Shown: positions 1-64,000 of the stretch, in pieces
Numbering within the stretch: the stretch's first letter is position 1
Layout of the letters: each line of letters begins with the position of its first letter
Source: Microbacterium sufflavum
Lineage (GTDB): Bacteria; Actinomycetota; Actinomycetes; Actinomycetales; Microbacteriaceae
Length of the DNA stretch: 64,000 nt
Assembly: GCF_023101165.1 (NCBI RefSeq)
Contig: NZ_CP078076.1
Location: 186,001-250,000 of the forward strand
Direction: 5' to 3'
Made by a program: the position numbers and the translations under genes
Notes under the pieces: generated by a model
Databases searched by the model: none
Seen by the model: only the letters and a program-made list of their open reading frames with translations
What the model was told of the DNA's origin: nothing

Positions 1-40
1 ACCACTCAAACAACCGGGAACGCGCATCCCAGCCGTTAGC

Positions 41-751
41 ATGAACGACATGTCGACCACCCGTCTCGTCGTCCTCGGCGCCGTGAAGCAGTTCCAGCCG
101 GTACACGGCTACTTCCTCCGGCGAGAACTGATGACCTGGCACGTCGACGAGTGGGCGCACATCCAGCCCGGCTCGATCTACAACGCCCTCCGGGCCCTGG
201 AGGTCGACGGGTACATCACGGAGAGCGGCACCGAGGCCGAGGGCAAGCGCCCCGCCCGCACCACGTATCGCATCACCCCCTCGGGCGAGGTCGAGCTGCA
301 GCGGATGCTGCGCGAGAACCTCTGGAACGTGGCGGCCTTCGACACCCAGGCGATCATGACCGTCGCCTCGTTCATGTTCGTGCTGAGCCGCCAGGAGGTC
401 ATCGCGGGCCTGGAGCACCGCCTCATCAAGAGCGACGCGATCATCACGCAGAACGGCTTCGACGTGCAGGACACCCTGCGCTCCGAGACCACGCCGAAGT
501 ACGTGCGAGAGATCTTCGACCTCTCCACCGCCCGGCTCACCGCCGAGAAGCAGTGGCTGCTCGACCTGCTGGAACGGCTGCGGGCCGGCGAGTACGCCTT
601 CGCGGGCGAGACGGCCGAGGACACGACGCCGGAGCGGGAGGCGGCGGCCGCCACGACGAAGAGCGCCGCCAAGACGGCGACGAAGAGCCCCGCCAAGACG
701 GCGAAGAAGAGCCCCGCGAAGACAGCGACGAAGAGCCCCGCGAAGGACTGA
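41..751 (+). CDS. PadR-family transcriptional regulator with a Lys/Ala/Pro tail
   Basis: Winged-helix repressor of 236 residues. Residues about 8-85 have the PadR HTH and wing (HGYFLRREL, then GSIYNALRALEVDGYI). Residues about 90-195 form the helical part used for dimerisation in this family. Residues about 204-236 are a repetitive Lys/Ala/Ser/Pro tail resembling the basic tails of HupB or histone H1, encoded by 24-nt tandem repeats. ATG at 41 is taken as start; an in-frame ATG at 50 is possible, and neither has a clear ribosome site. The gene converges on the ribokinase gene with 32 nt between stops. Inference: it may control the adjacent uptake/catabolic operon, but genes to its left are outside the window, so this is uncertain. 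The family assignment is firm. Confidence 0.9.
   Translation: MNDMSTTRLVVLGAVKQFQPVHGYFLRRELMTWHVDEWAHIQPGSIYNALRALEVDGYITESGTEAEGKRPARTTYRITPSGEVELQRMLRENLWNVAAFDTQAIMTVASFMFVLSRQEVIAGLEHRLIKSDAIITQNGFDVQDTLRSETTPKYVREIFDLSTARLTAEKQWLLDLLERLRAGEYAFAGETAEDTTPEREAAAATTKSAAKTATKSPAKTAKKSPAKTATKSPAKD
677..748 (+). repeat. Three 24-nt tandem repeats in the PadR gene tail
   Basis: Three consecutive 24-nt units (677-700, 701-724, 725-748) differ at a few bases and each encode an eight-residue unit of the form A-T/K-K-S-P-A-K-x. They lie in frame at the 3' end of the PadR gene, so unit gain or loss would change tail length without a frameshift. Confidence 0.85.
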
Positions 752-783
752 CCGCACCCCGCGCCGTCCCCTCCGGACCGGCC

Positions 784-1668
784 TCAGCGCGTCGCCGTCA
801 GCTCCGCCAGCGCCTCGGGCGTGAGCGCCGGAGTGGTCGCTCCCCGGTGCAGCGCCACGATCGCCCCCGCGGCGCACGCGAGGACGAGGGCGTCCTCCAC
901 CGGCACTCGACGGGCGAGCGCACCGGCGAGCGCGCCGCAGAACGCGTCGCCCGCGCCCGTCGTGTCGACCGGATCGATACGGAACGCCTCGACGTGCACA
1001 ACCGGGCGACCGGTGCGGTGCAGGTCCACTCCCCCGGCGCCGCGCGTGAGCACCACGGTCGCGGCCCCGGCGCGGTGCAGGAGGTCGATGCCGCCGAGCT
1101 CCGCGCACTCCGTCTCGTTCACCACGAGCACGTCCACGCACTCCAGCAGCCCGAGGGTCGCGGCGTGGGCGGGGGCGGCGTTCAGCACGGTCGTGGCGCC
1201 GGCGTCGCGCGCCGCCCGCAGTGCCGCCGACACCGCGGGCACAGGCACCTCGAGCTGCGCCAGCACGACGGCGGCCCCGGAGACCCCGGCGACCGCATCC
1301 TCCGGCGACAGCTCCGCGTTCGCGCCGGCCGCGACGATGATGCTGTTGTCGCCGCCCTCCAGCGCCAGCACGTGCGCGACCCCGGTCGGGGCGGTATCCG
1401 AGCGGCGCAGGGCCGAGGTCACCCCGGCGTCGACGAGCGTGCGCTCCAGCAGTGCGGCGCCCTCGTCCGTCCCGACCACACCGCAGAACCGCGTCGGCGC
1501 GCCGCTGCGGGCCGCGGCGACCGCCTGGTTCAGGCCCTTGCCGCCCGCGAAACGGCCGCCGGCGCGGCCCAGCAGTGTCTCGCCGATGCGCGGGGGGCGC
1601 GACACCTCGACCACCAGATCGAGGTTCGCGCTCCCCACGACAGCGACGCCGGACAGCTCGTCAGACAC
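784..1668 (-). CDS. rbsK: Ribokinase (PfkB family), RcaD-like
   Basis: PfkB-family sugar kinase of 294 residues, the usual ribokinase length. The N-terminal GSANLDLV strand, the GGKGLNQAVAAAR substrate loop and the C-terminal DTTGAGDAFCGAL motif, whose last Asp is the catalytic base and whose glycines form the anion hole, mark it as a D-ribose kinase making ribose 5-phosphate. The GTG start at 1668 overlaps the monooxygenase stop by 8 nt, so the two are translationally coupled. It is the last gene of a five-gene operon. In Microbacterium maritypicum a ribokinase (RcaD) follows riboflavin cleavage by RcaE; the pairing here suggests the same job. It could instead serve another riboside, since PfkB substrate preference is hard to read from sequence. 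Confidence 0.85.
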   Translation of the reverse strand: MSDELSGVAVVGSANLDLVVEVSRPPRIGETLLGRAGGRFAGGKGLNQAVAAARSGAPTRFCGVVGTDEGAALLERTLVDAGVTSALRRSDTAPTGVAHVLALEGGDNSIIVAAGANAELSPEDAVAGVSGAAVVLAQLEVPVPAVSAALRAARDAGATTVLNAAPAHAATLGLLECVDVLVVNETECAELGGIDLLHRAGAATVVLTRGAGGVDLHRTGRPVVHVEAFRIDPVDTTGAGDAFCGALAGALARRVPVEDALVLACAAGAIVALHRGATTPALTPEALAELTATR

Positions 1669-3037
1669 GCGCCATCGACCGGCGGAACGTCGAACCCACG
1701 TGCGACTCGGCCAGCGCGGGCGTCGGGGTTCCCATCAGCCGCTCGCGCAGCGACTGCGGCTCGTCGGACGGCTCGGCGATCGCGCCGCGCTCCTTCAGGA
1801 TCGGCAGCACATGCTCGATGAAGTCCTTCGTGGACGCCGGCGGGATGACCGGGGCGAACAGGAAGCCGTCGAGGTCGGCGCCGTCGGCGAGCGCGATCAT
1901 CCGGTCGGCCACCTGCTCCGGGGTGCCGACGAGCGGGCGGGCGCCGACGCCGTGCGCGTGCCAGTCGCCCAGCACGTCGCCCACGGTCTTGTCGGCGAAG
2001 CGCGCGACCTGGGTCTGCGACAGCTCCGTGCTCAGCTCCGACATCGGTGTGCCCGGGTCGTACGACGACAGGTCGAGGCCGGTGAACCAGGCGTAGGAGG
2101 CGACCGTGACCTCGGGGTTCTGGGCGTCGGCGACCTCGGCGTACGTGCGACGAGCCTCCTCCTCGGTGCTGCCGACGACGGCGGCGAACGCGGACATGAT
2201 CTTGACCTCGTGCGCGGCGCGGCCGTTCTTCACGGCCTCCTCGCGGATCGCGGTCGCGTGGCCGCGGAGCTGCTCGACCGAGCCGCTGCCGACGAAGATC
2301 GCCTCGCCGTGCTTGCCGCCGAACTCGCGGCCGGCCGGAGACGCGCCCGCCTGGAACAGCACCGGGGTGCCCTGCGGCGAGCGCTGCGTGTTGCCGTAGC
2401 CGTGCGAGCGGAAGTACGGGCCGTCGTGCGCGATGCGGTGCACCTTGGCCGGGTCGGCGAAGCGGCCGGACTTGTCGCGCTCGAGCGCCCCCTCCTCCCA
2501 CGCCTGCTCCCACAGCTTGTACACGACCTGCATGAAGTCGTCGGCCATCAGGTAGCGCTCGTCGTGCCCGACCATCGGCACCCCGAAGCCCTGCACGGCG
2601 GTGTCGGCGGTGCCGGTCGTGACGACGTTCCAGCCGATGCGCCCGCCGGACAGGATGTCGAGGCTGGCCATGCGCCGCGCGAACGCGTAGGGCGGCTCCA
2701 GCAGCGTCGACCCGGTGGCGACGAGTCCGAGACGCGTGGTCTGCGGAATGAGAGCCGCGAGGAGCACGGCGGGGTCGAGTCGCGGCAGGTCGAGGCCTTC
2801 GATCGAGCAGATGTCGGGACGCTCGCCCGCGACGTCGGCCCACCCCCACGCGTCGGCGAGGAACAGGAAGTCGAAGCCCGCGTCCTCCGCCAGGCGCGCG
2901 GTGTCGCGCCAGTAGTCGAGTCGGTCGAAGAGGTAGCGCCCGTTGTCCGGGTGGCGCCAGGTCGCAGTGCCGGAGTCGTTCGCCTGCGCGTTCTCGAAGA
3001 GGCCGAGGCGCAGCTGCTTCACGGGGTGATCGGTCAT
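1661..3037 (-). CDS. LLM-class flavin-dependent monooxygenase, candidate riboflavin lyase (RcaE-like)
   Basis: TIM-barrel luciferase-like monooxygenase of 458 residues in the NtaA/SnaA/DszA branch, which uses reduced FMN and oxygen supplied by a separate reductase. Visible hallmarks are AEDAGFDFLFLAD near residue 50, the SGGRIGWNVVTTG barrel strand near 135, GHDERY near 160, and FQAGASPAGREF near 230, all typical of this branch. The ATG at 3037 sits behind a good GGAAGG-type site; longer frames upstream lack support. It lies between an ABC permease gene (104 nt gap) and a ribokinase gene overlapping by 8 nt. Known: RcaE of M. maritypicum is in this family and splits riboflavin into lumichrome and ribose. 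Inference: the ribokinase partner and NMT1-type transporter favour riboflavin over sulfonates or nitrilotriacetate. No flavin reductase gene is in view. Confidence 0.8.
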   Translation of the reverse strand: MTDHPVKQLRLGLFENAQANDSGTATWRHPDNGRYLFDRLDYWRDTARLAEDAGFDFLFLADAWGWADVAGERPDICSIEGLDLPRLDPAVLLAALIPQTTRLGLVATGSTLLEPPYAFARRMASLDILSGGRIGWNVVTTGTADTAVQGFGVPMVGHDERYLMADDFMQVVYKLWEQAWEEGALERDKSGRFADPAKVHRIAHDGPYFRSHGYGNTQRSPQGTPVLFQAGASPAGREFGGKHGEAIFVGSGSVEQLRGHATAIREEAVKNGRAAHEVKIMSAFAAVVGSTEEEARRTYAEVADAQNPEVTVASYAWFTGLDLSSYDPGTPMSELSTELSQTQVARFADKTVGDVLGDWHAHGVGARPLVGTPEQVADRMIALADGADLDGFLFAPVIPPASTKDFIEHVLPILKERGAIAEPSDEPQSLRERLMGTPTPALAESHVGSTFRRSMARV

Positions 3038-3141
3038 GGCGGGTGCCTTCCTTGTGGGTGGGTGGTGTCGTCGTGGGGTGTCCGGGCACGCCGGGGGAAC
3101 CCCGGGGGCGGGGGCGCACCCCCGGGGCGGGTGGGGCCGGG

Positions 3142-3990
3142 TCAGCCCTTGGCGGTGACCTCGCCGTCGCTCCACCACAGGACGCGCTTGCGCACGACCG
3201 CGAGGAGCACGATCAGGAGCACGCCGAGCAGGCAGAGCAGCGCGATGCTGGCCCAGGTGACGGGGAGGTTCGCCTGTGCGGCGGAGGTGGTGACGAGCGA
3301 GCCGAGGCCGGCCTGCTGCCCGGCGGCGACGAACTCCGCGACCGCGGCTCCGACCACGGCCAGCGGCAGGGCGATCCGCAGCCCGGCGAAGACGTAGGGC
3401 ATGCTGCCAGGGAATCGCAGTTCGCGGAAGATCTCCCACCGCGAGGCATGCAGGGTCTTGAACACGTCGAGCGCCTTCTGGTCGACGTCGCGGAGTCCGG
3501 CGAGCGAGTTGACCAGCATCGGGAAGAACACCACCAGCCCGGTCACGATGAACTTCGGCACCATGCCGAAGCCGAACGCGACGACCAGCGCGGGGGCGAT
3601 CGCGACGATCGGCGTGACCATCACGATGATCACGAGCGGCATGACGGCCCGTTCGATGATCTGGAACTCTGCCATCACCACCGCCAGCAGGAACCCGGCG
3701 AGGATGCCGGCCGAGGCGCCGACCACCACTTCGAGCAGCGTCACCAGGAAGTTCGACCAGTACATGCCCGCGTCGTCGACGAGGCTTCCTCCGATCGCCT
3801 CCAGCGTGGGCAGCACATAGGGGTTGGTCCATGCGACGATCTGCCACAGCAGCGCCGCGATCACGAAGGTGATGAGGGTGGGCAGCCACGATCCCCAGCG
3901 CAGCCACGACGGGACGCCGCGGCGGGGGGTCTCGCGCAGGCGCGCGGTGGCGAGGGTGGCGGTGGTGTCTCTCATGGTCAGCTCAGACAT
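3142..3990 (-). CDS. ABC transporter permease, SsuC/ThiX/RibX type
   Basis: Binding-protein-dependent permease of 282 residues with about six membrane segments and the EAA-type cytoplasmic loop (about residues 170-190, DVDQKALDVFKTLHASRWE). It belongs to the nitrate/sulfonate/taurine/HMP-type group. The ATG at 3990 overlaps the ATPase stop by 8 nt (ATGTCTGA) and has GGAG seven bases upstream. A later in-frame ATG at 3975 is less likely. A GC-rich inverted repeat at about 3090-3125 lies between this gene and the monooxygenase gene and could lower downstream transcription. Together with the neighbouring ATPase and NMT1-like binding protein it forms a complete importer; riboflavin (RibXY-like) is inferred from the downstream enzymes. 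Confidence 0.88.
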   Translation of the reverse strand: MSELTMRDTTATLATARLRETPRRGVPSWLRWGSWLPTLITFVIAALLWQIVAWTNPYVLPTLEAIGGSLVDDAGMYWSNFLVTLLEVVVGASAGILAGFLLAVVMAEFQIIERAVMPLVIIVMVTPIVAIAPALVVAFGFGMVPKFIVTGLVVFFPMLVNSLAGLRDVDQKALDVFKTLHASRWEIFRELRFPGSMPYVFAGLRIALPLAVVGAAVAEFVAAGQQAGLGSLVTTSAAQANLPVTWASIALLCLLGVLLIVLLAVVRKRVLWWSDGEVTAKG

Positions 3991-4780
3991 GGGCCTTCTC
4001 CGTCTGCGCGCGCAGCGCACCGCGCACGACTGCTTCCAGGTCGCGGAACTCGTCGGTGGCGTACGCCTCCTCGGTGCGGGGCCGCGGCAGGTTCACGTCG
4101 ATCACCTCGGCGATGCGCCCGGGGTGGGCGGCCATCACCACGATCCGGTCCGAGAGCATGATGGCCTCGGGCACGGAGTGCGTGACGAACATGACGGCCT
4201 TGCGGTTGGACTGCCAGAAGTCCAGCAGGGCGATGCGCTGCAGGTCGCGGTTCATCTCGTCGAGGGCCGAGAACGGTTCGTCCATCAGCATGATCGCCGG
4301 GTCGAACACGAAGGCCCTGGCGATCGCAGCGCGCTGCTGCATGCCGCCGGACAGCTGCCCGGGGTACTTCTTCAGGGCATGCCCGAGGCCGAAGGTCGAC
4401 AGCAGCTCCGCGGGGTCGCGGAGGGCGCGGTCGCCGTTCGCCCCGCGGTTGATCCGCACGGGGAGCTCGACGTTCTCGCGCACGGTCTTCCACGGAAGCA
4501 GGGCGGGCGACTGCGGCACGAGGCCGATCTTCTTGTCGCGGGATGCCGCGGTGACGCTCTCGCCGTCGATGGTCACGGTGCCCGAGTCGGCGTCGAGGAG
4601 CCCGGCGACGACCTTGAGCAGCGTCGACTTGCCGCAGCCGCTCGGGCCGATCACCGACACGAACTCGCCCATGCCGATCGTGAGGCTCACGTCGTCGAGC
4701 ACGGTGACCCTGGCTCCGTCGACCCCGAACGACTTCGAGACGTTGCGCACCTCGACGCCGGCGCCCGTGGCCGCGGTCAT
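3983..4780 (-). CDS. ABC transporter ATP-binding protein, SsuB/ThiZ type
   Basis: Cytoplasmic ATPase subunit of 265 residues. Walker A (GPSGCGKST) is near residue 43, a Q-loop (GLVPQSPALLPW) near 85, the ABC signature (LSGGMQQRAAIARA) near 140 and Walker B with catalytic Glu (MLMDEPFSALD) near 160; the switch His is in MFVTHSVPEA. The ATG at 4780 shares one base with the stop of the binding-protein gene (TGATG), so a longer upstream frame is rejected. It overlaps the permease start by 8 nt at its 3' end. It powers the importer encoded by its two neighbours; substrate is not readable from an ATPase. Confidence 0.93.
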   Translation of the reverse strand: MTAATGAGVEVRNVSKSFGVDGARVTVLDDVSLTIGMGEFVSVIGPSGCGKSTLLKVVAGLLDADSGTVTIDGESVTAASRDKKIGLVPQSPALLPWKTVRENVELPVRINRGANGDRALRDPAELLSTFGLGHALKKYPGQLSGGMQQRAAIARAFVFDPAIMLMDEPFSALDEMNRDLQRIALLDFWQSNRKAVMFVTHSVPEAIMLSDRIVVMAAHPGRIAEVIDVNLPRPRTEEAYATDEFRDLEAVVRGALRAQTEKAHV

Positions 4781-5883
4781 CACTTCGCCGTCCAGATGAG
4801 CTCGTCGCCGTCGTAGAGGTCGGCCACCAGGTCGGGGTCCATCATGTCGGCGATCGCGGGCAGGTTCTTCACGTCGCCGTACTCCTGCACGATCTCGTAC
4901 TCGGGCTCCCACATGGCCTCGGTCTGCACGCCGGGGTTGCCGCCCGCGCTCTCACGCACCCAGGCCGACTCGACCTCCCACGTGCGGGCGAGCTGGTCGC
5001 GCGGGAACGCGGCGCCCTGGCCGTTCTCCTCCGCGAGCTCGGCGAGCATGTCGATGCACTCGTCGGACTCGTCGAGGCAGAACTGCAGTGCCTTGAGGCT
5101 CGCGCGCAGGAAGTCGGCGGCGACCTCGCGGTGCTCGGCGAGGAAACGCGAGTTCACCTCCATCACGTTGTAGGTGCCCTCGACGCCGAGGTCGGACGGC
5201 AGGAACTCGCTGAACGGGAGGTCCTGCGCCTTGAGGGTCTGCGGCTGGTTGGAGGCGTAGCCGACGATCGCGTCGACCTGCTCGCGCACGACCACGGTGG
5301 GGTCGTAGTTGGTCATCTTCACCATCTCGACCTTCGACACGTCGACGCCGGCCTCGTCGAGCATGGCCGAGGCGATGGGCGTGAGGTTGATGAAGTAGCC
5401 GAGCGAGCCGCCCTCGAGGTCGGTGAGGTCCTCGAGCTTCTCGTTGCCGAAGATCGAGAACGGCGGGGTCGTGCCGTAGGTCGCGACGGCCGTGAGGTTC
5501 TTGCTGTTGGCGGCGGCGAGCATCACGTCGGACGCGGAGCCGAGGGCGGTGAACTGCGCCTGACCGGAGGCGACGAGCTGCTGTCCGTTCGCGCCGGAGG
5601 CGTTGATCTCGACATCGAGGCAGAGGTCGTCGAAGTAGCCGAGCTCCTTCGCGAGGAACACGTCAAGCTGCCCGGCGCTGGCGGAGTAGCCGTAGCCGGA
5701 GATGTAGGTGATGGTGCCGGCGTCCTGGTTGCGCTGGCAGGCGTCGGATCCGTCTGCGCTCGTGGGGGCGGTATCGCCGCCCGGCGTCTGCGCGGAGCAT
5801 GCTCCGAGCGTCAGCGTGGCGGCGAGAACGCACGTCAGGGTGGCAGTGGTGCGGAATCGGGTTTCCGCAGAGGAAGTAGCCAT
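4780..5883 (-). CDS. NMT1/THI5-like ABC substrate-binding lipoprotein
   Basis: First gene of the operon, 367 residues. A signal peptide ends in lipobox LGAC with Cys at residue 29, so the mature protein is a membrane-anchored lipoprotein. The rest is the NMT1/SsuA-like fold: TITYISGYGYSASAG near residue 55, then FLAKELGYFDD and the GQQLVASGQAQF hinge-type segment. Known members bind HMP (ThiY), riboflavin (RibY), sulfonates or taurine. ATG at 5883 is chosen because GAAGGGA lies seven bases upstream; an upstream ATG at 5910 has no such site. Inference: given the lyase-like monooxygenase and ribokinase downstream, a flavin or ribosylated heterocycle is the best guess for ligand. Confidence 0.88.
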   Translation of the reverse strand: MATSSAETRFRTTATLTCVLAATLTLGACSAQTPGGDTAPTSADGSDACQRNQDAGTITYISGYGYSASAGQLDVFLAKELGYFDDLCLDVEINASGANGQQLVASGQAQFTALGSASDVMLAAANSKNLTAVATYGTTPPFSIFGNEKLEDLTDLEGGSLGYFINLTPIASAMLDEAGVDVSKVEMVKMTNYDPTVVVREQVDAIVGYASNQPQTLKAQDLPFSEFLPSDLGVEGTYNVMEVNSRFLAEHREVAADFLRASLKALQFCLDESDECIDMLAELAEENGQGAAFPRDQLARTWEVESAWVRESAGGNPGVQTEAMWEPEYEIVQEYGDVKNLPAIADMMDPDLVADLYDGDELIWTAK

Positions 5884-5932
5884 GAGGGTCCCTTCTCGGC
5901 CGTTCGTCATTGATGGCTCGATGAAAGTAACA

Positions 5933-5948
5933 TAGTCAATCTTGACTA
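5933..5948. promoter_or_regulatory. Perfect inverted repeat TAGTCAA-tc-TTGACTA upstream of the transport operon
   Basis: A perfect 7+7 nt palindrome with a 2-nt spacer lies 50 nt before the binding-protein start. On the minus strand it falls between a weak -35-like TTGATC (5954-5959) and a -10-like TATGTT (5929-5934). Its size and symmetry fit a dimeric repressor such as the PadR protein at the other end of the locus; that link is inference. Confidence 0.5.
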
Positions 5949-6086
5949 AGCAAGATCAAACTAAGTTCGTCCTGCACGATCGGGCGACGGGCGCACGACT
6001 CTCCCGACCGTCGGGTCGTGCACGCGGAACACCGTCGTGCATGCGGGGCACGAACGGGGCGGAGGTGGGGCCGGGGTCGGGCGAGG

Positions 6087-7214
6087 TCAGGCGGGGAGGG
6101 AGCGGAGCGGCCAGGCGGGCCACCAGCCGTCGTCGAGCCCGCGCAGCAGGGCGGCCGCGCGCTCTCGCGCCTCGTCGGGCATCTCCGGCGCAGGACCGGA
6201 GCTGCTCTCCCGCCGCTCGCCGTCCGGCGACCGGATCTCCGTGTACAGCCACGCACGGCGACCCACGGGGTACTTCTCCCGGAAGCCCCCGGCGGCGACC
6301 GACAGCACGATCCGCTCCAGTTCGTCCGCCGCGGTCTCGGCGGTCTCGTCGCAGGCATCGCAGATGCACGAAGGCACGATCGCGTGGAAGTGGGCACCCG
6401 CGTCGATGCGGACGGAGGGAACGCCCAGCGTGATCGTGATCTGCGCACCGCGCGCCGGTTCGAGCACGACGCGCTCGGTCCCTCCCTCCCCCCTCTCTCG
6501 CCGCACCTCGACCTCGTACTCGCGACGGAGGTGCTCGATGAGCGCGTCGACCACGAGGGACAGCGGTGCGAAGCGCTCCAGGTGGGATTCCCGGGAGTAC
6601 GACTCCTCCGGCGCGATGCCGTCGGGCCAGCGGTGTCCGTAGGGGATCCCCTCGCCGCGGTCGTCGTGGAAGGTCAGGATCGGGAGAGCAGGCCGGACAT
6701 ACGCGCGCGCCGGGACGACGACGAACGCGGGAGCCGAATCCTCCGCGGACAGCGCCCTCATCTCCTCGTCATCGATGTCGTCCTGCTCCCACGGAGCGAG
6801 CATCTGCAGGAACGCATCCCGCTGGTCGGGCTGCTGCACCATCCCCTGCACGAGACCCGCGACCGGGATCGAGAGGGTGTTGGTCCCGATCTCCGGCTCA
6901 CTCGTCATCCGCCATGTCGCGGCCGGGTGCACGACCGCGATGACGTTCCCCACGAACCGCGCCGCCCCCGCGGCCAGCGTCTCGCTCTCGAGGACCTCAG
7001 GATGACCGGCGACGAAGTCCCACGTCGCCCCGAGATCGACGGCGAGCAGCGCGGGGTCGACCTCGTGGCCCCGCGCGAATTCGGCGAAAGGCTCGAAGCC
7101 GTCGACGAACCGGACCGGCCCCGGAGCATCCGCCTGCGGGGGCATCCACAGGACCGCGGCGGCACCCGCCTCGGGCATCGGGCCGAGGGGACCGGGGAAG
7201 ACAGCACTGCTCAT
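6087..7214 (-). CDS. Uncharacterised protein with C-terminal DUF6226-like domain
   Basis: Protein of 375 residues with no signal peptide or membrane segment. Residues 1 to about 180 are an unrecognised domain rich in Pro, Ala and acidic residues (Trp at 65 and 101). Residues about 195-375 resemble DUF6226 proteins of Microbacteriaceae, including a compact cysteine cluster, CICDACDE, at 283-290 that could bind a metal. The ATG at 7214 is preceded by TACGCT and exactly six bases, with no ribosome site, so the mRNA is probably leaderless. It stands alone between the transport operon promoter and ramB. Function unknown; the DUF match is from memory of the cysteine motif and is moderate. Confidence 0.6.
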
Positions 7215-7220
7215 CGACCG

Positions 7221-7226
7221 AGCGTA
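7221..7226 (-). promoter_or_regulatory. -10 hexamer TACGCT, leaderless
   Basis: Minus-strand TACGCT followed by six bases and the ATG at 7214; transcription should begin at or next to the start codon. Confidence 0.6.
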
Positions 7227-7236
7227 CCGAGCGGGG

Positions 7237-8688
7237 TCACCGCGGCGCGTGGGCCTCCAGGAACTCGTACACGTCGGTGGTGTCCACGCCGGGGAAGGCG
7301 CCGGTGGGCAGGGTCGCCAGCAGCGTGCGCGGGGTCTTCACGTTGGGCCACGACTGTTCGCGCCACCGCCCCTCCAGCTCCGCGGGGGCACGGCGGCAGC
7401 ACACCTCGACCGAGTGCTTCGAGACGCCGCGGTGCGGGGTGTCGCGGCCCACGAACCACTTCGTGTCGTCGAACCGCACCCCCACGCTCACGGAGTGCAG
7501 CCCCTCGCTCGACGCCTCGACCCGGGCCGTGCACCAATAGGTCCCGTTGCCCGTGTCCGTGTACTGGTAGTACGGGTTGAAGCGGTCGTCCTCGTCGAAC
7601 ACGACCCGCGAGGTCCACCGTCGACAGCACATCTGTCCCTCGATCGCGCCCAGCCGATCGGTCGGGAAGTTCACGTCGTCGTTCTCGTACGCCTTGGTGA
7701 TGGTGCCCGACTCGTGCACCTTGAGGAAGTGCACCGGGATGTCGAGGTGCCGTGTCGCGAGGTTGGTGAAGCGGTGCGCGGCCGTCTCGTACGACACGGA
7801 GTAGGCGTCGCGGAGGTCCTCGATCGAGATCGCGCGCCGCTGCTTCGCGTCCTTGAGCGTCGGCACGACGTGGGCCTCCGGGATGAGGAGGGCGCCCGTG
7901 AGGTAGTTCGTCTCGACGCGCTGCCGCAGGAACTCGGCGTAGCTGCGCGGCTCGGCGTGCCCGAGGATCCGGCTCGAGAGCGCCTGCAGCACCGCCGTCC
8001 GCGCATCACCCTTGGCCGGGACGCTGCTCGACAGGTAGAGCCGTCCGTGGGCGAGATCGGCGACGCTGCGAGTGGTCTGCGGCAGGTCGGGGGCGTAGTG
8101 CAGCGTGAAGCCGAGGTAGGCGGCGATCTCCGAGGCCGTCCGCTGCGTGAGGGGTCCGCCCGGGTGCCCGACCGCGGCGAGGATCTCCGACGCCTTGGCC
8201 TCCAGGTCGGCGAAGTGGTTGTCCTGCCTCCGCATCAGGTGCCGCAGCTCCACGTTCGCCCGCCGCGCCTCCTCCGGCGTGGCCGCCCGCTCGTCCCGCA
8301 GCCGGTCGATCTCGCCGTGGAGCGCGAGCATCGCCTTCAGCGCATCGGTCGGCACGGTCTTCGCGATGCGGAACGGGTCGATGCCGAGCGCCCGGAACGT
8401 CTGGCCCTTCATCGCCCGCTCCAGCGCGACCTCCAGGCTGCTGCGCTCGTCGAGCGGCTCGCCCTCCAGCAGCGCGTCGATCGTGACCCCGAGCGCTCGC
8501 GCGATCGCCTGGAGCTGCGTGAGCTTGGGCTCGCGCTTGCCGGTCTCGATCATCGACAGCTGACTGGGAGCGCGGTCCACCGCCGTCGCGAGCTCTTCGA
8601 GGGTCATCCCCTGAGCGGTGCGCAGCTGACGGATCCGTCGCCCGATCGTGAGGGCGTCGGTGTCTTCTGCGGCCTCGGTGCTGGTCAT
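7237..8688 (-). CDS. ramB: RamB-type regulator of acetate/glyoxylate metabolism
   Basis: XRE-family regulator of 483 residues. Residues about 14-70 are the HTH ([21 protein letters not shown], then [14 protein letters not shown] with the recognition helix). A central region (about 180-310) is the IrrE/ImmA-like domain found in RamB/ScfR proteins, and the C-terminal third has paired cysteines (MCCRRW and VCCRRAP). In Corynebacterium, RamB represses aceA, aceB and acetate genes. Here it is divergent from aceA with 132 nt between starts, the expected arrangement. The ATG at 8688 follows CAGAAT by seven bases and lacks a ribosome site, so it is probably leaderless. A much longer open frame extending to 11622 on this strand is an antisense shadow of aceA/aceB. 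Confidence 0.9.
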
Positions 8689-8695
8689 GGCGGGG

Positions 8696-8701
8696 ATTCT
8701 G
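8696..8701 (-). promoter_or_regulatory. -10 hexamer CAGAAT of ramB
   Basis: Minus-strand CAGAAT seven bases before the ramB ATG, with TTGTCG about 18 bases further upstream as a plausible -35 element. Confidence 0.5.
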
Positions 8702-8820
8702 TCACGAAAACAGAAAGAACGACAAACTTCTCCTTCGATCCGGCCGAGAAGAGCGCCGAAGTTCACACAGAGTGGGACCACGCCACCGGCACCGACGCCG
8801 GTTCCATCCGAGGAGACACC

Positions 8821-10146
<1,326 letters not shown>

Positions 10147-10173
10147 TCCCCACCTCTGCAAAGGATCCGCATC

Positions 10174-11829
<1,656 letters not shown>

Positions 11830-11837
11830 GCGCGGGA

Positions 11838-11875
11838 CACGGGTGCCGCGGGTCGAGAGGCCCGCGGCACCCGTG
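11838..11875 (+). terminator. Terminator of aceA-aceB
   Basis: Perfect 15-bp stem (11838-11852 with 11861-11875) and an 8-nt loop, nine bases after the aceB stop; no long T-run follows, as is common in actinobacteria. Confidence 0.8.
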
Positions 11876-11909
11876 CGTCCGCCGCGGCCCCGGGCGTCCG
11901 GTGCGGGCG

Positions 11910-11915
11910 TAGCCT
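11910..11915 (+). promoter_or_regulatory. -10 hexamer TAGCCT, leaderless
   Basis: TAGCCT six bases before the ATG at 11922, with no ribosome site in between. Confidence 0.55.
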
Positions 11916-11921
11916 GGACCC

Positions 11922-12356
11922 ATGAGCGACGTGTGGACCGGCATCGCCGAGGAGTTCCTGCACCTGTATCCGCGCGGCCGCCGGCTGTTCGCGGTCGCGG
12001 GAGCCGATGCCGAGCGGTCGCGCCTCGCCGCCGATGCGCTCGCCACCGCGCTCACCGCCGCGGACCAGACGGTGGAGCGCGTGCACCTCACCGCGGTGGA
12101 CGAGACGGCGCTGCGTGCCCTCATCATCACACCGTTCCGCACCGGCAGCGCGGACGGCACCATCCTGCTCGTCTCCGGTCCCGCCGCGGTGGTGTCGCCC
12201 ACGGCGCGTGGCCTGTGGAACTCCGTGCTCTGGCAGCTCGCCGGGGAGGAGCCGCCGCACACGGCCGCGAACGCCCTGGTCGACCTCACGGATCCCGCGC
12301 ACCCCGCCCGCCGCTTCGCGGACTACTGCGCGGTGCCGTCGTCCTTCGAGACCTGA
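11922..12356 (+). CDS. Uncharacterised protein resembling a uridine-kinase fold without a P-loop
   Basis: Protein of 144 residues. Its pattern of a hydrophobic strand, a loop at residues about 25-34 (VAGADAERSR) and a long helix, followed by FRTGSADGTILLVSGP, is like the start and middle of uridine/nucleoside kinases. The nucleotide-binding GxxGxGK(S/T) is lost: no Lys or conserved glycines remain. It ends with the ADYCAVP-like C-terminus. It may be a degenerate, non-catalytic relative; this is a structural guess. Transcription appears leaderless from TAGCCT at 11910. No partner gene is evident; aceB's terminator separates it from the shunt operon, and a MocR remnant follows. Confidence 0.5.
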   Translation: MSDVWTGIAEEFLHLYPRGRRLFAVAGADAERSRLAADALATALTAADQTVERVHLTAVDETALRALIITPFRTGSADGTILLVSGPAAVVSPTARGLWNSVLWQLAGEEPPHTAANALVDLTDPAHPARRFADYCAVPSSFET

Positions 12357-12417
12357 GTCCCCGGTTCGTACGGCGGGGATCAGACTTCGCCGGGTTCCGC
12401 GTCGAGGCGTCACACCG

Positions 12418-12516
12418 TTCGAGGCACTCGTGCTGGGCTACGGCAACCTCGACGACGCACTGGTGGAGGAGGCCGCAGCACGGCTCGCCCTGGTCCTCCG
12501 CTCCGTGCGCTCCTGA
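12418..12516 (+). pseudogene. C-terminal remnant of a MocR/PdxR-type regulator
   Basis: Thirty-two codons ending in TGA encode FEALVLGYGNLDDALVEEAA followed by ARLALVLRSVRS. The pattern L-GYGNL-D-x-x-(I/V)-x-E-x-x-x-x-L is the C-terminal end of PdxR/MocR aminotransferase-like GntR regulators. No ribosome site or start codon precedes it in context, and the remaining 400-plus residues are missing. It is most simply the residue of a deletion between the upstream gene and the lrp gene. The match is short, so it could be chance. Confidence 0.45.
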
Positions 12517-12523
12517 CCCCCGC

Positions 12524-13033
12524 TCAGTGGAACGGCGCGGCCACGGAGTTGCGGTGGTAGTCGAACACGATGCTCGTGCGGGTCGAGGCGACGCTGCTCT
12601 GCGCCGACAGGTGCTCCAGGACGAACTCGCGCATCTCCGACGAGTCCGCGACCGCGATGTGCAGCAGGAAGTCGTCGTCGCCGCCCAGGAAGAACACCTG
12701 GATCACCTGCGGCAGGGCGCGCACCCGGTCGGCGAACTCCACGATGCTCTCGCGCCGGGCGCTCGGGCGCAGGCTCACGCCGATGATCGCCTGGAGTCCC
12801 GCGCCCAGCTGCCGCTCGTCGACGCTGGCGTGGAAGCCGGTGATCACGCCGCGGTCGACGAGGGCGCGCAACCGGGCGTGCGCGGTGGAGGGCGCGACGC
12901 CGAGGCGCGCCGCGAGCTCGGCGTTGGTCATGCGGCCGTCGACGGTGAGCAGCTGCACGATGCGGGCATCGGTCTGGTCGAGCGCCGGTGCCCGAACGCT
13001 GTTCGGCTCGGGGGCGGAAGACGTGGTGGCCAT
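12524..13033 (-). CDS. Lrp/AsnC-family regulator, likely regulator of ald
   Basis: Protein of 169 residues from the ATG at 13033. Residues about 15-75 form the AsnC HTH (LDQTDARIVQLLTVDGRMTN, then AELAARLGVAPSTAHARLRAL), and residues about 80-160 the RAM ligand-binding domain (VFFLGGDDDFLLHIAV). It is divergent from alanine dehydrogenase with a 116-nt intergenic region, the same arrangement as AldR and ald in mycobacteria, so alanine or another amino acid is the likely effector. AATAAT seven bases before 13033 suggests a leaderless mRNA; an alternative ATG at 13042 would sit inside that -10 element and is therefore not preferred. Confidence 0.88.
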   Translation of the reverse strand: MATTSSAPEPNSVRAPALDQTDARIVQLLTVDGRMTNAELAARLGVAPSTAHARLRALVDRGVITGFHASVDERQLGAGLQAIIGVSLRPSARRESIVEFADRVRALPQVIQVFFLGGDDDFLLHIAVADSSEMREFVLEHLSAQSSVASTRTSIVFDYHRNSVAAPFH

Positions 13034-13040
13034 ACGAAGC

Positions 13041-13046
13041 ATTATT
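13041..13046 (-). promoter_or_regulatory. -10 hexamer AATAAT of the lrp-type gene
   Basis: Minus-strand AATAAT (five of six bases to TATAAT) seven bases before the ATG at 13033. It decides the start, since the alternative ATG at 13042 overlaps it. Confidence 0.5.
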
Positions 13047-13149
13047 CAGGATTCTCGAGATGGCCGAATTGCCTTCATCAAATCTGTCCCTTCCTCGACG
13101 TTTCTGCGATTCTGGTCTGCGCCTACGCACCCCGAGACCAGGAGGATCG

Positions 13150-14241
13150 ATGAAGATCGGCGTCCCGACCGAGATCAAGAACAACGAGAACCGCGTCGCC
13201 CTCACTCCCGCGGGCGCGGATCGCCTGGTGCACGAGGGCCACCGCGTGCTCGTGCAGTCGGGGGCCGGCATCGGCTCCAGCATCGCCGACGACGACTACC
13301 GCGCGGCGGGCGCCGAGATCGTCGACTCCGCCGAAGAGGCCTGGGGCGAGGCCGACCTGCTCATCAAGGTCAAGGAACCCGTCGCCGCGGAGTACGGCTT
13401 CCTGCGCGACGATCTCACCCTGTTCACCTACCTGCACCTGGCCGCCGACCGCCCGCTCACCGACGCCCTCGTGGCCGCGGGGACCACGGCCGTCGCGTAC
13501 GAGACGGTGCAGCTGCCCGACCGATCGCTTCCCCTCCTCGTCCCCATGAGCGAGATCGCCGGACGCCTCTCGGTCACCATGGGCTCGTACTCGCTGCTGC
13601 GGTCGCAGGGCGGCCGCGGCATGCTGCTGGGCGGGATCGCCGGGACACCCCGCGCCAAGACGGTCGTCATCGGCGGCGGCGTGGCCGGAGAGCACGCGGC
13701 AGCCAACGCGCTCGGCCTCGGCTCGAAGGTCACGGTGGTCGACATCTCCCTGCCGCGCCTGCGCGAGCTCGAGCACCGGTACGGCGGCGCGCTCGAGACC
13801 CGCGCGTCGAGCCGCTACGACATCGCCGAGGAGCTCGCCACGGCCGACCTCGTGATCGGCTCGGTGCTGATCCCCGGGGCCGCCGCGCCGAAGCTCGTGA
13901 CCGACGACATGGTCGCCGGGATGAAGAAGGGCTCGGTGCTGGTCGACATCGCGATCGACCAGGGCGGCTGCTTCGAGGGCTCGCGGCCCACCACGCACGA
14001 CGACCCCACCTTCGCGGTGCACGACTCCATCTACTACTGCGTCGCGAACATGCCGGGAGCGGTTCCCACGACGGCGACCCGCTCCCTCACCAACGCCACG
14101 CTGCCCTACGTGTCCGCGATCGCGGGCAAGGGCTGGGAGCGCGCGGCCGCCGAGGACGCGGCGCTGGCGAAGGGGCTCAACGTCCAGGGCGGACGCATCA
14201 CGCTCGAGGCCGTCGCCCGCGCCCACGGCCTCGCGGACTGA
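13150..14241 (+). CDS. ald: Alanine dehydrogenase
   Basis: NAD-dependent enzyme interconverting L-alanine with pyruvate and ammonia, 363 residues. It has the family start MKIGVPTEIKNNENRVALTP, substrate-binding Lys75 in KVKEP, catalytic His96 in YLHLA, the Rossmann glycines GGGVAG at 175-180 and an Asp in DIAIDQGGC near 270. GGAGG lies four bases before the ATG. Divergent Lrp-type regulator upstream suggests alanine-responsive induction, as with AldR. An open frame extending 54 codons upstream has no ribosome site and is rejected. Confidence 0.96.
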   Translation: MKIGVPTEIKNNENRVALTPAGADRLVHEGHRVLVQSGAGIGSSIADDDYRAAGAEIVDSAEEAWGEADLLIKVKEPVAAEYGFLRDDLTLFTYLHLAADRPLTDALVAAGTTAVAYETVQLPDRSLPLLVPMSEIAGRLSVTMGSYSLLRSQGGRGMLLGGIAGTPRAKTVVIGGGVAGEHAAANALGLGSKVTVVDISLPRLRELEHRYGGALETRASSRYDIAEELATADLVIGSVLIPGAAAPKLVTDDMVAGMKKGSVLVDIAIDQGGCFEGSRPTTHDDPTFAVHDSIYYCVANMPGAVPTTATRSLTNATLPYVSAIAGKGWERAAAEDAALAKGLNVQGGRITLEAVARAHGLAD

Positions 14242-14309
14242 CCTTCCCGACCCGAAAGAACCGCGGATCTTGGCCGGTCCCCACATGTCGACCGCCGTGG
14301 CGACGCGAG

Positions 14310-14315
14310 TACGCT
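14310..14315 (+). promoter_or_regulatory. -10 hexamer TACGCT, leaderless
   Basis: TACGCT followed by seven bases and the GTG start at 14323; a TGTCGA -35-like sequence is 18 bases upstream of it. Confidence 0.55.
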
Positions 14316-14322
14316 CGTAACC

Positions 14323-15522
14323 GTGACCGAACGCGCTCCTCTCTCCCGCAAACTGTCCGCCATCGCCGAGTCCGCGACGCTCAAGGTCGATGCCAAGGCG
14401 AAGGCCCTCAAGGCCGAGGGCAAGCCCGTCATCTCGTATGCGGCGGGCGAGCCCGACTTCGCGACGCCGCAGTTCATCGTCGACGCCGCCGCCGAGGCCC
14501 TCGCCGACCCGGCCAGCTACCGCTACACCCCGGCCCCCGGACTGCCCGCGCTGCGCGAGGCCATCGCCGCCAAGACGCTCCGCGACTCGGGACTCGAGGT
14601 CTCGCCCAGCCAGGTCATCGTCACCAACGGCGGCAAGCAGTCGGTGTACCAGGCCTTCCAGGCGGTCGTGAACCCGGGCGACGAGGTGCTGCTGCCCGCC
14701 CCGTACTGGACCACGTACCCCGAGGCCATCCGACTCGCCGACGGCACGCCGGTCGAGGTGTTCGCGGGCGCCGACCAGGAGTACAAGGTCACGGTCGAGC
14801 AGCTGGAAGCGGCGCGCACCGAGCGCACCACCGTGCTCGTGTTCGTGTCGCCGTCGAACCCCACCGGCTCGGTGTACACGGCGGAGGAGACGAAGGCCAT
14901 CGGCGAGTGGGCCGTCGAGCACGGCATCTGGATCATCAGCGACGAGATCTACCAGAACCTCACCTATGAGGGCGTGAAGGCCACGTCGATCGTGGAGGCC
15001 GTGCCCGAGGCCGCGAACCAGACGATCCTCGTCAACGGCGTCGCCAAGACGTACGCCATGACCGGGTGGCGGGTGGGCTGGATGGTGGGCCCGGCCGACG
15101 CGATCAAGATCGCCGGCAACCTGCAGTCGCACCTCACCAGCAACGTGAACAACGTGGCGCAGAAGGCGGCGATCGCGGCGCTCAACGGCCCGCAGACCGA
15201 GGCCGAGCAGTTCCGCGAGGCGTTCGACAGGCGTCGACGCCTCATCGTGTCGGAGCTGTCGAAGATCGACGGCCTCGTGGTGCCCAACCCGCTCGGCGCG
15301 TTCTACGTGTACCCCGATGTGCAGGGCCTGCTCGGTCGCACGTGGGGCGGGGTGACCCCGACCACGTCGCTGGAGCTCGCCGACCTCATCCTCGACCAGG
15401 CCGAGGTCGCCGTGGTGCCCGGCGAGGCGTTCGGCCCGTCCGGCTACATCCGCATGTCGTACGCGCTCGGCGACGAGCAGCTCCTCGAGGGCGTGCAGCG
15501 CCTGCAGCGACTGTTCTCCTGA
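14323..15522 (+). CDS. aspC: Pyridoxal-phosphate aminotransferase, aspartate type
   Basis: Class I/II aminotransferase of 399 residues in the I-gamma group used as aspartate aminotransferase in actinobacteria. It shows [11 protein letters not shown] near the N-terminus, APYWTTYPE (aromatic stacking on PLP), [21 protein letters not shown] with the ring-binding Asp/Tyr, the PLP lysine K242 in [15 protein letters not shown], and the substrate Arg in GYIRMSYAL. It transfers amino groups between aspartate or a similar amino acid and 2-oxoglutarate. GTG at 14323 is the start because a -10 element lies immediately upstream and no Shine-Dalgarno is present. It is transcribed alone and ends at a terminator. 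Confidence 0.9.
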
Positions 15523-15532
15523 CCGACACCCC

Positions 15533-15568
15533 GAGACCCGCCCCGCCGCTCCCGGCCGGGCGGGTCTC
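15533..15568. terminator. Bidirectional terminator between aspC and the VOC gene
   Basis: Eleven-bp stem (GAGACCCGCCC with GGGCGGGTCTC) with a 14-nt loop, 11 bases after the aspC stop and 28 bases from the convergent VOC gene stop. Confidence 0.8.
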
Positions 15569-15595
15569 GTCGTCTGTCCCGGTGCTGCGCGCGGG

Positions 15596-16000
15596 TCAGT
15601 CCTCGGGGTGGAAGCCGATGAGCCAACGGATGCCGTAGCGGTCGACGAGCGTTCCGTCGTGGTCGCCCCACGGCCGCCGCTGCAGCGCATCGATCACGCG
15701 CCCGCCGGCGGCGAGCTCACCGAACCAGCGCGTCAGGGTCGCCGCATCCGCCGTTCCGAGGAGCGACAGGAACATGCCGCTCATCTGCACCGCGTCGTCG
15801 TCGGCGCCCGCATCCGCTCCGGCGAGCTCGACCGGGCCGCCGCTGAGCTGCCCGTGCGCGACGGCGTCGCCAGGACCGTCGTGGCGACCGGCCTGCGCGT
15901 AGTCCATCAGCTGCAACTCACCCCCGAACACGTCGCGGTAGTGGCCGAGGGCTTCGGCGGCGGTGCCGGGGAACAGCAGGTACGGGATCAGTCCACTCAT
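15596..16000 (-). CDS. VOC-superfamily protein (PhnB-like)
   Basis: Protein of 134 residues built of two beta-alpha-beta-beta-beta modules of the glyoxalase/bleomycin-resistance fold. The start SGLIPYLLFPGTAAEALGHY and FGGELQLMDY resemble PhnB/3-demethylubiquinone methyltransferase-like proteins; the end WGDHDGTLVDRYGIRWLI is the characteristic second-module strand. Substrate and activity are unknown for most members. TACACT six bases before the ATG indicates a leaderless mRNA. It stands alone between a terminator and the murB stop. Confidence 0.85.
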   Translation of the reverse strand: MSGLIPYLLFPGTAAEALGHYRDVFGGELQLMDYAQAGRHDGPGDAVAHGQLSGGPVELAGADAGADDDAVQMSGMFLSLLGTADAATLTRWFGELAAGGRVIDALQRRPWGDHDGTLVDRYGIRWLIGFHPED

Positions 16001-16006
16001 GCGGCG

Positions 16007-16012
16007 AGTGTA
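16007..16012 (-). promoter_or_regulatory. -10 hexamer TACACT, leaderless
   Basis: Minus-strand TACACT followed by six bases and the ATG at 16000. Confidence 0.6.
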
Positions 16013-16030
16013 CGACGCGGGTCGGACGCC

Positions 16031-17161
16031 CTAGAGGTCGACGCCGAGCAGCACGGGCTCCGGCTGCAGCACCAGCCCGAACTCGGCGTGCACGCGGCTC
16101 TGGATGAACCGCGCCAGCTCCGCGACCTCCGCCGCCGTCGCCCCACCGCGGTTCGTGAGGGCGAGGGCGTGCTTGGTGGAGACCGAGGCGCGCGACCGCG
16201 GGAGCTTGAAGCCCTTGCGGATACCCGCCTGTTCGATCAGCCAGGCCGCGCTCACCTTCACGTCGGGCGCCTCGGCCCTGGTCGGCGGCACGTACCCGTC
16301 GTACGACGCGAGCGGGATGACCGTCACGGCGTCGAGGTCGGGGGCCACCGGCCAGCGCGGGCACTCCGGGGGCAGCGTGCGCGCCTGCGCAGCCGTCACG
16401 ATCGCGTTCTGGAAGAAGGAGCCGACGCCGTGCGTGTCGGGGTCGTGCTCGTCGAGCAGCATGCCCTTCGACCCGCGGGTCGCCAGGATGCGCTCCCGCA
16501 CCCAGGTCAGCGGCACCGGCGTGTCGTCGGTCAGCCCGAGCGCGCGACGCAGCTGCTCACCGCGCACCACCCGCTCCCCCGCGACCAGCAGGTCGACCGT
16601 CACCGACAGGATCACGGCGCGGCGCTGCGGCTCGCTGCCGTGGTGATGCTTGAGCACCGAGGTGCGGAAGCCCAGCCCGAGCTCCGCCGCGGGCACGGTC
16701 GAGATCTCACCCGTGGACTCGTCGATCAGCTCGACCTCGACCAGCGTCTCCTGGATCTCCTGGCCGTAGGCGCCGATGTTCTGCACGGGAGACGCACCGA
16801 CGGTCCCCGGGATGCCGCTCATGGCCTCCAGGCCCGCGTACCCGTGCTCGACCGCGTAGGCGACGAGGTCATCCCAGCCGTGGCCCGCCTGCACGCGCAG
16901 CCGGATACGACCCGCATGCGGCGAGGGGAGCTCCTCGATCCCGGTCGTGCGGACGCGGATGACGGTGCCGTCGAACGGCTCGTCCCCCACGAAGAGGTTG
17001 GAGCCGCCGCCCAGCACCAGCCACGGGTCGCCCCGCTCCCAGGTCTCGCGGAGCGCCTCGACGAGACCCTCGGTCGTGGTGGCGTCGAACATGCGATCGG
17101 GGGCGCCGCCGGTGCGCAGCGTCGTGAGCTCGGCCAGCCGCAGGGGTTCGACCTCTCTCAT
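16031..17161 (-). CDS. murB: UDP-N-acetylenolpyruvoylglucosamine reductase
   Basis: FAD enzyme of 376 residues reducing UDP-GlcNAc-enolpyruvate to UDP-MurNAc in peptidoglycan synthesis. The N-terminal LTTLRTGG, the FAD loop LVLGGGSNLFVGD, the pyrophosphate-binding GIPGTVGASPVQNIGAYG and the GSFFQNAIV segment bearing the catalytic Ser are present, and the C-terminal EPVLLGVDL is complete. The ATG at 17161 overlaps the stop of the upstream dehydratase gene by 4 nt (ATGA), which fixes the start. It is the last gene of a three-gene unit with two MaoC-type dehydratase genes, an association also seen in other actinobacteria. Confidence 0.96.
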   Translation of the reverse strand: MREVEPLRLAELTTLRTGGAPDRMFDATTTEGLVEALRETWERGDPWLVLGGGSNLFVGDEPFDGTVIRVRTTGIEELPSPHAGRIRLRVQAGHGWDDLVAYAVEHGYAGLEAMSGIPGTVGASPVQNIGAYGQEIQETLVEVELIDESTGEISTVPAAELGLGFRTSVLKHHHGSEPQRRAVILSVTVDLLVAGERVVRGEQLRRALGLTDDTPVPLTWVRERILATRGSKGMLLDEHDPDTHGVGSFFQNAIVTAAQARTLPPECPRWPVAPDLDAVTVIPLASYDGYVPPTRAEAPDVKVSAAWLIEQAGIRKGFKLPRSRASVSTKHALALTNRGGATAAEVAELARFIQSRVHAEFGLVLQPEPVLLGVDL

Positions 17162-17559
17162 CGGACGGCGACGCGCAGCTGCGCCTTGACGAGCACGCTC
17201 GTGTCGTCGAACGTGACCTTCAGGTCGATCCGCGCGGTGTCGTCGTCGACCGCGCCGACCGTCGCCGCCACATGGATGTCGGCACCGTCCACCGGGTCGA
17301 CCACGACGGGCTTGGTGAAGCGCACGCCGTAGTCGACGATGCGGGTGGCGGGGTCGAGGGCGGCCACGACCACCGACGAGGCGATGCCCATCGTGAGCAT
17401 GCCGTGCGCGAGCACGCCGGGGAGCCCGACCGATGCGGCCACGTCGTCGCGGTAGTGGATCGGGTTGAAGTCTCCGGAGGCACCGGCGTAGCGCACCAGG
17501 GACTCGCGGGTGAGGTGCACGGTGCGCTCGGCGACCACGTCTCCGACGGTGAAGCCCAT
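17158..17559 (-). CDS. MaoC-family (3R)-hydroxyacyl dehydratase, HadB-like catalytic subunit
   Basis: Hot-dog-fold hydratase/dehydratase of 133 residues. The catalytic pair is visible in AGASGDFNPIH (Asp30, His35), followed by GVLAHGMLTMG. It should dehydrate (3R)-hydroxyacyl-ACP or -CoA, acting with the HadA-like partner encoded just upstream. Its ATG shares one base with the partner's stop (TGATG) and its stop overlaps murB by 4 nt. HadAB supports mycolate synthesis in mycobacteria, but Microbacterium lacks mycolates, so a role in ordinary or membrane fatty acid metabolism is more likely here. Confidence 0.88.
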   Translation of the reverse strand: MGFTVGDVVAERTVHLTRESLVRYAGASGDFNPIHYRDDVAASVGLPGVLAHGMLTMGIASSVVVAALDPATRIVDYGVRFTKPVVVDPVDGADIHVAATVGAVDDDTARIDLKVTFDDTSVLVKAQLRVAVR

Positions 17560-18017
17560 CAGGCGTCCTCTCCCTCTTCCGCGCCGACGAGCAGCACGGT
17601 GGTGGCGGTGACCACGTGCGCACCCTCGTCATCGACGATCTCGGTCTCGCTCGTGATCATGGCGTTGCCGCCCATCATGCGGATGCCGGTGACCCGCAGC
17701 TGTGCGGTGAGCTCGTCGCCCGCCACGATCGGCCGCGAGTAGCGGAACCGCTGTTCCGCGTGGACCGTGCGCGACAGCTCGATCCCGGCGTTCTCGTCGC
17801 CCAGCAGCTGCTGGAGCGTGAGGTCCTGGATCACCATCGCGAAGGTCGGCGGGGCGACCACGTCGGCGTAGCCGGCTGCGCGGGCCGCCTCGACGTCGGT
17901 GTGCTGCGGGGCGTCGGCGAAGACGGCGCGCGCGAACTCGCGCACCTTCTCCCTGCCGACCAGATAGGGGGCGGTCGGCGGGAACTCCCGGCCGATCAGA
18001 TCTTGGTTGACTGCCAC
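17559..18017 (-). CDS. MaoC-like dehydratase, HadA-like partner subunit
   Basis: Hot-dog protein of 152 residues of the FAS1-dehydratase-region type. It starts AVNQDLIGREFPPTAPYLVGREKVREFA and has GYADVVAPPTFAMVI, typical of HadA, which lacks the catalytic Asp/His pair and pairs with HadB to shape the acyl channel. The GTG start at 18017 follows TAGGAT and six bases, so this three-gene unit is probably transcribed as a leaderless mRNA. The partner and murB follow with 1-nt and 4-nt overlaps. Confidence 0.85.
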   Translation of the reverse strand: MAVNQDLIGREFPPTAPYLVGREKVREFARAVFADAPQHTDVEAARAAGYADVVAPPTFAMVIQDLTLQQLLGDENAGIELSRTVHAEQRFRYSRPIVAGDELTAQLRVTGIRMMGGNAMITSETEIVDDEGAHVVTATTVLLVGAEEGEDA

Positions 18018-18023
18018 CCCTCG

Positions 18024-18029
18024 ATCCTA
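18024..18029 (-). promoter_or_regulatory. -10 hexamer TAGGAT of the hadA-like/hadB-like/murB unit
   Basis: Minus-strand TAGGAT six bases before the GTG at 18017, indicating a leaderless transcript. Confidence 0.6.
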
Positions 18030-18063
18030 CCGAGGGGGTGGACACCGGACGCCCTCGCGACCG

Positions 18064-18801
18064 TCAGTCCTTCGATCGCGCCACCATGTTCAACGTCATC
18101 CGGCTGGGGACAACCTTCACCCGGGAGGTGTGCACGATCTCGCCGGAGCGGTCGAGAGCACGCTTGCGGATGACGATGAGCGGATCGTGCTCGGGGCGCG
18201 CGAGCCACTCCGCTGTCTGCGCGTTCGTGAACCCCACGTCGATCTCGCGGTACATCTCCGAGAACTCCACGCCGTAGACGTCGCGGAGCACCTGGTAGGT
18301 GGAGGTGTCGTCGCGGATGTGCCGGTCGAATTCGGGGAAGCGGGTGAGGGAGTACCGGCTGTCGTCGATGGACAGCGGGATGTCGTCGAGGGCGAAGACG
18401 CGCACGAGACGGAACACCGGGTCACCCACCTGCACGCCGAGACGGCGCGCGCGCTTCTCGTCGGCGGGGACGGTCTCGGCGCGCATGATGCGACGGGACT
18501 TGACGCCGTCGGCGACGACCGTGTCGGCGAATCCGCCCAGCGTCATGGCTCCGATCACTTCGCGGCGCGGCGCCACGAACGTGCCGCGGCCCTGCTGCCG
18601 TCGCACGATGCCGAGGCTCTCCAGATCGGCGACCGCGCGACGCACCGTGATGCGACTGACGCCGAAGCGTTCGCACAGCTCCGGCTCGGACGGCAACCGC
18701 TCCCCTTCGCCGTAGGTGCCCGCGTCGATCTCGCGCAGGAGCAGCCCGCGGACCTGCTCGTGCAGCGGCGTCGAGCCCACCCCCGGCGACAGCTGAGTCA
18801 C
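18064..18801 (-). CDS. frlR: GntR/HutC-family regulator, FrlR-like
   Basis: Regulator of 245 residues. Residues about 12-75 are the GntR winged helix (PLHEQVRGLLLREIDAGTY, then FGVSRITVRRAVADLESLG), and residues about 95-235 the UTRA effector domain (LSIDDSRYSLTRFPEFDR). The GTG start overlaps the kinase stop by 4 nt, so it is the last gene of the fructosamine operon. In B. subtilis the GntR-type FrlR represses frlBONMD and is relieved by a phosphorylated fructosamine; the same circuit is inferred here, acting on the repeats at 23857-23886. Confidence 0.85.
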   Translation of the reverse strand: MTQLSPGVGSTPLHEQVRGLLLREIDAGTYGEGERLPSEPELCERFGVSRITVRRAVADLESLGIVRRQQGRGTFVAPRREVIGAMTLGGFADTVVADGVKSRRIMRAETVPADEKRARRLGVQVGDPVFRLVRVFALDDIPLSIDDSRYSLTRFPEFDRHIRDDTSTYQVLRDVYGVEFSEMYREIDVGFTNAQTAEWLARPEHDPLIVIRKRALDRSGEIVHTSRVKVVPSRMTLNMVARSKD

Positions 18802-19730
18802 GTCGAAGCCCTCCTCTCCGGCGCCGGATAGTGGCGCAGCATCTGCGCTCGCGCGTCGTCCCCGGCATGCACAGGGTATCCGAAGGCACCGCGCAGGGTG
18901 CAGGCGAGCGCCCCGCTCGTCGCGGCGACGTCGAGGCAGTCGCCGAGGTCGGCGCCGGCGGCCCGCGCCGCGAGGAACCCGGTGAGGAACGCGTCGCCCG
19001 CGCCGAGGGCGTCGACCGCGGTGACCGGGCGGATGCCGGTGCGATGCACGGACTGCGCGTCGAAGGCGAGGGATCCGCGGGCGCCCAGGGTGACCACGGC
19101 CGACCCGATGCCGCAGCGCACGGCGTAGCGGCCCAGTTCCTCGACCTCGGCATCGGAGAGTCCGCCCCCGGAGAAGAAGCCGACGTCGACGTGCGGTGCC
19201 GTGCTGCGGATCACCTCGGGTGACGCGTCGTCGGAGTAGTCGAACGACACCCGCGTCCCGCGCTCGGCGATGGCGGGCAGCTCCGGCTCCAGCGACGAGT
19301 ACACCGACGTGTGCACGCGGGCGAAGCGGGCGAGATACTCGTGGTCGACCTCGCTCAGCCGCAGCCGCAGCTCGGATTGCACCCCGCCGCGGTTGGAGGC
19401 CACGAAGCGCCGGTCGCCGTCGTCGTCGAGGGCGACGAACGCCATCCCGTTGGCGCCGTGCACACGACGGACCCGGGTGGCGTCGACGCCGATCTCGTCG
19501 AGCACGCCGCGCACGTGGTCGGCGAACCGGTCGTCGCCCATGATGCCCACGAACGCGGCGCTCCCCCCGAAGAACAGCCGGCTGTAGGCGGCTACGTTCA
19601 GGGCGTTGCCCCCGGGATAGGCGAGGTCCTCGTGCAGGTAGCAGTCGAGAACGTTGTCACCCACGCCGACGAGCGAGGGCGGGGGCACCGCGGCGAGCGC
19701 GGTGCGGAGGTCATCCGCGTCCATGGTCAT
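18798..19730 (-). CDS. frlD: PfkB-family fructosamine kinase, FrlD-like
   Basis: Sugar kinase of 310 residues. It has VGVGDNVLDCYLHEDLAYPGG at the N-terminus, the GGNALNVAAYSRLF loop, and the PfkB signature DALGAGDAFLTGF with its catalytic Asp near residue 255. FrlD phosphorylates the 6-OH of fructoselysine or other fructosyl amino acids before deglycation. The identity rests mainly on position between frl-type permeases and regulator with a FrlB-like gene at the operon head; the kinase alone would be called only PfkB family. ATG at 19730 overlaps the permease stop by 4 nt; an ATG at 19724 is two codons further in. Confidence 0.8.
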   Translation of the reverse strand: MTMDADDLRTALAAVPPPSLVGVGDNVLDCYLHEDLAYPGGNALNVAAYSRLFFGGSAAFVGIMGDDRFADHVRGVLDEIGVDATRVRRVHGANGMAFVALDDDGDRRFVASNRGGVQSELRLRLSEVDHEYLARFARVHTSVYSSLEPELPAIAERGTRVSFDYSDDASPEVIRSTAPHVDVGFFSGGGLSDAEVEELGRYAVRCGIGSAVVTLGARGSLAFDAQSVHRTGIRPVTAVDALGAGDAFLTGFLAARAAGADLGDCLDVAATSGALACTLRGAFGYPVHAGDDARAQMLRHYPAPERRAST

Positions 19731-20569
19731 CCCTTCACGCTCCCCGCCGCGACGCCCGCCACGAAGTAGCGCTGCAGTGCGAGGAACACCACCACGATCG
19801 GGAGGGCGGCGATCGTCAGTCCTGCCAGCAGCACCCCCCATTCGGTCGACAGCGAGTCCCGGAACGACATCAGTCCGGCGGGAATGGTGCGCAGCGCATC
19901 GGCGTCGATGTAGACGATCGCGAAGAGGAACTCGTTCCAGGCGAAGTAGCCCGTCAGCACGGCGGCCGTGGTGAGCACCGAGGCGCTCAGCGGCAGGTAG
20001 ACGTGGCGGAAGACGCCGAACGAGCGGCAGCCGTCGATGGTCGCGGCGTCCTCCAGCTCGCGCGGGATCCCGAGGAACACCGACCGGATGAGGAGGATCG
20101 CCATCGGCAGCCGGAACGCCACGTAGGGCAGGATCATCGCCCAGGAGGTGTTCAGCAGGCCCATCGCGTCCAGCAGCCGGTACAGCGGGATCAGGCTCAC
20201 CTGCGGTGCGACGACCAGGCCGCCCATGGCGACGATCAGCACGATGTTCGCGATCCGGCTCGACAGTCGCACCATGCCGTACGCGCACAGTGCCGCGATC
20301 GCCACCGTGGCCACCGTGGAGACGATCGTGACGACGACCGAGTTCACGAAGTAGTCGGAGATGCCGCGGTCCCAGGCGGCCGCGTAGTTCTGCACGAGCC
20401 AGACCGACGGCAGTCCCCAGGGGTCGGTGAAGATCTCGGACGACGACTTGAACGACGAGATGACCATCCACAGCAGCGGGTAGGCGATCACGACGGCGTA
20501 GATCACGAGGACGAGGTGGACGGGAACCTGGCGGAGACGTTCCGCCGGACGGAGCCGGGTGCCGCTCAT
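19727..20569 (-). CDS. frlM: CUT1 ABC permease, FrlM-like
   Basis: Inner-membrane permease of 280 residues with six predicted segments, of the MalG type. The EAA loop (ELEDAATIDGCRSFGVFRHV) lies near residue 180 and contacts an ATPase. The start follows the FrlN-like stop by one base and the stop overlaps the kinase start by 4 nt. It forms the channel with the FrlN-like subunit for import of fructosyl amino acids. No ATPase gene is in the operon, so a shared MsiK/MsmX-type ATPase must serve it. Confidence 0.87.
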   Translation of the reverse strand: MSGTRLRPAERLRQVPVHLVLVIYAVVIAYPLLWMVISSFKSSSEIFTDPWGLPSVWLVQNYAAAWDRGISDYFVNSVVVTIVSTVATVAIAALCAYGMVRLSSRIANIVLIVAMGGLVVAPQVSLIPLYRLLDAMGLLNTSWAMILPYVAFRLPMAILLIRSVFLGIPRELEDAATIDGCRSFGVFRHVYLPLSASVLTTAAVLTGYFAWNEFLFAIVYIDADALRTIPAGLMSFRDSLSTEWGVLLAGLTIAALPIVVVFLALQRYFVAGVAAGSVKG

Positions 20570-20570
20570 C

Positions 20571-21452
20571 TCAGTCCCTCCCGCTTCGGAACGACACCAT
20601 CTGCACGACCGACAGCACGAGGGTGATCACGAAGATCAGGCTGGCGATGGCCGAGGCGTAGCCCATCTGGTTCTGGAAGAAGCCCTGGTTGTACATGTAG
20701 GTCGCCAGCACCTGGGTGGTGTTGCCCGGGCCTCCCTTGGTGAGGATGTAGGGCTCGTTGAAGACCGTGAAGGCCCCAGAGACGGTGAGGATCATGGCGA
20801 CGAAGATCATCTCCTTGGCCTGCGGCACGGTGATGCTGAAGAACTGGCGGATGCGGCCGGCGCCGTCGAGCGAAGCCGCCTCGTAGTACTCCTCGGGGAT
20901 CTGCTGCAGCGCCACGACGTAGAGCATGCAGACGTAGCCGATGCTCTGCCACTGCGAGACGCCGATGACCGCCCCCATGGCCGTGTCGACGTCGGCGAGC
21001 CACGCGGTCTGCAGGCCGCCGAGCCCGACGGCTTCCAGCAGGGCGTTGAGCAGTCCGCCACGGGCGTTGTAGACGAACGTGAACAGCAGCGCGATCACCG
21101 TCATGGAGATGACGGCGGGGAGGAAGTAGACGCTCCGCAGGAACGCGCCCATGCGCGGTCCCAGCAGCCGGGTGAGCCAGGCCGCGATCACGAGAGCGCC
21201 CAGCACCTGGCACACGATCGACACGACCGCGTACAGGATGTTGTTGCCCAGAGCGGTCGCGATCACGGGGTCCGACAGCAGGCGGGCGAAGTTGTCGAGG
21301 CCGACGAAGCGCATCTCACCGGCGCCGGCGCTGAAGGAGAAGAAGCCGAAGGCCGCGTTGGCGACCAGCGGGTAGTACACGAACACCCCGATCAGGATGA
21401 TCGCGGGAAGCACGTAGAGCAGGTTCGACCAGGCTCGGGATCGTGTTCTCAT
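20571..21452 (-). CDS. frlN: CUT1 ABC permease, FrlN-like
   Basis: MalF-type permease of 293 residues with six segments but without the extra periplasmic domain of MalF. The EAA loop (QQIPEEYYEAASLDGAGRIR) is near residue 195 and is followed by the FNEPYILTKGGP motif usual for this subunit. ATG at 21452 is used because a GGAAGAG site is eight bases away; the GTG one codon upstream (21455) is also possible. Second transporter gene after the binding protein, 60 nt downstream. Confidence 0.87.
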   Translation of the reverse strand: MRTRSRAWSNLLYVLPAIILIGVFVYYPLVANAAFGFFSFSAGAGEMRFVGLDNFARLLSDPVIATALGNNILYAVVSIVCQVLGALVIAAWLTRLLGPRMGAFLRSVYFLPAVISMTVIALLFTFVYNARGGLLNALLEAVGLGGLQTAWLADVDTAMGAVIGVSQWQSIGYVCMLYVVALQQIPEEYYEAASLDGAGRIRQFFSITVPQAKEMIFVAMILTVSGAFTVFNEPYILTKGGPGNTTQVLATYMYNQGFFQNQMGYASAIASLIFVITLVLSVVQMVSFRSGRD

Positions 21453-21515
21453 CACGGTGTCTCTTCCGAAGTGGGAGGGGCCGCCGACGGCGGGCGACGG
21501 CGGCCCCGAGGCGGA

Positions 21516-22802
21516 TCAGGAGGCGTCGCGCACCCGCGTCGCCGCCTCCTGCACGGCGGCCATGACACCCTCCGGGGTCTGCTGGCCGCTGAGCATCAGC
21601 TGCGTCTCGGACAGGTACGCCTGCACGATCTGCGGATCGTAGGCGTTGTCGAGCCAGGTGGTCATCGCCGAGGCGTCGACGATCCCCTGCGCGAGCTCCT
21701 GGGAGATCTCGGGCACGTCCGCCTCCTCCACGGCACCCTTCACCGGGCTCAGCTCCCCCGCCCGCTCGGCGTAGGCGATGCCGCTCTGCTTGCTGAGCAG
21801 GAACTCCAGGAAGCGCTGCGCCTCCTCCGGGTGCTTCGTGGTCTTCGAGATCGCGAAGCCCTCCGGTGCCCCCGTCAACTCCTCCGGGTCGCCCTTGCCT
21901 CCCTCGACGGCCGGGAAGTTGAACGTGCCGTACTCGAACTGCGCGTCGCCGAAGTACCCCACCTCGGCGCTCTGCATGTACATGATGGGCGCCTCCCCCG
22001 CGATCCACGCGTTGCGCGCGATCTCGTGCCCGACGGCGGTGAGGTCGTCGTTCATGTACTCCGCCAGCTCCTGGAACCTCTCCAGAGCGGTCACGTACCC
22101 GGGGTCGGTGAACTCGCCGGTGGCGGGGTCCTGATCCGCGGCGAAGACCTCCGGGTCGACCACGCGCTGGTTGAGCGTGCCCACGTAGTGCGCGATCGTC
22201 CACTGCTCCTGCGCGCCGTACTCGATGGGGGTCATCCCCGCGTCCTGGATCTCCTCCAGCACGTCGATGAACTCGTCCCACGTCGTCGGCGGCTCGAGCC
22301 CCAGCTCCTCGAAGACGTCCTTGTTGTAGAAGAACAGCTTCGACTGCATCCCCACAGGCAGACCGTAGGAGGTGCCGTCGACCTCGAAGGCCTCGAGCTG
22401 GCTCGGGTAGAAGCTGTCACGGAACGCGGTGTCCTCTTCGAGCCACGGCCCCAGGTCGAGCAGCGCGTCGTTGGCGACGAGCTCATCGACGAACGATCCG
22501 CTCCACGTGAAGAGCACGTCCGGGGCGTTCGCGGAGCCGGCGACGACCTTGACCTTGTCCTTGTAGGCGTCGTTGAGCACGCTCTCGACGGAGACGGTGA
22601 TGTCGGGGTTCTCCTTCTCGAACTCCGCCACCATGTCGCTGTAGTACGAGTTCTTCGGCTCGTTCGGCCAGCGGTGGAAGAAGCTGATCTCCACCTGGCC
22701 GTCCGCGGCCTCGCTCTCGCCTCCGGCGCACGAGGCCAGGGGGACGACGAGGGCGACGGCGGCCGCAGCCGCCACGCCGATCCGGGTTGACGTTCGCATC
22801 AT
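21516..22802 (-). CDS. frlO: ABC sugar-type substrate-binding lipoprotein, FrlO-like
   Basis: Extracellular solute-binding protein family 1, 428 residues. The signal peptide ends in lipobox LASC (Cys25). EISFFHRWPNEPKN, ITVSVESVLNDAYKDKV and FNKDVFEELGLEPPTTWDEF-type segments are typical of CUT1 binding proteins. The ATG at 22802, the first of two adjacent, has AAAGGA six bases upstream; the frame is open far beyond but that part is antisense to the deglycase gene. It lies 16 nt after the frlB-like stop. Its ligand is inferred as a fructosyl amino acid from the operon order. Confidence 0.85.
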   Translation of the reverse strand: MMRTSTRIGVAAAAAVALVVPLASCAGGESEAADGQVEISFFHRWPNEPKNSYYSDMVAEFEKENPDITVSVESVLNDAYKDKVKVVAGSANAPDVLFTWSGSFVDELVANDALLDLGPWLEEDTAFRDSFYPSQLEAFEVDGTSYGLPVGMQSKLFFYNKDVFEELGLEPPTTWDEFIDVLEEIQDAGMTPIEYGAQEQWTIAHYVGTLNQRVVDPEVFAADQDPATGEFTDPGYVTALERFQELAEYMNDDLTAVGHEIARNAWIAGEAPIMYMQSAEVGYFGDAQFEYGTFNFPAVEGGKGDPEELTGAPEGFAISKTTKHPEEAQRFLEFLLSKQSGIAYAERAGELSPVKGAVEEADVPEISQELAQGIVDASAMTTWLDNAYDPQIVQAYLSETQLMLSGQQTPEGVMAAVQEAATRVRDAS

Positions 22803-22818
22803 TGCGATCCTTTCGTTC

Positions 22819-23823
22819 CTAGTACTCCATGCGCCACATGTAGCGGCGCACGCTGAGGGGGTGACCACGGTGGTCGGCGAGCGCGTCCGCGTAGGCGCGC
22901 AGCACGATGTTGAAGAGCAGGTGGGCGAAGACGCCACGGACCTCGGGGGCGACGACGTCCAGGCCGAACTCCTGCGCGTCGAGCACCAGCACCCGCTTCG
23001 AGTGCTTCGTGACGAAGTCGACGGCCCGCTGCTCCACGGCGCGGGTCTCGTCGAGGCCGAGCAGCGCGATGAAGGGCACGTCCTCCTCGGTGATCTCGAA
23101 CGGGCCGTGGAAGTACTCGCCGGCGTGGATCGCGGCGGAGTGCACCCACTGCATCTCCTGCAGCAGGCAGATGGCGAAGGAGTAGGCCGAGCCGAAGTTG
23201 GATCCCGCGGCCATGGTGTAGATGAGGGGCTCGCGGCGGGAGGCGTAGCCCCAGGCATCGGCGGCGGCGGCGTGCGCCTCGCGGGCTGCGGGAACGAGCG
23301 AGGGCAACTGGGCCACGGCGTCGTCGACGGCGGTCGCGATACCCGCCTGCTCGCGGTCGTCGAGGATGCCGGCGGCGAGGCGCAGGAGGAGCGCCGGCCC
23401 GACGTGGGCCTCGCTCTTGCCCTCGCCGTGCTGGTAGGCCACGACATGCTCCGCGGCCTCGGCCAACGGGGAGGCGGGGTCGAACGTGAAGGCGACGGTG
23501 AGGGCGCCGCGCTCGCGGGCGTGACGGGCGGCTTCGACCGTCTCCGGGGTGGTGCCCGAGTGCGAGCAGAGGAGGACGAGGGTGTCCGCGTCGACGCGGG
23601 ACGAGGCGCGCGAGGTGAATTCGGCGGCGTTCAGGGCGGTCGCCTCGAGCCGGACACCCTTCGTTCCGAAGAGGTACTCGATGGGCTGCATGACGGCGTA
23701 GGAGCCGCCGCAGGCGGTGAGCACGACGCGCGAGATGGTGTCCCGGGTCGCGATCGCCTGGCGAGCCGCAGCGAGCTGGTTCTCGATGGCGGCGGAGTCG
23801 ACGAACAGAGCGGTGGCAGACAA
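22819..23823 (-). CDS. frlB: SIS-domain fructosamine 6-phosphate deglycase, FrlB-like
   Basis: Protein of 334 residues with two SIS (sugar isomerase) domains like the C-terminal half of GlmS. Domain 1 contains VVLTACGGSYAV and LLCSHSGTTPETVEA; domain 2 contains IYTMAAGSNFGSAY and AGEYFHGPFEI with active-site-type Glu and His. The C-terminus RRYMWRMEY parallels the RRYYGGLVEY end of E. coli FrlB. FrlB splits fructoselysine 6-phosphate into glucose 6-phosphate and lysine. The start is TTG at 23823, supported by GAAGGGA five bases upstream and lack of any other early start. It heads an operon in the order frlB-O-N-M-D, then frlR. Confidence 0.85.
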   Translation of the reverse strand: MSATALFVDSAAIENQLAAARQAIATRDTISRVVLTACGGSYAVMQPIEYLFGTKGVRLEATALNAAEFTSRASSRVDADTLVLLCSHSGTTPETVEAARHARERGALTVAFTFDPASPLAEAAEHVVAYQHGEGKSEAHVGPALLLRLAAGILDDREQAGIATAVDDAVAQLPSLVPAAREAHAAAADAWGYASRREPLIYTMAAGSNFGSAYSFAICLLQEMQWVHSAAIHAGEYFHGPFEITEEDVPFIALLGLDETRAVEQRAVDFVTKHSKRVLVLDAQEFGLDVVAPEVRGVFAHLLFNIVLRAYADALADHRGHPLSVRRYMWRMEY

Positions 23824-23856
23824 GATGGTCCCTTCTGATGACCGGTAGCAAACATC

Positions 23857-23886
23857 ATGACTTGTTATATGACGTCATGTGATGAC
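23857..23886. promoter_or_regulatory. Promoter and likely FrlR operator of the fructosamine operon
   Basis: ATGAC occurs three times, at 23857, 23869 and 23882 (12 and 13 bases apart), and with GTCAT makes the inverted pair CATGAC/GTCATG (23856-23879). A minus-strand TATAAC (23864-23869) within it is the best -10 element, 41 bases before the TTG start. Overlap of -10 and repeats fits a GntR repressor site. Confidence 0.5.
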
Positions 23887-24009
23887 TGACGTTAGCGAGA
23901 GACCGGTCGGCTTGTAAAGAGGTCTGCGGAAAATGGGTCGCAGAAAACCTCCCGGCGACGAAGGACCCTTTCGGCGCGGGTCAGGAGCCGGCGAGCGGAA
24001 AGCGCGGAA

Positions 24010-24807
24010 TCAGGCGCGACGACGGCCGCGGACGGCCTTGATCGCCATCTGCACCGCGATCACCACGAGGTACGCGGCGAACAGGATGTTGCCCACGGAG
24101 GGGTTGACGATCGTCGCGAGCCACGCGCCGAGCGCGGTCGTCGTGCACGCCGAGACACCGATGAGCGCGGCGGCGAGCAGGTCGACGTTCCGGTTGCGGA
24201 GGTTGCCGACGGTGCCGGAGATCGCGGTCGGGATCATCATCAGCAGCGACGTGCCCTTGGCGACCAGGTCGCTGGTGCCGAACGCGAGCATGAGCACCGG
24301 CACCACGATCACACCGCCGCCGACGCCGATGAGTCCGGCGAGGATGCCGGTGCCCACGCCGACGCCGACCAGGGCGATACCGGTGAGCCAGGTCAGCTCG
24401 AACACGGCGTCCCGCGAGGGGATCACCAGGAACAGGCTCACGATCACCACGACCAGGAAGCCCACGAAGCCCCAGCGCAGCGCGGTCTGCGAGATGCGCG
24501 GGAGCAGGCGCGTGCCGATCTGCGCGCCCACCACGGCGCCCGCGGCGAGGATCAGGGCCGGGATCCATGCCACCGATCCGGTGGTGGCGTACGAGATGAC
24601 ACCGACGCTGGCGGTCGGCACGATCGCGGCCAGCGAGGTGCCGGCCGCGAGCCGCTGGTCGAAGTGCAGCAGGAGCACCAGGAGCGGGACGATGACCGTG
24701 CCGCCGCCGACGCCGAACAGGCCGGAGAGGAGACCGGCGAGCAGGCCGATGCCGATGAATGCCGTATAGGCGCGAGGCCCGCGTCTCAGGGCCTGCGCGT
24801 CAGTCAC
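24010..24807 (-). CDS. TauE/SafE-family anion permease
   Basis: Integral membrane protein of 265 residues with about eight segments in two repeated halves, each opening with the glycine motif of the family: GLLSGLFGVGGGTVIVP near residue 25 and GILAGLIGVGGGVIVVP near 155. Members export or import sulfite, sulfoacetate or other organic anions. TAGGCT and six bases precede the GTG start at 24807, indicating a leaderless mRNA. It is separated from tctA by 46 nt on the same strand but has its own promoter, so a functional link to the tricarboxylate transporter is only possible. Confidence 0.9.
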   Translation of the reverse strand: MTDAQALRRGPRAYTAFIGIGLLAGLLSGLFGVGGGTVIVPLLVLLLHFDQRLAAGTSLAAIVPTASVGVISYATTGSVAWIPALILAAGAVVGAQIGTRLLPRISQTALRWGFVGFLVVVIVSLFLVIPSRDAVFELTWLTGIALVGVGVGTGILAGLIGVGGGVIVVPVLMLAFGTSDLVAKGTSLLMMIPTAISGTVGNLRNRNVDLLAAALIGVSACTTTALGAWLATIVNPSVGNILFAAYLVVIAVQMAIKAVRGRRRA

Positions 24808-24813
24808 CGGACC

Positions 24814-24819
24814 AGCCTA
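24814..24819 (-). promoter_or_regulatory. -10 hexamer TAGGCT, leaderless
   Basis: Minus-strand TAGGCT six bases before the GTG at 24807; it sits in the 46-nt gap after tctA. Confidence 0.55.
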
Positions 24820-24853
24820 CTCCCGGCCCCTCCCCTGCTCGAACCCGCGGCTC

Positions 24854-26401
24854 TCACACCTCGGAGTCGGCCTTCACCGGCACCGCGATCGACGCCGTGA
24901 GCGCCTGCTCGTACCGCCGCTGCCGACGCCGCAGCCACAGCCCGCCCGCGATCAGCAGCGCGAGCACGGCGTAGGCGACGGCCGCGAACGGCTGCGCGAC
25001 GAGCGTCGTCAGGTCGCCCTGGCTCAACTGAAGTGCGCGACGCAGCTGCTCCTCGCCCATCGGCCCGAGGATCATGCCCACCACGAGCGGCGCCACCGGG
25101 AACCCGTACCGGCGGAGGAAGTACCCCAGCACACCGATGATGAGCAGGATCAGGATGTCGACGACCGCGAAGTTCAGCGCATAGGCACCGAACGCGGCGA
25201 ACAGCAGGATGCCCGCGTAGAGGTACGGCCGAGGGATCTGCAGCAGCTTCACCCACATGCCCACGAGCGGGAGGTTGAGCACGAGCAGGATGACGTTGCC
25301 GATGTACAGGCTCGCCACCAGCGCCCACACCAGGTCGGACTGTCCCGTGAACAGCAGCGGGCCCGGCTGCAGGCCGTACGTCTGGAACGCGGTCAGGATG
25401 ATCGCCGCGGTCGCGGTGGTCGGCAGGCCGAGCGTCAGCAGCGGCACGAGCACTCCGGCCGCCGCCGCGTTGTTCGCCGACTCCGGCCCGGCCACCCCCT
25501 CGATGGCGCCACGCCCGAACTCGTCCTTGCGGCGGGAGAGCTTCCGCTCCGTCGCGTACGACAGGAAGGTCGCGACATCGGCACCGCCCGCCGGGATCGT
25601 CCCGATCGGGAACCCGATGGCGGTGCCGCGCAGCCACGGCTTCCACGACCGCCGCCAGTCGTCCTTCGTCATCCAGCTCCGCCACCCGCGCGCCACCGGG
25701 ATCACGTCGACCGCGCCGTGGCGCAGACGGGCGGCGACGTAGAGCGTCTCCCCCACGGCGAACAGGCCCACCGCCACCAGCACCACGTCGATGCCGTCCG
25801 CGAGCGGCAGCAGGCCGAGCGTGTAGCGCTGCTGCCCGGACAGCCAGTCGGTGCCGACCAGCCCGAGGAACAGCCCGACGCCGAGCGACAGCAGGCCCCG
25901 CGGCACCGAGGAGCCCATGAGCGCGCCGACCGTGACGAACGCGACGACGATCAGCGCCACGTAGTCCGCCGGTCCGAGGTTCACGGCGAACTGCGCCAGC
26001 ACCGGCGCCAGCAGCGTGAGGCCGATCGTCGCGAGCGTGCCGGCGACGAACGAGCCGATCGCCGCGGTCGCGAGGGCCGCGGCGCCCCGGCCGAGCTTGG
26101 CCATCCTGTTGCCCTCGATCGCGGTGACGATCGAGGCGGACTCCCCGGGAGTGTTGAGGAGGATGCTCGTGGTCGATCCGCCGTACATGCCGCCGTAGTA
26201 GATGCCGGCGAAGGTGATCAGGGCCGCGGCCGGCTCCAGCGTGTAGGTGAGCGGCAGGAGGAGGGCCACCGTCATGGCGGGGCCGATACCCGGGAGCACG
26301 CCCACTGCCGTACCGATCAGCACGCCGAAGAACGCGAACACGAGGTACTGGGGCTGCAGCGCGGTCGCGAAGCCCTCCAGGAGCAGGGTCCAGCTGTCCA
26401 T
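24854..26401 (-). CDS. tctA: Tripartite tricarboxylate transporter, large permease TctA
   Basis: Large membrane subunit of 515 residues with about 11-12 segments. The family motif [18 protein letters not shown] is at residues about 26-43, followed by [20 protein letters not shown], the most conserved TctA stretch, and by a second related motif [20 protein letters not shown] in the middle. It imports citrate or another carboxylate using a proton or sodium gradient with TctB and binding protein TctC. ATG at 26401 shares one base with the tctB stop (TGATG). It is the last gene of tctCBA. Confidence 0.95.
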
Positions 26402-26958
26402 CAGAGCATCCTCCCCAGCCAGCCGAGCGCCGGCCCCCAGGGGAGCGACAGCCCGAGCAGTCCGCCGAACACGATCTGCACCACGAGCGCGATGGCCGCA
26501 CCGACCAGCAGGGCCACCCACCATCGGCGTGCCCCGAGCGCCCAGGCGACACCGCCGAACAGCAGCGCCGCGGCGGGCGCCCACCCGAGCGGCTCGATCA
26601 GCAGCAGGTGCGCCACCACGAGCCCCACGATCTTCACGAGCGCGAGCCAGTCCGTCGGGAGCTCCTGGTCGATGTCCTCGCCGTCCTCCGGGACGCCGCG
26701 GTGACCGCGGAGGATGCTCACGACCACGGCCACCGCCGACCCGAGCAGCAGCACCGACACGAACAGGGGGAACACGGTCGGACCCACCTGGGCGCCGGCA
26801 GGGACGTGGATGGAGAACACGCCGACGAGGGCGAACACACCGAGCGCGACCATGAGGAGGGCGAAGACGAGCTCGCCCCGCGGCAGGGACCCGAGCGAGC
26901 CCACCGACCGGCGTGTGCCGGTCTGCAGGCCCGAGGGTCCGGGAGACCCGGTCGACAT
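26401..26958 (-). CDS. tctB: Tripartite tricarboxylate transporter, small subunit TctB
   Basis: Small membrane subunit of 185 residues with four predicted segments ([38 protein letters not shown], a pair around residues 115-150 and a last one before [11 protein letters not shown]). A hydrophilic loop, acidic and with Gly/Asp, lies between segments 2 and 3. ATG at 26958 follows the tctC stop by one base; an upstream frame to 27066 lies inside tctC and is rejected. Sequence conservation in TctB is low, so the call rests on topology and position between tctC and tctA. Confidence 0.92.
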
Positions 26959-26959
26959 G

Positions 26960-27979
26960 TCAGCCGACCAGCCCGATGTTCTGCAGCGTCGTGGTGACCT
27001 CGCCGATGTTGCCGGCGAGGAACTCGTCGAACTCCGCACCGGTGAGGAACGCGTCGGCCCACCCACGGGTCTCCAGCTCGTCCTTCCAGGCGTCCAACTC
27101 CTCCAGCTCGGTCACGATGCGCTCCAGCTCCGCGCGCTCGGCGTCGTCGATGCCCCCCGGGGCGATCACGCCGCGCCAGTTGGTGAGCACCACGTCGTAG
27201 CCGGCGTCGGTGATGGTGTCCACGTCGGGCAGCTGCGCGACGGGCTCGTCAGACGACACCGCGAGCGCCTTCATCGTCCCCGCCTCGATGTGCTGCAGGA
27301 ACTCGCCGACGCCCGAGATGCCCGCGGCGACCTTGCCGCCGAGGATCAGCGACGTCGCCTCGCCGCCACCGGAGTTGGGCGTGTAGTTGAGCTTCTCCGC
27401 GATCTCCCCGCCGTCCAGGCCCGCCTCCTCCAGCAGGAGCCCGGCCAGGATGTGGTCGGCCCCGCCCGCCGAACCGCCGGTGATGGTCACGGCCTGTCCG
27501 CGGTCGACGACGTCCTCCACCAGGTCCTCGAGCGTGTCGTACTCCGACTCCGCGGGCACGACCACCACGAGCGGCTCGTCGGTGAGGCGGGCGATCGGCG
27601 TCATGTCCTCGATGCGGACCGCGGACGCGTTGGTCTCGACCGCTCCGACCATGACCAGTCCCATCACCATGAGCGTCGCCGGGTCCTTCTCGTTGGCGAG
27701 CTGCGCGAGGCCGACGGTCCCCCCGGCGCCTCCGACGTTCGTGACCGGGGCGGAGCCGACGATCTCCTCCTCCGTGAGCAGCTGCGACATCGCGCGGCCG
27801 CTCTGGTCCCACCCGCCGCCAGGGTCGGCGGGGACCACGATGTTCAGGTCGGTGATGGCGACGGCTTCGCCGTCTCCGTCCGAGCCTCCGGCGTCTCCGC
27901 CTCCCGACGAGCACGCGGTGAGAGCGAGGGCGGTGGCGGCGACCGCGGCGGTCAGGGTGGCGATGCGGACGTACTTCAT
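26960..27979 (-). CDS. tctC: Tripartite tricarboxylate transporter, substrate-binding lipoprotein TctC
   Basis: Bug/TctC-family binding protein of 339 residues, a lipoprotein by its LTAC lipobox (Cys23). The mature part begins LNIVVPADPGGGWDQSGRAM, the ligand-carboxylate-binding loop of the family, and includes VTITGGSAGGADHI and GGKVAAGISGVGEF. AGGAGGAG lies five bases before the ATG. It heads tctCBA and is divergent from the sensor-regulator gene at 28140; homologous systems are controlled by CitA/CitB-type regulators. Ligand probably citrate or a dicarboxylate. Confidence 0.94.
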   Translation of the reverse strand: MKYVRIATLTAAVAATALALTACSSGGGDAGGSDGDGEAVAITDLNIVVPADPGGGWDQSGRAMSQLLTEEEIVGSAPVTNVGGAGGTVGLAQLANEKDPATLMVMGLVMVGAVETNASAVRIEDMTPIARLTDEPLVVVVPAESEYDTLEDLVEDVVDRGQAVTITGGSAGGADHILAGLLLEEAGLDGGEIAEKLNYTPNSGGGEATSLILGGKVAAGISGVGEFLQHIEAGTMKALAVSSDEPVAQLPDVDTITDAGYDVVLTNWRGVIAPGGIDDAERAELERIVTELEELDAWKDELETRGWADAFLTGAEFDEFLAGNIGEVTTTLQNIGLVG

Positions 27980-28056
27980 GGCGCTCCTCCTTGAGCGTTC
28001 GAGTGCAATCCGTCCACCATCGAGGTGTGGATGCGGCCGCTCAAGCTTCCGAAACC

Positions 28057-28086
28057 ATTGGTCGCGTTCCGTAAGTATTGGTCGCG
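28057..28086. promoter_or_regulatory. Direct repeat ATTGGTCGCG between tctC and its regulator
   Basis: Two exact copies of ATTGGTCGCG (28057-28066 and 28077-28086) start 20 bases apart, about two helical turns, in the 160-nt divergent intergenic region. Direct repeats on one face of the helix suit tandem binding by a CitB-type HTH protein; this is inference. Confidence 0.5.
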
Positions 28087-28139
28087 AACGCCGGTCCGCG
28101 CGGCTCGCGCCCTGGTTCGACAGCCGGGAGAATGAGCGG

Positions 28140-29360
28140 GTGGCCTCGAAGATGACGCTCCGGATGCAGCTGCTCGCACTGCAGGCGCTGATCGTGTTCC
28201 TGGTGACCCTCGCCACCGGGATCGCCGCCGGGGCGTTCCAGGAGAACGCACTCCGCGAGGCCTACAAGGATCGCATGCAGGCGGTCGCGCAGTCCGTGGC
28301 CGCGCTGCCCGTGGTGCTCGACGCGTTCGACGACGACGATCCCTCCGCGGCGATCCAGCCGGTCGCGGAGGTGATCAGGGAGGCGTCCGACCTCGCGTAC
28401 GTGGTGGTCGCCAACGACGAGGGCATCCGGTACTCGCACCCGAACCCGGAGCGCATCGGCGAACGGGTCTCGACCGATCCGTCGATCCCGCTCGGCGGCG
28501 ATATCTACGTGGGCACGCAGACCGGCACGCTGGGCACCTCCTGGCGCGTGAAGGTGCCGATCCGGGATGAGGATGGCGTCGTGATCGGCACGGCATCGGT
28601 GGGCATCCTGGAGTCGGAGCTCAGTGAGGAGTTCACCGCCAACCTGGTGTGGCTGATCTCCGCCATGCTCGCCGCTGCCGTGCTGGGCGTGTTCGGAGCG
28701 GCATGGGTGACCTCGGTGATCCGGCGCCGCATCTACCGCTTGGAGCCCCATCAGATCGCGGCACTCGTGAAGAACCAGGAGACGACGCTGCACGGGCTGA
28801 GCGAGGGCGTGGTCACGGTCGACGGTTCCGGGCGCATCACGCTCGCGAACGACGCGGCCGCCCGTTTCCTCGGTCGTGATGCGGGCGACCTCGACGGTGC
28901 CGTGGCGGCCGACGTCCTGGGCGAGGAGCTCACGACGGTGCTGCGTGAGGGCGAGGCCGCCGGCCGCCCGGTGATCGTGGGGTCGCACGTGCTCGTCGCC
29001 CGCAGCACCGCGAGCCGCGACGACGACGCCGACCGTGGCGCGACCCTGCTGCTGCGCGACCACACCGAGTTGCACGACGTGGTGCAGCGCGTCGAGGCGG
29101 CAGACGCCATCATCGCGTTCCGCGAGCGGTTCGGCCTGCCGAAGGGCCTGAGCGCGGAGACGCTCCACCGCGTGTCCACGGCACTCGCCGCCCGTCCGGA
29201 CGCCTCAGCGGCGGAGCTGGGCGCCGACCTCGACATCTCCCGCGTGAGCGCCCGCCGCTACCTGGAGCATCTGGCCGCCACCGGGCAGGCGGTGCGCTCG
29301 CTCGACTACAGCACGAAGGGCCGACCGGGGGCGCGGTACCGCAGCACCGACGGCCGCTGA
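28140..29360 (+). CDS. Membrane sensor fused directly to a CitB-type DNA-binding domain (no kinase, no receiver)
   Basis: Protein of 406 residues. Segment about 10-32 is a membrane helix, 33-175 an extracytoplasmic PDC/sCACHE sensor of CitA/DctB type (SDLAYVVVANDEGIRYSHPN, RIGERVSTDPSIPLGGD), about 176-198 a second helix, and about 210-310 a PAS domain ending LLLRDHTELHDV, where the histidine kinase linker normally begins. The phosphoacceptor H-box and ATPase domain are absent. From about 330 the sequence is the C-terminal HTH of CitB/DcuR response regulators: LPKGLSAETL, then LDISRVSARRYLEHL and GRPGARYR. An in-frame fusion has removed kinase and receiver. GTG at 28140 has GGGAG nine bases upstream; ATG at 28152 is the alternative. 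Divergent from tctCBA, which it probably controls. Confidence 0.85.
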   Translation: MASKMTLRMQLLALQALIVFLVTLATGIAAGAFQENALREAYKDRMQAVAQSVAALPVVLDAFDDDDPSAAIQPVAEVIREASDLAYVVVANDEGIRYSHPNPERIGERVSTDPSIPLGGDIYVGTQTGTLGTSWRVKVPIRDEDGVVIGTASVGILESELSEEFTANLVWLISAMLAAAVLGVFGAAWVTSVIRRRIYRLEPHQIAALVKNQETTLHGLSEGVVTVDGSGRITLANDAAARFLGRDAGDLDGAVAADVLGEELTTVLREGEAAGRPVIVGSHVLVARSTASRDDDADRGATLLLRDHTELHDVVQRVEAADAIIAFRERFGLPKGLSAETLHRVSTALAARPDASAAELGADLDISRVSARRYLEHLAATGQAVRSLDYSTKGRPGARYRSTDGR

Positions 29361-29375
29361 CGACCCCCGGTGACG

Positions 29376-29412
29376 ACGAAGCCCGCCACCCCAGTGGGGC
29401 GGCGGGCTTCGT
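29376..29412. terminator. Bidirectional terminator between the sensor-regulator and rplQ
   Basis: Stem ACGAAGCCCGCC (29376-29387) with GGCGGGCTTCGT (29401-29412), the loop holding a further CCCCAGTGGGG helix. It lies 15 bases after one stop and 12 bases from the convergent rplQ stop. Confidence 0.9.
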
Positions 29413-29424
29413 GGCGTTCGAGTG

Positions 29425-30000
29425 TTACTCGGACTTCTTCTCGACAGCGTCCTCGGCGGCGGCCTCAGCGGCCTCGCCCTCGGCCTGCGACTCGGCGCCG
29501 GCCTCGGCAGCGGTGTCCTCGGCCGGGGTCTCCTCGGCCGGAGCCTCGGTGGTCTCCTCGGCGGCGGGGGTCTCCTCGGCGGCGGGCTTCTCGGCCTTCG
29601 GCGCGGCAGCAGCCTTCTTGGTCGACTTCGCCTTCGGGGTGACGGGCTCGAGAACGAGCTCGATCACGGCCATCGGAGCGTTGTCGCCCTTACGGTTGCC
29701 GACCTTGGTGATGCGCGTGTAGCCACCCTCGCGGTCCGCGACGAGCGGAGCGATCTCGTTGAACAGGACGTGCACGACTTCCTTGTCACCGATGACCGAC
29801 AGCACGCGACGGCGTGCGTGCAGGTCTCCGCGCTTGGCGAAGGTGATCAGGCGCTCGGCGAGCGGACGCAGGCGCTTGGCCTTGGTCTCGGTCGTCTTGA
29901 TCGACTTGTGGGTGTACAGCGCGGCAGCCAGGTTGGCAAGCAGCAGGCGCTCGTGGGCGGGGCCGCCTCCGAGGCGGGGACCCTTCGTGGGCTTGGGCAT
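29425..30000 (-). CDS. rplQ: Ribosomal protein L17
   Basis: Large-subunit protein near the peptide exit tunnel, 191 residues. Residues 1 to about 120 are the conserved domain ([20 protein letters not shown], then [20 protein letters not shown]). Residues about 125-191 are a low-complexity Ala/Glu/Thr/Pro tail, strongly acidic, not present in E. coli L17 (about 127 residues) but common in actinobacteria. It follows rpoA by 34 nt and ends the alpha operon before a terminator. Confidence 0.98.
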
Positions 30001-30034
30001 AATCGTCTAACTCCTGGTCAGGAAAGGTCGGGTA

Positions 30035-31024
30035 TCAGAAGGACTCGTCTTCGCTGCCGCCGTAGAAGTGGGCGCCGTCGAAACCGGGCACCGAATCCTT
30101 GAGCGACAGACCGAGCGAGATGAGCTTGTCGCGCACCTCGTCGACCGACTTCTGGCCGAAATTGCGGATGTTCATGAGCTGCGTCTCCGAGAGGGCGACG
30201 AGCTCCGAAACGGTGTTGATGCCCTCACGCTTAAGGCAGTTGTACGAGCGGACCGACAGGTCGAGGTCCTCGATCGGCATCGACAGCTCGTTGGAGTTCA
30301 CAGCCTCCACGGGCGCCGGGCCGATCTCGATGCCCTCGGCCTCGACGTTCAGCTCGCGGGCGAGACCGAACAGCTCGGTGAGCGTCTTGGCGGCCGAGGC
30401 GACGGCGTCGCGCGGGCTGATCGCCGACTTGGTCTCGACGTCGAGGACGAGCTTGTCGAAGTCGGTGCGCTCACCGGCACGGGTGGCGTCGACGCGGTAG
30501 CTGACCTTGAGGACCGGCGAGTAGATCGAGTCGATCGGGATCTGGCCCGCCTCGGCGTACTCGTTGCGGTTCTGCGTCGCCGAGACGTAGCCACGACCGC
30601 GCTCGATCGTCAGCTCGAGCTCGAACTTGGCGGTGTCGTTGAGCGTGGCGATGACGAGCTCGGGGTTGTGCACCTCGACACCGGCCGGAGCCGAGATGTC
30701 GGCGGCGGTCACTTCACCGGCACCGGTCTTGCGCAGGTAGGCCGTGATGGGCTCGTCGCGCTCGCTGGAGACGACCAGCTGCTTGATGTTGAGGATGATC
30801 TCGGTGACATCCTCCTTCACGCCGGGGATGGTGCTGAACTCGTGCAGCACGCCGTCGATACGGACGCTGGTGACAGCGGCGCCGGGGATCGACGACAGCA
30901 GGCTGCGGCGCAGCGCGTTGCCGATCGTGTAGCCGAAGCCGGGCTCCAGAGGCTCGATGATGAACCGGCTCCGGTTCTCGACGATCTTTTCCTCGGTCAG
31001 TGTGGGACGCTGTGCAATAAGCAC
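30035..31024 (-). CDS. rpoA: RNA polymerase alpha subunit
   Basis: Assembly platform of RNA polymerase, 329 residues, normal length. The N-terminal dimerisation domain starts [20 protein letters not shown] and contains [20 protein letters not shown]. The C-terminal domain (about 245-310) has [14 protein letters not shown] and [15 protein letters not shown], the UP-element and activator-binding surface. No rpsD gene lies between rpsK and rpoA, unlike in E. coli or M. tuberculosis. The 131-nt gap upstream holds a short CACATG/CATGTG inverted repeat (31042-31065) over an AT-rich loop, possibly a minor internal promoter. Confidence 0.99.
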
Positions 31025-31155
31025 TCTGTGTTCCTTTCGATCACATGCCCGCTATATGACATGTGGTGGGGTGAGGTCTTGAGTTGTGGAAGTCGATGCC
31101 CGCGCGGGGCGCCGAGCCGCCCGGCTCCGGAGAGACGAGCGGCTCGGTGCACGCA

Positions 31156-31554
31156 TCAGACGCGGCGACGCTTCGGCGGGCGGCAGCCGTTGTGCGCCTG
31201 CGGGGTGACGTCCTGGATCGAGCCCACCTCGAGGCCGGCGGCCTGCAGCGAGCGGATCGCGGTCTCGCGGCCGGAGCCCGGACCCTTCACGAAGACGTCG
31301 ACCTTCTTGACGCCGTGCTCCTGCGCCTGGCGGGCGGCCGACTCGGCGGCCATGCCTGCGGCGTACGGGGTCGACTTGCGGGAGCCCTTGAAGCCCACGC
31401 CACCCGACGACGCCCAGCTGATGACAGCGCCGGACGGGTCGGTGATCGAAACGATGGTGTTGTTGAACGTCGACTTGATGTGGGCCTGGCCCAGCGCGAT
31501 GTTCTTCTTCTCCTTGCGGCGCGGCTTGCGCGCGGCGGCCTTGGGTGCAGCCAT
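31156..31554 (-). CDS. rpsK: Ribosomal protein S11
   Basis: Small-subunit platform protein at the E site, 132 residues. Basic N-terminus, then [20 protein letters not shown] and the closing [20 protein letters not shown] are universal S11 features. Thirty nt follow the rpsM stop. Part of infA-rpmJ-rpsM-rpsK-rpoA-rplQ. Confidence 0.99.
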
Positions 31555-31584
31555 GAAAGTGTTCTCCTAGTCCCTGGCCGCTGC

Positions 31585-31959
31585 TTAGCGGGCCTTCTTC
31601 TTGCCGGCGACGGTGCGCTTCGGGCCCTTGCGGGTACGGGCGTTGGTCTTGGTGCGCTGGCCGCGGACCGGGAGGCCACGACGGTGGCGCAGGCCCTCGT
31701 AGGAGCCGATCTCGACCTTGCGGCGGATGTCTGCGGCGACCTCGCGGCGAAGGTCACCCTCCACCTTGTAGTTGCCTTCGATGTAGTCGCGGAGGGCGAC
31801 GAGCTGGTCGTCGCTGAGGTCCTTCACGCGGATGCTCTCGTCGATGTCGGTCGCCTTGAGGATCTCGACCGAGCGGGTACGGCCGACGCCGTAGATGTAG
31901 GTAAGGGCGATCACCACGCGCTTGTCGCGCGGGATGTCAACGCCGGCAAGACGTGCCAT
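31585..31959 (-). CDS. rpsM: Ribosomal protein S13
   Basis: Small-subunit head protein contacting the P-site tRNA and forming subunit bridge B1, 124 residues. It starts [20 protein letters not shown] and has the IYGVGRTRS helix-hairpin and the [20 protein letters not shown] basic tail. It lies 149 nt downstream of rpmJ, the widest gap in this operon apart from rpsK-rpoA. Confidence 0.99.
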
Positions 31960-32108
31960 GCGGTTCTCCTGGGTGTTGTGGAGGTGTGGAGCAGGATCGG
32001 TGCCCGGGCCTCCGCCCCGAGGTGTCCCCCGCTGTCGCGGGTTCTGATCCTGCCGTGTCGTATTGAGTTATGAGATTGCGAGAGCGGTGCTCACGCAGCG
32101 GTGGGCAC

Positions 32109-32225
32109 TCAGCCCTGGCGCTGCTTGTGACGCGGGTTGCTCTTGCAGATCACCATGACGCGGCCGTGGCGACGGATCACCTTGCAGTGGTCGCAGATCG
32201 GCTTGACGCTGGGGTTGACCTTCAT
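32109..32225 (-). CDS. rpmJ: Ribosomal protein L36
   Basis: Thirty-eight-residue large-subunit protein, read directly from the minus strand because it is so short. It begins [15 protein letters not shown] and ends NPRHKQRQG. Cys11, Cys14, Cys27 and His33 form the zinc site, so this is the zinc-binding (C+) form rather than the zinc-free paralogue. The infA stop is 64 nt upstream. Confidence 0.97.
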
Positions 32226-32289
32226 GTTGTTTCCTGTTCGCTGTCTTCACCGGGCAGGCGGAATGCCTGGGGTGTTACTTCTCGACCGA

Positions 32290-32511
32290 TCAGCGGTAGC
32301 GGTAGACGATGCGGCCGCGGGTCAGATCGTAGGGGCTGAGCTCCACGACGACACGATCCTCGGGGATGATGCGGATGTAGTTCTGCCGCATCTTTCCGGA
32401 GATCGTCGCCAGGACCTTGTGTCCGTTGGTGAGCTCAACGCGGAACATCGCGTTGGGCAGAGCCTCGGAGATCACGCCTTCGATCTCGATGACACCGTCT
32501 TTCTTAGCCAT
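32290..32511 (-). CDS. infA: Translation initiation factor IF-1
   Basis: S1/OB-fold factor of 73 residues that blocks the A site during initiation. [20 protein letters not shown] and [16 protein letters not shown] are diagnostic, ending [15 protein letters not shown]. The ATG at 32511 gives the usual length; the open frame upstream to 32664 covers the promoter and terminator and is rejected. First gene of the alpha operon, about 100 nt downstream of its promoter. Confidence 0.99.
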
Positions 32512-32617
32512 AGCCTCGCTGACGCTTCTGCAGACCGGTCGATCTGCGGTGGATGGGTGGGGGTGGCGCCTGGCCGATCGGACACGCCGAACGCATGGCA
32601 CAAGGCACCAAAGATCT

Positions 32618-32646
32618 ATGTTATCCGACGATGCCCCGTCCGGCAA
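32618..32646 (-). promoter_or_regulatory. Promoter of infA-rpmJ-rpsM-rpsK-rpoA-rplQ
   Basis: Minus-strand -35 TTGCCG (32641-32646) and -10 TAACAT (32618-32623) are separated by 17 bases. The -35 element lies inside the upstream terminator hairpin, so termination of one operon and initiation of the next share sequence. Confidence 0.65.
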
Positions 32647-32665
32647 CTTGGCCGGACGGGGCATC
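32630..32665 (-). terminator. Terminator after the DsbA-like gene
   Basis: Perfect 15-bp stem (32630-32644 with 32651-32665), loop AACTTG, starting 15 bases after the stop of the DsbA-like gene. It ends the secY-adk-map-dsbA-like transcript. Confidence 0.85.
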
Positions 32666-32679
32666 GGGGCGGATCACAC

Positions 32680-33351
32680 TCAGCTCAGGAGGTCGGTGAG
32701 CTTCTTCATGTCGGCCTGATTCTGCAGGTCGAGCCGCTCGCCGTTGATCTCCACGGTCGGGGTGCCCTTGATGTCGTTCTGCTTCGCCTGGGCGGCGCCG
32801 AACTTGCGATAGGTCTCGTCGGTGATGCACGAGACGACGTCGTCGTCCGCACCCACCTGCTTCGCGAACTCGGCCAGCTGGTCGGTGGTCAGACCCGCGG
32901 TGTTCTCCGTCGGCTGGTTCTCGAACAGCACCTTCGCGTAGTCGAAGTAGAGGTCGGCGTCGGACTCCGCGACGCAGAACGCCGCCCCGGCCGAACGCGA
33001 CGAGTACTCGGTGCCCTGCGAGAAGCGGTCGAGGATCGCGATGGGGTGGTTCACGAGCGTGATCTCCCCGCTCGCCGCCTTCTCCTCCAGCTGCGCACCG
33101 AACTGGTCCTCGAAGGCCTTGCACGCCGGGCACTGGAAGTCGAGGAACACCGCGACGGTGTCCTTGCCGTCGCCCTTGCTGATCGAACCGGCCTCGGGGT
33201 CGAAGTTCTTGCTGGCGCTCGGCACGGCTCCCGGCGACGTGGCCTGGTTGTTGAGGAACACCACGAGTCCACCGATCGCGACCAGGACCACGACGACGGC
33301 GATGGAGATGCCGATCGCGAACCAGTTGGTGTTGCTCTTCGCCGCTGCCAT
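32680..33351 (-). CDS. DsbA-like thioredoxin-fold oxidoreductase, membrane-anchored
   Basis: Protein of 223 residues. A short cytoplasmic N-terminus precedes a membrane helix at about residues 11-34, so the catalytic domain is extracytoplasmic. The redox motif is CPAC (Cys74, Cys77) in FLDFQCPACKAFE, followed by a helical insertion and the cis-Pro region KGTPTVEINGERL. It should oxidise or isomerise disulfides in exported proteins. ATG at 33351 shares one base with the map stop (TAATG). Being cotranscribed with secY, adk and map, it may be coupled to secretion. Confidence 0.9.
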   Translation of the reverse strand: MAAAKSNTNWFAIGISIAVVVVLVAIGGLVVFLNNQATSPGAVPSASKNFDPEAGSISKGDGKDTVAVFLDFQCPACKAFEDQFGAQLEEKAASGEITLVNHPIAILDRFSQGTEYSSRSAGAAFCVAESDADLYFDYAKVLFENQPTENTAGLTTDQLAEFAKQVGADDDVVSCITDETYRKFGAAQAKQNDIKGTPTVEINGERLDLQNQADMKKLTDLLS

Positions 33352-34202
33352 TACTTTCCGATCTCTCGAGGCTCGACCCCGAACGGGGCGAGTCCGGCTC
33401 TTCCGCCATCGGGCGCGGTGAGCACCCATATGCCACCATCATGTCGGGCGACGCTATGTTCCCAATGTGAGCCGTCAGTGCCGTCGACCGTGGTCACGGT
33501 CCAGTCGTCGTCCTCGATGAACGTGGCCTCGCCGCCGGCGGTGACCATCGGCTCGATCGCCAGCACGAGCCCGGGCTTCACGTCGGCGCCGCGGTCAGGC
33601 GTGCGGTAGTTGAACACGCTCGGGGCCTCGTGCATCTTGCGGCCGATCCCGTGGCCGACGTACTCGCGGAGGATGCCGTACGGCTGCCCCGACACCGCCG
33701 ACGGCCCTTGCGCCTCGATGTAGTCCTGGATCGCGGCGCCGATCTCGTCGATCGAGGTCGCGGTGGCCATCGCGGCGATGCCCGCCCACATCGACCCCTC
33801 GGTCACGCGCGAGAGCTCCTCGCGACGGGCCACGAGCTCCGGACGCTCCGCGTCGGGGACGACGACCGTGATCGCGCTGTCGCCGTTCCATCCCTCGTAC
33901 TGAGCGCCGCAGTCCACCGACACGATGTCGCCGGGCTCGAGCACGCGCTCCCCCGGGATGCCGTGGACCACCTGCTCGTTCACCGACACGCAGATCGTGT
34001 GGTGATAGCCGCGCACGAGCTGGAAGTTCGACTCGGCCCCGCGCTGGCGGATCGCGCGGTTGGCTGCGGCGTCGAGCTCGATGGTCTTCACGCCCGCCCT
34101 GATGAGGGGACGGACGGCATCGAGTGCCGCGGCCGTGATCAGCCCGGGCTCGACCATGGCGCGCAACTGCGCCGGGGTCTTGTAGATCGAGCGGCGGAAC
34201 AT
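33351..34202 (-). CDS. map: Methionine aminopeptidase, type I
   Basis: Removes initiator methionine; 283 residues. Metal ligands of the pita-bread fold are visible: Asp in VSVDCGAQYEG, Asp in NGDSAIT, His in GHGIGRKMHEAP, Glu in LAIEPMVTAGG and Glu in SHWEHSVA. An upstream His in GYHHTICVSVNEQVVHGIP is the substrate-binding residue. No N-terminal zinc-finger or SH3-binding extension is present. The ATG follows the adk stop by one base. Confidence 0.98.
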   Translation of the reverse strand: MFRRSIYKTPAQLRAMVEPGLITAAALDAVRPLIRAGVKTIELDAAANRAIRQRGAESNFQLVRGYHHTICVSVNEQVVHGIPGERVLEPGDIVSVDCGAQYEGWNGDSAITVVVPDAERPELVARREELSRVTEGSMWAGIAAMATATSIDEIGAAIQDYIEAQGPSAVSGQPYGILREYVGHGIGRKMHEAPSVFNYRTPDRGADVKPGLVLAIEPMVTAGGEATFIEDDDWTVTTVDGTDGSHWEHSVARHDGGIWVLTAPDGGRAGLAPFGVEPREIGK

Positions 34203-34203
34203 C

Positions 34204-34809
34204 TCAGGCTGCGGAGGCCGCGGAGCGCAGACCCCTCGCGGAGAGTGCTGCAGCGATGCGCTCGGTGATCTCCTCGAGCGAGCCGACGCCGTCGATGCGG
34301 TCGACGATCCCGCGCGCGCTGTAGACCTCGATGATCGGGGCCGTCTCGTTCTCGTAGATGTCCAGGCGGTGTGCGATGGCCTCGTCCGTGTCGTCCGAAC
34401 GCCCCTGCTCCGCGGCACGGAGCGCGAGACGCGCGATGCTCTCCTCGCGCGGGACGTCGAGCAGGATCACGGCGTCGAGCGCCTCCCCCCGGCCCTCCAG
34501 GAACGCGTCGAGGTGCTCGACCTGAGCCGTGTTCCGGGGGTAACCATCGAGCAGGAAGCCGTTCGCGGCATCCTCCTGGCTCAGCCGGTCGCGCACGATC
34601 TCGCTCGTCAGCTCGTCCGGCACGAGGTCGCCCTTGTCGAGGATGGCCGTGACCTGCTGGCCGAGTGCCGTCCCCTCCTTGATGTTCGCGCGGAAGATGT
34701 CTCCGGTCGAGACGACCGGGATGCCGTAGGACTCGGCGATGCGCACACCCTGCGTGCCCTTGCCGGAACCCTGCGGACCGACGATGAGAAGACGTGCGGA
34801 TGCTGTCAT
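34204..34809 (-). CDS. adk: Adenylate kinase
   Basis: Interconverts ATP plus AMP with two ADP; 201 residues. P-loop GPQGSGKGT at residues 11-19, AMP-binding STGDIFRANI and LLDGYPRN, and DETDEAIAHRL-type NMP/LID residues are present. The LID is the short form without zinc cysteines, as in other actinobacteria. ATG at 34809 overlaps the secY stop by 4 nt. Confidence 0.98.
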   Translation of the reverse strand: MTASARLLIVGPQGSGKGTQGVRIAESYGIPVVSTGDIFRANIKEGTALGQQVTAILDKGDLVPDELTSEIVRDRLSQEDAANGFLLDGYPRNTAQVEHLDAFLEGRGEALDAVILLDVPREESIARLALRAAEQGRSDDTDEAIAHRLDIYENETAPIIEVYSARGIVDRIDGVGSLEEITERIAAALSARGLRSAASAA

Positions 34810-36128
34810 CGGAGAAGCCCTTCGTAGTGTCGCTGCTGCAGCTGGGCGTCGATCTGCTTGACCGTCTCCAGTCCGACGCCGACGATGATGAGGATCGACG
34901 CGCCACCGAACGGGAAGTTCTGGTTGGCACCGACCGTGGCGAGGGCGATCAGCGGGATCAGCGCGATCAGACCCAAGTAGAGCGAGCCGGGCAGCGTGAT
35001 GCGGGTGAGCACGTAGTCGAGGTACTCGGCCGTCGGGCGACCCGCGCGGATGCCGGGGATGAAGCCGCCGTACTTCTTCATGTTGTCGGCGACCTCGACC
35101 GGGTTGAACGTGATCGCGACGTAGAAGTAGGTGAACCCGATGATCAGCAGGAAGTAGGCGATCATGTAGATCGGGCTGTTGCCGCTCGTGAAGTTCGCCG
35201 TGACCCAGCTCACCCAGGCGGGCGGCGTCGAGCCGTCCTGCGGGGTGTTGAACTGCGCGATCAGCGCGGGGATGTACAGCAGCGACGACGCGAAGATCAC
35301 GGGGATCACACCCGCCATGTTCACCTTGATCGGGATGTACGTGTTCGTGCCGCCGTACGTGCGCCGGCCCACCATCCGCTTGGCGTACTGCACCGGGATG
35401 CGGCGCTGCGACTGTTCGACGAACACCACCAGGCCCATCACGATGATGCCGACCACGAGCACGAGCAGGAAGATCTCGAAGCCCTTCGTCTGCCAGATGA
35501 TGCTCATGGCGCCCGGGAAGGTGGCGGCGATCGAGGTGAAGATCAGCAGCGACATGCCGTTGCCGATGCCGCGCTCGGTCACGAGCTCCGCGAACCACAT
35601 GATGAGGCCGGTACCGGCGGTCATCGCCATGATGATGAGCAGCTGCGCCCACCACACGTCGTTCGTGAGCAGCTGCTGGCAGGCCGCGATGTCGGTCGCG
35701 CCGAACAGCTGACCGCTGCGGGCGACCGTGACGAGCGTCGTCGACTGCAGCAGCGCGAGCGCGATCGTGAGGTACCGCGTGTACTGGGTCAGCTTCGCCT
35801 GTCCGGCCTGACCCTCCTTGTGCAGCGCCTCGAAGTGCGGGATGACGACGCGGAGGAGCTGCGTGATGATCGTCGCGGTGATGTACGGCATCACGCCGAG
35901 GGCGAAGATCGACAGCTGCAGCAGCGCGCCGCCGGAGAAGAGGTTGACCAGTCCGAGCAGGCCCTCGGTGCCGGTGTTGGCCGCGAGGCACTCCTCGACG
36001 TTCGGGAAGTTCACGAACGGCGCGGGGACGTTCGAGCCGAGTCGGTAGATCGCGATGATGGCGAGCGTGAAACCGATCTTCCGACGCAGGTCGGGCGTGC
36101 GGAAGATCCGCGCGATGGCGCTAAACAA
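34806..36128 (-). CDS. secY: Preprotein translocase subunit SecY
   Basis: Channel-forming subunit of the Sec translocon, 440 residues with ten membrane segments. It starts FSAIARIFRTPDLRRKIGFT, includes the plug region and the GIGNGMSLLIF and QRRIPVQYAKRM cytoplasmic loops contacting SecA and the ribosome. The start is TTG at 36128, supported by AGGAGG seven bases upstream and by the family N-terminus; no ATG is available nearby. A terminator separates it from rplO, so it begins a new transcript with adk, map and the DsbA-like gene. Confidence 0.97.
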   Translation of the reverse strand: MFSAIARIFRTPDLRRKIGFTLAIIAIYRLGSNVPAPFVNFPNVEECLAANTGTEGLLGLVNLFSGGALLQLSIFALGVMPYITATIITQLLRVVIPHFEALHKEGQAGQAKLTQYTRYLTIALALLQSTTLVTVARSGQLFGATDIAACQQLLTNDVWWAQLLIIMAMTAGTGLIMWFAELVTERGIGNGMSLLIFTSIAATFPGAMSIIWQTKGFEIFLLVLVVGIIVMGLVVFVEQSQRRIPVQYAKRMVGRRTYGGTNTYIPIKVNMAGVIPVIFASSLLYIPALIAQFNTPQDGSTPPAWVSWVTANFTSGNSPIYMIAYFLLIIGFTYFYVAITFNPVEVADNMKKYGGFIPGIRAGRPTAEYLDYVLTRITLPGSLYLGLIALIPLIALATVGANQNFPFGGASILIIVGVGLETVKQIDAQLQQRHYEGLLR

Positions 36129-36238
36129 GGACGTTCCTCCTGAAAAGGTTGCCGGTCCCTGAAGGACGGCTGAAAGACCAGGGTAACTCACTCCGAGGTC
36201 TGCGATTGCGGCGTCGCCGCGTGCCCGCCGGCCGAATC

Positions 36239-36273
36239 AGAAGAGGGGCCGGAGAATCTCCGACCCCTCTTCT
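36239..36273 (-). terminator. Terminator after rplO
   Basis: AGAAGAGGGG (36239-36248) pairs with CCCCTCTTCT (36264-36273), extended by CGGAG/CTCCG around a 3-nt loop with one mismatch. It lies eight bases after the rplO stop, between the spc operon and secY. Confidence 0.88.
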
Positions 36274-36280
36274 GCGGTGG

Positions 36281-36916
36281 TTACTTGACGGATCCGCCCG
36301 CAGCCACGATCTTCTGCTCGGCGGAACCCGAGACCTTGTCGACCGCGACGGTGAGCTTCACGGCGATGTCGCCGTTGCCGAGAACCTTGACCTTCTCGTT
36401 CTTGCGGACCGCACCCTTGGCCACCAGGTCGCTGACGGTCACGTCGCCGCCCTGGGGGTAGAGCTCCGCGAGCTTCTCCAGGTTCACGACCTGGTACTCG
36501 ACGCGGAACGGGTTCTTGAACCCGCGCAGCTTCGGGGTGCGCATGTGCAGCGGCATCTGCCCACCCTCGAAGCCGACGCGCACGGTGTTGCGGGCCTTCG
36601 TGCCCTTCGTGCCCCGACCGGCGGTCTTGCCCTTCGAGCCCTCACCGCGACCCACACGAGTCTTGGCGGTGTTGGCGCCGGGGACCGGACGCAGGTGGTG
36701 CACCTTGAGCACGCCGGGGCGGGACGCAGGAGCGTCCTTCTTCGGCGCGGCCTTCTTCGCAACCGGCTTCGCGGCGGCGTCGGCCTTCGCGTCGGAGGCG
36801 GCCGTCTTGGCCGGCGCCTTCTTCGCAGCGGGCTTCTTCTCAGCAGCAGCCTTGGGAGCGGCAGCCTTCTTCGGGGCCTTCTCGGCCTCGACGGCGGCGT
36901 CGTTCTTCTCAGCCAT
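36281..36916 (-). CDS. rplO: Ribosomal protein L15 with N-terminal Lys/Ala extension
   Basis: Large-subunit protein, 211 residues against about 145-150 usual. Residues 1 to about 66 are a Lys/Ala/Pro-rich, probably disordered extension; from about 67 the core begins ([20 protein letters not shown], then [20 protein letters not shown]). TAATG links it to rpmD by a one-base overlap. Last gene of the rpsH-rplO transcript. The extension is unusual in size. Confidence 0.97.
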
Positions 36917-37101
36917 TAGTCGATCTCCTCAACCTTGACGAGGTGGGCGACGGTCTTGACGTAGCCGCGCGTCTGCGCGTCGTCGGGGCGGACGGTGCTG
37001 TCACCGATCCGCTTGAGACCGAGGCTGCGCAGCGTGTCGCGCTGGTTCTGCTTCTCGCTCACCTTGGACTTGATCTGCGTGACCTTGAGTCGCGCGGCCA
37101 T
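36916..37101 (-). CDS. rpmD: Ribosomal protein L30
   Basis: Sixty-one-residue large-subunit protein: [20 protein letters not shown], then [20 protein letters not shown]. Start at 37101 shares a base with the rpsE stop and its stop shares a base with the rplO start, so all three genes are coupled. Confidence 0.98.
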
Positions 37102-37799
37102 CAGGCACCTACCTTCTGTGCAGCGATGGCCTCGGCCTCGGCACGCACGAGACGCGCCGGGGCGACCTGGTCGAACTCGAGACCACGACGTGCGGCGACG
37201 GCGCGGGGCTCCTCGAGCTCCTTCAGGGCGGTGACCGTCGCGTGCACGATGTTGATCGTGTTCGACGAGCCGAGCGACTTGGACAGCACGTCGTGGATAC
37301 CAGCGCACTCGAGCACGGCGCGGACCGGACCACCGGCGATCACACCGGTACCGGCAGCGGCCGGACGCAGCAGCACGACACCGGCGGCCGACTCACCCTG
37401 CACGGGGTGCGGGATGGTGCTGCCGACGCGGGGCACGCGGAAGAAGTTGCGCTTGGCCTCTTCGACACCCTTCGAGATCGCCAGGGGGACCTCGCGGGCC
37501 TTGCCGTAGCCGACGCCCACCAGACCGTTGCCGTCACCGACGACCACGAGAGCGGTGAAGCTGAAGCGACGACCACCCTTCACGACCTTCGAGACGCGGT
37601 TGATGGTGACGACGCGCTCCAGGAACTGGTTGTCGCCGCGGTCGCGCGAGTTGCGGTCGCGGCCGCCCTGGTTGCGGTCACGTCCGCCGCGGCGGCCGTC
37701 CCGCTGGTCACGAGTCGGCTCAGCCTGCGTGGTGCCGGCGGCCGTCTCGGAAGTGGCAGCTGCCGCTTCGGTCACTTCGTTCTCCTTGTTGTCACTCAC
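37101..37799 (-). CDS. rpsE: Ribosomal protein S5
   Basis: Small-subunit accuracy protein, 232 residues. The first 55 or so are an added acidic then Arg/Gly/Asp-rich segment ([17 protein letters not shown]); the S5 domain follows ([37 protein letters not shown]). The [10 protein letters not shown] loop, site of spectinomycin-resistance changes, has the wild-type pattern. GTG at 37799 overlaps the rplR stop by 4 nt. Confidence 0.98.
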
Positions 37800-38155
37800 A
37801 GTGCCAGACCCCCTTCACGGGCGCCGTCGGCGATGGCGGCGACACGACCCGCGTAGCGGTTGCCGCCACGGTCGAACACAGCCTCGGAAACGCCGGCAGC
37901 CTTCGCACGCTCGGCGAGCAGCTCGCCGACCTTGCGAGCCTTGGCGGTCTTGTCGCCCTCGAGCGAGCGCAGGTCGGTCTCGAGCGTCGATGCCGACGCG
38001 ACCGTGTGACCCTTGCTGTCGTCGACGAGCTGCACGAAGACGTGACGCGCCGAACGGTTGACGACGAGACGCGGACGCGCCTCGGTGCCCACGATCTTCT
38101 TGCGAAGACGGGCGTGACGACGCGCGCGGGCGTCGGACTTCGACTTCACAGCCAT
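37796..38155 (-). CDS. rplR: Ribosomal protein L18
   Basis: 5S rRNA-binding protein of the central protuberance, 119 residues: basic N-terminus ending RHARLRKKI, then [20 protein letters not shown] and [20 protein letters not shown]. Two nt separate it from rplF. Confidence 0.99.
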
Positions 38156-38157
38156 GG

Positions 38158-38694
38158 TTACTTACCAGCCTTTCCGGCCTTGCGACGCACGACCTCGCCG
38201 GCGTAGCGCACACCCTTGCCCTTGTACGGCTCGGGCTTGCGGATCTTGCGGATGTTCGCAGCCGCCTCACCGACGGCCTGCTTGTCGATCCCGCTGACGG
38301 TGAGCTTGTTCGTGCCCTCGACCGTGAGCGTGATGCCGGCGGGCGGGTCGATCAGGACCGGGTGCGAGAAGCCGAGGGCGAACTCGACCGAGCTGCCCTT
38401 CTGCTGCACGCGGTAGCCGGTGCCGACGACCTCGAGACCCTTGGAGTAGCCCTGGGTCACGCCGATGATGTTGTTGTTGATGAGCGTGCGGGTCAGGCCG
38501 TGAAGCGACCGGGACTCGCGCTCGTCGTCGGGGCGGGTGACGAGAACCTGGTTCTCCTCGACCGACACCTCGATGGGGCTGGCCACCGTGAGGGTGAGCT
38601 CACCCTTGGGGCCCTTCACCGCGACCTCACGGCCGTCGACCGAAACGGTCACGCCCGCGGGAACGTCGATGGGAAGTCGTCCAATACGCGACAT
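38158..38694 (-). CDS. rplF: Ribosomal protein L6
   Basis: Large-subunit protein near the GTPase centre, 178 residues, two repeated domains. [20 protein letters not shown] opens it; the C-terminal signature [14 protein letters not shown] is intact. Six nt follow the rpsH stop. Confidence 0.99.
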
Positions 38695-38700
38695 TTCGGA

Positions 38701-39099
38701 TTACCACACGTAGGCGAGAACTTCTCCGCCCACGCCCTTCTGCTCAGCCTGGCGGTCCGTGAGGAGACCGGAGGAGGTGGACAGGATGGCCACGCCGAGG
38801 CCGCCGAGGACCGTGGGGATCTCGGTGGACTTCGCGTACACGCGAAGGCCGGGCTTCGACACGCGCTTGATGCCCGCGATGGAGCGCTCGCGGTTCGGGC
38901 CGTACTTCAGCGTCAGCGTGAGGTTCTTGCCCACGCGCGCGTCGGACGTCTCCCAACCGGCGATGTAGCCCTCCTGCTGGAGGATCTCCGCGATGTGCGT
39001 CTTGAGCTTGCTCGACGGCAGGGTCACGGAGTCGTGGTGCGCCGAGTTCGCGTTGCGCAGACGGGTCAGCATGTCTGCGACCGGGTCTGTCATTGTCAT
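38701..39099 (-). CDS. rpsH: Ribosomal protein S8
   Basis: Small-subunit assembly protein, 132 residues: [20 protein letters not shown] and the C-terminal [18 protein letters not shown]. In E. coli it autoregulates the spc operon. Here it follows a terminator placed after rplE, and the rpsN gene normally between the two is missing, so rpsH begins a separate transcript with rplF-rplR-rpsE-rpmD-rplO. No confident promoter was found in 39100-39188. Confidence 0.98.
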
Positions 39100-39188
39100 G
39101 GTTGTCTACTTTCGTTCATGAGGTTCCGGCTGCCGTTACACGACAGACGGCCTGCGATGAGCACGCAATCTTCAATTGTACGTGCACA

Positions 39189-39227
39189 TCGACGGGCTCA
39201 GTGACACGAGACCACTGAGCCCGTCGA
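39189..39227 (-). terminator. Terminator after rplE
   Basis: Perfect 15-bp stem (39189-39203 with 39213-39227) and 9-nt loop, five bases after the rplE stop. It splits the spc operon where rpsN usually lies. Confidence 0.88.
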
Positions 39228-39232
39228 CGGTG

Positions 39233-39823
39233 TTACGCCTGAGCGTCGTCCGCGCGGAACGGGAAGCCGAGGTGACGCAGAAGCGCGCGGCCCTCGTCGT
39301 CCGTCTTCGCCGAGGTCACGACGGTGATGTCGAAGCCCCGGACGCGGTCGATCTTGTCCTGATCGATCTCGTGGAACACGCTCTGCTCCTGGAGACCGAA
39401 CGTGTAGTTGCCGTTGCCGTCGAACTGCTTGGCCGACAGACCGCGGAAGTCGCGGATGCGGGGCAGAGCGAGCGACACCAGACGGTCCACGAACTCCCAC
39501 GCGCGGTCACCGCGGAGGGTGACGTGCGCGCCGATGGCCTGTCCCTCACGCAGCTTGAACTGCGCGATCGACTTGCGAGCCTTCGTGACGATCGGCTTCT
39601 GACCGGTGATGCGGGTGAGGTCCTCGACCGCACCATCGATCACCTTGCTGTCGCGAGCCGCCTCGCCGACACCGGTGTTCACGACCACCTTGACCAGGCC
39701 GGGGATCTGCATGACGTTCGAGTAGCCGAACTCGTCCTGCAGAGCCTTCTTGATCTCGGCGTTGTACTTCGCCTTCAGGCGGGGCTGGATCTTGCCAGCC
39801 ACCGCAGCGTCGGTCGTTGCCAT
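39233..39823 (-). CDS. rplE: Ribosomal protein L5
   Basis: 5S rRNA-binding protein, 196 residues. [37 protein letters not shown] and the C-terminal [20 protein letters not shown] are diagnostic. The start overlaps the rplX stop by one base. Last gene of the rpsJ-rplE transcript. Confidence 0.99.
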
Positions 39824-40182
39824 CAGAGGTCCTTACCGCTCTTCTTCGCGTACCGCACGCGGACGGTGCGCTTGACGCCGTCCTTGGTCTGCTCCTCGAC
39901 CCGGTGGCCGACCTTGGTCGGCTTCTTGGTCGAGGGGTCGACGAGTGCGACGTTCGAGATGTGGATGGGCGCCTCGACGGTCTCGAGGCCACCCGTCTTG
40001 GTGCCACGCTGCGTCTGACCGACGCGGGTGTGCTTGGTGACGTAGTTGACGCCCTCGACGACGACACGGTTCTGCTCGACGAGGATGTCGAGCACCTTGC
40101 CCTGCTTGCCGCGGTCGCCACCACGCTCGGGCTTGGCGCCCGAGATGACCTGAACCAGGTCGCCCTTCTTGATCTTCGCCAT
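39823..40182 (-). CDS. rplX: Ribosomal protein L24
   Basis: Assembly initiator near the exit tunnel, 119 residues, KOW motif in [40 protein letters not shown] and [15 protein letters not shown] follow. Two nt downstream of rplN. Confidence 0.99.
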
Positions 40183-40184
40183 GA

Positions 40185-40553
40185 TCAGATGACCTCCGGT
40201 GCCAGCGAGACGATCTTCATGAACTTCTTGTCGCGAAGCTCACGGCCGACCGGGCCGAAGATACGGGTGCCGCGGGGCTCCCCGTCGTTCTTCAGGATGA
40301 CGGCGGCGTTCTCGTCGAACTTGATGTAGGAGCCGTCCGGACGACGGACCTCCTTCTTGGTGCGGACGATGACCGCCTTGACGACGTCGCCCTTCTTGAC
40401 GTTGCCACCGGGGATCGCGTCCTTGACGGTCGCGACGATGGTGTCGCCCAGGCCCGCGTAGCGGCGGCGCGAACCACCGAGAACGCGGATCGTGAGCAGC
40501 TCCTTGGCGCCGGTGTTGTCGGCGACCTTGAGTCGGGACTCCTGCTGAATCAC
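40185..40553 (-). CDS. rplN: Ribosomal protein L14
   Basis: Subunit-interface protein, 122 residues: [20 protein letters not shown] and [20 protein letters not shown]. The ATG overlaps the rpsQ stop by 4 nt. Confidence 0.99.
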
Positions 40554-40867
40554 TTGGCCTTCTCCAGAATCTCCACCAGGCGCCAGCGCTTCGTGGCGCT
40601 CAGCGGGCGGGTCTCGTTGATCAGGACCAGGTCGCCGATGCCGGCGGTGTTCGCCTCATCGTGCGCCTTGACCTTCGACGTGCGGCGGATGACCTTGCCG
40701 TAAAGCGGGTGCTTCACGCGGTCCTCCACCTCGACGACGATGGTCTTGTCCATCTTGTCGCTGACGACGTAGCCGCGACGGGCCTTGCGGTACCCGCGGG
40801 CGTCCGCGTCGCGCACGTCGTGAGCGGCGTGCTCAACCTCGACGGCAGCTTCCTTCTTGGTGGCCAT
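40550..40867 (-). CDS. rpsQ: Ribosomal protein S17
   Basis: 16S rRNA-binding OB-fold protein, 105 residues from the ATG at 40867, which shares one base with the rpmC stop; a GTG one codon upstream (40870) is possible. The core [20 protein letters not shown] and [20 protein letters not shown] is preceded by about 25 added charged residues. Confidence 0.98.
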
Positions 40868-41184
40868 CACTCAGCCTCTTCCTTCACGGCGTCGTCGGCG
40901 GCGTCCGCCTTCTTCGCCTTCGACTTGGTCGCCTTCTTCGCGGGAGCCTCGACCGGAGCGGGCGTCGCACGGATGCCCAGCTCACGCTCGCGGATCACGG
41001 TGTACAGGCGCGCGATGTCGCGCTTGACGGCGCGGATGCGGCCGTGGCTCTCCAGCTGGCCGGTGGCCGACTGGAAACGGAGGTTGAACAGCTCCTCCTT
41101 GGCCTTGCGCAGCTCCTCAACGAGGCGCTGGTCTTCGAACGTGTCGAGCTCTGCCGGAGCGAGCTCCTTGGTGCCGATCGCCAT
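40867..41184 (-). CDS. rpmC: Ribosomal protein L29 with C-terminal extension
   Basis: Exit-tunnel protein that docks trigger factor and SRP, 105 residues against about 65-80 usual. Core: [38 protein letters not shown]. Residues about 76-105 are a Lys/Ala/Glu tail. Its ATG shares one base with the rplP stop (TAATG). Confidence 0.97.
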
Positions 41185-41603
41185 TACGCGTCGCCCTCCT
41201 CGCGCTTGATGATGCGTGCCTTGAGCGGCAGCTTGTGGATTGCACGGGTCAGTGCCTCGCGAGCGAGCTGCTCGTCGACACCCGCGACCTCGAAGAGGAC
41301 ACGGCCCGGCTTGACGTTGGCGACCCACCACTCGGGGGAACCCTTACCGGAACCCATGCGGGTCTCGGCCGGCTTCTTCGTGAGCGGACGGTCCGGGTAG
41401 ATGTTGATCCACACCTTGCCGCCACGCTTGATGTGACGGGTCATCGCGATACGAGCGGACTCGATCTGACGGTTCGTCACGTACGCGGGCGTGAGGGCCT
41501 GGATGCCGAACTCGCCGAAGGAGACCTTCGTGCCGCCGGTGGCCTGACCCGAGCGACCCGGGTGGTGCTGCTTGCGGTACTTGACCTTACGGGGGATGAG
41601 CAT
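41184..41603 (-). CDS. rplP: Ribosomal protein L16
   Basis: A-site-associated protein, 139 residues: [20 protein letters not shown] and [20 protein letters not shown], with [20 protein letters not shown]. One-base overlap with the rpsC stop. Confidence 0.99.
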
Positions 41604-42355
41604 TATGCCGAAGCTCCTTCTGCAACAGGTGCCTCGTTGCGCGGGGCACGGCGGCGGTCACCACGGTCGTCGCGGCGCGACTTCGGCGCGTTGGCCTGCT
41701 CGCGTGCGAGCTCCTTGGCGGTGAGGTCGCCCTTGTAGATCCACACCTTCACGCCGATGCGGCCGAAGGTGGTCTTGGCCTCGTAGAAGCCGTAGTCGAT
41801 GTTCGCGCGCAGCGTGTGCAGCGGCACACGACCCTCGCGGTAGAACTCCGAGCGGCTCATCTCAGCGCCGCCGAGACGGCCCGAGACCTGGATGCGGATG
41901 CCCTTGGCGCCGGCGCGCTGAGCGCCCTGCAGACCCTTGCGCATCGCGCGACGGAACGCCACACGAGCAGAGAGCTGCTCGGCGATGCCCTGCGCGACCA
42001 GCTGAGCGTCGGCCTCGGGGTTCTTGACCTCGAGGATGTTCAGCTGGATCTGCTTGCCCGTGAGCTTCTCGAGGTCGCCGCGGATGCGCTCGGCCTCTGC
42101 ACCACGACGACCGATCACGATGCCCGGGCGGGCGGTGTGGATGTCGACGCGGACGCGGTCACGGGTGCGCTCGATCTCGATGTTCGAGACGCCGGCACGG
42201 TCGAGCTGCGTCTGCAGCAGGCGACGGACCTTGATGTCCTCGGCCACGTAGTCGGCGTAACGCTGACCCGGCTTCGTCGAGTCGGAGAACCAGCGCGACA
42301 CGTGGTCCGTGGTGATGCCGAGGCGGAAGCCGTACGGGTTGACCTTCTGTCCCAT
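41603..42355 (-). CDS. rpsC: Ribosomal protein S3
   Basis: mRNA-entry protein, 250 residues. It opens [20 protein letters not shown]; the KH domain holds [20 protein letters not shown] and the C-terminal domain [20 protein letters not shown]. Residues about 215-250 are an Arg/Asp/Ala tail. One-base overlap with rplV. Confidence 0.99.
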
Positions 42356-42753
42356 TACTTGCTCGCCTTCTTGTTGCTGTCGCCGGCCGCGGCAGGAGCC
42401 GCCTCCGGCGTCGAGAGCACGACCGTGATGTGGCTCGTGCGCTTCTTGATCTGGAAAGCGCGACCCTGTGCACGGGGCTGGAAACGCTTGAGCGTCGTGC
42501 CCTCGTCCACGTACGCGTTCTTCACGTACAGGTCCTGCTCGTCGAGGTACTCGCCGTCACGATCCGCCTTGACCTGCGCGTTGGCCATGGCCGACGCGAC
42601 AAGCTTGTAGATCGGCTCACTGGCGCTCTGCTGCGCGAACTTCAAGATCGCGAGAGCTTCCTGGGCCTGCTTGCCCTTGATGAGCGCGACGACACGACGA
42701 GCCTTCTGAGGGGTCACGCGGATGTGTCGCACGCGTGCGATGGACTCCACCAT
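42355..42753 (-). CDS. rplV: Ribosomal protein L22
   Basis: Tunnel-lining protein, 132 residues: [20 protein letters not shown], the beta-hairpin region [20 protein letters not shown] without macrolide-resistance-like duplications, and an Ala/Pro-rich tail of about 20 residues. It lies 25 nt after rpsS. Confidence 0.99.
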
Positions 42754-42778
42754 TTCTCTCTCCTCTATCGTCCCCGCG

Positions 42779-43060
42779 TCAGCGGCGACGGCCCTTCTTG
42801 TCGTCCTTCTCGTGGCCGCGGAAGGTGCGGGTGGGCGCGAACTCGCCCAGCTTGTGACCGACCATGGTCTCGGACACGAACACGGGGATGTGCTTGCGTC
42901 CGTCGTGGACCGCGATCGTGTGACCCAGCATGGCCGGGATGATCATGGACCGACGGGACCAGGTCTTGATGACGTTCTTGGTGCCGGCTTCGTTCTGCAC
43001 GACCACCTTGCGAAGCAGGTGCTCGTCGACGAAGGGGCCCTTCTTAAGACTGCGAGGCAT
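42779..43060 (-). CDS. rpsS: Ribosomal protein S19
   Basis: Head protein, 93 residues: [40 protein letters not shown] and the family motif [17 protein letters not shown]. Twelve nt follow rplB. Confidence 0.99.
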
Positions 43061-43072
43061 CTTCTCTTACTC

Positions 43073-43912
43073 CTACTTGCGCTTCTTGCCGGCGTTGCGA
43101 CGACGCACGATGTACTTGTCGCTTTCCTTGTTGGCGTGACGGGTGCGACCCTCGGCCTGACCCCACGGGGAGACCGGGTGACGACCACCGGACGTCTTGC
43201 CCTCACCACCACCGTGCGGGTGGTCGACCGGGTTCATCGCGACACCACGGACGGTCGGGCGGACGCCCTTCCAGCGCATACGGCCGGCCTTGCCCCAGTT
43301 GATGTTCGACTGCTCGGCGTTGCCAACCTCGCCGATGGTCGCGCGGCAGCGCGCATCGACGTTGCGGATCTCGCCGGAGGGCAGACGCAGCTGGGCGTAG
43401 GGGCCGTCCTTCGCCACGAGGCGGACGGATGCACCGGCCGAGCGCGCCATCTTCGCGCCGCCGCCGGGGCGGAGCTCGATGGCGTGGATGACGGTACCCG
43501 TGGGGATGTTCTTCAGCGGGAGGTTGTTTCCCGGCTTGATGTCCGCCGCGGGGCCCGACTCGACGATGTCGCCCTGGTTCAGCTTCGCCGGCGCGAGGAT
43601 GTAGCGCTTCTCGCCGTCGAAGTAGTGCAGGAGCGCGATGCGCGCGGTGCGGTTGGGGTCGTACTCGATGTGAGCGACACGGGCGTTCACGCCGTCCTTG
43701 TCATTGCGACGGAAGTCGATGACGCGGTACTGGCGCTTGTGGCCACCACCGATGTGACGGGTCGTGATGCGGCCCTGGTTGTTGCGACCACCGGTCTTCG
43801 AGAGCGGGCGCAGCAGCGACTTCTCCGGCGTCGATCGGGTGATCTCGGCGAAGTCAGCCACCGACGAGCCGCGACGGCCCGGGGTCGTGGGCTTGTACTT
43901 GCGAATAGCCAT
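43073..43912 (-). CDS. rplB: Ribosomal protein L2
   Basis: Protein required for peptidyl transfer and subunit joining, 279 residues. [20 protein letters not shown] at the start; the C-terminal [20 protein letters not shown] includes the conserved His that lies near the catalytic centre. Twenty nt follow rplW. Confidence 0.99.
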
Positions 43913-43932
43913 GATTGTCCTTATCCCCCGGA

Positions 43933-44256
43933 TCAGCCGATTGCCGTGAAGATGTCGATGGTGCCCGACTTCAGGCTCACGATGGCGCGCTTGGTGTCCT
44001 TGCGCTTGCCCGTGCCGAAGCGGGTGCGACGGGCCTTGCCGACGCGGTTGATCGTGTTGACCGACGCGACCTTGACACCGAAGATCTTCTCGATGGCGAG
44101 CTTGATCTCGGTCTTCGAAGCGCGCGGGTCGACGAGGAAGGTGTACTTACCCTCGTCGATGAGCCCGTAGCTCTTCTCGGACACGACCGGCTTCAGGATG
44201 ATGTCGCGCGGGTCCTTGTTCAGGGCCGTCTGGAGAACAGATGCCTGCTCGCTCAT
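43933..44256 (-). CDS. rplW: Ribosomal protein L23
   Basis: Exit-site protein contacting trigger factor and SRP, 107 residues: [43 protein letters not shown] overlaps the rplD stop by 4 nt. Confidence 0.99.
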
Positions 44257-44915
44257 GCGGAGACCTCCTGGTTGGCGCCGGACTTGGAGGCGATGAAGCC
44301 CTCGAGCGCGGCCTGGGTGAAGACGATGTCGTCGGAGACGAGAACGTCGTAGGCGTTGAGCTGGTCGAACGACAGCAGGTGCACGTTGCCGAGGTTGCGC
44401 AGGCTCTTGAGCGCGAGCTCGTCGCCGCGCTCGATGACCACGAGCACGTTCTTCGACGTGGCGACCTGGGCGAGGAAGCCCGCGGCGGCCTTGGTCGACG
44501 GAGCACCGTCGGTGCCGAACGTGTCGATCGCGTGCAGGCGGTCGCCGCGGAAGCGGTCGCTGAGCGCGCCGAGGAGGGCGGCCGCGATCATCTTCTTGGG
44601 CGTGCGCTGCGAGTAGTCACGCGGCTTCGGGCCGTGGACGATGCCACCGCCGGTCATGTGCGGCGCGCGGATCGAGCCCTGACGGGCGTTACCCGTGCCC
44701 TTCTGCTTGAAGGGCTTGCGGCCGGCGCCGGAGACCTCGCCACGACGCTTGGTCGAGTGCGTGCCCTGGCGAGCCGCCGCGAGCTGCGCGACGACGACCT
44801 GGTGGATGAGCGGGATGTTCGTCTTGACGTCGAACAGAGCGGCGGGAAGCTCGACCGAGCCAGCCTTCTTGCCGTCTGCCTTGAGGACGTCGAGCGCGAG
44901 AGTGGAGTCAGCCAT
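44253..44915 (-). CDS. rplD: Ribosomal protein L4
   Basis: Tunnel protein, 220 residues. [20 protein letters not shown], then [20 protein letters not shown], the extended loop reaching the tunnel. In E. coli L4 also represses its own operon by binding the S10 leader; an unusually long leader is present here, but whether L4 acts on it is unknown. The ATG at 44915 follows the rplC stop by two bases. Confidence 0.99.
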
Positions 44916-44917
44916 GA

Positions 44918-45577
44918 TCAGGCACCCTTCACTGCGTTGCGGACGTAGACGATGCGGCCACGAGCACCGGGGACGGCGCCCTTGACGAGCATCAGACCCT
45001 TCTCGATGTCGATGGCGTGCACCGTGAGGTTGAGGACGGTCACGCGCTCGCCACCCATACGGCCGGCCATGCGCATGCCCTTGAAGACACGGCTCGGAGT
45101 CGACGAGGCGCCGATCGAACCGGGCTTGCGGTGGTTGCGGTGCGCACCGTGCGAGGCGGAGACGCCCTTGAAGTTGTGGCGCTTCATGACACCGGCGGTG
45201 CCCTTGCCCTTGCTCGTGCCGACGACGTCGACGAGCTGGCCGGCCTCGAACGTGCCGTCCACCGTGAGCTGCTGGCCCAGCGAGTAGTCGGCGGCGTCGG
45301 CCGTGCGGATCTCGGTCACGTGGCGACGCGGCGTGACGCCGGCTGCCTCGAAGTGAGCCGAGAGGGGCTTGTTCACCTTGCGGGGGTCGATCTGGCCGTA
45401 CGCGATCTGCACGGCGTTGTAGCCGTCCTTCTCGGGCGTACGGATCTGCGTGACCACGTTCGGCGCGAGCTCGATGACGGTGACGGGAACGAGCTTGCCG
45501 TTCTCGTTCCATACCTGGGTCATGCCGAGCTTCGTGCCCAGCATGCCCTTGGAAACCTTGGAGTTGATGTCAGCCAT
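44918..45577 (-). CDS. rplC: Ribosomal protein L3
   Basis: Early assembly protein near the peptidyl-transferase centre, 219 residues: [20 protein letters not shown], the loop [20 protein letters not shown] approaching the active site, and [16 protein letters not shown] bearing the glutamine/lysine methylation-type site. Eight nt follow rpsJ. Confidence 0.99.
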
Positions 45578-45585
45578 GTCGAACC

Positions 45586-45894
45586 TCAGAGCTTGATCTC
45601 GATGTTGACGTCGGCCGGCAGGTCGAGGCGCATCAGCGAGTCGACGGCCTTGGGCGTCGGGTCGACGATGTCGATCAGACGCTTGTGGGTGCGCATCTCG
45701 AAGTGCTCGCGGCTGTCCTTGTACTTGTGGGGCGACCGGATGACGCACACGACGTTCTTCTCGGTCGGAAGGGGCACGGGTCCGACGACGGTCGCGCCCG
45801 CACGGGTCACGGTGTCGACGATCTTGCGTGCGGACGTGTCGATGACCTCGTGGTCATACGACTTCAGGCGAATGCGGATCTTCTGTCCCGCCAT
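45586..45894 (-). CDS. rpsJ: Ribosomal protein S10
   Basis: Head protein and antitermination factor NusE, 102 residues: [60 protein letters not shown]. First gene of the S10 operon. AGAGAGAGC precedes the ATG at 45894. Confidence 0.99.
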
Positions 45895-46214
45895 TGTCTG
45901 CTCTCTCTCTATAAGCGTCGTACCGTCCTGGACCGGGTGGCCCTGGGGCATTGGACGCACGTCGGCGCGGATTGCGCCTCGGCACGAGAACGGCTCTGCG
46001 AACCGATCTGCTGCACCACTGTTCTGCTGTCAGCCGGACGCCCGGAGGCGAACGGATGCCCGACCCTCGCCGCGCACGGCGATGCCCTCGAGATGAAGGT
46101 GTCGGGATTGTGTTCTGCTGCCCGCGGCCTAGAACCCTGCGCTTCCGAAGAGGCACCGTCTATGCACTGCCCTGGCAGTGATCCGGCGCACGCACAGCGG
46201 CGACGGAATATCGA
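45895..46214 (-). promoter_or_regulatory. Long 5' leader of the rpsJ operon
   Basis: About 320 bases of untranslated leader are predicted between the promoter at 46223-46252 and rpsJ. It contains a perfect hairpin CACTGCC-ct-GGCAGTG (46165-46180) close to the predicted transcript start. No open frame in it resembles a protein. E. coli has a 172-base S10 leader bound by L4; this one is longer and not recognisably similar. Confidence 0.45.
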
Positions 46215-46222
46215 ACCTGTCT

Positions 46223-46252
46223 ATTCTGCCACGGGCGATTTCACTTCTGCAA
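46223..46252 (-). promoter_or_regulatory. Candidate promoter of the S10 operon
   Basis: Minus-strand -35 TTGCAG (46247-46252) and -10 CAGAAT (46223-46228), 18 bases apart. The same -10 hexamer precedes ramB. Confidence 0.5.
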
Positions 46253-46325
46253 ACCCGGGCGTGTCGCGCCTCGTGTCCGCCCTCTTCGGCGAGGGTCTGC
46301 AGCTCGTCTCAGGCCCGAGTGGAGC

Positions 46326-46607
46326 GCGGGGCGAGGCATCCCCATGCCTCGCCCCGCTTGGGGAGGGCGTTCAGTGCGAGGGGGCACACCGAACGCGAGG
46401 TGCCCAGCGTGAAGGGACGCCGGACGCCTCGACCGAGGGCACGGCGGAAGACCCGCCGCGCAGGCGGGGAGACGCTCTGGCGCAAAGAGTGCGCGCGTCG
46501 CACGATGATCCCCAAGATCGTTTTCCCCAGTGTGAACGCGGTAGAACCGCGTGCTTCAGGAAACCGAACCCCTTCGGTTTCCCCGACCGCAAGATCCCCA
46601 GGCGGTC
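46326..46607. other. Run of six hairpins with C-rich loops, possible structured RNA
   Basis: Gene-free stretch between the small helical protein gene and the S10 promoter. Successive inverted repeats: 46326-46357 (14-bp perfect stem, loop CCCC), 46382-46405 (GGGCAC/GTGCCC), 46452-46468 (CCCGCC/GGCGGG), 46536-46552 (ACGCGG/CCGCGT), 46560-46581 (9-bp stem, loop CCCC) and 46585-46607 (GACCGC/GCGGTC). ATCCCCA or a close variant recurs in or near loops at 46338, 46508 and 46594. No conserved protein is encoded on either strand. C-rich loops recall actinobacterial 6C RNA, but the loops here have four Cs, so no family is assigned. Confidence 0.35.
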
Positions 46608-46690
46608 TGCATCATCCTACTCGATCTCTCCGTCAGTTCGCCAGTTCGCGCTCGCGCGTGCCGAGATTCCAGAGCGTCCGGGTACGAGAA

Positions 46691-46720
46691 GAGCGGCGCC
46701 CCTCGGAGGAAGCGCCGCTC
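46691..46720 (-). terminator. Terminator of the small helical protein gene
   Basis: GAGCGGCGC (46691-46699) pairs perfectly with GCGCCGCTC (46712-46720), loop 12 nt, starting 15 bases after the stop at 46736. Confidence 0.75.
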
Positions 46721-46735
46721 GTGAACGATCTCGGG

Positions 46736-46948
46736 CTACTCGTTGCCGACTGCCTTGTCCGCGCTGTCACGGATCTCGTCGATCTTGTCGGCCGCACCGG
46801 GAGCGATCTTCTTGGCGAAGTCGGCGACACCGTCGAGCACCTTGTCGCTGATGTCCTCGGCCTGCTCGCTCTTGACGGCCTCGGCGATCTTGTCCTTGTT
46901 CTGCTCGTACAGGTCCTTGCCCTTGTTCACGGCGTCGTCGATACCCAT
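46736..46948 (-). CDS. Small amphipathic helical protein, MT0933/Rv0909-antitoxin-like
   Basis: Seventy residues, almost wholly predicted amphipathic helix, rich in Asp, Lys and Ala (MGIDDAVNKGKDLYEQNKDK, then IAPGAADKIDEIRDSADKAV). The start and composition resemble the MT0933-type antitoxin family or small stress proteins of the CsbD kind; no cysteine or signal peptide. GGGGAG five bases before ATG 46948 supports this start over the upstream frame to 47002. Nothing resembling a toxin gene is adjacent, so an antitoxin role is doubtful. It has its own terminator between tuf and the S10 region. Confidence 0.75.
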   Translation of the reverse strand: MGIDDAVNKGKDLYEQNKDKIAEAVKSEQAEDISDKVLDGVADFAKKIAPGAADKIDEIRDSADKAVGNE

Positions 46949-47053
46949 GTGGCTCCCCTTCGGAGGTGTGTGTGTCCGGCCGATGAGACCGGACACACTC
47001 ATTGTGCATGCCCTCCCCCGCCCGCGGAAGCCCGATTAGAGCGTGGAAAACGA

Positions 47054-47087
47054 CAAAGAGGCCGGACCCGAAGGTCCGACCCCTTTG
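47054..47087 (-). terminator. Terminator of tuf
   Basis: CAAAGAGG..GGACC-cgaa-GGTCC..CCCCTTTG, a near-perfect hairpin with a stable CGAA loop, 16 bases after the tuf stop. Confidence 0.9.
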
Positions 47088-47102
47088 CGAGGAAGCAGAT
47101 GC

Positions 47103-48293
<1,191 letters not shown>

Positions 48294-48403
48294 TGGGTCC
48301 TCCTCAGGACGTCGTTGTAGAGGTGCCGGGCACTGGTTTGCGACCGGTTCTCTACGGGTTAGGTTCTCAGTTTAGTAGAGAGGGAATGTGAAGTTGTAGG
48401 TGA

Positions 48404-48436
48404 CCTGGGAACAGAGCGGCGGGCTCTGTTCCCAGG
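48404..48436 (-). terminator. Terminator of the rpsL-rpsG-fusA transcript
   Basis: Perfect 14-bp stem CCTGGGAACAGAGC/GCTCTGTTCCCAGG with a 5-nt loop, five bases after the fusA stop. Confidence 0.9.
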
Positions 48437-48441
48437 AAGTG

Positions 48442-50556
48442 TTACTCGCCCTTGGCCTTCTGGACGATCTCGTCGGCCACCGCGCGCGGGACCTCAGCGT
48501 AGCTGTCGAACTCCATGGAGTAGACGGCGCGACCGGAGGTCTTCGAACGCAGGTCGCCGATGTAGCCGAACATCTCGGACAGCGGCACCGCAGCGCGCAC
48601 GACCTTGACGCCGGCGGCGTCCTCCATCGACTGGATCTGGCCACGACGCGAGTTCAGGTCACCGATGACGTCGCCCATGTACTCCTCGGGAGTACGGACC
48701 TCGACGGCCATCAGCGGCTCGAGCAGCACGGGGTTGGCACGACGCGCGGCCTCCTTGAAGCCCATGGAGCCCGCGATCTTGAACGCCATCTCCGAGGAGT
48801 CGACGTCGTGTGCCGCACCGTCGACGATGGTCGCCTTGACGCCCACCATCGGGTAGCCCGCCAGGACACCGACGTTCATCGCGTCCTGGAAACCGGCGTC
48901 GATCGAGCCGATGTACTCGCGCGGGATGCGGCCACCCGTGACCGCGTTCACGAACTCGTACGTCTTCTCGCCGTCGAGCTCGAGCGGCTCGATGTTGAAC
49001 TGGATCTTGGCGAACTGACCCGAACCACCGGTCTGCTTCTTGTGCGTGTAGTCGTGCTTCTCGACGGCCTTGCGGATCGTCTCGCGGTACGCCACCTGCG
49101 GCTTGCCGACGTTCGCCTCGACGCGGAACTCGCGCTTCATGCGGTCGACGAGGATGTCGAGGTGCAGCTCGCCCATGCCCTTGATGGTCGTCTGACCGGT
49201 CTCGGGGTTGAGCTCCGTGCGGAAGGTCGGGTCCTCCTCAGCGAGCTTCTGGATGGCGAGACCCAGCTTCTCCTGGTCGGCCTTGGTCTTCGGCTCGATG
49301 GCGACCTCGATCACCGGCTCGGGGAACGTCATCGACTCGAGCACGACCGGCTGCTGCGGGTCGGCCAGGGTGTCACCGGTGGTGGTGTCCTTCAGTCCGA
49401 TCACGGCGTAGATGTTGCCGGCGGTCAGCTTGTCGACCGGGTTCTCCTTGTTGGCGTGCATCTGGAAGATCTTCCCGATGCGCTCCTTCTTGCCCTTGGT
49501 CGAGTTGATGACCTGAGCGCCCGACTCGAGCTCACCCGAGTAGACGCGCACGTACGTCAGGCGACCGAAGAACGGGTGCACGGCGACCTTGAAGGCCAGG
49601 GCCGCGAACGGGTCCTTCGCGTCAGGGTGACGCTCGATGATCTTCTCCTCGTCCTTCGGGTCGTGCGCCTCGATGGCGGGCACGTCCAGCGGGGACGGGA
49701 GGTAGTCGACGACGGCGTCCAGCATCGGCTGCACGCCGCGGTTCTTGAACGCCGAGCCGCAGAGCACCGGGTAGATCTCGCTGGCGATGACCATCTTGCG
49801 GATGGCGCCCTTGATCTCTGCGACCGTCAGCTCCTCGCCGCCGAAGAACTTCTCGAGAAGCTCCTCGTCGGTCTCCGCGACCGTCTCCAGCAGCTGCTGG
49901 CGGTACTCCTCGGCCTTGTCCTTGAGGTCGGCCGGGATCTCCTGCACCTCGTACGAGGCGCCCATGGTCACGTCACCCTTGGCGTCGCCGGGCCACACCA
50001 GTGCGCGCATCTCCACGAGGTCGATGACGCCGACGAAGTCGTTCTCGGCACCGATCGGGAGCTGCAGCACGAGCGGCTTGGCACCGAGGCGGTTGATGAT
50101 CGTGTCGACCGTGAAGTAGAAGTCCGCGCCGAGCTTGTCCATCTTGTTGACGAAGCAGATGCGGGGGACGTTGTACTTGTCGGCCTGACGCCACACGGTC
50201 TCGGACTGGGGCTCCACGCCCTCCTTGCCGTCGAACACGGCGACCGCACCGTCGAGGACGCGGAGCGAGCGCTCCACCTCGACCGTGAAGTCCACGTGAC
50301 CGGGGGTGTCGATGATGTTGATCTGGTTCTTGTTCCAGAAGCAGGTCACGGCGGCAGACGTGATCGTGATGCCGCGCTCCTTCTCCTGCTCCATCCAGTC
50401 GGTGGTCGAGGCGCCGTCGTGCGTCTCGCCGAGCTTGTGGTTGACGCCCGTGTAGAACAGGATGCGCTCGGTCGTCGTGGTCTTGCCGGCATCGATGTGC
50501 GCCATGATGCCGATGTTGCGGACCTTGCTCAGGTCCGTGAGCACGTCTTGTGCCAC
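48442..50556 (-). CDS. fusA: Translation elongation factor EF-G
   Basis: Translocase GTPase, 704 residues in five domains. G1 [18 protein letters not shown]3 [16 protein letters not shown] and G4 NKMDK are intact; domain IV carries [16 protein letters not shown]. It follows rpsG by 87 nt in the str operon. The C-terminus ends [12 protein letters not shown]. Confidence 0.99.
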
Positions 50557-50643
50557 AGGAGTGTCCTTATCTTTTGGAGCAGTCGTACTGCGAAGAGGGG
50601 GTGCCCGTCCCTCGGCGGGTGGCCGAGGGACGGGCCGAGCTGA

Positions 50644-51114
50644 TTACCAGCGGTAGTGAGCGAACGCGCGGTTCGACTCGGCCATCTTGTGGGTGTCCTC
50701 GCGGCGCTTGACCGCGGCACCGAGGCCGTTCGACGCGTCCAGGATCTCGTTCTGGAGACGCTCGGTCATCGTCTTCTCACGACGACCCTTCGCGTAGCTC
50801 ACGAGCCAGCGCAGCGCGAGGGTGTTCGCGCGGTGCGGCTTGACCTCGACCGGAACCTGGTAGGTCGAGCCACCGACGCGGCGGCTGCGGACCTCGAGCG
50901 TGGGGCGCACGTTGTCGAGCGCCTTCTTGAGCGTGGCGACGGCGTCCTGACCGTTCTTCGCCTCGACGCCGCGGAGGGCGCCGTAGACGATCGACTCGGC
51001 CAGCGACTTCTTGCCGTCGACGAGGATCTTGTTCACCAGCGAGGTGACGATCGGTGCGCCGTAGACCGGGTCGTTGACGACGGGGCGCTTCGGGGCGGGA
51101 CCCTTACGAGGCAT
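50644..51114 (-). CDS. rpsG: Ribosomal protein S7
   Basis: Head assembly protein, 156 residues: [40 protein letters not shown] and the terminal [13 protein letters not shown]. Five nt follow rpsL. In E. coli S7 represses this operon from the rpsL-rpsG gap; here that gap is too short to hold such a site. Confidence 0.99.
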
Positions 51115-51119
51115 CTAAC

Positions 51120-51488
51120 TCAACCCTTCTTCGCGCCGTAGCGGGAACGAGCCTGCTTACGGTTCTTGACGGCCTGGGTGTCCAGGGCGCCACGGACGAT
51201 CTTGTAACGCACACCGGGGAGGTCCTTCACGCGACCGCCGCGGACGAGCACCAGCGAGTGCTCCTGCAGGTTGTGGCCCTCACCGGGGATGTACGCGGTG
51301 ACCTCGGTCCCGTTGCGGAGCTTCACACGGGCGACCTTGCGCATCGCCGAGTTCGGCTTCTTCGGGGTGGTGGTGTAGACGCGGGTGCAGACCCCGGCCT
51401 GCTGCGGGTTCGACTTGAGCGCCGGCGCCTTGGTCTTCGAGACCTTGGGCGAGCGACCCTTGCGAACCAACTGCTGAATGGTTGGCAC
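51120..51488 (-). CDS. rpsL: Ribosomal protein S12
   Basis: Decoding-centre protein, 122 residues: [20 protein letters not shown] at the start. The streptomycin-site lysines are wild type, Lys43 in [10 protein letters not shown] and Lys88 in [15 protein letters not shown] at 51488 has GAGGAGAG just upstream. First gene of the str operon. Confidence 0.99.
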
Positions 51489-51654
51489 GTTCTCTCCTCA
51501 TAGTGCTGCACGGTGACAGCGTGATGGGTTTCACATCATGACCCACCGGCACGCCGGAACCGGCGAGCTTTTGGTGTGGTGGGTATGCCGTGGGGGCGGA
51601 CCGGCATGGGGCCGACGCCCAGCGCGCACGTCAGGACGTGCACACACCTGATCA

Positions 51655-51684
51655 AGTGTAATGCCGCGTAACCAACGCGGTCAA
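51655..51684 (-). promoter_or_regulatory. Promoter of rpsL-rpsG-fusA
   Basis: Minus-strand -35 TTGACC (51679-51684) and -10 TACACT (51655-51660), 18-base spacing. The resulting leader of about 160 bases includes CCCACC/GGTGGG and CCGGC-type inverted repeats at about 51540-51585. Confidence 0.7.
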
Positions 51685-51705
51685 ATGAGGGCGACCGGCG
51701 CCGCC

Positions 51706-52353
51706 TCAGCTCACGTCGGGGCCGAACGGGGAGTCGAGCGACTCCGTGAGTTCGGCGAGCATGGCTTCGATCTGCGGTTCGACGTGCTGGGACACCGCCG
51801 CCTGAATGGAGACGCGGTGGCGCAGCAGCAGGCCGCAGATCTCGCGGCCGATGAGGTTCGCGTACTCGTCGGCGAGGGCCACTTCCTGCCGTAGCGCGAT
51901 CTTCGCCTCCTCCGACAGGGGCGGCAGCGGCGGGAGCTCCGCCGCGGAGTCGTCGGCGAGACCGGCGATCGTGAACAGGAACGGTGCGCCGGGAACCGGC
52001 TCCGGGTCGAGCGGCAGGCCCTCGAACTCGGGAGCCAGGTCCTCGGTCGGGCGGTAGCTGCGTGCTCTGTTCCTGGCCGCTTGGCTGTCGAGCTCGCGCT
52101 GGAGCATCGGAAGGTTGCGGGCCGTGTAGTCCGCGACCGCGTGGTCGACGATCGTCTTGATGCGCGTCGACAGCCCGTGCTGCACCCCGTGGGGTGTGTC
52201 GCCCGCGATCCCGGCCGCGGCGAGGATGGGCGAACCGAGACAGCGACGGCACGGCGCGACCCGGCCGCGGTGGGTGGCCGGCTCCCAGCGCGGCACCCAG
52301 CGCAGCCACGCCTCGACGGCCTGGTCCACCTGCGTCTCCAGTGAGCGCTCCAC
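51706..52353 (-). CDS. Uncharacterised soluble protein of Microbacteriaceae type
   Basis: Protein of 215 residues, no signal or membrane helix. It begins with a Trp-rich part (AVEAWLRWVPRWEPATHRG), then CRRCLG, a CxxC pair, and continues with helices rich in Arg/Glu and a Pro-rich stretch (ELPPLPPLSEEAK). The C-terminal half (LADEYANLIGREICGLLLRH) suggests a helical bundle. Start GTG 52353 is supported by TACGCT and six bases just before it, with no ribosome site; longer frames upstream lack support. Function unknown. It is divergent from nothing and lies next to, but is not part of, the str operon. Confidence 0.7.
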   Translation of the reverse strand: MERSLETQVDQAVEAWLRWVPRWEPATHRGRVAPCRRCLGSPILAAAGIAGDTPHGVQHGLSTRIKTIVDHAVADYTARNLPMLQRELDSQAARNRARSYRPTEDLAPEFEGLPLDPEPVPGAPFLFTIAGLADDSAAELPPLPPLSEEAKIALRQEVALADEYANLIGREICGLLLRHRVSIQAAVSQHVEPQIEAMLAELTESLDSPFGPDVS

Positions 52354-52359
52354 GACACC

Positions 52360-52365
52360 AGCGTA
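52360..52365 (-). promoter_or_regulatory. -10 hexamer TACGCT, leaderless
   Basis: Minus-strand TACGCT followed by six bases and the GTG at 52353. Confidence 0.55.
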
Positions 52366-52402
52366 CGGCGCGTCACCGCTCCCCGCGCGGATTTGCGGGG
52401 GG

Positions 52403-52837
52403 TCACTCCCCCTCGTCGTGCTCCCAGGGCCATCGCGGACGTTCGCTGCGGGTCCGACGGAGGGCGATACCGCTCCAGCCCGCGATCGCCGCCGCCACCA
52501 GGACCACCGCGCTAGCGCCGCCCCGGACGAGGTCTCCCGCGACGGCCGTCGCGATGATGAGGCTCTCTGCGGCAGCCAGCACCGCAATCCACAGCGTCGC
52601 GAGATGGACCAGCGCGGTGAGGAGTGCGATCACCAGCGCGGAGCCGAACGACGGACGCCGGCGCCGCAGCGTCGCGCCGAGCGACAGAGCGAACGCGACC
52701 ACCGCCAGGATCATGCCCACCACCCCCGGCACCTGGCCGAGGCCCTCCACCGCGATGATGTCCCGATCCGTCGCCACGCTCAGCGCGCCCAGCCCGAACA
52801 CCGACAGCGCGAAGAACCCGATGGAGGCGAGCACCAC
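52403..52837 (-). CDS. Small integral membrane protein, start uncertain
   Basis: About 144 residues from GTG at 52837, with four hydrophobic segments (LASIGFFALSVFGLGALSV, GMILAVVAFALSLGATL, LVIALLTALVHLATLWIAVL, AVVLVAAAIAGWSGIAL) and a basic, Trp-containing tail. Coding character continues upstream to about 52900, directly against the stop of the 380-residue gene, but that part has only GTA, GTC and ACG codons and no standard start. Translation may therefore begin at 52837, at a rare codon, or by re-initiation after the upstream stop. Not recognised; probably cotranscribed with the upstream membrane protein. Confidence 0.55.
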   Translation of the reverse strand: MVLASIGFFALSVFGLGALSVATDRDIIAVEGLGQVPGVVGMILAVVAFALSLGATLRRRRPSFGSALVIALLTALVHLATLWIAVLAAAESLIIATAVAGDLVRGGASAVVLVAAAIAGWSGIALRRTRSERPRWPWEHDEGE

Positions 52838-52902
52838 CGCGAGGACAGGCGAAACCCCCGCGGACTCGGGCCCGCGGGGGTTCGGCGTGGTGGCGTGCGT
52901 GA

Positions 52903-54045
52903 CTACCTCGCCAGCGTCGGGCCGGCTTCGAGGGTGCGCTCGTACTCGCGCTGCGCCTCGGCGTTCAGCTCCGTCTTGCGGGCGCCGCTGCGGGCCACCC
53001 AGGCACCGAACCAGATGGTCAGCTCCCTGGCGAACACGAAGGCAGCGATGGCGAGCGGGGCGAGCAGCTGCTCCCCCGCGAGCTCCAGGCCCTGCGAAGC
53101 GGTGAGCTTCCAGAACGGCGCCTCGAAGAGCTGTCCGAGGATGTGCCCCGCGTACGCGATGAGCCCGACGATGATGCCGAACACCACCCAGAGGCCCCAG
53201 CGGCCGCGGTTGATGATCGCGCCGAGGAGCCAGAAGCCCAGGAAGAACACGACGACCGGGGTCCAGTAGCCCCACGTGAGCAGCGGCGCGAGGAAGGCCT
53301 CGCCGATGTTCTCGCCCGTGACGTCTCCGGCGATGGCGCGCAGGCCGACCGCGGTGCCGAGGTAGAGGATGGCGAAGGCGACCGTCGCCAGGAGGCCGAT
53401 CGCCCCGGCCGTTCCGCGGTTTCCGCGGTCGCGCGGCGGCTCCGGAGCCTGAACGAAGATCGGCTGAGGCTGAGCTGCGGCGGCGCCGGCTGTCCCGACG
53501 TACGGCTCCGACGGGACGATGCGTGTGTCGGCGTCGTCGGAGTGCGGGGCGTATGCCGTGTCCGCCATGGACGACTCCTCGTGACGTGGCGACCAGGAGG
53601 CCGCCCCGGGAGTCGGGAAGGCCGCGGTCGCATCGGCGTCGCGACGATCGTCCGCGACGCGGTCATCCGGGCGGTCGCCCGCGAGCCGGTCGGCGGGAAG
53701 ACGCTCGGCACCGCGGTCGTCGGCGAGCCGGTCGGAATCCGCTCGCTGCTCGGCGGCGGCCGCACGGTCGGCGACGGGTACCGCGCCCGCGGCGGGAGCG
53801 GTCGAGCTGAAGGTGCCGGGGTGGTCGCGCTCGGCGGCCTCGAACGCGGCGAGATCGGGGTCGACCGGCGGGTGCTGGCGCTCCGGGTTCGCGTCGGCGG
53901 GCGTGCGCTCCGCCTCGGCCTCCGCGTCGGAGCCGGCGACGTCCGCTCGGGCTGCGGCGGCAGCATCGAGACCGGCGTTCGCGCTACCGACGACGTCGTC
54001 GACGTCGCGCGGCTTCTCGGGCTGACGAGCCTCGGGATCACTCAT
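52903..54045 (-). CDS. Membrane protein with long disordered N-terminus
   Basis: Protein of 380 residues. Residues 1 to about 205 are low in hydrophobics, rich in Ala, Asp, Arg, Pro and Glu, with imperfect Asp-Arg repeats around 105-140 (LADDRGAERLPADRLAGDRP). Residues about 215-350 hold four membrane segments (GAIGLLATVAFAILYLGTAV; WTPVVVFFLGFWLLGAII; WGLWVVFGIIVGLIAYAGHI; LLAPLAIAAFVFARELTIWF). The C-terminus is basic and cytoplasmic-looking. GAGAGG lies eight bases before the ATG. Family not recognised; proteins of this shape are common in Microbacteriaceae. Confidence 0.7.
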   Translation of the reverse strand: MSDPEARQPEKPRDVDDVVGSANAGLDAAAAARADVAGSDAEAEAERTPADANPERQHPPVDPDLAAFEAAERDHPGTFSSTAPAAGAVPVADRAAAAEQRADSDRLADDRGAERLPADRLAGDRPDDRVADDRRDADATAAFPTPGAASWSPRHEESSMADTAYAPHSDDADTRIVPSEPYVGTAGAAAAQPQPIFVQAPEPPRDRGNRGTAGAIGLLATVAFAILYLGTAVGLRAIAGDVTGENIGEAFLAPLLTWGYWTPVVVFFLGFWLLGAIINRGRWGLWVVFGIIVGLIAYAGHILGQLFEAPFWKLTASQGLELAGEQLLAPLAIAAFVFARELTIWFGAWVARSGARKTELNAEAQREYERTLEAGPTLAR

Positions 54046-54162
54046 GGGGGTGCGCCTCTCATCGATGTGTGCTCTGCGAGGGTACCGCCGCGTGTCCAGG
54101 CCCTCACGGAGGCGTGCCGACGTGTCGCCGGGTCGGTGCCTGCGGAAGGGGGGAACCGCGGA

Positions 54163-54315
54163 TCAGGGCAGGGCGGAGCGCAGAGCGTCGCCGAAGAACT
54201 GCGCCAGCACCGGCATCATCGGCAACGACAGCCAGAGCAGGCCGCCGATGATCACGGTGCAGATCACCCCGGCCACCCAGCTCATCCCGATGCTGCGACC
54301 ACCCACCCGTGCCAT
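54163..54315 (-). CDS. Fifty-residue single-span membrane protein
   Basis: ARVGGRSIGMSWVAGVICTV followed by IIGGLLWLSLPMMPVLAQFF gives one or two membrane spans and a short tail. TACCCT six bases before the ATG at 54315 indicates leaderless transcription from its own promoter, which supports this start over the frame extending to 54357. It lies between the malG stop (69 nt away) and the 380-residue membrane protein. No homologue is recognised. Confidence 0.6.
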   Translation of the reverse strand: MARVGGRSIGMSWVAGVICTVIIGGLLWLSLPMMPVLAQFFGDALRSALP

Positions 54316-54321
54316 GTCGCC

Positions 54322-54327
54322 AGGGTA
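54322..54327 (-). promoter_or_regulatory. -10 hexamer TACCCT, leaderless
   Basis: Minus-strand TACCCT six bases before the ATG at 54315. Confidence 0.5.
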
Positions 54328-54384
54328 CGTCGCGCCCCGTCGACCGCCGGGGTGCAACGCCGAGGTGACGGGCGACCGGACGGC

Positions 54385-55287
54385 TCAGCCCTTCGTGGCA
54401 CCGGCGGTGAGGCCGCCCACGATGTACTTCTGCAGGAACAGGAACAGGATCATCACCGGGATCGCGGCCATGACCGCACCGGCGCTGAAGGCCGACCAGT
54501 CCGCGTAGCGCGGGTTCGCGACGAGCTTGGTGAGCCCGACCACGAGTGTCTGCTGATCGACGTCGACGAGCATGACGCTCGCGATGACGTACTCGTTGAC
54601 CGTGCCGATGAATGACAGCAGCCCGACCACGGCCAGGATGGGCGCGACGAGGCGCAGGATGATCGTGAAGAAGATGCGTGCGTGACCCGCACCGTCGATG
54701 CGCGCCGCCTCGTCGATCTCCTTGGGGATCGTGTTGAAGAAGCCGTACATCAGATACGTGTTCACCCCGAGCGCTCCGCCGAGGTAGACCAGGATCAGCC
54801 CGGTATGGGTGTTCAACCCGATCGCCGGGAACCAGTCGCCGATGGTCGACATGAGCAGGAAGATCGCGACGACCGCGAGCAGCTGCGGGAACATCTGCAC
54901 CACCACAATCGTGACGAGACCGACGCGGCGCCCGGCAAAACGCATGCGCGAGAAGGCATACGCGGCGCAGGCGCCGATGAACACGGTCACTGCGCCGGTG
55001 ACCACCGCGATGAGCAGGGTGTTCAGGAACCAGGTGCCGTAGGGGTTCTGGGGGTCGCTCAGAATGCGTACGTAGCTGTCGATGCCGATGGCGGAGAACA
55101 GCTGGTTCGAACCGGTCAGCGTGCCCTTCGGGTTCAGCGAGGCCGAGACCACGTAGAGCAGTGGGAAGAGCGCGAACGCGCTCACGACGATCGCGACGAG
55201 GTGCCGCCAGCCAGTGTCGGCGAACCAGGCGCGGAACGAGCGGCGGCGCGGAGCCGGACGGGCGGCGGTGGGGCTGGTCGTGCTCAT
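54385..55287 (-). CDS. malG: Maltose/maltodextrin ABC permease MalG
   Basis: Permease of 300 residues with six segments. The EAA loop (PKEIDEAARIDGAGHARIFF) is near residue 200; FPQLLAVVAIFLLMSTIGDW and the end GLTAGATKG are MalG-like. It starts one base after the malF stop. With MalF it forms the channel; no ATPase gene is in the operon, so an MsiK-type shared ATPase is expected. Confidence 0.94.
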   Translation of the reverse strand: MSTTSPTAARPAPRRRSFRAWFADTGWRHLVAIVVSAFALFPLLYVVSASLNPKGTLTGSNQLFSAIGIDSYVRILSDPQNPYGTWFLNTLLIAVVTGAVTVFIGACAAYAFSRMRFAGRRVGLVTIVVVQMFPQLLAVVAIFLLMSTIGDWFPAIGLNTHTGLILVYLGGALGVNTYLMYGFFNTIPKEIDEAARIDGAGHARIFFTIILRLVAPILAVVGLLSFIGTVNEYVIASVMLVDVDQQTLVVGLTKLVANPRYADWSAFSAGAVMAAIPVMILFLFLQKYIVGGLTAGATKG

Positions 55288-55288
55288 G

Positions 55289-56893
55289 TCAGTTCAGCTC
55301 CTCGAGGGCCTTGGTCTTGCGGAAGCTGATGATCGAGATCGTCGCGACGACGATGAAGATCAGGATCGTGAACGCCGAGGCGAGTCCGTAGTCGCGGGTC
55401 TGTCCGGTGAAGGCGACCTTGTAGACCATCGAGATGAGGATGTCGGTGTGGCCGACCGGGATCGACACGTCGCTGAACCGGGGACCCCCCTTGGTCAGCA
55501 TGTAGATCAGGTTGAAGTTGTTGAAGTTGAACGCGAACGACGAGATCAGCAGCGGGGCCACCGTCACCAGCAGCAGGGGGAGCTTGATGCGCCGGAAGAT
55601 CTGCCAGGCGTTCGCCCCGTCCATGACGGCCGCCTCGTTCACGTCCTCCGGGATGCCCTGCAGCGCGCCCATGCACACCAGGAACATGTACGGGAACCCG
55701 AGCCACAGGTTCACCAGGAGCACCGATACCTTCGCCAGCACGGGATCGGTGAGCCACGGGATCGCGGCACCGCCGAACAGCACCTGGTTGATGAAGCCGA
55801 AACTCTCGTTCATCATGCCGGCCCACACCAGCGCCGAGAGGAACGCGGGGAACGCGTACGGCAGGATCAGGATGATGCGGTAGCCGTTGCGGAACCGCAT
55901 CCGCGTGTTGTTGAACACGAGCGCCAGTAGCAGCCCGAGGAAGAACGTGGAGGCCACCGAGACCAGGGCGAAGACGAACGTCCACACGGTGACCGAGATG
56001 AGCGGACCCCGGATCGAGGAGTCCGTCACCGCGCGTACGAAGTTGTCGAAGCCGACCGTCGTCTGCCAGCCGGGAAGGAGCTGATCGCCGTTCTCGGCGG
56101 TGAACGCACCCTCCCCCGTGTCGCGGTACACGGTGCCCGTGTCCGTGTCGGTGATGGTGTCGGCCGTCGCGTCGTACGCGAGCGTCGAGACGTACAGGTA
56201 GCCCTTCTGCCCGTCCGGCGCGCGGAGGCTCCCATCGTTCGGGTCGTCGCTGAACGGCACCGAGAGCTGCTCCAGCTGGTCGGACAGCGTGAACACCGTC
56301 GCGAGCGGAAGGGTGGTCCACCCGTCGACCGCGACCGCCTGCCCGCCCTGGAAGTCGGCGTCGACCTCGTGCAGCGGCTCGTCGGCCGTGCCGAGCAGCG
56401 CATCGCCCGTCTCGGGGTCGGTCACCAGGAAGCCGTAGGTGCCGAACTGCTCGACCACGGTCACGGGGTAGGTCGGCGAGTCCTCGACGCGCTCCTGCGC
56501 GGAGGCGAGGAGCGAGGAGATCGCCTGCTCCTTGGTGCCGTTGTGGCCGGTGCCGTAGTTCGTGAACCCGATGTACCCGGTGTAGAGCAGCGTGAACACC
56601 TGGAAGAGGACGAGGAAGATGATGCCGGGGGTCAGGTATTTCGCCGGGACGCGCCGGCGCGAGAAGTAGATGTAGTTGATGAGGATCGTCACCAGGACGA
56701 CGATCGCGAGGATCAGCCACTCCCGGTGCGCGAAGAGCACGAAGGCCGCATAGACCGCGATCGCGTCGACGATGGCCAGCAGCAGGATCTTCAGCAGCAT
56801 CCAGCCGATCGGTCGGGACGCCGCTTCGGCGATGGCGGCGGCTTGGCGCTGTCGTTTGGTCAGAGGCGCGATGCGCTCGTCGGTGTCTGTCAT
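55289..56893 (-). CDS. malF: Maltose/maltodextrin ABC permease MalF with periplasmic-type P2 domain
   Basis: Permease of 534 residues with eight segments. Three N-terminal helices (about 30-115) precede a large external domain (about 125-275, [20 protein letters not shown] through the Tyr/Asp/Thr-rich [18 protein letters not shown]), the P2 domain that caps the binding protein in E. coli MalF. The EAA loop ([20 protein letters not shown]) is near 425, followed by [16 protein letters not shown] strong hairpin separates it from malE. Confidence 0.95.
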
Positions 56894-56910
56894 GTCGTCC
56901 TCGTCATGAT

Positions 56911-56946
56911 CCTGCCGGAGCGGGCGGTGCGGCCCGCTCCGGCAGG
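56911..56946 (-). terminator. Intercistronic hairpin between malE and malF
   Basis: Perfect 15-bp stem (56911-56925 with 56932-56946), 6-nt loop, 19 bases after the malE stop. In homologous operons such a hairpin gives more binding protein than permease by partial termination or by protecting the upstream mRNA. Confidence 0.75.
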
Positions 56947-56965
56947 GTCTGTGCCGTTGCGGCGG

Positions 56966-58174
56966 TTACTTGATCGCGGCGGTCACGTCGTCGACGAGCT
57001 TCTGCCACGTCGCCTTCGGGTCCGCACCGTTGATGATGGCGGCCTCGGCCACACCCCAGTACTGCCACACTGCGCCCATCGCGGGGATGGCCGGCATCGG
57101 GACGGCGTCGGCACCCACGGCCTGGAATCCGGCGATGATCGGGTCGGACGCCGCGGAGTCGGCCGCAGCGGTGAGGGCGGGCAGCACGTTGCCCGCCTTG
57201 AACAGCTCGAGCTGCACGTCCTCGGTGCCGATGTAGTTGACGAGGAAGTCGTTCGCCGCGACCTTGTTCTTCGACTCGGCGCTCACGAAGAAGCCCTTCA
57301 CGCCCGCGAACGGGGAGGCGGTCTGGCCGGTGGGGCTCGGGATCGGGTCGATCGCGACGTTGATGCCGGCGTCGGTGGCCGCACCCACGTTCCACGGGCC
57401 GGTCAGCCAGAACGCGGCCGTGCCGTCAAGGAACTGCTGCTTCGCGATCTCGCCGTCCACGTCGGTGTTGAGCGTGCCGGCCGCACCCTGAGCGCCCAGC
57501 CAGTCGGCGAAGGCGAAGCCACCCTCGCTGCCGAGCTGCAGGTCGCTCGGGTCGTAGCTGCCGCTGTCGTCGGTGCCGAAGACGGGGGCGCCGAACGCGG
57601 TCTGGAACGGGTACAGGTGGTACGGGTTGCCCTCGGTGCCCTGCTCGACGACGAACTTCCGCTTCGAGACCATGTCATCGAAGCTGGTGGCCGGCTGGGG
57701 CACGAGGTCGGCGTTGCGCAGGACGGCGATGTTCTCGACCGCGTACGGCAGCATGTAGACCGTTCCGTCGTAGGTCGCAGCCTGGAGGGCCACCGGGAGG
57801 TAGTCCTCGGAGCTGTCACCGAGCTCGATCGGGGCGACGACGCCATTGGTCGACAGCTCGCCGAGCCAGTCGTGGGCGCCCATCACGATGTCGGGGCCCT
57901 TGCCCGTCGGCACCTGCTGGATGAAGTCGTCCTTCATGTCGTCGACGGACTTGCCGACCAGCTCGACCTTGACGCCGGTCTTGTCCTGATAGGCGTCGGC
58001 CGCACCCTGGAGGGCGTCGACGCGTTCGGCGTCGACCCAGACCGTGAGCGAGCCGCTGTCGTCGCCGCCGGAGGAGGATCCGCCGCTGGTCCCCGCGGAG
58101 CAGCCGGCGAGCGTCAGAGTCGAAACGATGGCGATCGCGCCCGCGGCGAGCACGCCCCTCTTGTTCACCTTCAT
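56966..58174 (-). CDS. malE: Maltose/maltodextrin-binding lipoprotein MalE
   Basis: Family-1 solute-binding protein, 402 residues, lipoprotein with lipobox LAGC (Cys25). After a Ser/Gly linker the fold starts [60 protein letters not shown] and [14 protein letters not shown] are typical maltodextrin-binding segments. First gene of malEFG. Two LacI-type operators flank its promoter, so a MalR-like repressor encoded elsewhere probably controls it. Confidence 0.95.
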
Positions 58175-58214
58175 TGGTGTGTGCCTCTCTCAATGCTGTT
58201 CAACCTGCAAGGAC

Positions 58215-58228
58215 TGCAAGCGCTTACA
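58215..58228. promoter_or_regulatory. LacI-family operator 1 of malEFG
   Basis: TGCAAGCGCTTACA, a near-perfect palindrome with the central CG of LacI/MalR sites. It abuts the minus-strand -10 element CATACT (58228-58233), so a bound repressor would block transcription start. Confidence 0.8.
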
Positions 58229-58257
58229 GTATGCATCGATCAGGAGCGGGATCGCAA
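58228..58257 (-). promoter_or_regulatory. Promoter of malEFG
   Basis: Minus-strand -35 TTGCGA (58252-58257) and -10 CATACT (58228-58233), 18-base spacing, directly upstream of operator 1. Confidence 0.6.
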
Positions 58258-58311
58258 TCGAGAGCAGCGTCGATATCAACCTGTGATGGGGCACGCGGGG
58301 CGGCACCCGAC

Positions 58312-58325
58312 TGAAAACGCTTCCA
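58312..58325. promoter_or_regulatory. LacI-family operator 2
   Basis: TGAAAACGCTTCCA keeps the TG....CG....CA frame of LacI sites. Its centre is 97 bases from operator 1 and 26 bases from the yajQ -10 element, so looping and an effect on yajQ are both possible. Confidence 0.6.
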
Positions 58326-58351
58326 CGCCTGTCGTCGCGAGGGCTGCTCGA

Positions 58352-58357
58352 TACACT
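58352..58357 (+). promoter_or_regulatory. -10 hexamer TACACT of yajQ, leaderless
   Basis: TACACT six bases before the ATG at 58364; no ribosome site. Confidence 0.6.
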
Positions 58358-58363
58358 GCCTGT

Positions 58364-58852
58364 ATGGCTGACAGTTCCTTTGACATCGTCTCGAAAGTGG
58401 ATCATCAGGAGGCCGAGAACGCCCTGAACCAGGCACGGAAAGAGGTCGAGCAGCGCTACGACTTCAAGGGCACCGGGGCATCCATCGCATGGAGCGGGGA
58501 GCAGGTCCTCATCACGGCGAGCTCGGAGGAGCGCGCGAAGGCCGTGCTCGACGTGTTCCAGTCGAAGCTCATCAAGCGGGGCATCTCCCTGAAGAGCCTG
58601 GACTCGGGCGAGCCGTTCGCGAGCGGCAAGGAGTTCCGCATCGTCTCGAGCCTCAAGGACGGGATCTCGTCGGAGAACGCGAAGAAGATCGGCAAGATCA
58701 TCCGCGACGAGGGACCCAAGGGCGTGAAGAGCCAGATCCAGGGCGACGAGCTGCGCGTGCAGTCGAAGAGCCGCGACGACCTCCAGGCCGTGATCGCTCT
58801 CCTGAAGGGCTCCGACCTCGACATCGACCTGCAGTTCGTCAACTACCGCTAG
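58364..58852 (+). CDS. yajQ: YajQ-family nucleotide-binding protein (UPF0234)
   Basis: Soluble protein of 162 residues with two ferredoxin-like domains. [40 protein letters not shown] and the end [10 protein letters not shown] are hallmarks. Members bind nucleotides or RNA; in Xanthomonas a relative binds cyclic di-GMP and a regulator, while the role in actinobacteria is unknown. ATG at 58364 is set by the -10 element just upstream; the much longer open frame from 56369 is antisense to malE/malF. Divergent from malE. Confidence 0.95.
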
Positions 58853-58866
58853 GTCGCGCGGCACAG

Positions 58867-58893
58867 AGGGGATCCGGCGTCGCCGGGTCCCCT
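58867..58893 (+). terminator. Terminator of yajQ
   Basis: AGGGGA-t-CCGGCG pairs with CGCCGG-g-TCCCCT, followed by TT, 15 bases after the yajQ stop. Confidence 0.85.
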
Positions 58894-58917
58894 TTCGCGT
58901 GCGCTCCGACTTTCCCC

Positions 58918-58952
58918 GGTCAACGCATATCGAGATATCGGTGTGCTTGACC
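58918..58952. promoter_or_regulatory. Nested inverted repeats, possible regulator site
   Basis: GGTCAA (58918-58923) and TTGACC (58947-58952) flank a perfect ATATC-ga-GATAT palindrome (58927-58938). AT-rich in a GC-rich region, it could be an operator of the FadR-like regulator, but it lies 310 bases from that gene. Confidence 0.35.
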
Positions 58953-59261
58953 AAGGCTGGAAGCGGCCCCGATCCGTCGGAGCCATGGACGCCCTCGTTG
59001 CACGCCGCCCGCGCGGAACGAGGTGCCCGGGATTCGCAGGCGCTCTCGTGGGGACGAGGGTGCAGGCACCGTGGGCTCGCGTCACCGGATCCGAAGTGCC
59101 CGCACCACGGTGAAGGAAGAAAGAACAGCTCACCGGCCCGCTGCCCGCCCCCACGAACATCGGCTCCGCAGGTGAGAAAGATCGGCACGGAGTCGCCGGC
59201 CCCACCGCCACACGGGGGGGACCGCGGAACCGTGACAGGAAGTGAAACTGGGGGCTGGTCC

Positions 59262-59894
59262 ATGGGGCACGTCGAGACGAAGACCATCGGAGAAAGCAAG
59301 CAACTCCTCGCCGACGAGGTCTTCCACCACATCGGAAGACTCATCGTCGAGGGCGAACTGGGGGAGGGCGAGCGCATCCGCGACGTCGACGTGGCCGATG
59401 AGCTCCACGTCTCCCGGACCCCGGTCCGAGAGGCGCTGCAGCGACTCGAGAGACTCGGGCTCGTGACGATGTACCCGAGTCGGTACACCGAGGTGACCGC
59501 GGTGACCGCGGCCGTCGTGACGCAGTCGCTCGAGTTCGCCGGGTACCAGGCGGGCATCGCCGCCCGGATGGCCGTGCCACGGCTCAGCCCGGCGGAGCGC
59601 CAGCGGGTCGTCCGCCTGATGGAAGAGGTGCGCCGCACGCTGCGCGACGGGGCATCGACCTCGAGTGCGCGGTGGGCCGTGTTCGCGTATCTCGCGGAGC
59701 ACAGCGGCAACCACCAGCACCGCATGCTGATCACCGACGTCGACGTCGCCCTCGCCCGCAACCTGCGCGCGTGGGTGGTCCCTCGCGGAGACCGTGAGCG
59801 CATGCGACAGGTGTACGACGACTTCGAGATCGCCGTCGCGCGGGGCAACGGGGACGAGGCGGAACGCCTGGCCCGTGCGATGTACTACGTCTGA
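59262..59894 (+). CDS. GntR-family regulator, FadR-like subfamily
   Basis: Protein of 210 residues. Residues about 20-80 are the GntR winged helix (LADEVFHHIGRLIVEGELGE, then DELHVSRTPVREALQRLERL). The C-terminal part (about 95-210) is an all-helical FCD-type effector domain; the metal-binding-type His are partly present (HSGNHQHRM). GGGGG precedes the ATG. Effector unknown. Its 3' end overlaps the convergent hydrolase gene by 10 bases, so both transcripts carry complementary ends. Confidence 0.85.
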   Translation: MGHVETKTIGESKQLLADEVFHHIGRLIVEGELGEGERIRDVDVADELHVSRTPVREALQRLERLGLVTMYPSRYTEVTAVTAAVVTQSLEFAGYQAGIAARMAVPRLSPAERQRVVRLMEEVRRTLRDGASTSSARWAVFAYLAEHSGNHQHRMLITDVDVALARNLRAWVVPRGDRERMRQVYDDFEIAVARGNGDEAERLARAMYYV

Positions 59895-60895
59895 GCGGCC
59901 CTCCAGCCGACCACCCAGCGGTCCAGGCGTCGATACGCGTCCTCACGGGCCGCGTGTCGCGACAGGAACACGTCGTGCAGCGCTCCGTCGATGCGCTCGA
60001 CGGTCACCGTCGAGCCCAGCCGGAGCGCTGCACGGGCGATGTCATCGACCACGAGCACCGAATCCGCCGACGTGAGGTCGTCCGACCATCGCGTCGGCGG
60101 GACGAAACGCGCCGACAGCAGCACGCACACCGGTGCCTCGATCGACAGCCCTGCCGCCACCGTCCGATGGCCCGACAGGATCGCGTTCAACCAGCCGGCG
60201 TACACGGCCATGGTCTGCACCGGACGCCAGGCGAGGTTCACGTCCATCGGGTCGTCGGGGTCGGCCACCTCCTGCTGGGCCCTGGTGTAGTAGCCGAGGT
60301 CGACCTGGGGCGCCGCGTCCAGCGGCCGGATCCGCGCCTGGAACTCGACCATCGGCGCGATCGCCGCGCGGACGGGGGCGAACTGGAACTCCAACCACGG
60401 ACTGTTCAGGATGAGGGCGTCCGCGGTGTGCGGGTGCCGAGACGCCCACAGGCTCAACGTGAGCCCGCCGGTCGAGTGACCGAGGAGGATCAGCCGCCGT
60501 GCGGACTCCTCTCCCCCCTCACCTCGGCCCATCGCCGTCAGTGCGGCGGCGATGTCCTCGTCATAGGTCGCCAGATCGCTGATGTACCCCGGGGTCTGGC
60601 CCTCGCGCAGACTGCGTCCGTACTTGCGCAGGTCCAGCGCGAAGAAGCGCGCACCGCGAGCCGTCCAGAAGCGCGCCAGCCGCTTCTGGAAGAAGTAGTC
60701 CGACCAGCCGTGGATGTAGAGCACGTCCACGCCCTCGAGCAGGCGCCGACGACCCCTGGCCCGATCCCACCAGCCGGACGGCGCGGGCAGCGCACGCACC
60801 AGTGTGGCGACCACGGGTCCCTGGTCATCGACGCCGAGGTCGAGCGTCAGCTGTTCGAACTCCTCGCCCAGCACATCCGGGATCCACTCGGCCAT
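59885..60895 (-). CDS. Alpha/beta hydrolase (serine hydrolase, lysophospholipase-like)
   Basis: Protein of 336 residues. The oxyanion strand YIHGWSDYFFQKRLARFW is near 60, FALDLRKYGRSLREGQTPGY near 85, the nucleophile elbow GHSTGG with Ser141 near 140, and the catalytic His is probably in DGALHDVFLSR near 310. The arrangement is like monoacylglycerol lipase/lysophospholipase PldB. No signal peptide, so cytoplasmic. GGGGGGAGA lies about six bases before ATG 60895. The substrate is unknown. Confidence 0.85.
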   Translation of the reverse strand: MAEWIPDVLGEEFEQLTLDLGVDDQGPVVATLVRALPAPSGWWDRARGRRRLLEGVDVLYIHGWSDYFFQKRLARFWTARGARFFALDLRKYGRSLREGQTPGYISDLATYDEDIAAALTAMGRGEGGEESARRLILLGHSTGGLTLSLWASRHPHTADALILNSPWLEFQFAPVRAAIAPMVEFQARIRPLDAAPQVDLGYYTRAQQEVADPDDPMDVNLAWRPVQTMAVYAGWLNAILSGHRTVAAGLSIEAPVCVLLSARFVPPTRWSDDLTSADSVLVVDDIARAALRLGSTVTVERIDGALHDVFLSRHAAREDAYRRLDRWVVGWRAAQT

Positions 60896-60932
60896 GCGTC
60901 TCCCCCCGTCGCCGCCAGGCTAGCCCACGGGG

Positions 60933-61964
60933 CTACTGACCGCCCGGGCGACCGACACCGAAGTTCTCCACGATGGTCGACGCGAGCGGCGCGAGGTCGC
61001 TGATGCCCGATCCCTGGAAGGTGATCAGCCGCAGCCAATCCGTCCCGACGCGGACGTCGAGCACCGTGCGGCCCTGCTCGTCCACACCCGTGAGCGCGGC
61101 ATCCGCGCCCGGGACCTCCACCGGCTTCTCGCCCTCGATCTGCTCGAACGCCCACGCCCCTCCGGGCAGTGTCGTCAGCATCAGGTAGCCCTGCGCGCTG
61201 TATTCGTCGTCGCCCGAAGCGTAGTAGCAGATGCGGGAACCGTTCACCGTCTGGTACACCTCGGCCGGGATGGACCACCCGCCGAAGCCGTCGATCACGT
61301 GCACCTCGGTGCCGAGCTGCTCACCGAACTCAACGTCGGTGAGGAACCGCGAGCACTCCACGCCCGCGATCGCGCTCTCCGGCACCACGACCTCACGCAG
61401 CGACGCCGCGGCGGCCGCGCCGATGCGACGCAGTCCCTCCTTGATCGCCGGCGCATCGTCCGGGCCGAGCGCCGGATCGACGACCGCGCCGGACACCAGC
61501 ACCTCGCCCTCCACGACCTGGAAGAAGCAGTACCCGCCGACCTCGCAGCGCGCCTCCTCACCCGCGTAGCCACCGCGCGACTCCGCGCCCTCGATCAGGG
61601 CCGTCGCGCCCGGTGCGACCGAGACCTCCCAGTTGCGCTCGCTCGTACCGGACGAGCACGCGATGCCGCCCGCCCGCTGGAACATGTGCTGTGCGGGTCC
61701 CGGATACCAGCTCGGCGCCGACCACACCCCCAGCACCTCCGCGACCTCGCCGGCCGGTTCACCGGTGGCGGCGGTCATCTCGGCGGCCACGTCGGTGCAG
61801 CTCACATCGAACGCCGGCGTCGGGGCGACGATCGGATCCGACGTCGGCGTGGGCGATGCCGAGGCCGACGGCGTCGACGTCTCGGTGGGCTCAGGCTCCG
61901 GCGCGCATCCGGAGAGCAGCAGCACGGTCACGGCCGCAAGGGCCAGGAGGGGGCGGTGTCGCAT
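60933..61964 (-). CDS. Uncharacterised cysteine-containing lipoprotein
   Basis: Protein of 343 residues. Signal peptide with lipobox LSGC (Cys20), then a Thr/Ser/Pro/Glu linker of about 30 residues typical of actinobacterial surface lipoproteins. The mature domain has several Cys (DVSCTD, IACSS, EARCEVGGYCFF, VECSRF, RICYYA), likely forming disulfides, and two similar beta-rich halves that could be a duplicated domain. TAGGCT and six bases precede the ATG, so the mRNA is leaderless. Function not recognised. Confidence 0.75.
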   Translation of the reverse strand: MRHRPLLALAAVTVLLLSGCAPEPEPTETSTPSASASPTPTSDPIVAPTPAFDVSCTDVAAEMTAATGEPAGEVAEVLGVWSAPSWYPGPAQHMFQRAGGIACSSGTSERNWEVSVAPGATALIEGAESRGGYAGEEARCEVGGYCFFQVVEGEVLVSGAVVDPALGPDDAPAIKEGLRRIGAAAAASLREVVVPESAIAGVECSRFLTDVEFGEQLGTEVHVIDGFGGWSIPAEVYQTVNGSRICYYASGDDEYSAQGYLMLTTLPGGAWAFEQIEGEKPVEVPGADAALTGVDEQGRTVLDVRVGTDWLRLITFQGSGISDLAPLASTIVENFGVGRPGGQ

Positions 61965-61970
61965 GCCCTC

Positions 61971-61976
61971 AGCCTA
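61971..61976 (-). promoter_or_regulatory. -10 hexamer TAGGCT, leaderless
   Basis: Minus-strand TAGGCT six bases before the ATG at 61964. Confidence 0.55.
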
Positions 61977-62024
61977 GGGCGGAGTGCTCCTCCGGCCCGG
62001 GCGCGCTGCGGCGATCCGGGCGGG

Positions 62025-63398
62025 TCACTCGCCCCGCGACACCCGCACCATCTCCTCGCGCGGCACGACCTTCACGCGGGCGCGCTCGTGCGGGGCGCCC
62101 AACGCGATCTCGTGCTCGTCGAGGCGGTGCCACCCGTCGAGGTCGGTCCACGCGACGCCGCGTTGGGCCAGCAGCGCCGGGATGGCCTCCTCCGACGGAT
62201 CCTCCGGGTGCCACCAGGAGCCCTGGTCGTTGATGACGTGCCGCACGGTCTCCATGGCGTCGGACTTCGTGTGCCCGATGAGCCCGACAGGTCCGCGCTT
62301 GATCCATCCCGTCGCATAGACGCCGGGCACGCGCTCGTTGGAGTCCTTCGCCAGCACCTGGCCCTCGCGGTTCGGGATCACGCCGTGCTTCTTGTCGAAC
62401 GGAACACCGGGGAGCGGGGAGCCGAAGTAGCCGATCGCGCGGTACAGCGCCTGCACCGGGACCTCACGGAGCTCGCCCGTGCCGATCGCGCCACCCTGCC
62501 CGTCGGGCTTCGTGCGCTCGTACACCAGGGCGGCGACGCGGCCCTGGTCGTCTTTGCGCACCTCGACCGGCTTCGCCCAGAAGTGCAGGTGCAGGCGGCG
62601 CGAGGCCGTTCCCCCCGCGTTGTTGACGGAGTCGCGCTTGCGCCACGACTGCAGGATGCGGTCGATCACCATGACCTGCTTGTTGCTGGCGATCGCGTCG
62701 CGCGCCGCCTCGTCGTAGTCGAAGTCCTCGTCGTACACGACCATGTCGACGTCGCGCAGTTCCCCGAGCTCGCGCAGCTCCAACGGGGTGAACTTGACCT
62801 GGGCCGGACCGCGACGACCGAACACGTGCACGTCGGTGACAGCGCTCGCCGCCAGCCCCTCGTACACGTTCTCCGGGACCTCGGTCACCAGCAGGTCCTC
62901 CGCGTGCTTGGCCAGCATGCGCGACACGTCGAGCGCCACGTTGCCGTTGCCGAGCACCGCGACCGACTCCGCATCGAGAGGCCACTCGCGCGGCACGTCG
63001 GGGTGGCCGTCGAACCAGCTCACGTAGTCGGCGGCGCCGTACGAGCCGACCGCATCGATGCCGGGGATGTCGAGGGAGGTGTCGCGGATCGCGCCCGTCG
63101 CGAAGATCACCGCGTGATAGTGCCGCTTGAGGTCGTCCAGCGTGATGTCCTCGCCGAAGCGCACGTTGCCGAACAGGCGGATGTCGCCGCGGTCGAGCAC
63201 ATCGCGGAGGGCCGTGATGATGCCCTTGATGCGCGGGTGGTCCGGGGCGACCCCGTACCGCACCAACCCGTAGGGGGCCGGCAGCTGCTCGAACAGGTCG
63301 ATCGAGACGTCGAACTTGCGCTCGGCCTTCAGCAGGATGTCCGCGGCGTAGATACCGGCGGGGCCGGCGCCGACGATGGCCAGTCGGAGCTTGGTCAT
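62025..63398 (-). CDS. fprA: FprA-type ferredoxin/flavodoxin-NADP reductase
   Basis: Adrenodoxin-reductase-like flavoprotein, 457 residues. FAD site GAGPAGIYAAD at residues 10-20, the family stretch APYGLVRYGVAPDHPRIKGI near 60, NADP site LGNGNVALDVSRML near 165, and the C-terminal GWIKRGPVGLIGHTKSDAME near 365. It moves electrons between NADPH and ferredoxins or similar carriers for P450s or other oxygenases. ATG at 63398 has AAAGGACC seven bases upstream. It is preceded on the same strand by a polyprenyl synthase gene, 56 nt away. Confidence 0.95.
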   Translation of the reverse strand: MTKLRLAIVGAGPAGIYAADILLKAERKFDVSIDLFEQLPAPYGLVRYGVAPDHPRIKGIITALRDVLDRGDIRLFGNVRFGEDITLDDLKRHYHAVIFATGAIRDTSLDIPGIDAVGSYGAADYVSWFDGHPDVPREWPLDAESVAVLGNGNVALDVSRMLAKHAEDLLVTEVPENVYEGLAASAVTDVHVFGRRGPAQVKFTPLELRELGELRDVDMVVYDEDFDYDEAARDAIASNKQVMVIDRILQSWRKRDSVNNAGGTASRRLHLHFWAKPVEVRKDDQGRVAALVYERTKPDGQGGAIGTGELREVPVQALYRAIGYFGSPLPGVPFDKKHGVIPNREGQVLAKDSNERVPGVYATGWIKRGPVGLIGHTKSDAMETVRHVINDQGSWWHPEDPSEEAIPALLAQRGVAWTDLDGWHRLDEHEIALGAPHERARVKVVPREEMVRVSRGE

Positions 63399-63454
63399 GG
63401 AGGTCCTTTCGTATGCCGTCGCCGCCGTCACGCGGCGCGAAGCCGCGGGTCGCG

Positions 63455-64000
63455 TCAGCTCGAGCGCTCGGCGAGGGTCTCGGCGAATCGGGTCAATGCC
63501 TCGCGCACGGTGCCGCGCGGCAACGGCCGGAGGGCGTCGATCGCCTCCTGGGTCCACGCATGCGCGAGCTCGAGGGTCTTCTGCGTGACCGGGTGGTCGC
63601 GCAGCTCGTCCAGGGGGCCGTCGAGGATCGCGGGGTCGGCGCCGTCCGCGATGAGCGCGACGCCGTCGTCGATGCGGGCCGCCAGGTCTTCGGCCGTCGC
63701 ATCCTTCTGCGCCTTGAGCAGCAGGTAGGGCATGGTCGGCACGCCGGCGCGCAGGTCGGTGCCCGGCACCTTGCCGGTCTCCTCGGGCTTGGCCGAAAGG
63801 TCGATCACGTCGTCGAGCAGCTGGAACGCGACGCCGATCTTCTCGCCGTACACCCGCAGCGGCTCCTCGTACTCGGTCGGCGCGTTCGAGAAGATCACGC
63901 CCCCCTGCGTCGCCGCGGCGATGAGCGAACCGGTCTTGTCGGCCAGCACCTGGATGTAGAACGCGATCGGGTCGTCATCGGGCTGCGGACCGAGCGTCTC
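63455..64000 (-). CDS. Polyprenyl diphosphate synthase, 5' part beyond the window
   Basis: C-terminal 181 residues of a trans-isoprenyl diphosphate synthase; the frame is open to the window edge, reading DPIAFYIQVLADKTGSLIAA from about 63955 downward. The second aspartate-rich motif (DDVIDLSAKPEETGK) that binds magnesium and isopentenyl diphosphate is present, followed by KVPGTDLRAGVPTMPYLLLK. The first Asp-rich motif and chain-length determinant lie outside the window, so product length (heptaprenyl- or octaprenyl-type, for menaquinone) cannot be read. The GTG at 63949 is an internal Val, not the start. Confidence 0.93.
   Translation of the reverse strand, partial: ETLGPQPDDDPIAFYIQVLADKTGSLIAAATQGGVIFSNAPTEYEEPLRVYGEKIGVAFQLLDDVIDLSAKPEETGKVPGTDLRAGVPTMPYLLLKAQKDATAEDLAARIDDGVALIADGADPAILDGPLDELRDHPVTQKTLELAHAWTQEAIDALRPLPRGTVREALTRFAETLAERSS

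Follow-up and report, generated by a model that had tools for sequence, protein, structure and literature searches.

The closest described regulators are CitAB of Corynebacterium glutamicum and the group of CitAB of Klebsiella and DcuSR and DpiBA of Escherichia coli. They resemble the gene described here in the type of sensor and in the type of DNA-binding domain. CitAB of C. glutamicum also shares its transporter target, tctCBA. With citrate, it switches on both citH and tctCBA (PMC3353115).

CadC, ToxR, and other transmembrane transcription regulators carry the sensor outside and the DNA-binding domain inside on one polypeptide, with no phosphotransfer. CadC and ToxR are single-pass proteins with an N-terminal DNA-binding domain. 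One-component regulators are usually regarded as the ancestors of two-component systems. Hybrid transmembrane regulators and the hybrid two-component systems of Bacteroides also place a sensor and a DNA-binding domain on one membrane protein. They have at least one of HisKA, HATPase, and receiver, according to a 2023 survey of transmembrane transcription regulators (PMC10269533). The same survey states that transmembrane transcription regulators may descend from two-component systems, cites Rsp of Neisseria gonorrhoeae, and describes it as a repressor of pilA (PMC10269533). Rsp combines the receptor part of a membrane sensor kinase with the DNA-binding part of the response regulator that is its partner (PMC10269533, PMC6528607). 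A survey of Cache domains counts transcription factors as 3 of 2,499 sCache_3_2 proteins (PMC4822843).

The window is the whole stretch of DNA analyzed, 64,000 nucleotides from Microbacterium sufflavum. It contains an uninterrupted reading frame that runs from a GTG through 406 codons to a stop (Table 1). The protein has, in order, a transmembrane segment, an sCache_3_2 domain, a second transmembrane segment, a cytoplasmic PAS domain, and a CitB/DcuR-type winged helix-turn-helix (HTH). We consider it likely that this is a two-pass, membrane-tethered, one-component activator of tctCBA that senses an external tri- or dicarboxylate and came from a collapsed two-gene operon. The sequences support the architecture, a single origin, both parents, purifying selection, linkage to the target, and a conserved intergenic repeat with fixed spacing. 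We infer membrane insertion, dimerization, the identity of the ligand, DNA binding, and activation over repression. Regulation would depend on the ligand and would proceed without phosphotransfer.

Table 1. Features of the fused regulator locus (positions in the window)
Feature	Position	Strand	Basis and remarks
Fused sensor/DNA-binding regulator gene	28140..29360	+	GTG start, 406 aa; ORF and domain searches
Transmembrane segment 1 (predicted)	28170..28226	+	Residues 11-29; hydropathy peak 2.36; long helix 7-54 in model
Extracytoplasmic sCache_3_2 (PDC) sensor	28242..28637	+	Residues 35-166; Pfam, alignment, structure matches
Transmembrane segment 2 (predicted)	28644..28700	+	Residues 169-187; hydropathy peak 2.29; helix 158-198 in model
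Cytoplasmic PAS domain	28782..29060	+	About residues 215-307; Pfam, model, profile matches to DcuS/CitA cytoplasmic PAS structures
Junction helix (predicted)	29064..29132	+	Residues 309-331; alignment; model at low confidence
CitB/DcuR-type winged HTH	29154..29345	+	Residues 339-402; NCBIfam, tree of the C-terminal half, model
Operator-like copy proximal to tctC, TTCCGAAACCATTGGTCGCG	28047..28066 (core 28057-28063)	.	Repeat comparison across loci
Operator-like copy distal to tctC, TTCCGTAAGTATTGGTCGCG	28067..28086 (core 28077-28083)	.	Second unit of the 20-bp tandem repeat
Putative -10 hexamer of tctC (GATGGT)	28016..28021	-	35 bp from proximal core; position common across loci
tctC, tricarboxylate-binding protein	26960..27979	-	ATG at 27979; translation, synteny; likely start of target operon
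tctB	26401..26895 (start approximate)	-	Translation
tctA	24854..26401 (start approximate)	-	Translation, synteny

Pfam matched sCache_3_2 above its cutoff (3e-33) and PAS at residues 215 to 260. The Pfam matches to the HTH (HTH_11 and the DpiA-like HTH_64) were weak and below the cutoff. HisKA, SPOB_a, HATPase, and Response_reg gave no Pfam match in the fused protein at an E value of ≤1. The NCBIfam model of the DcuS kinase matched over positions 3 to 325 of 529, and that of the DcuR response regulator matched over positions 149 to 226 of 239. Both scores are far below the cutoffs because half is missing from each. Hydropathy gave two peaks, one at each predicted span. The protein thus has the sensor between two spans and the following PAS domain of a CitA/DcuS-type kinase, and it lacks the SPOB_a-type H-box helix and HATPase. 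It has the C-terminal winged HTH of a CitB/DcuR-type regulator, and it lacks the N-terminal receiver with the phosphoacceptor Asp. Sequence and model predict spans and a DNA-binding domain in one polypeptide, as in a one-component transmembrane regulator. The sequence-only reading of this locus had proposed a PDC sensor and PAS domain passing into a CitB-type HTH, in a continuous frame, without H-box, ATPase, or receiver, and with a divergent tctCBA neighbor. The Pfam, NCBIfam, and hydropathy results agree with these domains and, at E values of ≤1, with these absences. The motifs that it quoted are present, and the tctC start codon lies on the opposite strand.

The sequence GGGAGAAT ahead of the GTG could be a ribosome site or, equally, the -10 element of a near-leaderless start. 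A GAGAATG/GACAATG-like element lies shortly 5' of the regulator start codon, at 28120-28140 of the window and at the same place in other loci. It is TANNNT-like in several two-gene relatives, and the regulator transcript may be almost leaderless.

The best sequence profile matches to the sensor among solved structures were the sensor domains of CitA and DcuS. The fold search returned first a loose whole-length match to the WalK model 9a5d. It was followed by citrate-bound CitA of Geobacillus (8bgb; 0.9 Å rmsd; 122 columns with 43% identity) and, after this, by DcuS. R97 of the fusion aligns with R93 of CitA, which is mutated (R93A) in the citrate-free structure 8biy. Alignment A1 (46 rows) shows no variation at R97, H100, or R136, and K138 is conserved in at least 90%. 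The fusion has kept carboxylate-binding residues of the CitA type, with the R-x-K pattern of CitA, whereas DcuS has R-x-F. The hydrophobic peaks, the matches to citrate-bound CitA, and the invariant R97 suggest membrane tethering and carboxylate binding. With tctCBA as the target, our best guess at the ligand is citrate or a similar tricarboxylate.

The AlphaFold2 model had a mean pLDDT of 81.7 and a pTM of 0.45. It shows the Cache domain, the second transmembrane segment, the PAS domain, the junction helix, and the winged HTH, with a pTM at which the placement of the domains is unsure. The junction helix has pLDDT block means of 60 and 56; with this pTM, the model therefore gives no confident prediction of how PAS and HTH are coupled. 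Residues 203 to 220 are also modeled at low confidence. Such a stretch could favor release of the HTH from the membrane by regulated proteolysis, after which it would act as a soluble factor. Regulated proteolysis is known in other membrane-bound regulators (PMC7593790). We consider this very unlikely here, where the segment between PAS and HTH is more conserved than any other part of the protein.

Relatives with two genes point to the origin of the fusion. The gap between the sensor-half match and the HTH match was 1,032 to 1,146 bp in 25 of 26 two-gene loci. It was 1,502 bp in L115, which has a broken kinase. In the alignment, the fusion follows the kinase through RDHTELH..RRV (RDHTELHDVV.RV) and matches the regulator from roughly its conserved D onward. 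The spacing from this D to LPKG is 10 residues in the fusion. It is also 10 in the two-gene loci L090, L095, L096, L099, L100, and L132, and it is 11 to 12 in L089, L091, L092, L094, L134, and L136. The nearest two-gene locus, L089, retains SPOB_a, HATPase_c, and Response_reg (residues 7 to 119 of the partner), the parts that are absent from the fusion. An in-frame loss of roughly 1.0 to 1.1 kb, removing the kinase transmitter, the gene boundary, and the receiver, is supported by these alignments.

Trees of the two halves included 19 fusions, and both came with program warnings on long branches among the far and outgroup rows. In the sensor-half tree (47 rows), the 19 fusions formed one clade (support, 100/99) with L089 as the sister (99/97). 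This clade lay within a 30-row clade (98/100) that holds 11 two-gene loci. In the tree of the DNA-binding half (52 rows), the fusions again formed one clade (100/94), nested in a clade made up of those 30 loci (100/98). L089 had a long branch in this tree and grouped with other two-gene rows, not as sister to the fusions. Each half thus has one fusion clade within the same group of two-gene operons, and the fusion would therefore have arisen once. A single event joining the halves of one operon is the simplest reading. As in an Rsp-like chimera, a kinase sensor and the DNA-binding end of the cognate regulator make up one protein, both halves coming from the same operon group. The junction alignment, the single-origin trees, and the tctCBA synteny shared by both forms support the in-frame fusion proposed in the sequence-only reading. 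That reading had named absence of the fusion from all relatives as counting against it; both the fused and the two-gene forms were found in relatives.

The genus search covered 366 genomes at an E value of ≤1e-45, with the best 5 candidates per genome scored and the classes counted from the resulting rows. A match was found in 102 genomes. Full-length open fusions were present in 54 of the 366 at 70 to 100% identity, including single-contig assemblies; one of them, besides that of the window, is from the same species. Kinase-half matches numbered 45, at 44 to 63% identity, with 35% in G123 and partial matches in G154 and G271. Three fusions were damaged (G288, G160, and G222). At this threshold all 102 genomes had one match each, apart from split pieces of a single copy in G288 and G222. 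No genome with the fused and two-gene forms together was seen among these 102 with the best 5 candidates scored. Six fused relatives had nearly all candidates scored; their other matches were at most 49% identical, and the longer sensor matches were 29 to 35% identical. The genome of the window also has an unfused kinase/regulator pair, and its HTH is 51% identical to that of the fusion. The regulator of this pair might act at the same site.

A second collection of 33 named loci contained 29 full fusions, 1 damaged fusion (L088), and 3 two-gene loci (two from Agromyces and one from a Microbacteriaceae MAG). Species with the fusion include Microbacterium oxydans, M. maritypicum, M. algeriense, M. 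hydrocarbonoxydans, M. azadirachtae, and M. aurantiacum. Sampling of 398 family genomes (E value of ≤1e-60; 29 with a match; fusion rows only in G000 and G231) and of 296 phylum genomes (E value of ≤1e-12; 24 with a match) gave no fusion outside the genus. Scoring in these samples took in only the top few candidates from each genome, and a very divergent fusion could escape. Independent fusions elsewhere are not supported by these samples.

The unusual architecture, taken alone, could indicate an assembly error or a pseudogene. The 54 intact copies, single-contig genomes among them, the lack of stops, the single clade of the fusions in the trees, and the second collection refute this reading, to which we give almost no weight. 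The frameshifted copy of G288 (L110) was not counted as a case of decay. The rpoA and tctA genes are also split in this assembly, so the frameshift was read as sequencing errors. In L111 (G160, about 6500 to 7640) and L112 (G222, about 6456 to 8380), the sensor half, tctC, and part of tctA are absent and the HTH end is left. Joint loss of transporter and regulator is a possible explanation of these gaps.

Selection was estimated by the Nei-Gojobori method from 25 fusions in 300 pairs, which are not independent and have a partly saturated median pS of 0.48. The median dN/dS was 0.234 overall. It was 0.243 for the Cache domain, 0.247 for the second transmembrane segment, 0.256 for the PAS domain, and 0.163 for the HTH. 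The lowest stretch was the new junction (residues 313 to 333), with 0.099. None of the 25 fusions has an internal stop. Purifying selection on the fused gene is supported by these estimates. The fusion has been long retained in one Microbacterium lineage beside citrate-type transporter genes.

The fusion may instead be the remnant of a two-component system that no longer responds to a signal, a tethered DNA-binding protein acting as a constitutive activator (or repressor) of tctCBA. In DcuS, removal of the cytoplasmic PAS domain or reorganization of its dimer leads to a constitutive ON state (PMC3892338); a PAS domain with a rewired output could thus be stuck in one state. We regard this as unlikely. 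Both the Cache and the PAS domains are under purifying selection, and R97, H100, and R136 do not vary in A1.

The genes divergent from the regulator are those that we take, from reading their translations, to be tctC, tctB, and tctA. The tctC and tctA genes lie upstream on the opposite strand in all 43 intact fusion loci with flanks, which represent 36 distinct contigs (7 loci repeat one). The same arrangement is found in 24 of 26 two-gene loci; the exceptions are L104 and L105. The fused regulator probably switches on the adjacent tctCBA genes.

The rplQ gene is near the fusion in 34 of the 43 fusion loci. No rplQ or rpoA match was found in any of the 26 two-gene loci within the stretch fetched, so the locus seems to have been moved or transferred. 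In the window, the rplQ product (ribosomal protein L17) extends past the part taken as conserved by a C-terminal tail of about 65 residues that is rich in Ala, Glu, and Pro (29425-29625, reverse strand). The fusion gene and rplQ converge, and the interval between their ends holds, at 29378-29411, a long inverted repeat of high GC content, gaagcccgccacccc-agt-ggggcggcgggcttc. This repeat is possibly a two-way terminator. The scan listed only another stem, at 29416.

The intergenic region was compared with the yardstick AACTATTGGTC (11 positions) in 24 loci with the fusion and in 21 near two-gene loci. The sequence upstream of L133 is identical to that of L089, and L086, L093, L098, L101, L104, L105, and L115 are outside the comparison. 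The copy near the regulator had at most 2 mismatches of 11 in all 45 loci, partly by construction, because it was picked as the best match. A second copy, sought at a spacing of 18 to 22, had at most 2 mismatches in 23 of the 24 fusions (L121 has one copy) versus 1 of the 21 near two-gene loci (L094). In simple shuffles, 2 or fewer mismatches came up once in 2,250. All 24 fusions derive from one event, so this difference amounts to one change beside one change. No clear ATTGGTC core was found in eight far two-gene loci (L085, L102, L106 to L109, L116, and L117) or in L143 to L149. With zero mismatches allowed, the genome has a single instance of the double motif, and a broad operator regulon was rejected on this count. 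The conserved repeat suggests that the regulator acts at the divergent promoter.

The distance from the end of the proximal core to the -10-like hexamer, toward tctC, is exactly 35 bp in 23 of the 24 fusion loci and 36 bp in L063. It holds at copy distances of 20 or 21 bp and in the single-copy L121, which is within the 23. The hexamer was selected by an ad hoc score over offsets 25 to 62. It is TANNNT in 14 of the 24 fusion loci and [G/C]ANNGT in the window and nine others, and the GATGGT of the window narrowly outscored the next candidate. Scanning 27900-29500 for the sigma-70 consensus turned up no promoter, so conservation of position is the sole basis of the -10 calls. The constant 35-bp spacing fits an activator adjoining the -35 region. 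The regulator could also repress, with the apo form on the tandem operator and the ligand releasing it, and the conserved repeat does sit between both start sites. This is improbable. The proximal copy is upstream of the putative -35 at the spacing just given, which suits an activator, and the related CitAB activates tctCBA (PMC3353115).

Two-gene sites are of two kinds. Eight single-copy two-gene loci have the 35-bp spacing, and 12 others have a strong copy at 54 to 55 bp with a worn copy or none in the proximal place; L134 fits neither pattern. We suggest only tentatively, and with more doubt than belief, that the protein and its operator changed in step: as the phosphorylation switch went, a second copy that had been worn or missing became a full tandem copy. 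The tethered dimer would then read ligand binding as the spacing of its HTHs on two sites separated by about two helical turns. An old double site that was lost differently in the two-gene lines would also fit the two kinds of two-gene site.

In the one-component activator that we favor, the ancestor would be a CitA/DcuS-type kinase and a CitB/DcuR-type regulator in a two-gene operon divergent from tctCBA. One in-frame loss in the ancestor of the Microbacterium clade would have produced the two-pass protein. The extracytoplasmic Cache domain would bind a tri- or dicarboxylate, with citrate the likeliest. Movement would be relayed through the second transmembrane segment and the PAS dimer to the joining helix. 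This helix would alter the seating of the two HTHs of the dimer on the tandem 20/21-bp operators beside the tctC promoter.

Our literature search, made mostly at the level of titles and the openings of abstracts and with thin coverage of subscription journals, recognized no description of this fusion. The CitAB, DcuSR, and DpiBA group uses two proteins and phosphotransfer, whereas the fusion is one protein without kinase or receiver. CadC and ToxR differ in that the HTH of the fusion is C-terminal, after two spans and a PAS domain, and in that its parent two-component system is identifiable. Hybrid regulators keep at least one phosphotransfer domain from the set given above, and the fusion has none (Pfam, E value of ≤1). 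Rsp belongs to the PilS/PilR (Nps/Npa) families, and the Microbacterium fusion has another sensor and another HTH. The fusion matches the DcuS and DcuR families and does not share PilS/PilR descent; it is set apart by these family matches and not by an alignment with Rsp. Set against Rsp, it is also present in 54 of 366 genomes of its genus and has kept its divergent transporter operon. Rsp is thus a partial precedent.

The fusion adds a variant to the known transmembrane transcription regulators. This work adds its single origin and parents, its retention across a clade, and a junction that is its most constrained part. It also adds an operator-like repeat with fixed geometry and a difference in copy number between the fused and two-gene forms. 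The step reverses the usual order: two components have become one, the target operon is the same, and both parents are extant in related species. If protein and operator did change together, evolution from two components to one could be replayed. Direct drive of a DNA-binding domain by a Cache-PAS kinase sensor, the cost of a membrane tether, and the adaptation of an operator upon loss of phosphorylation all become testable. The fusion is also a possible template for one-gene carboxylate sensors.
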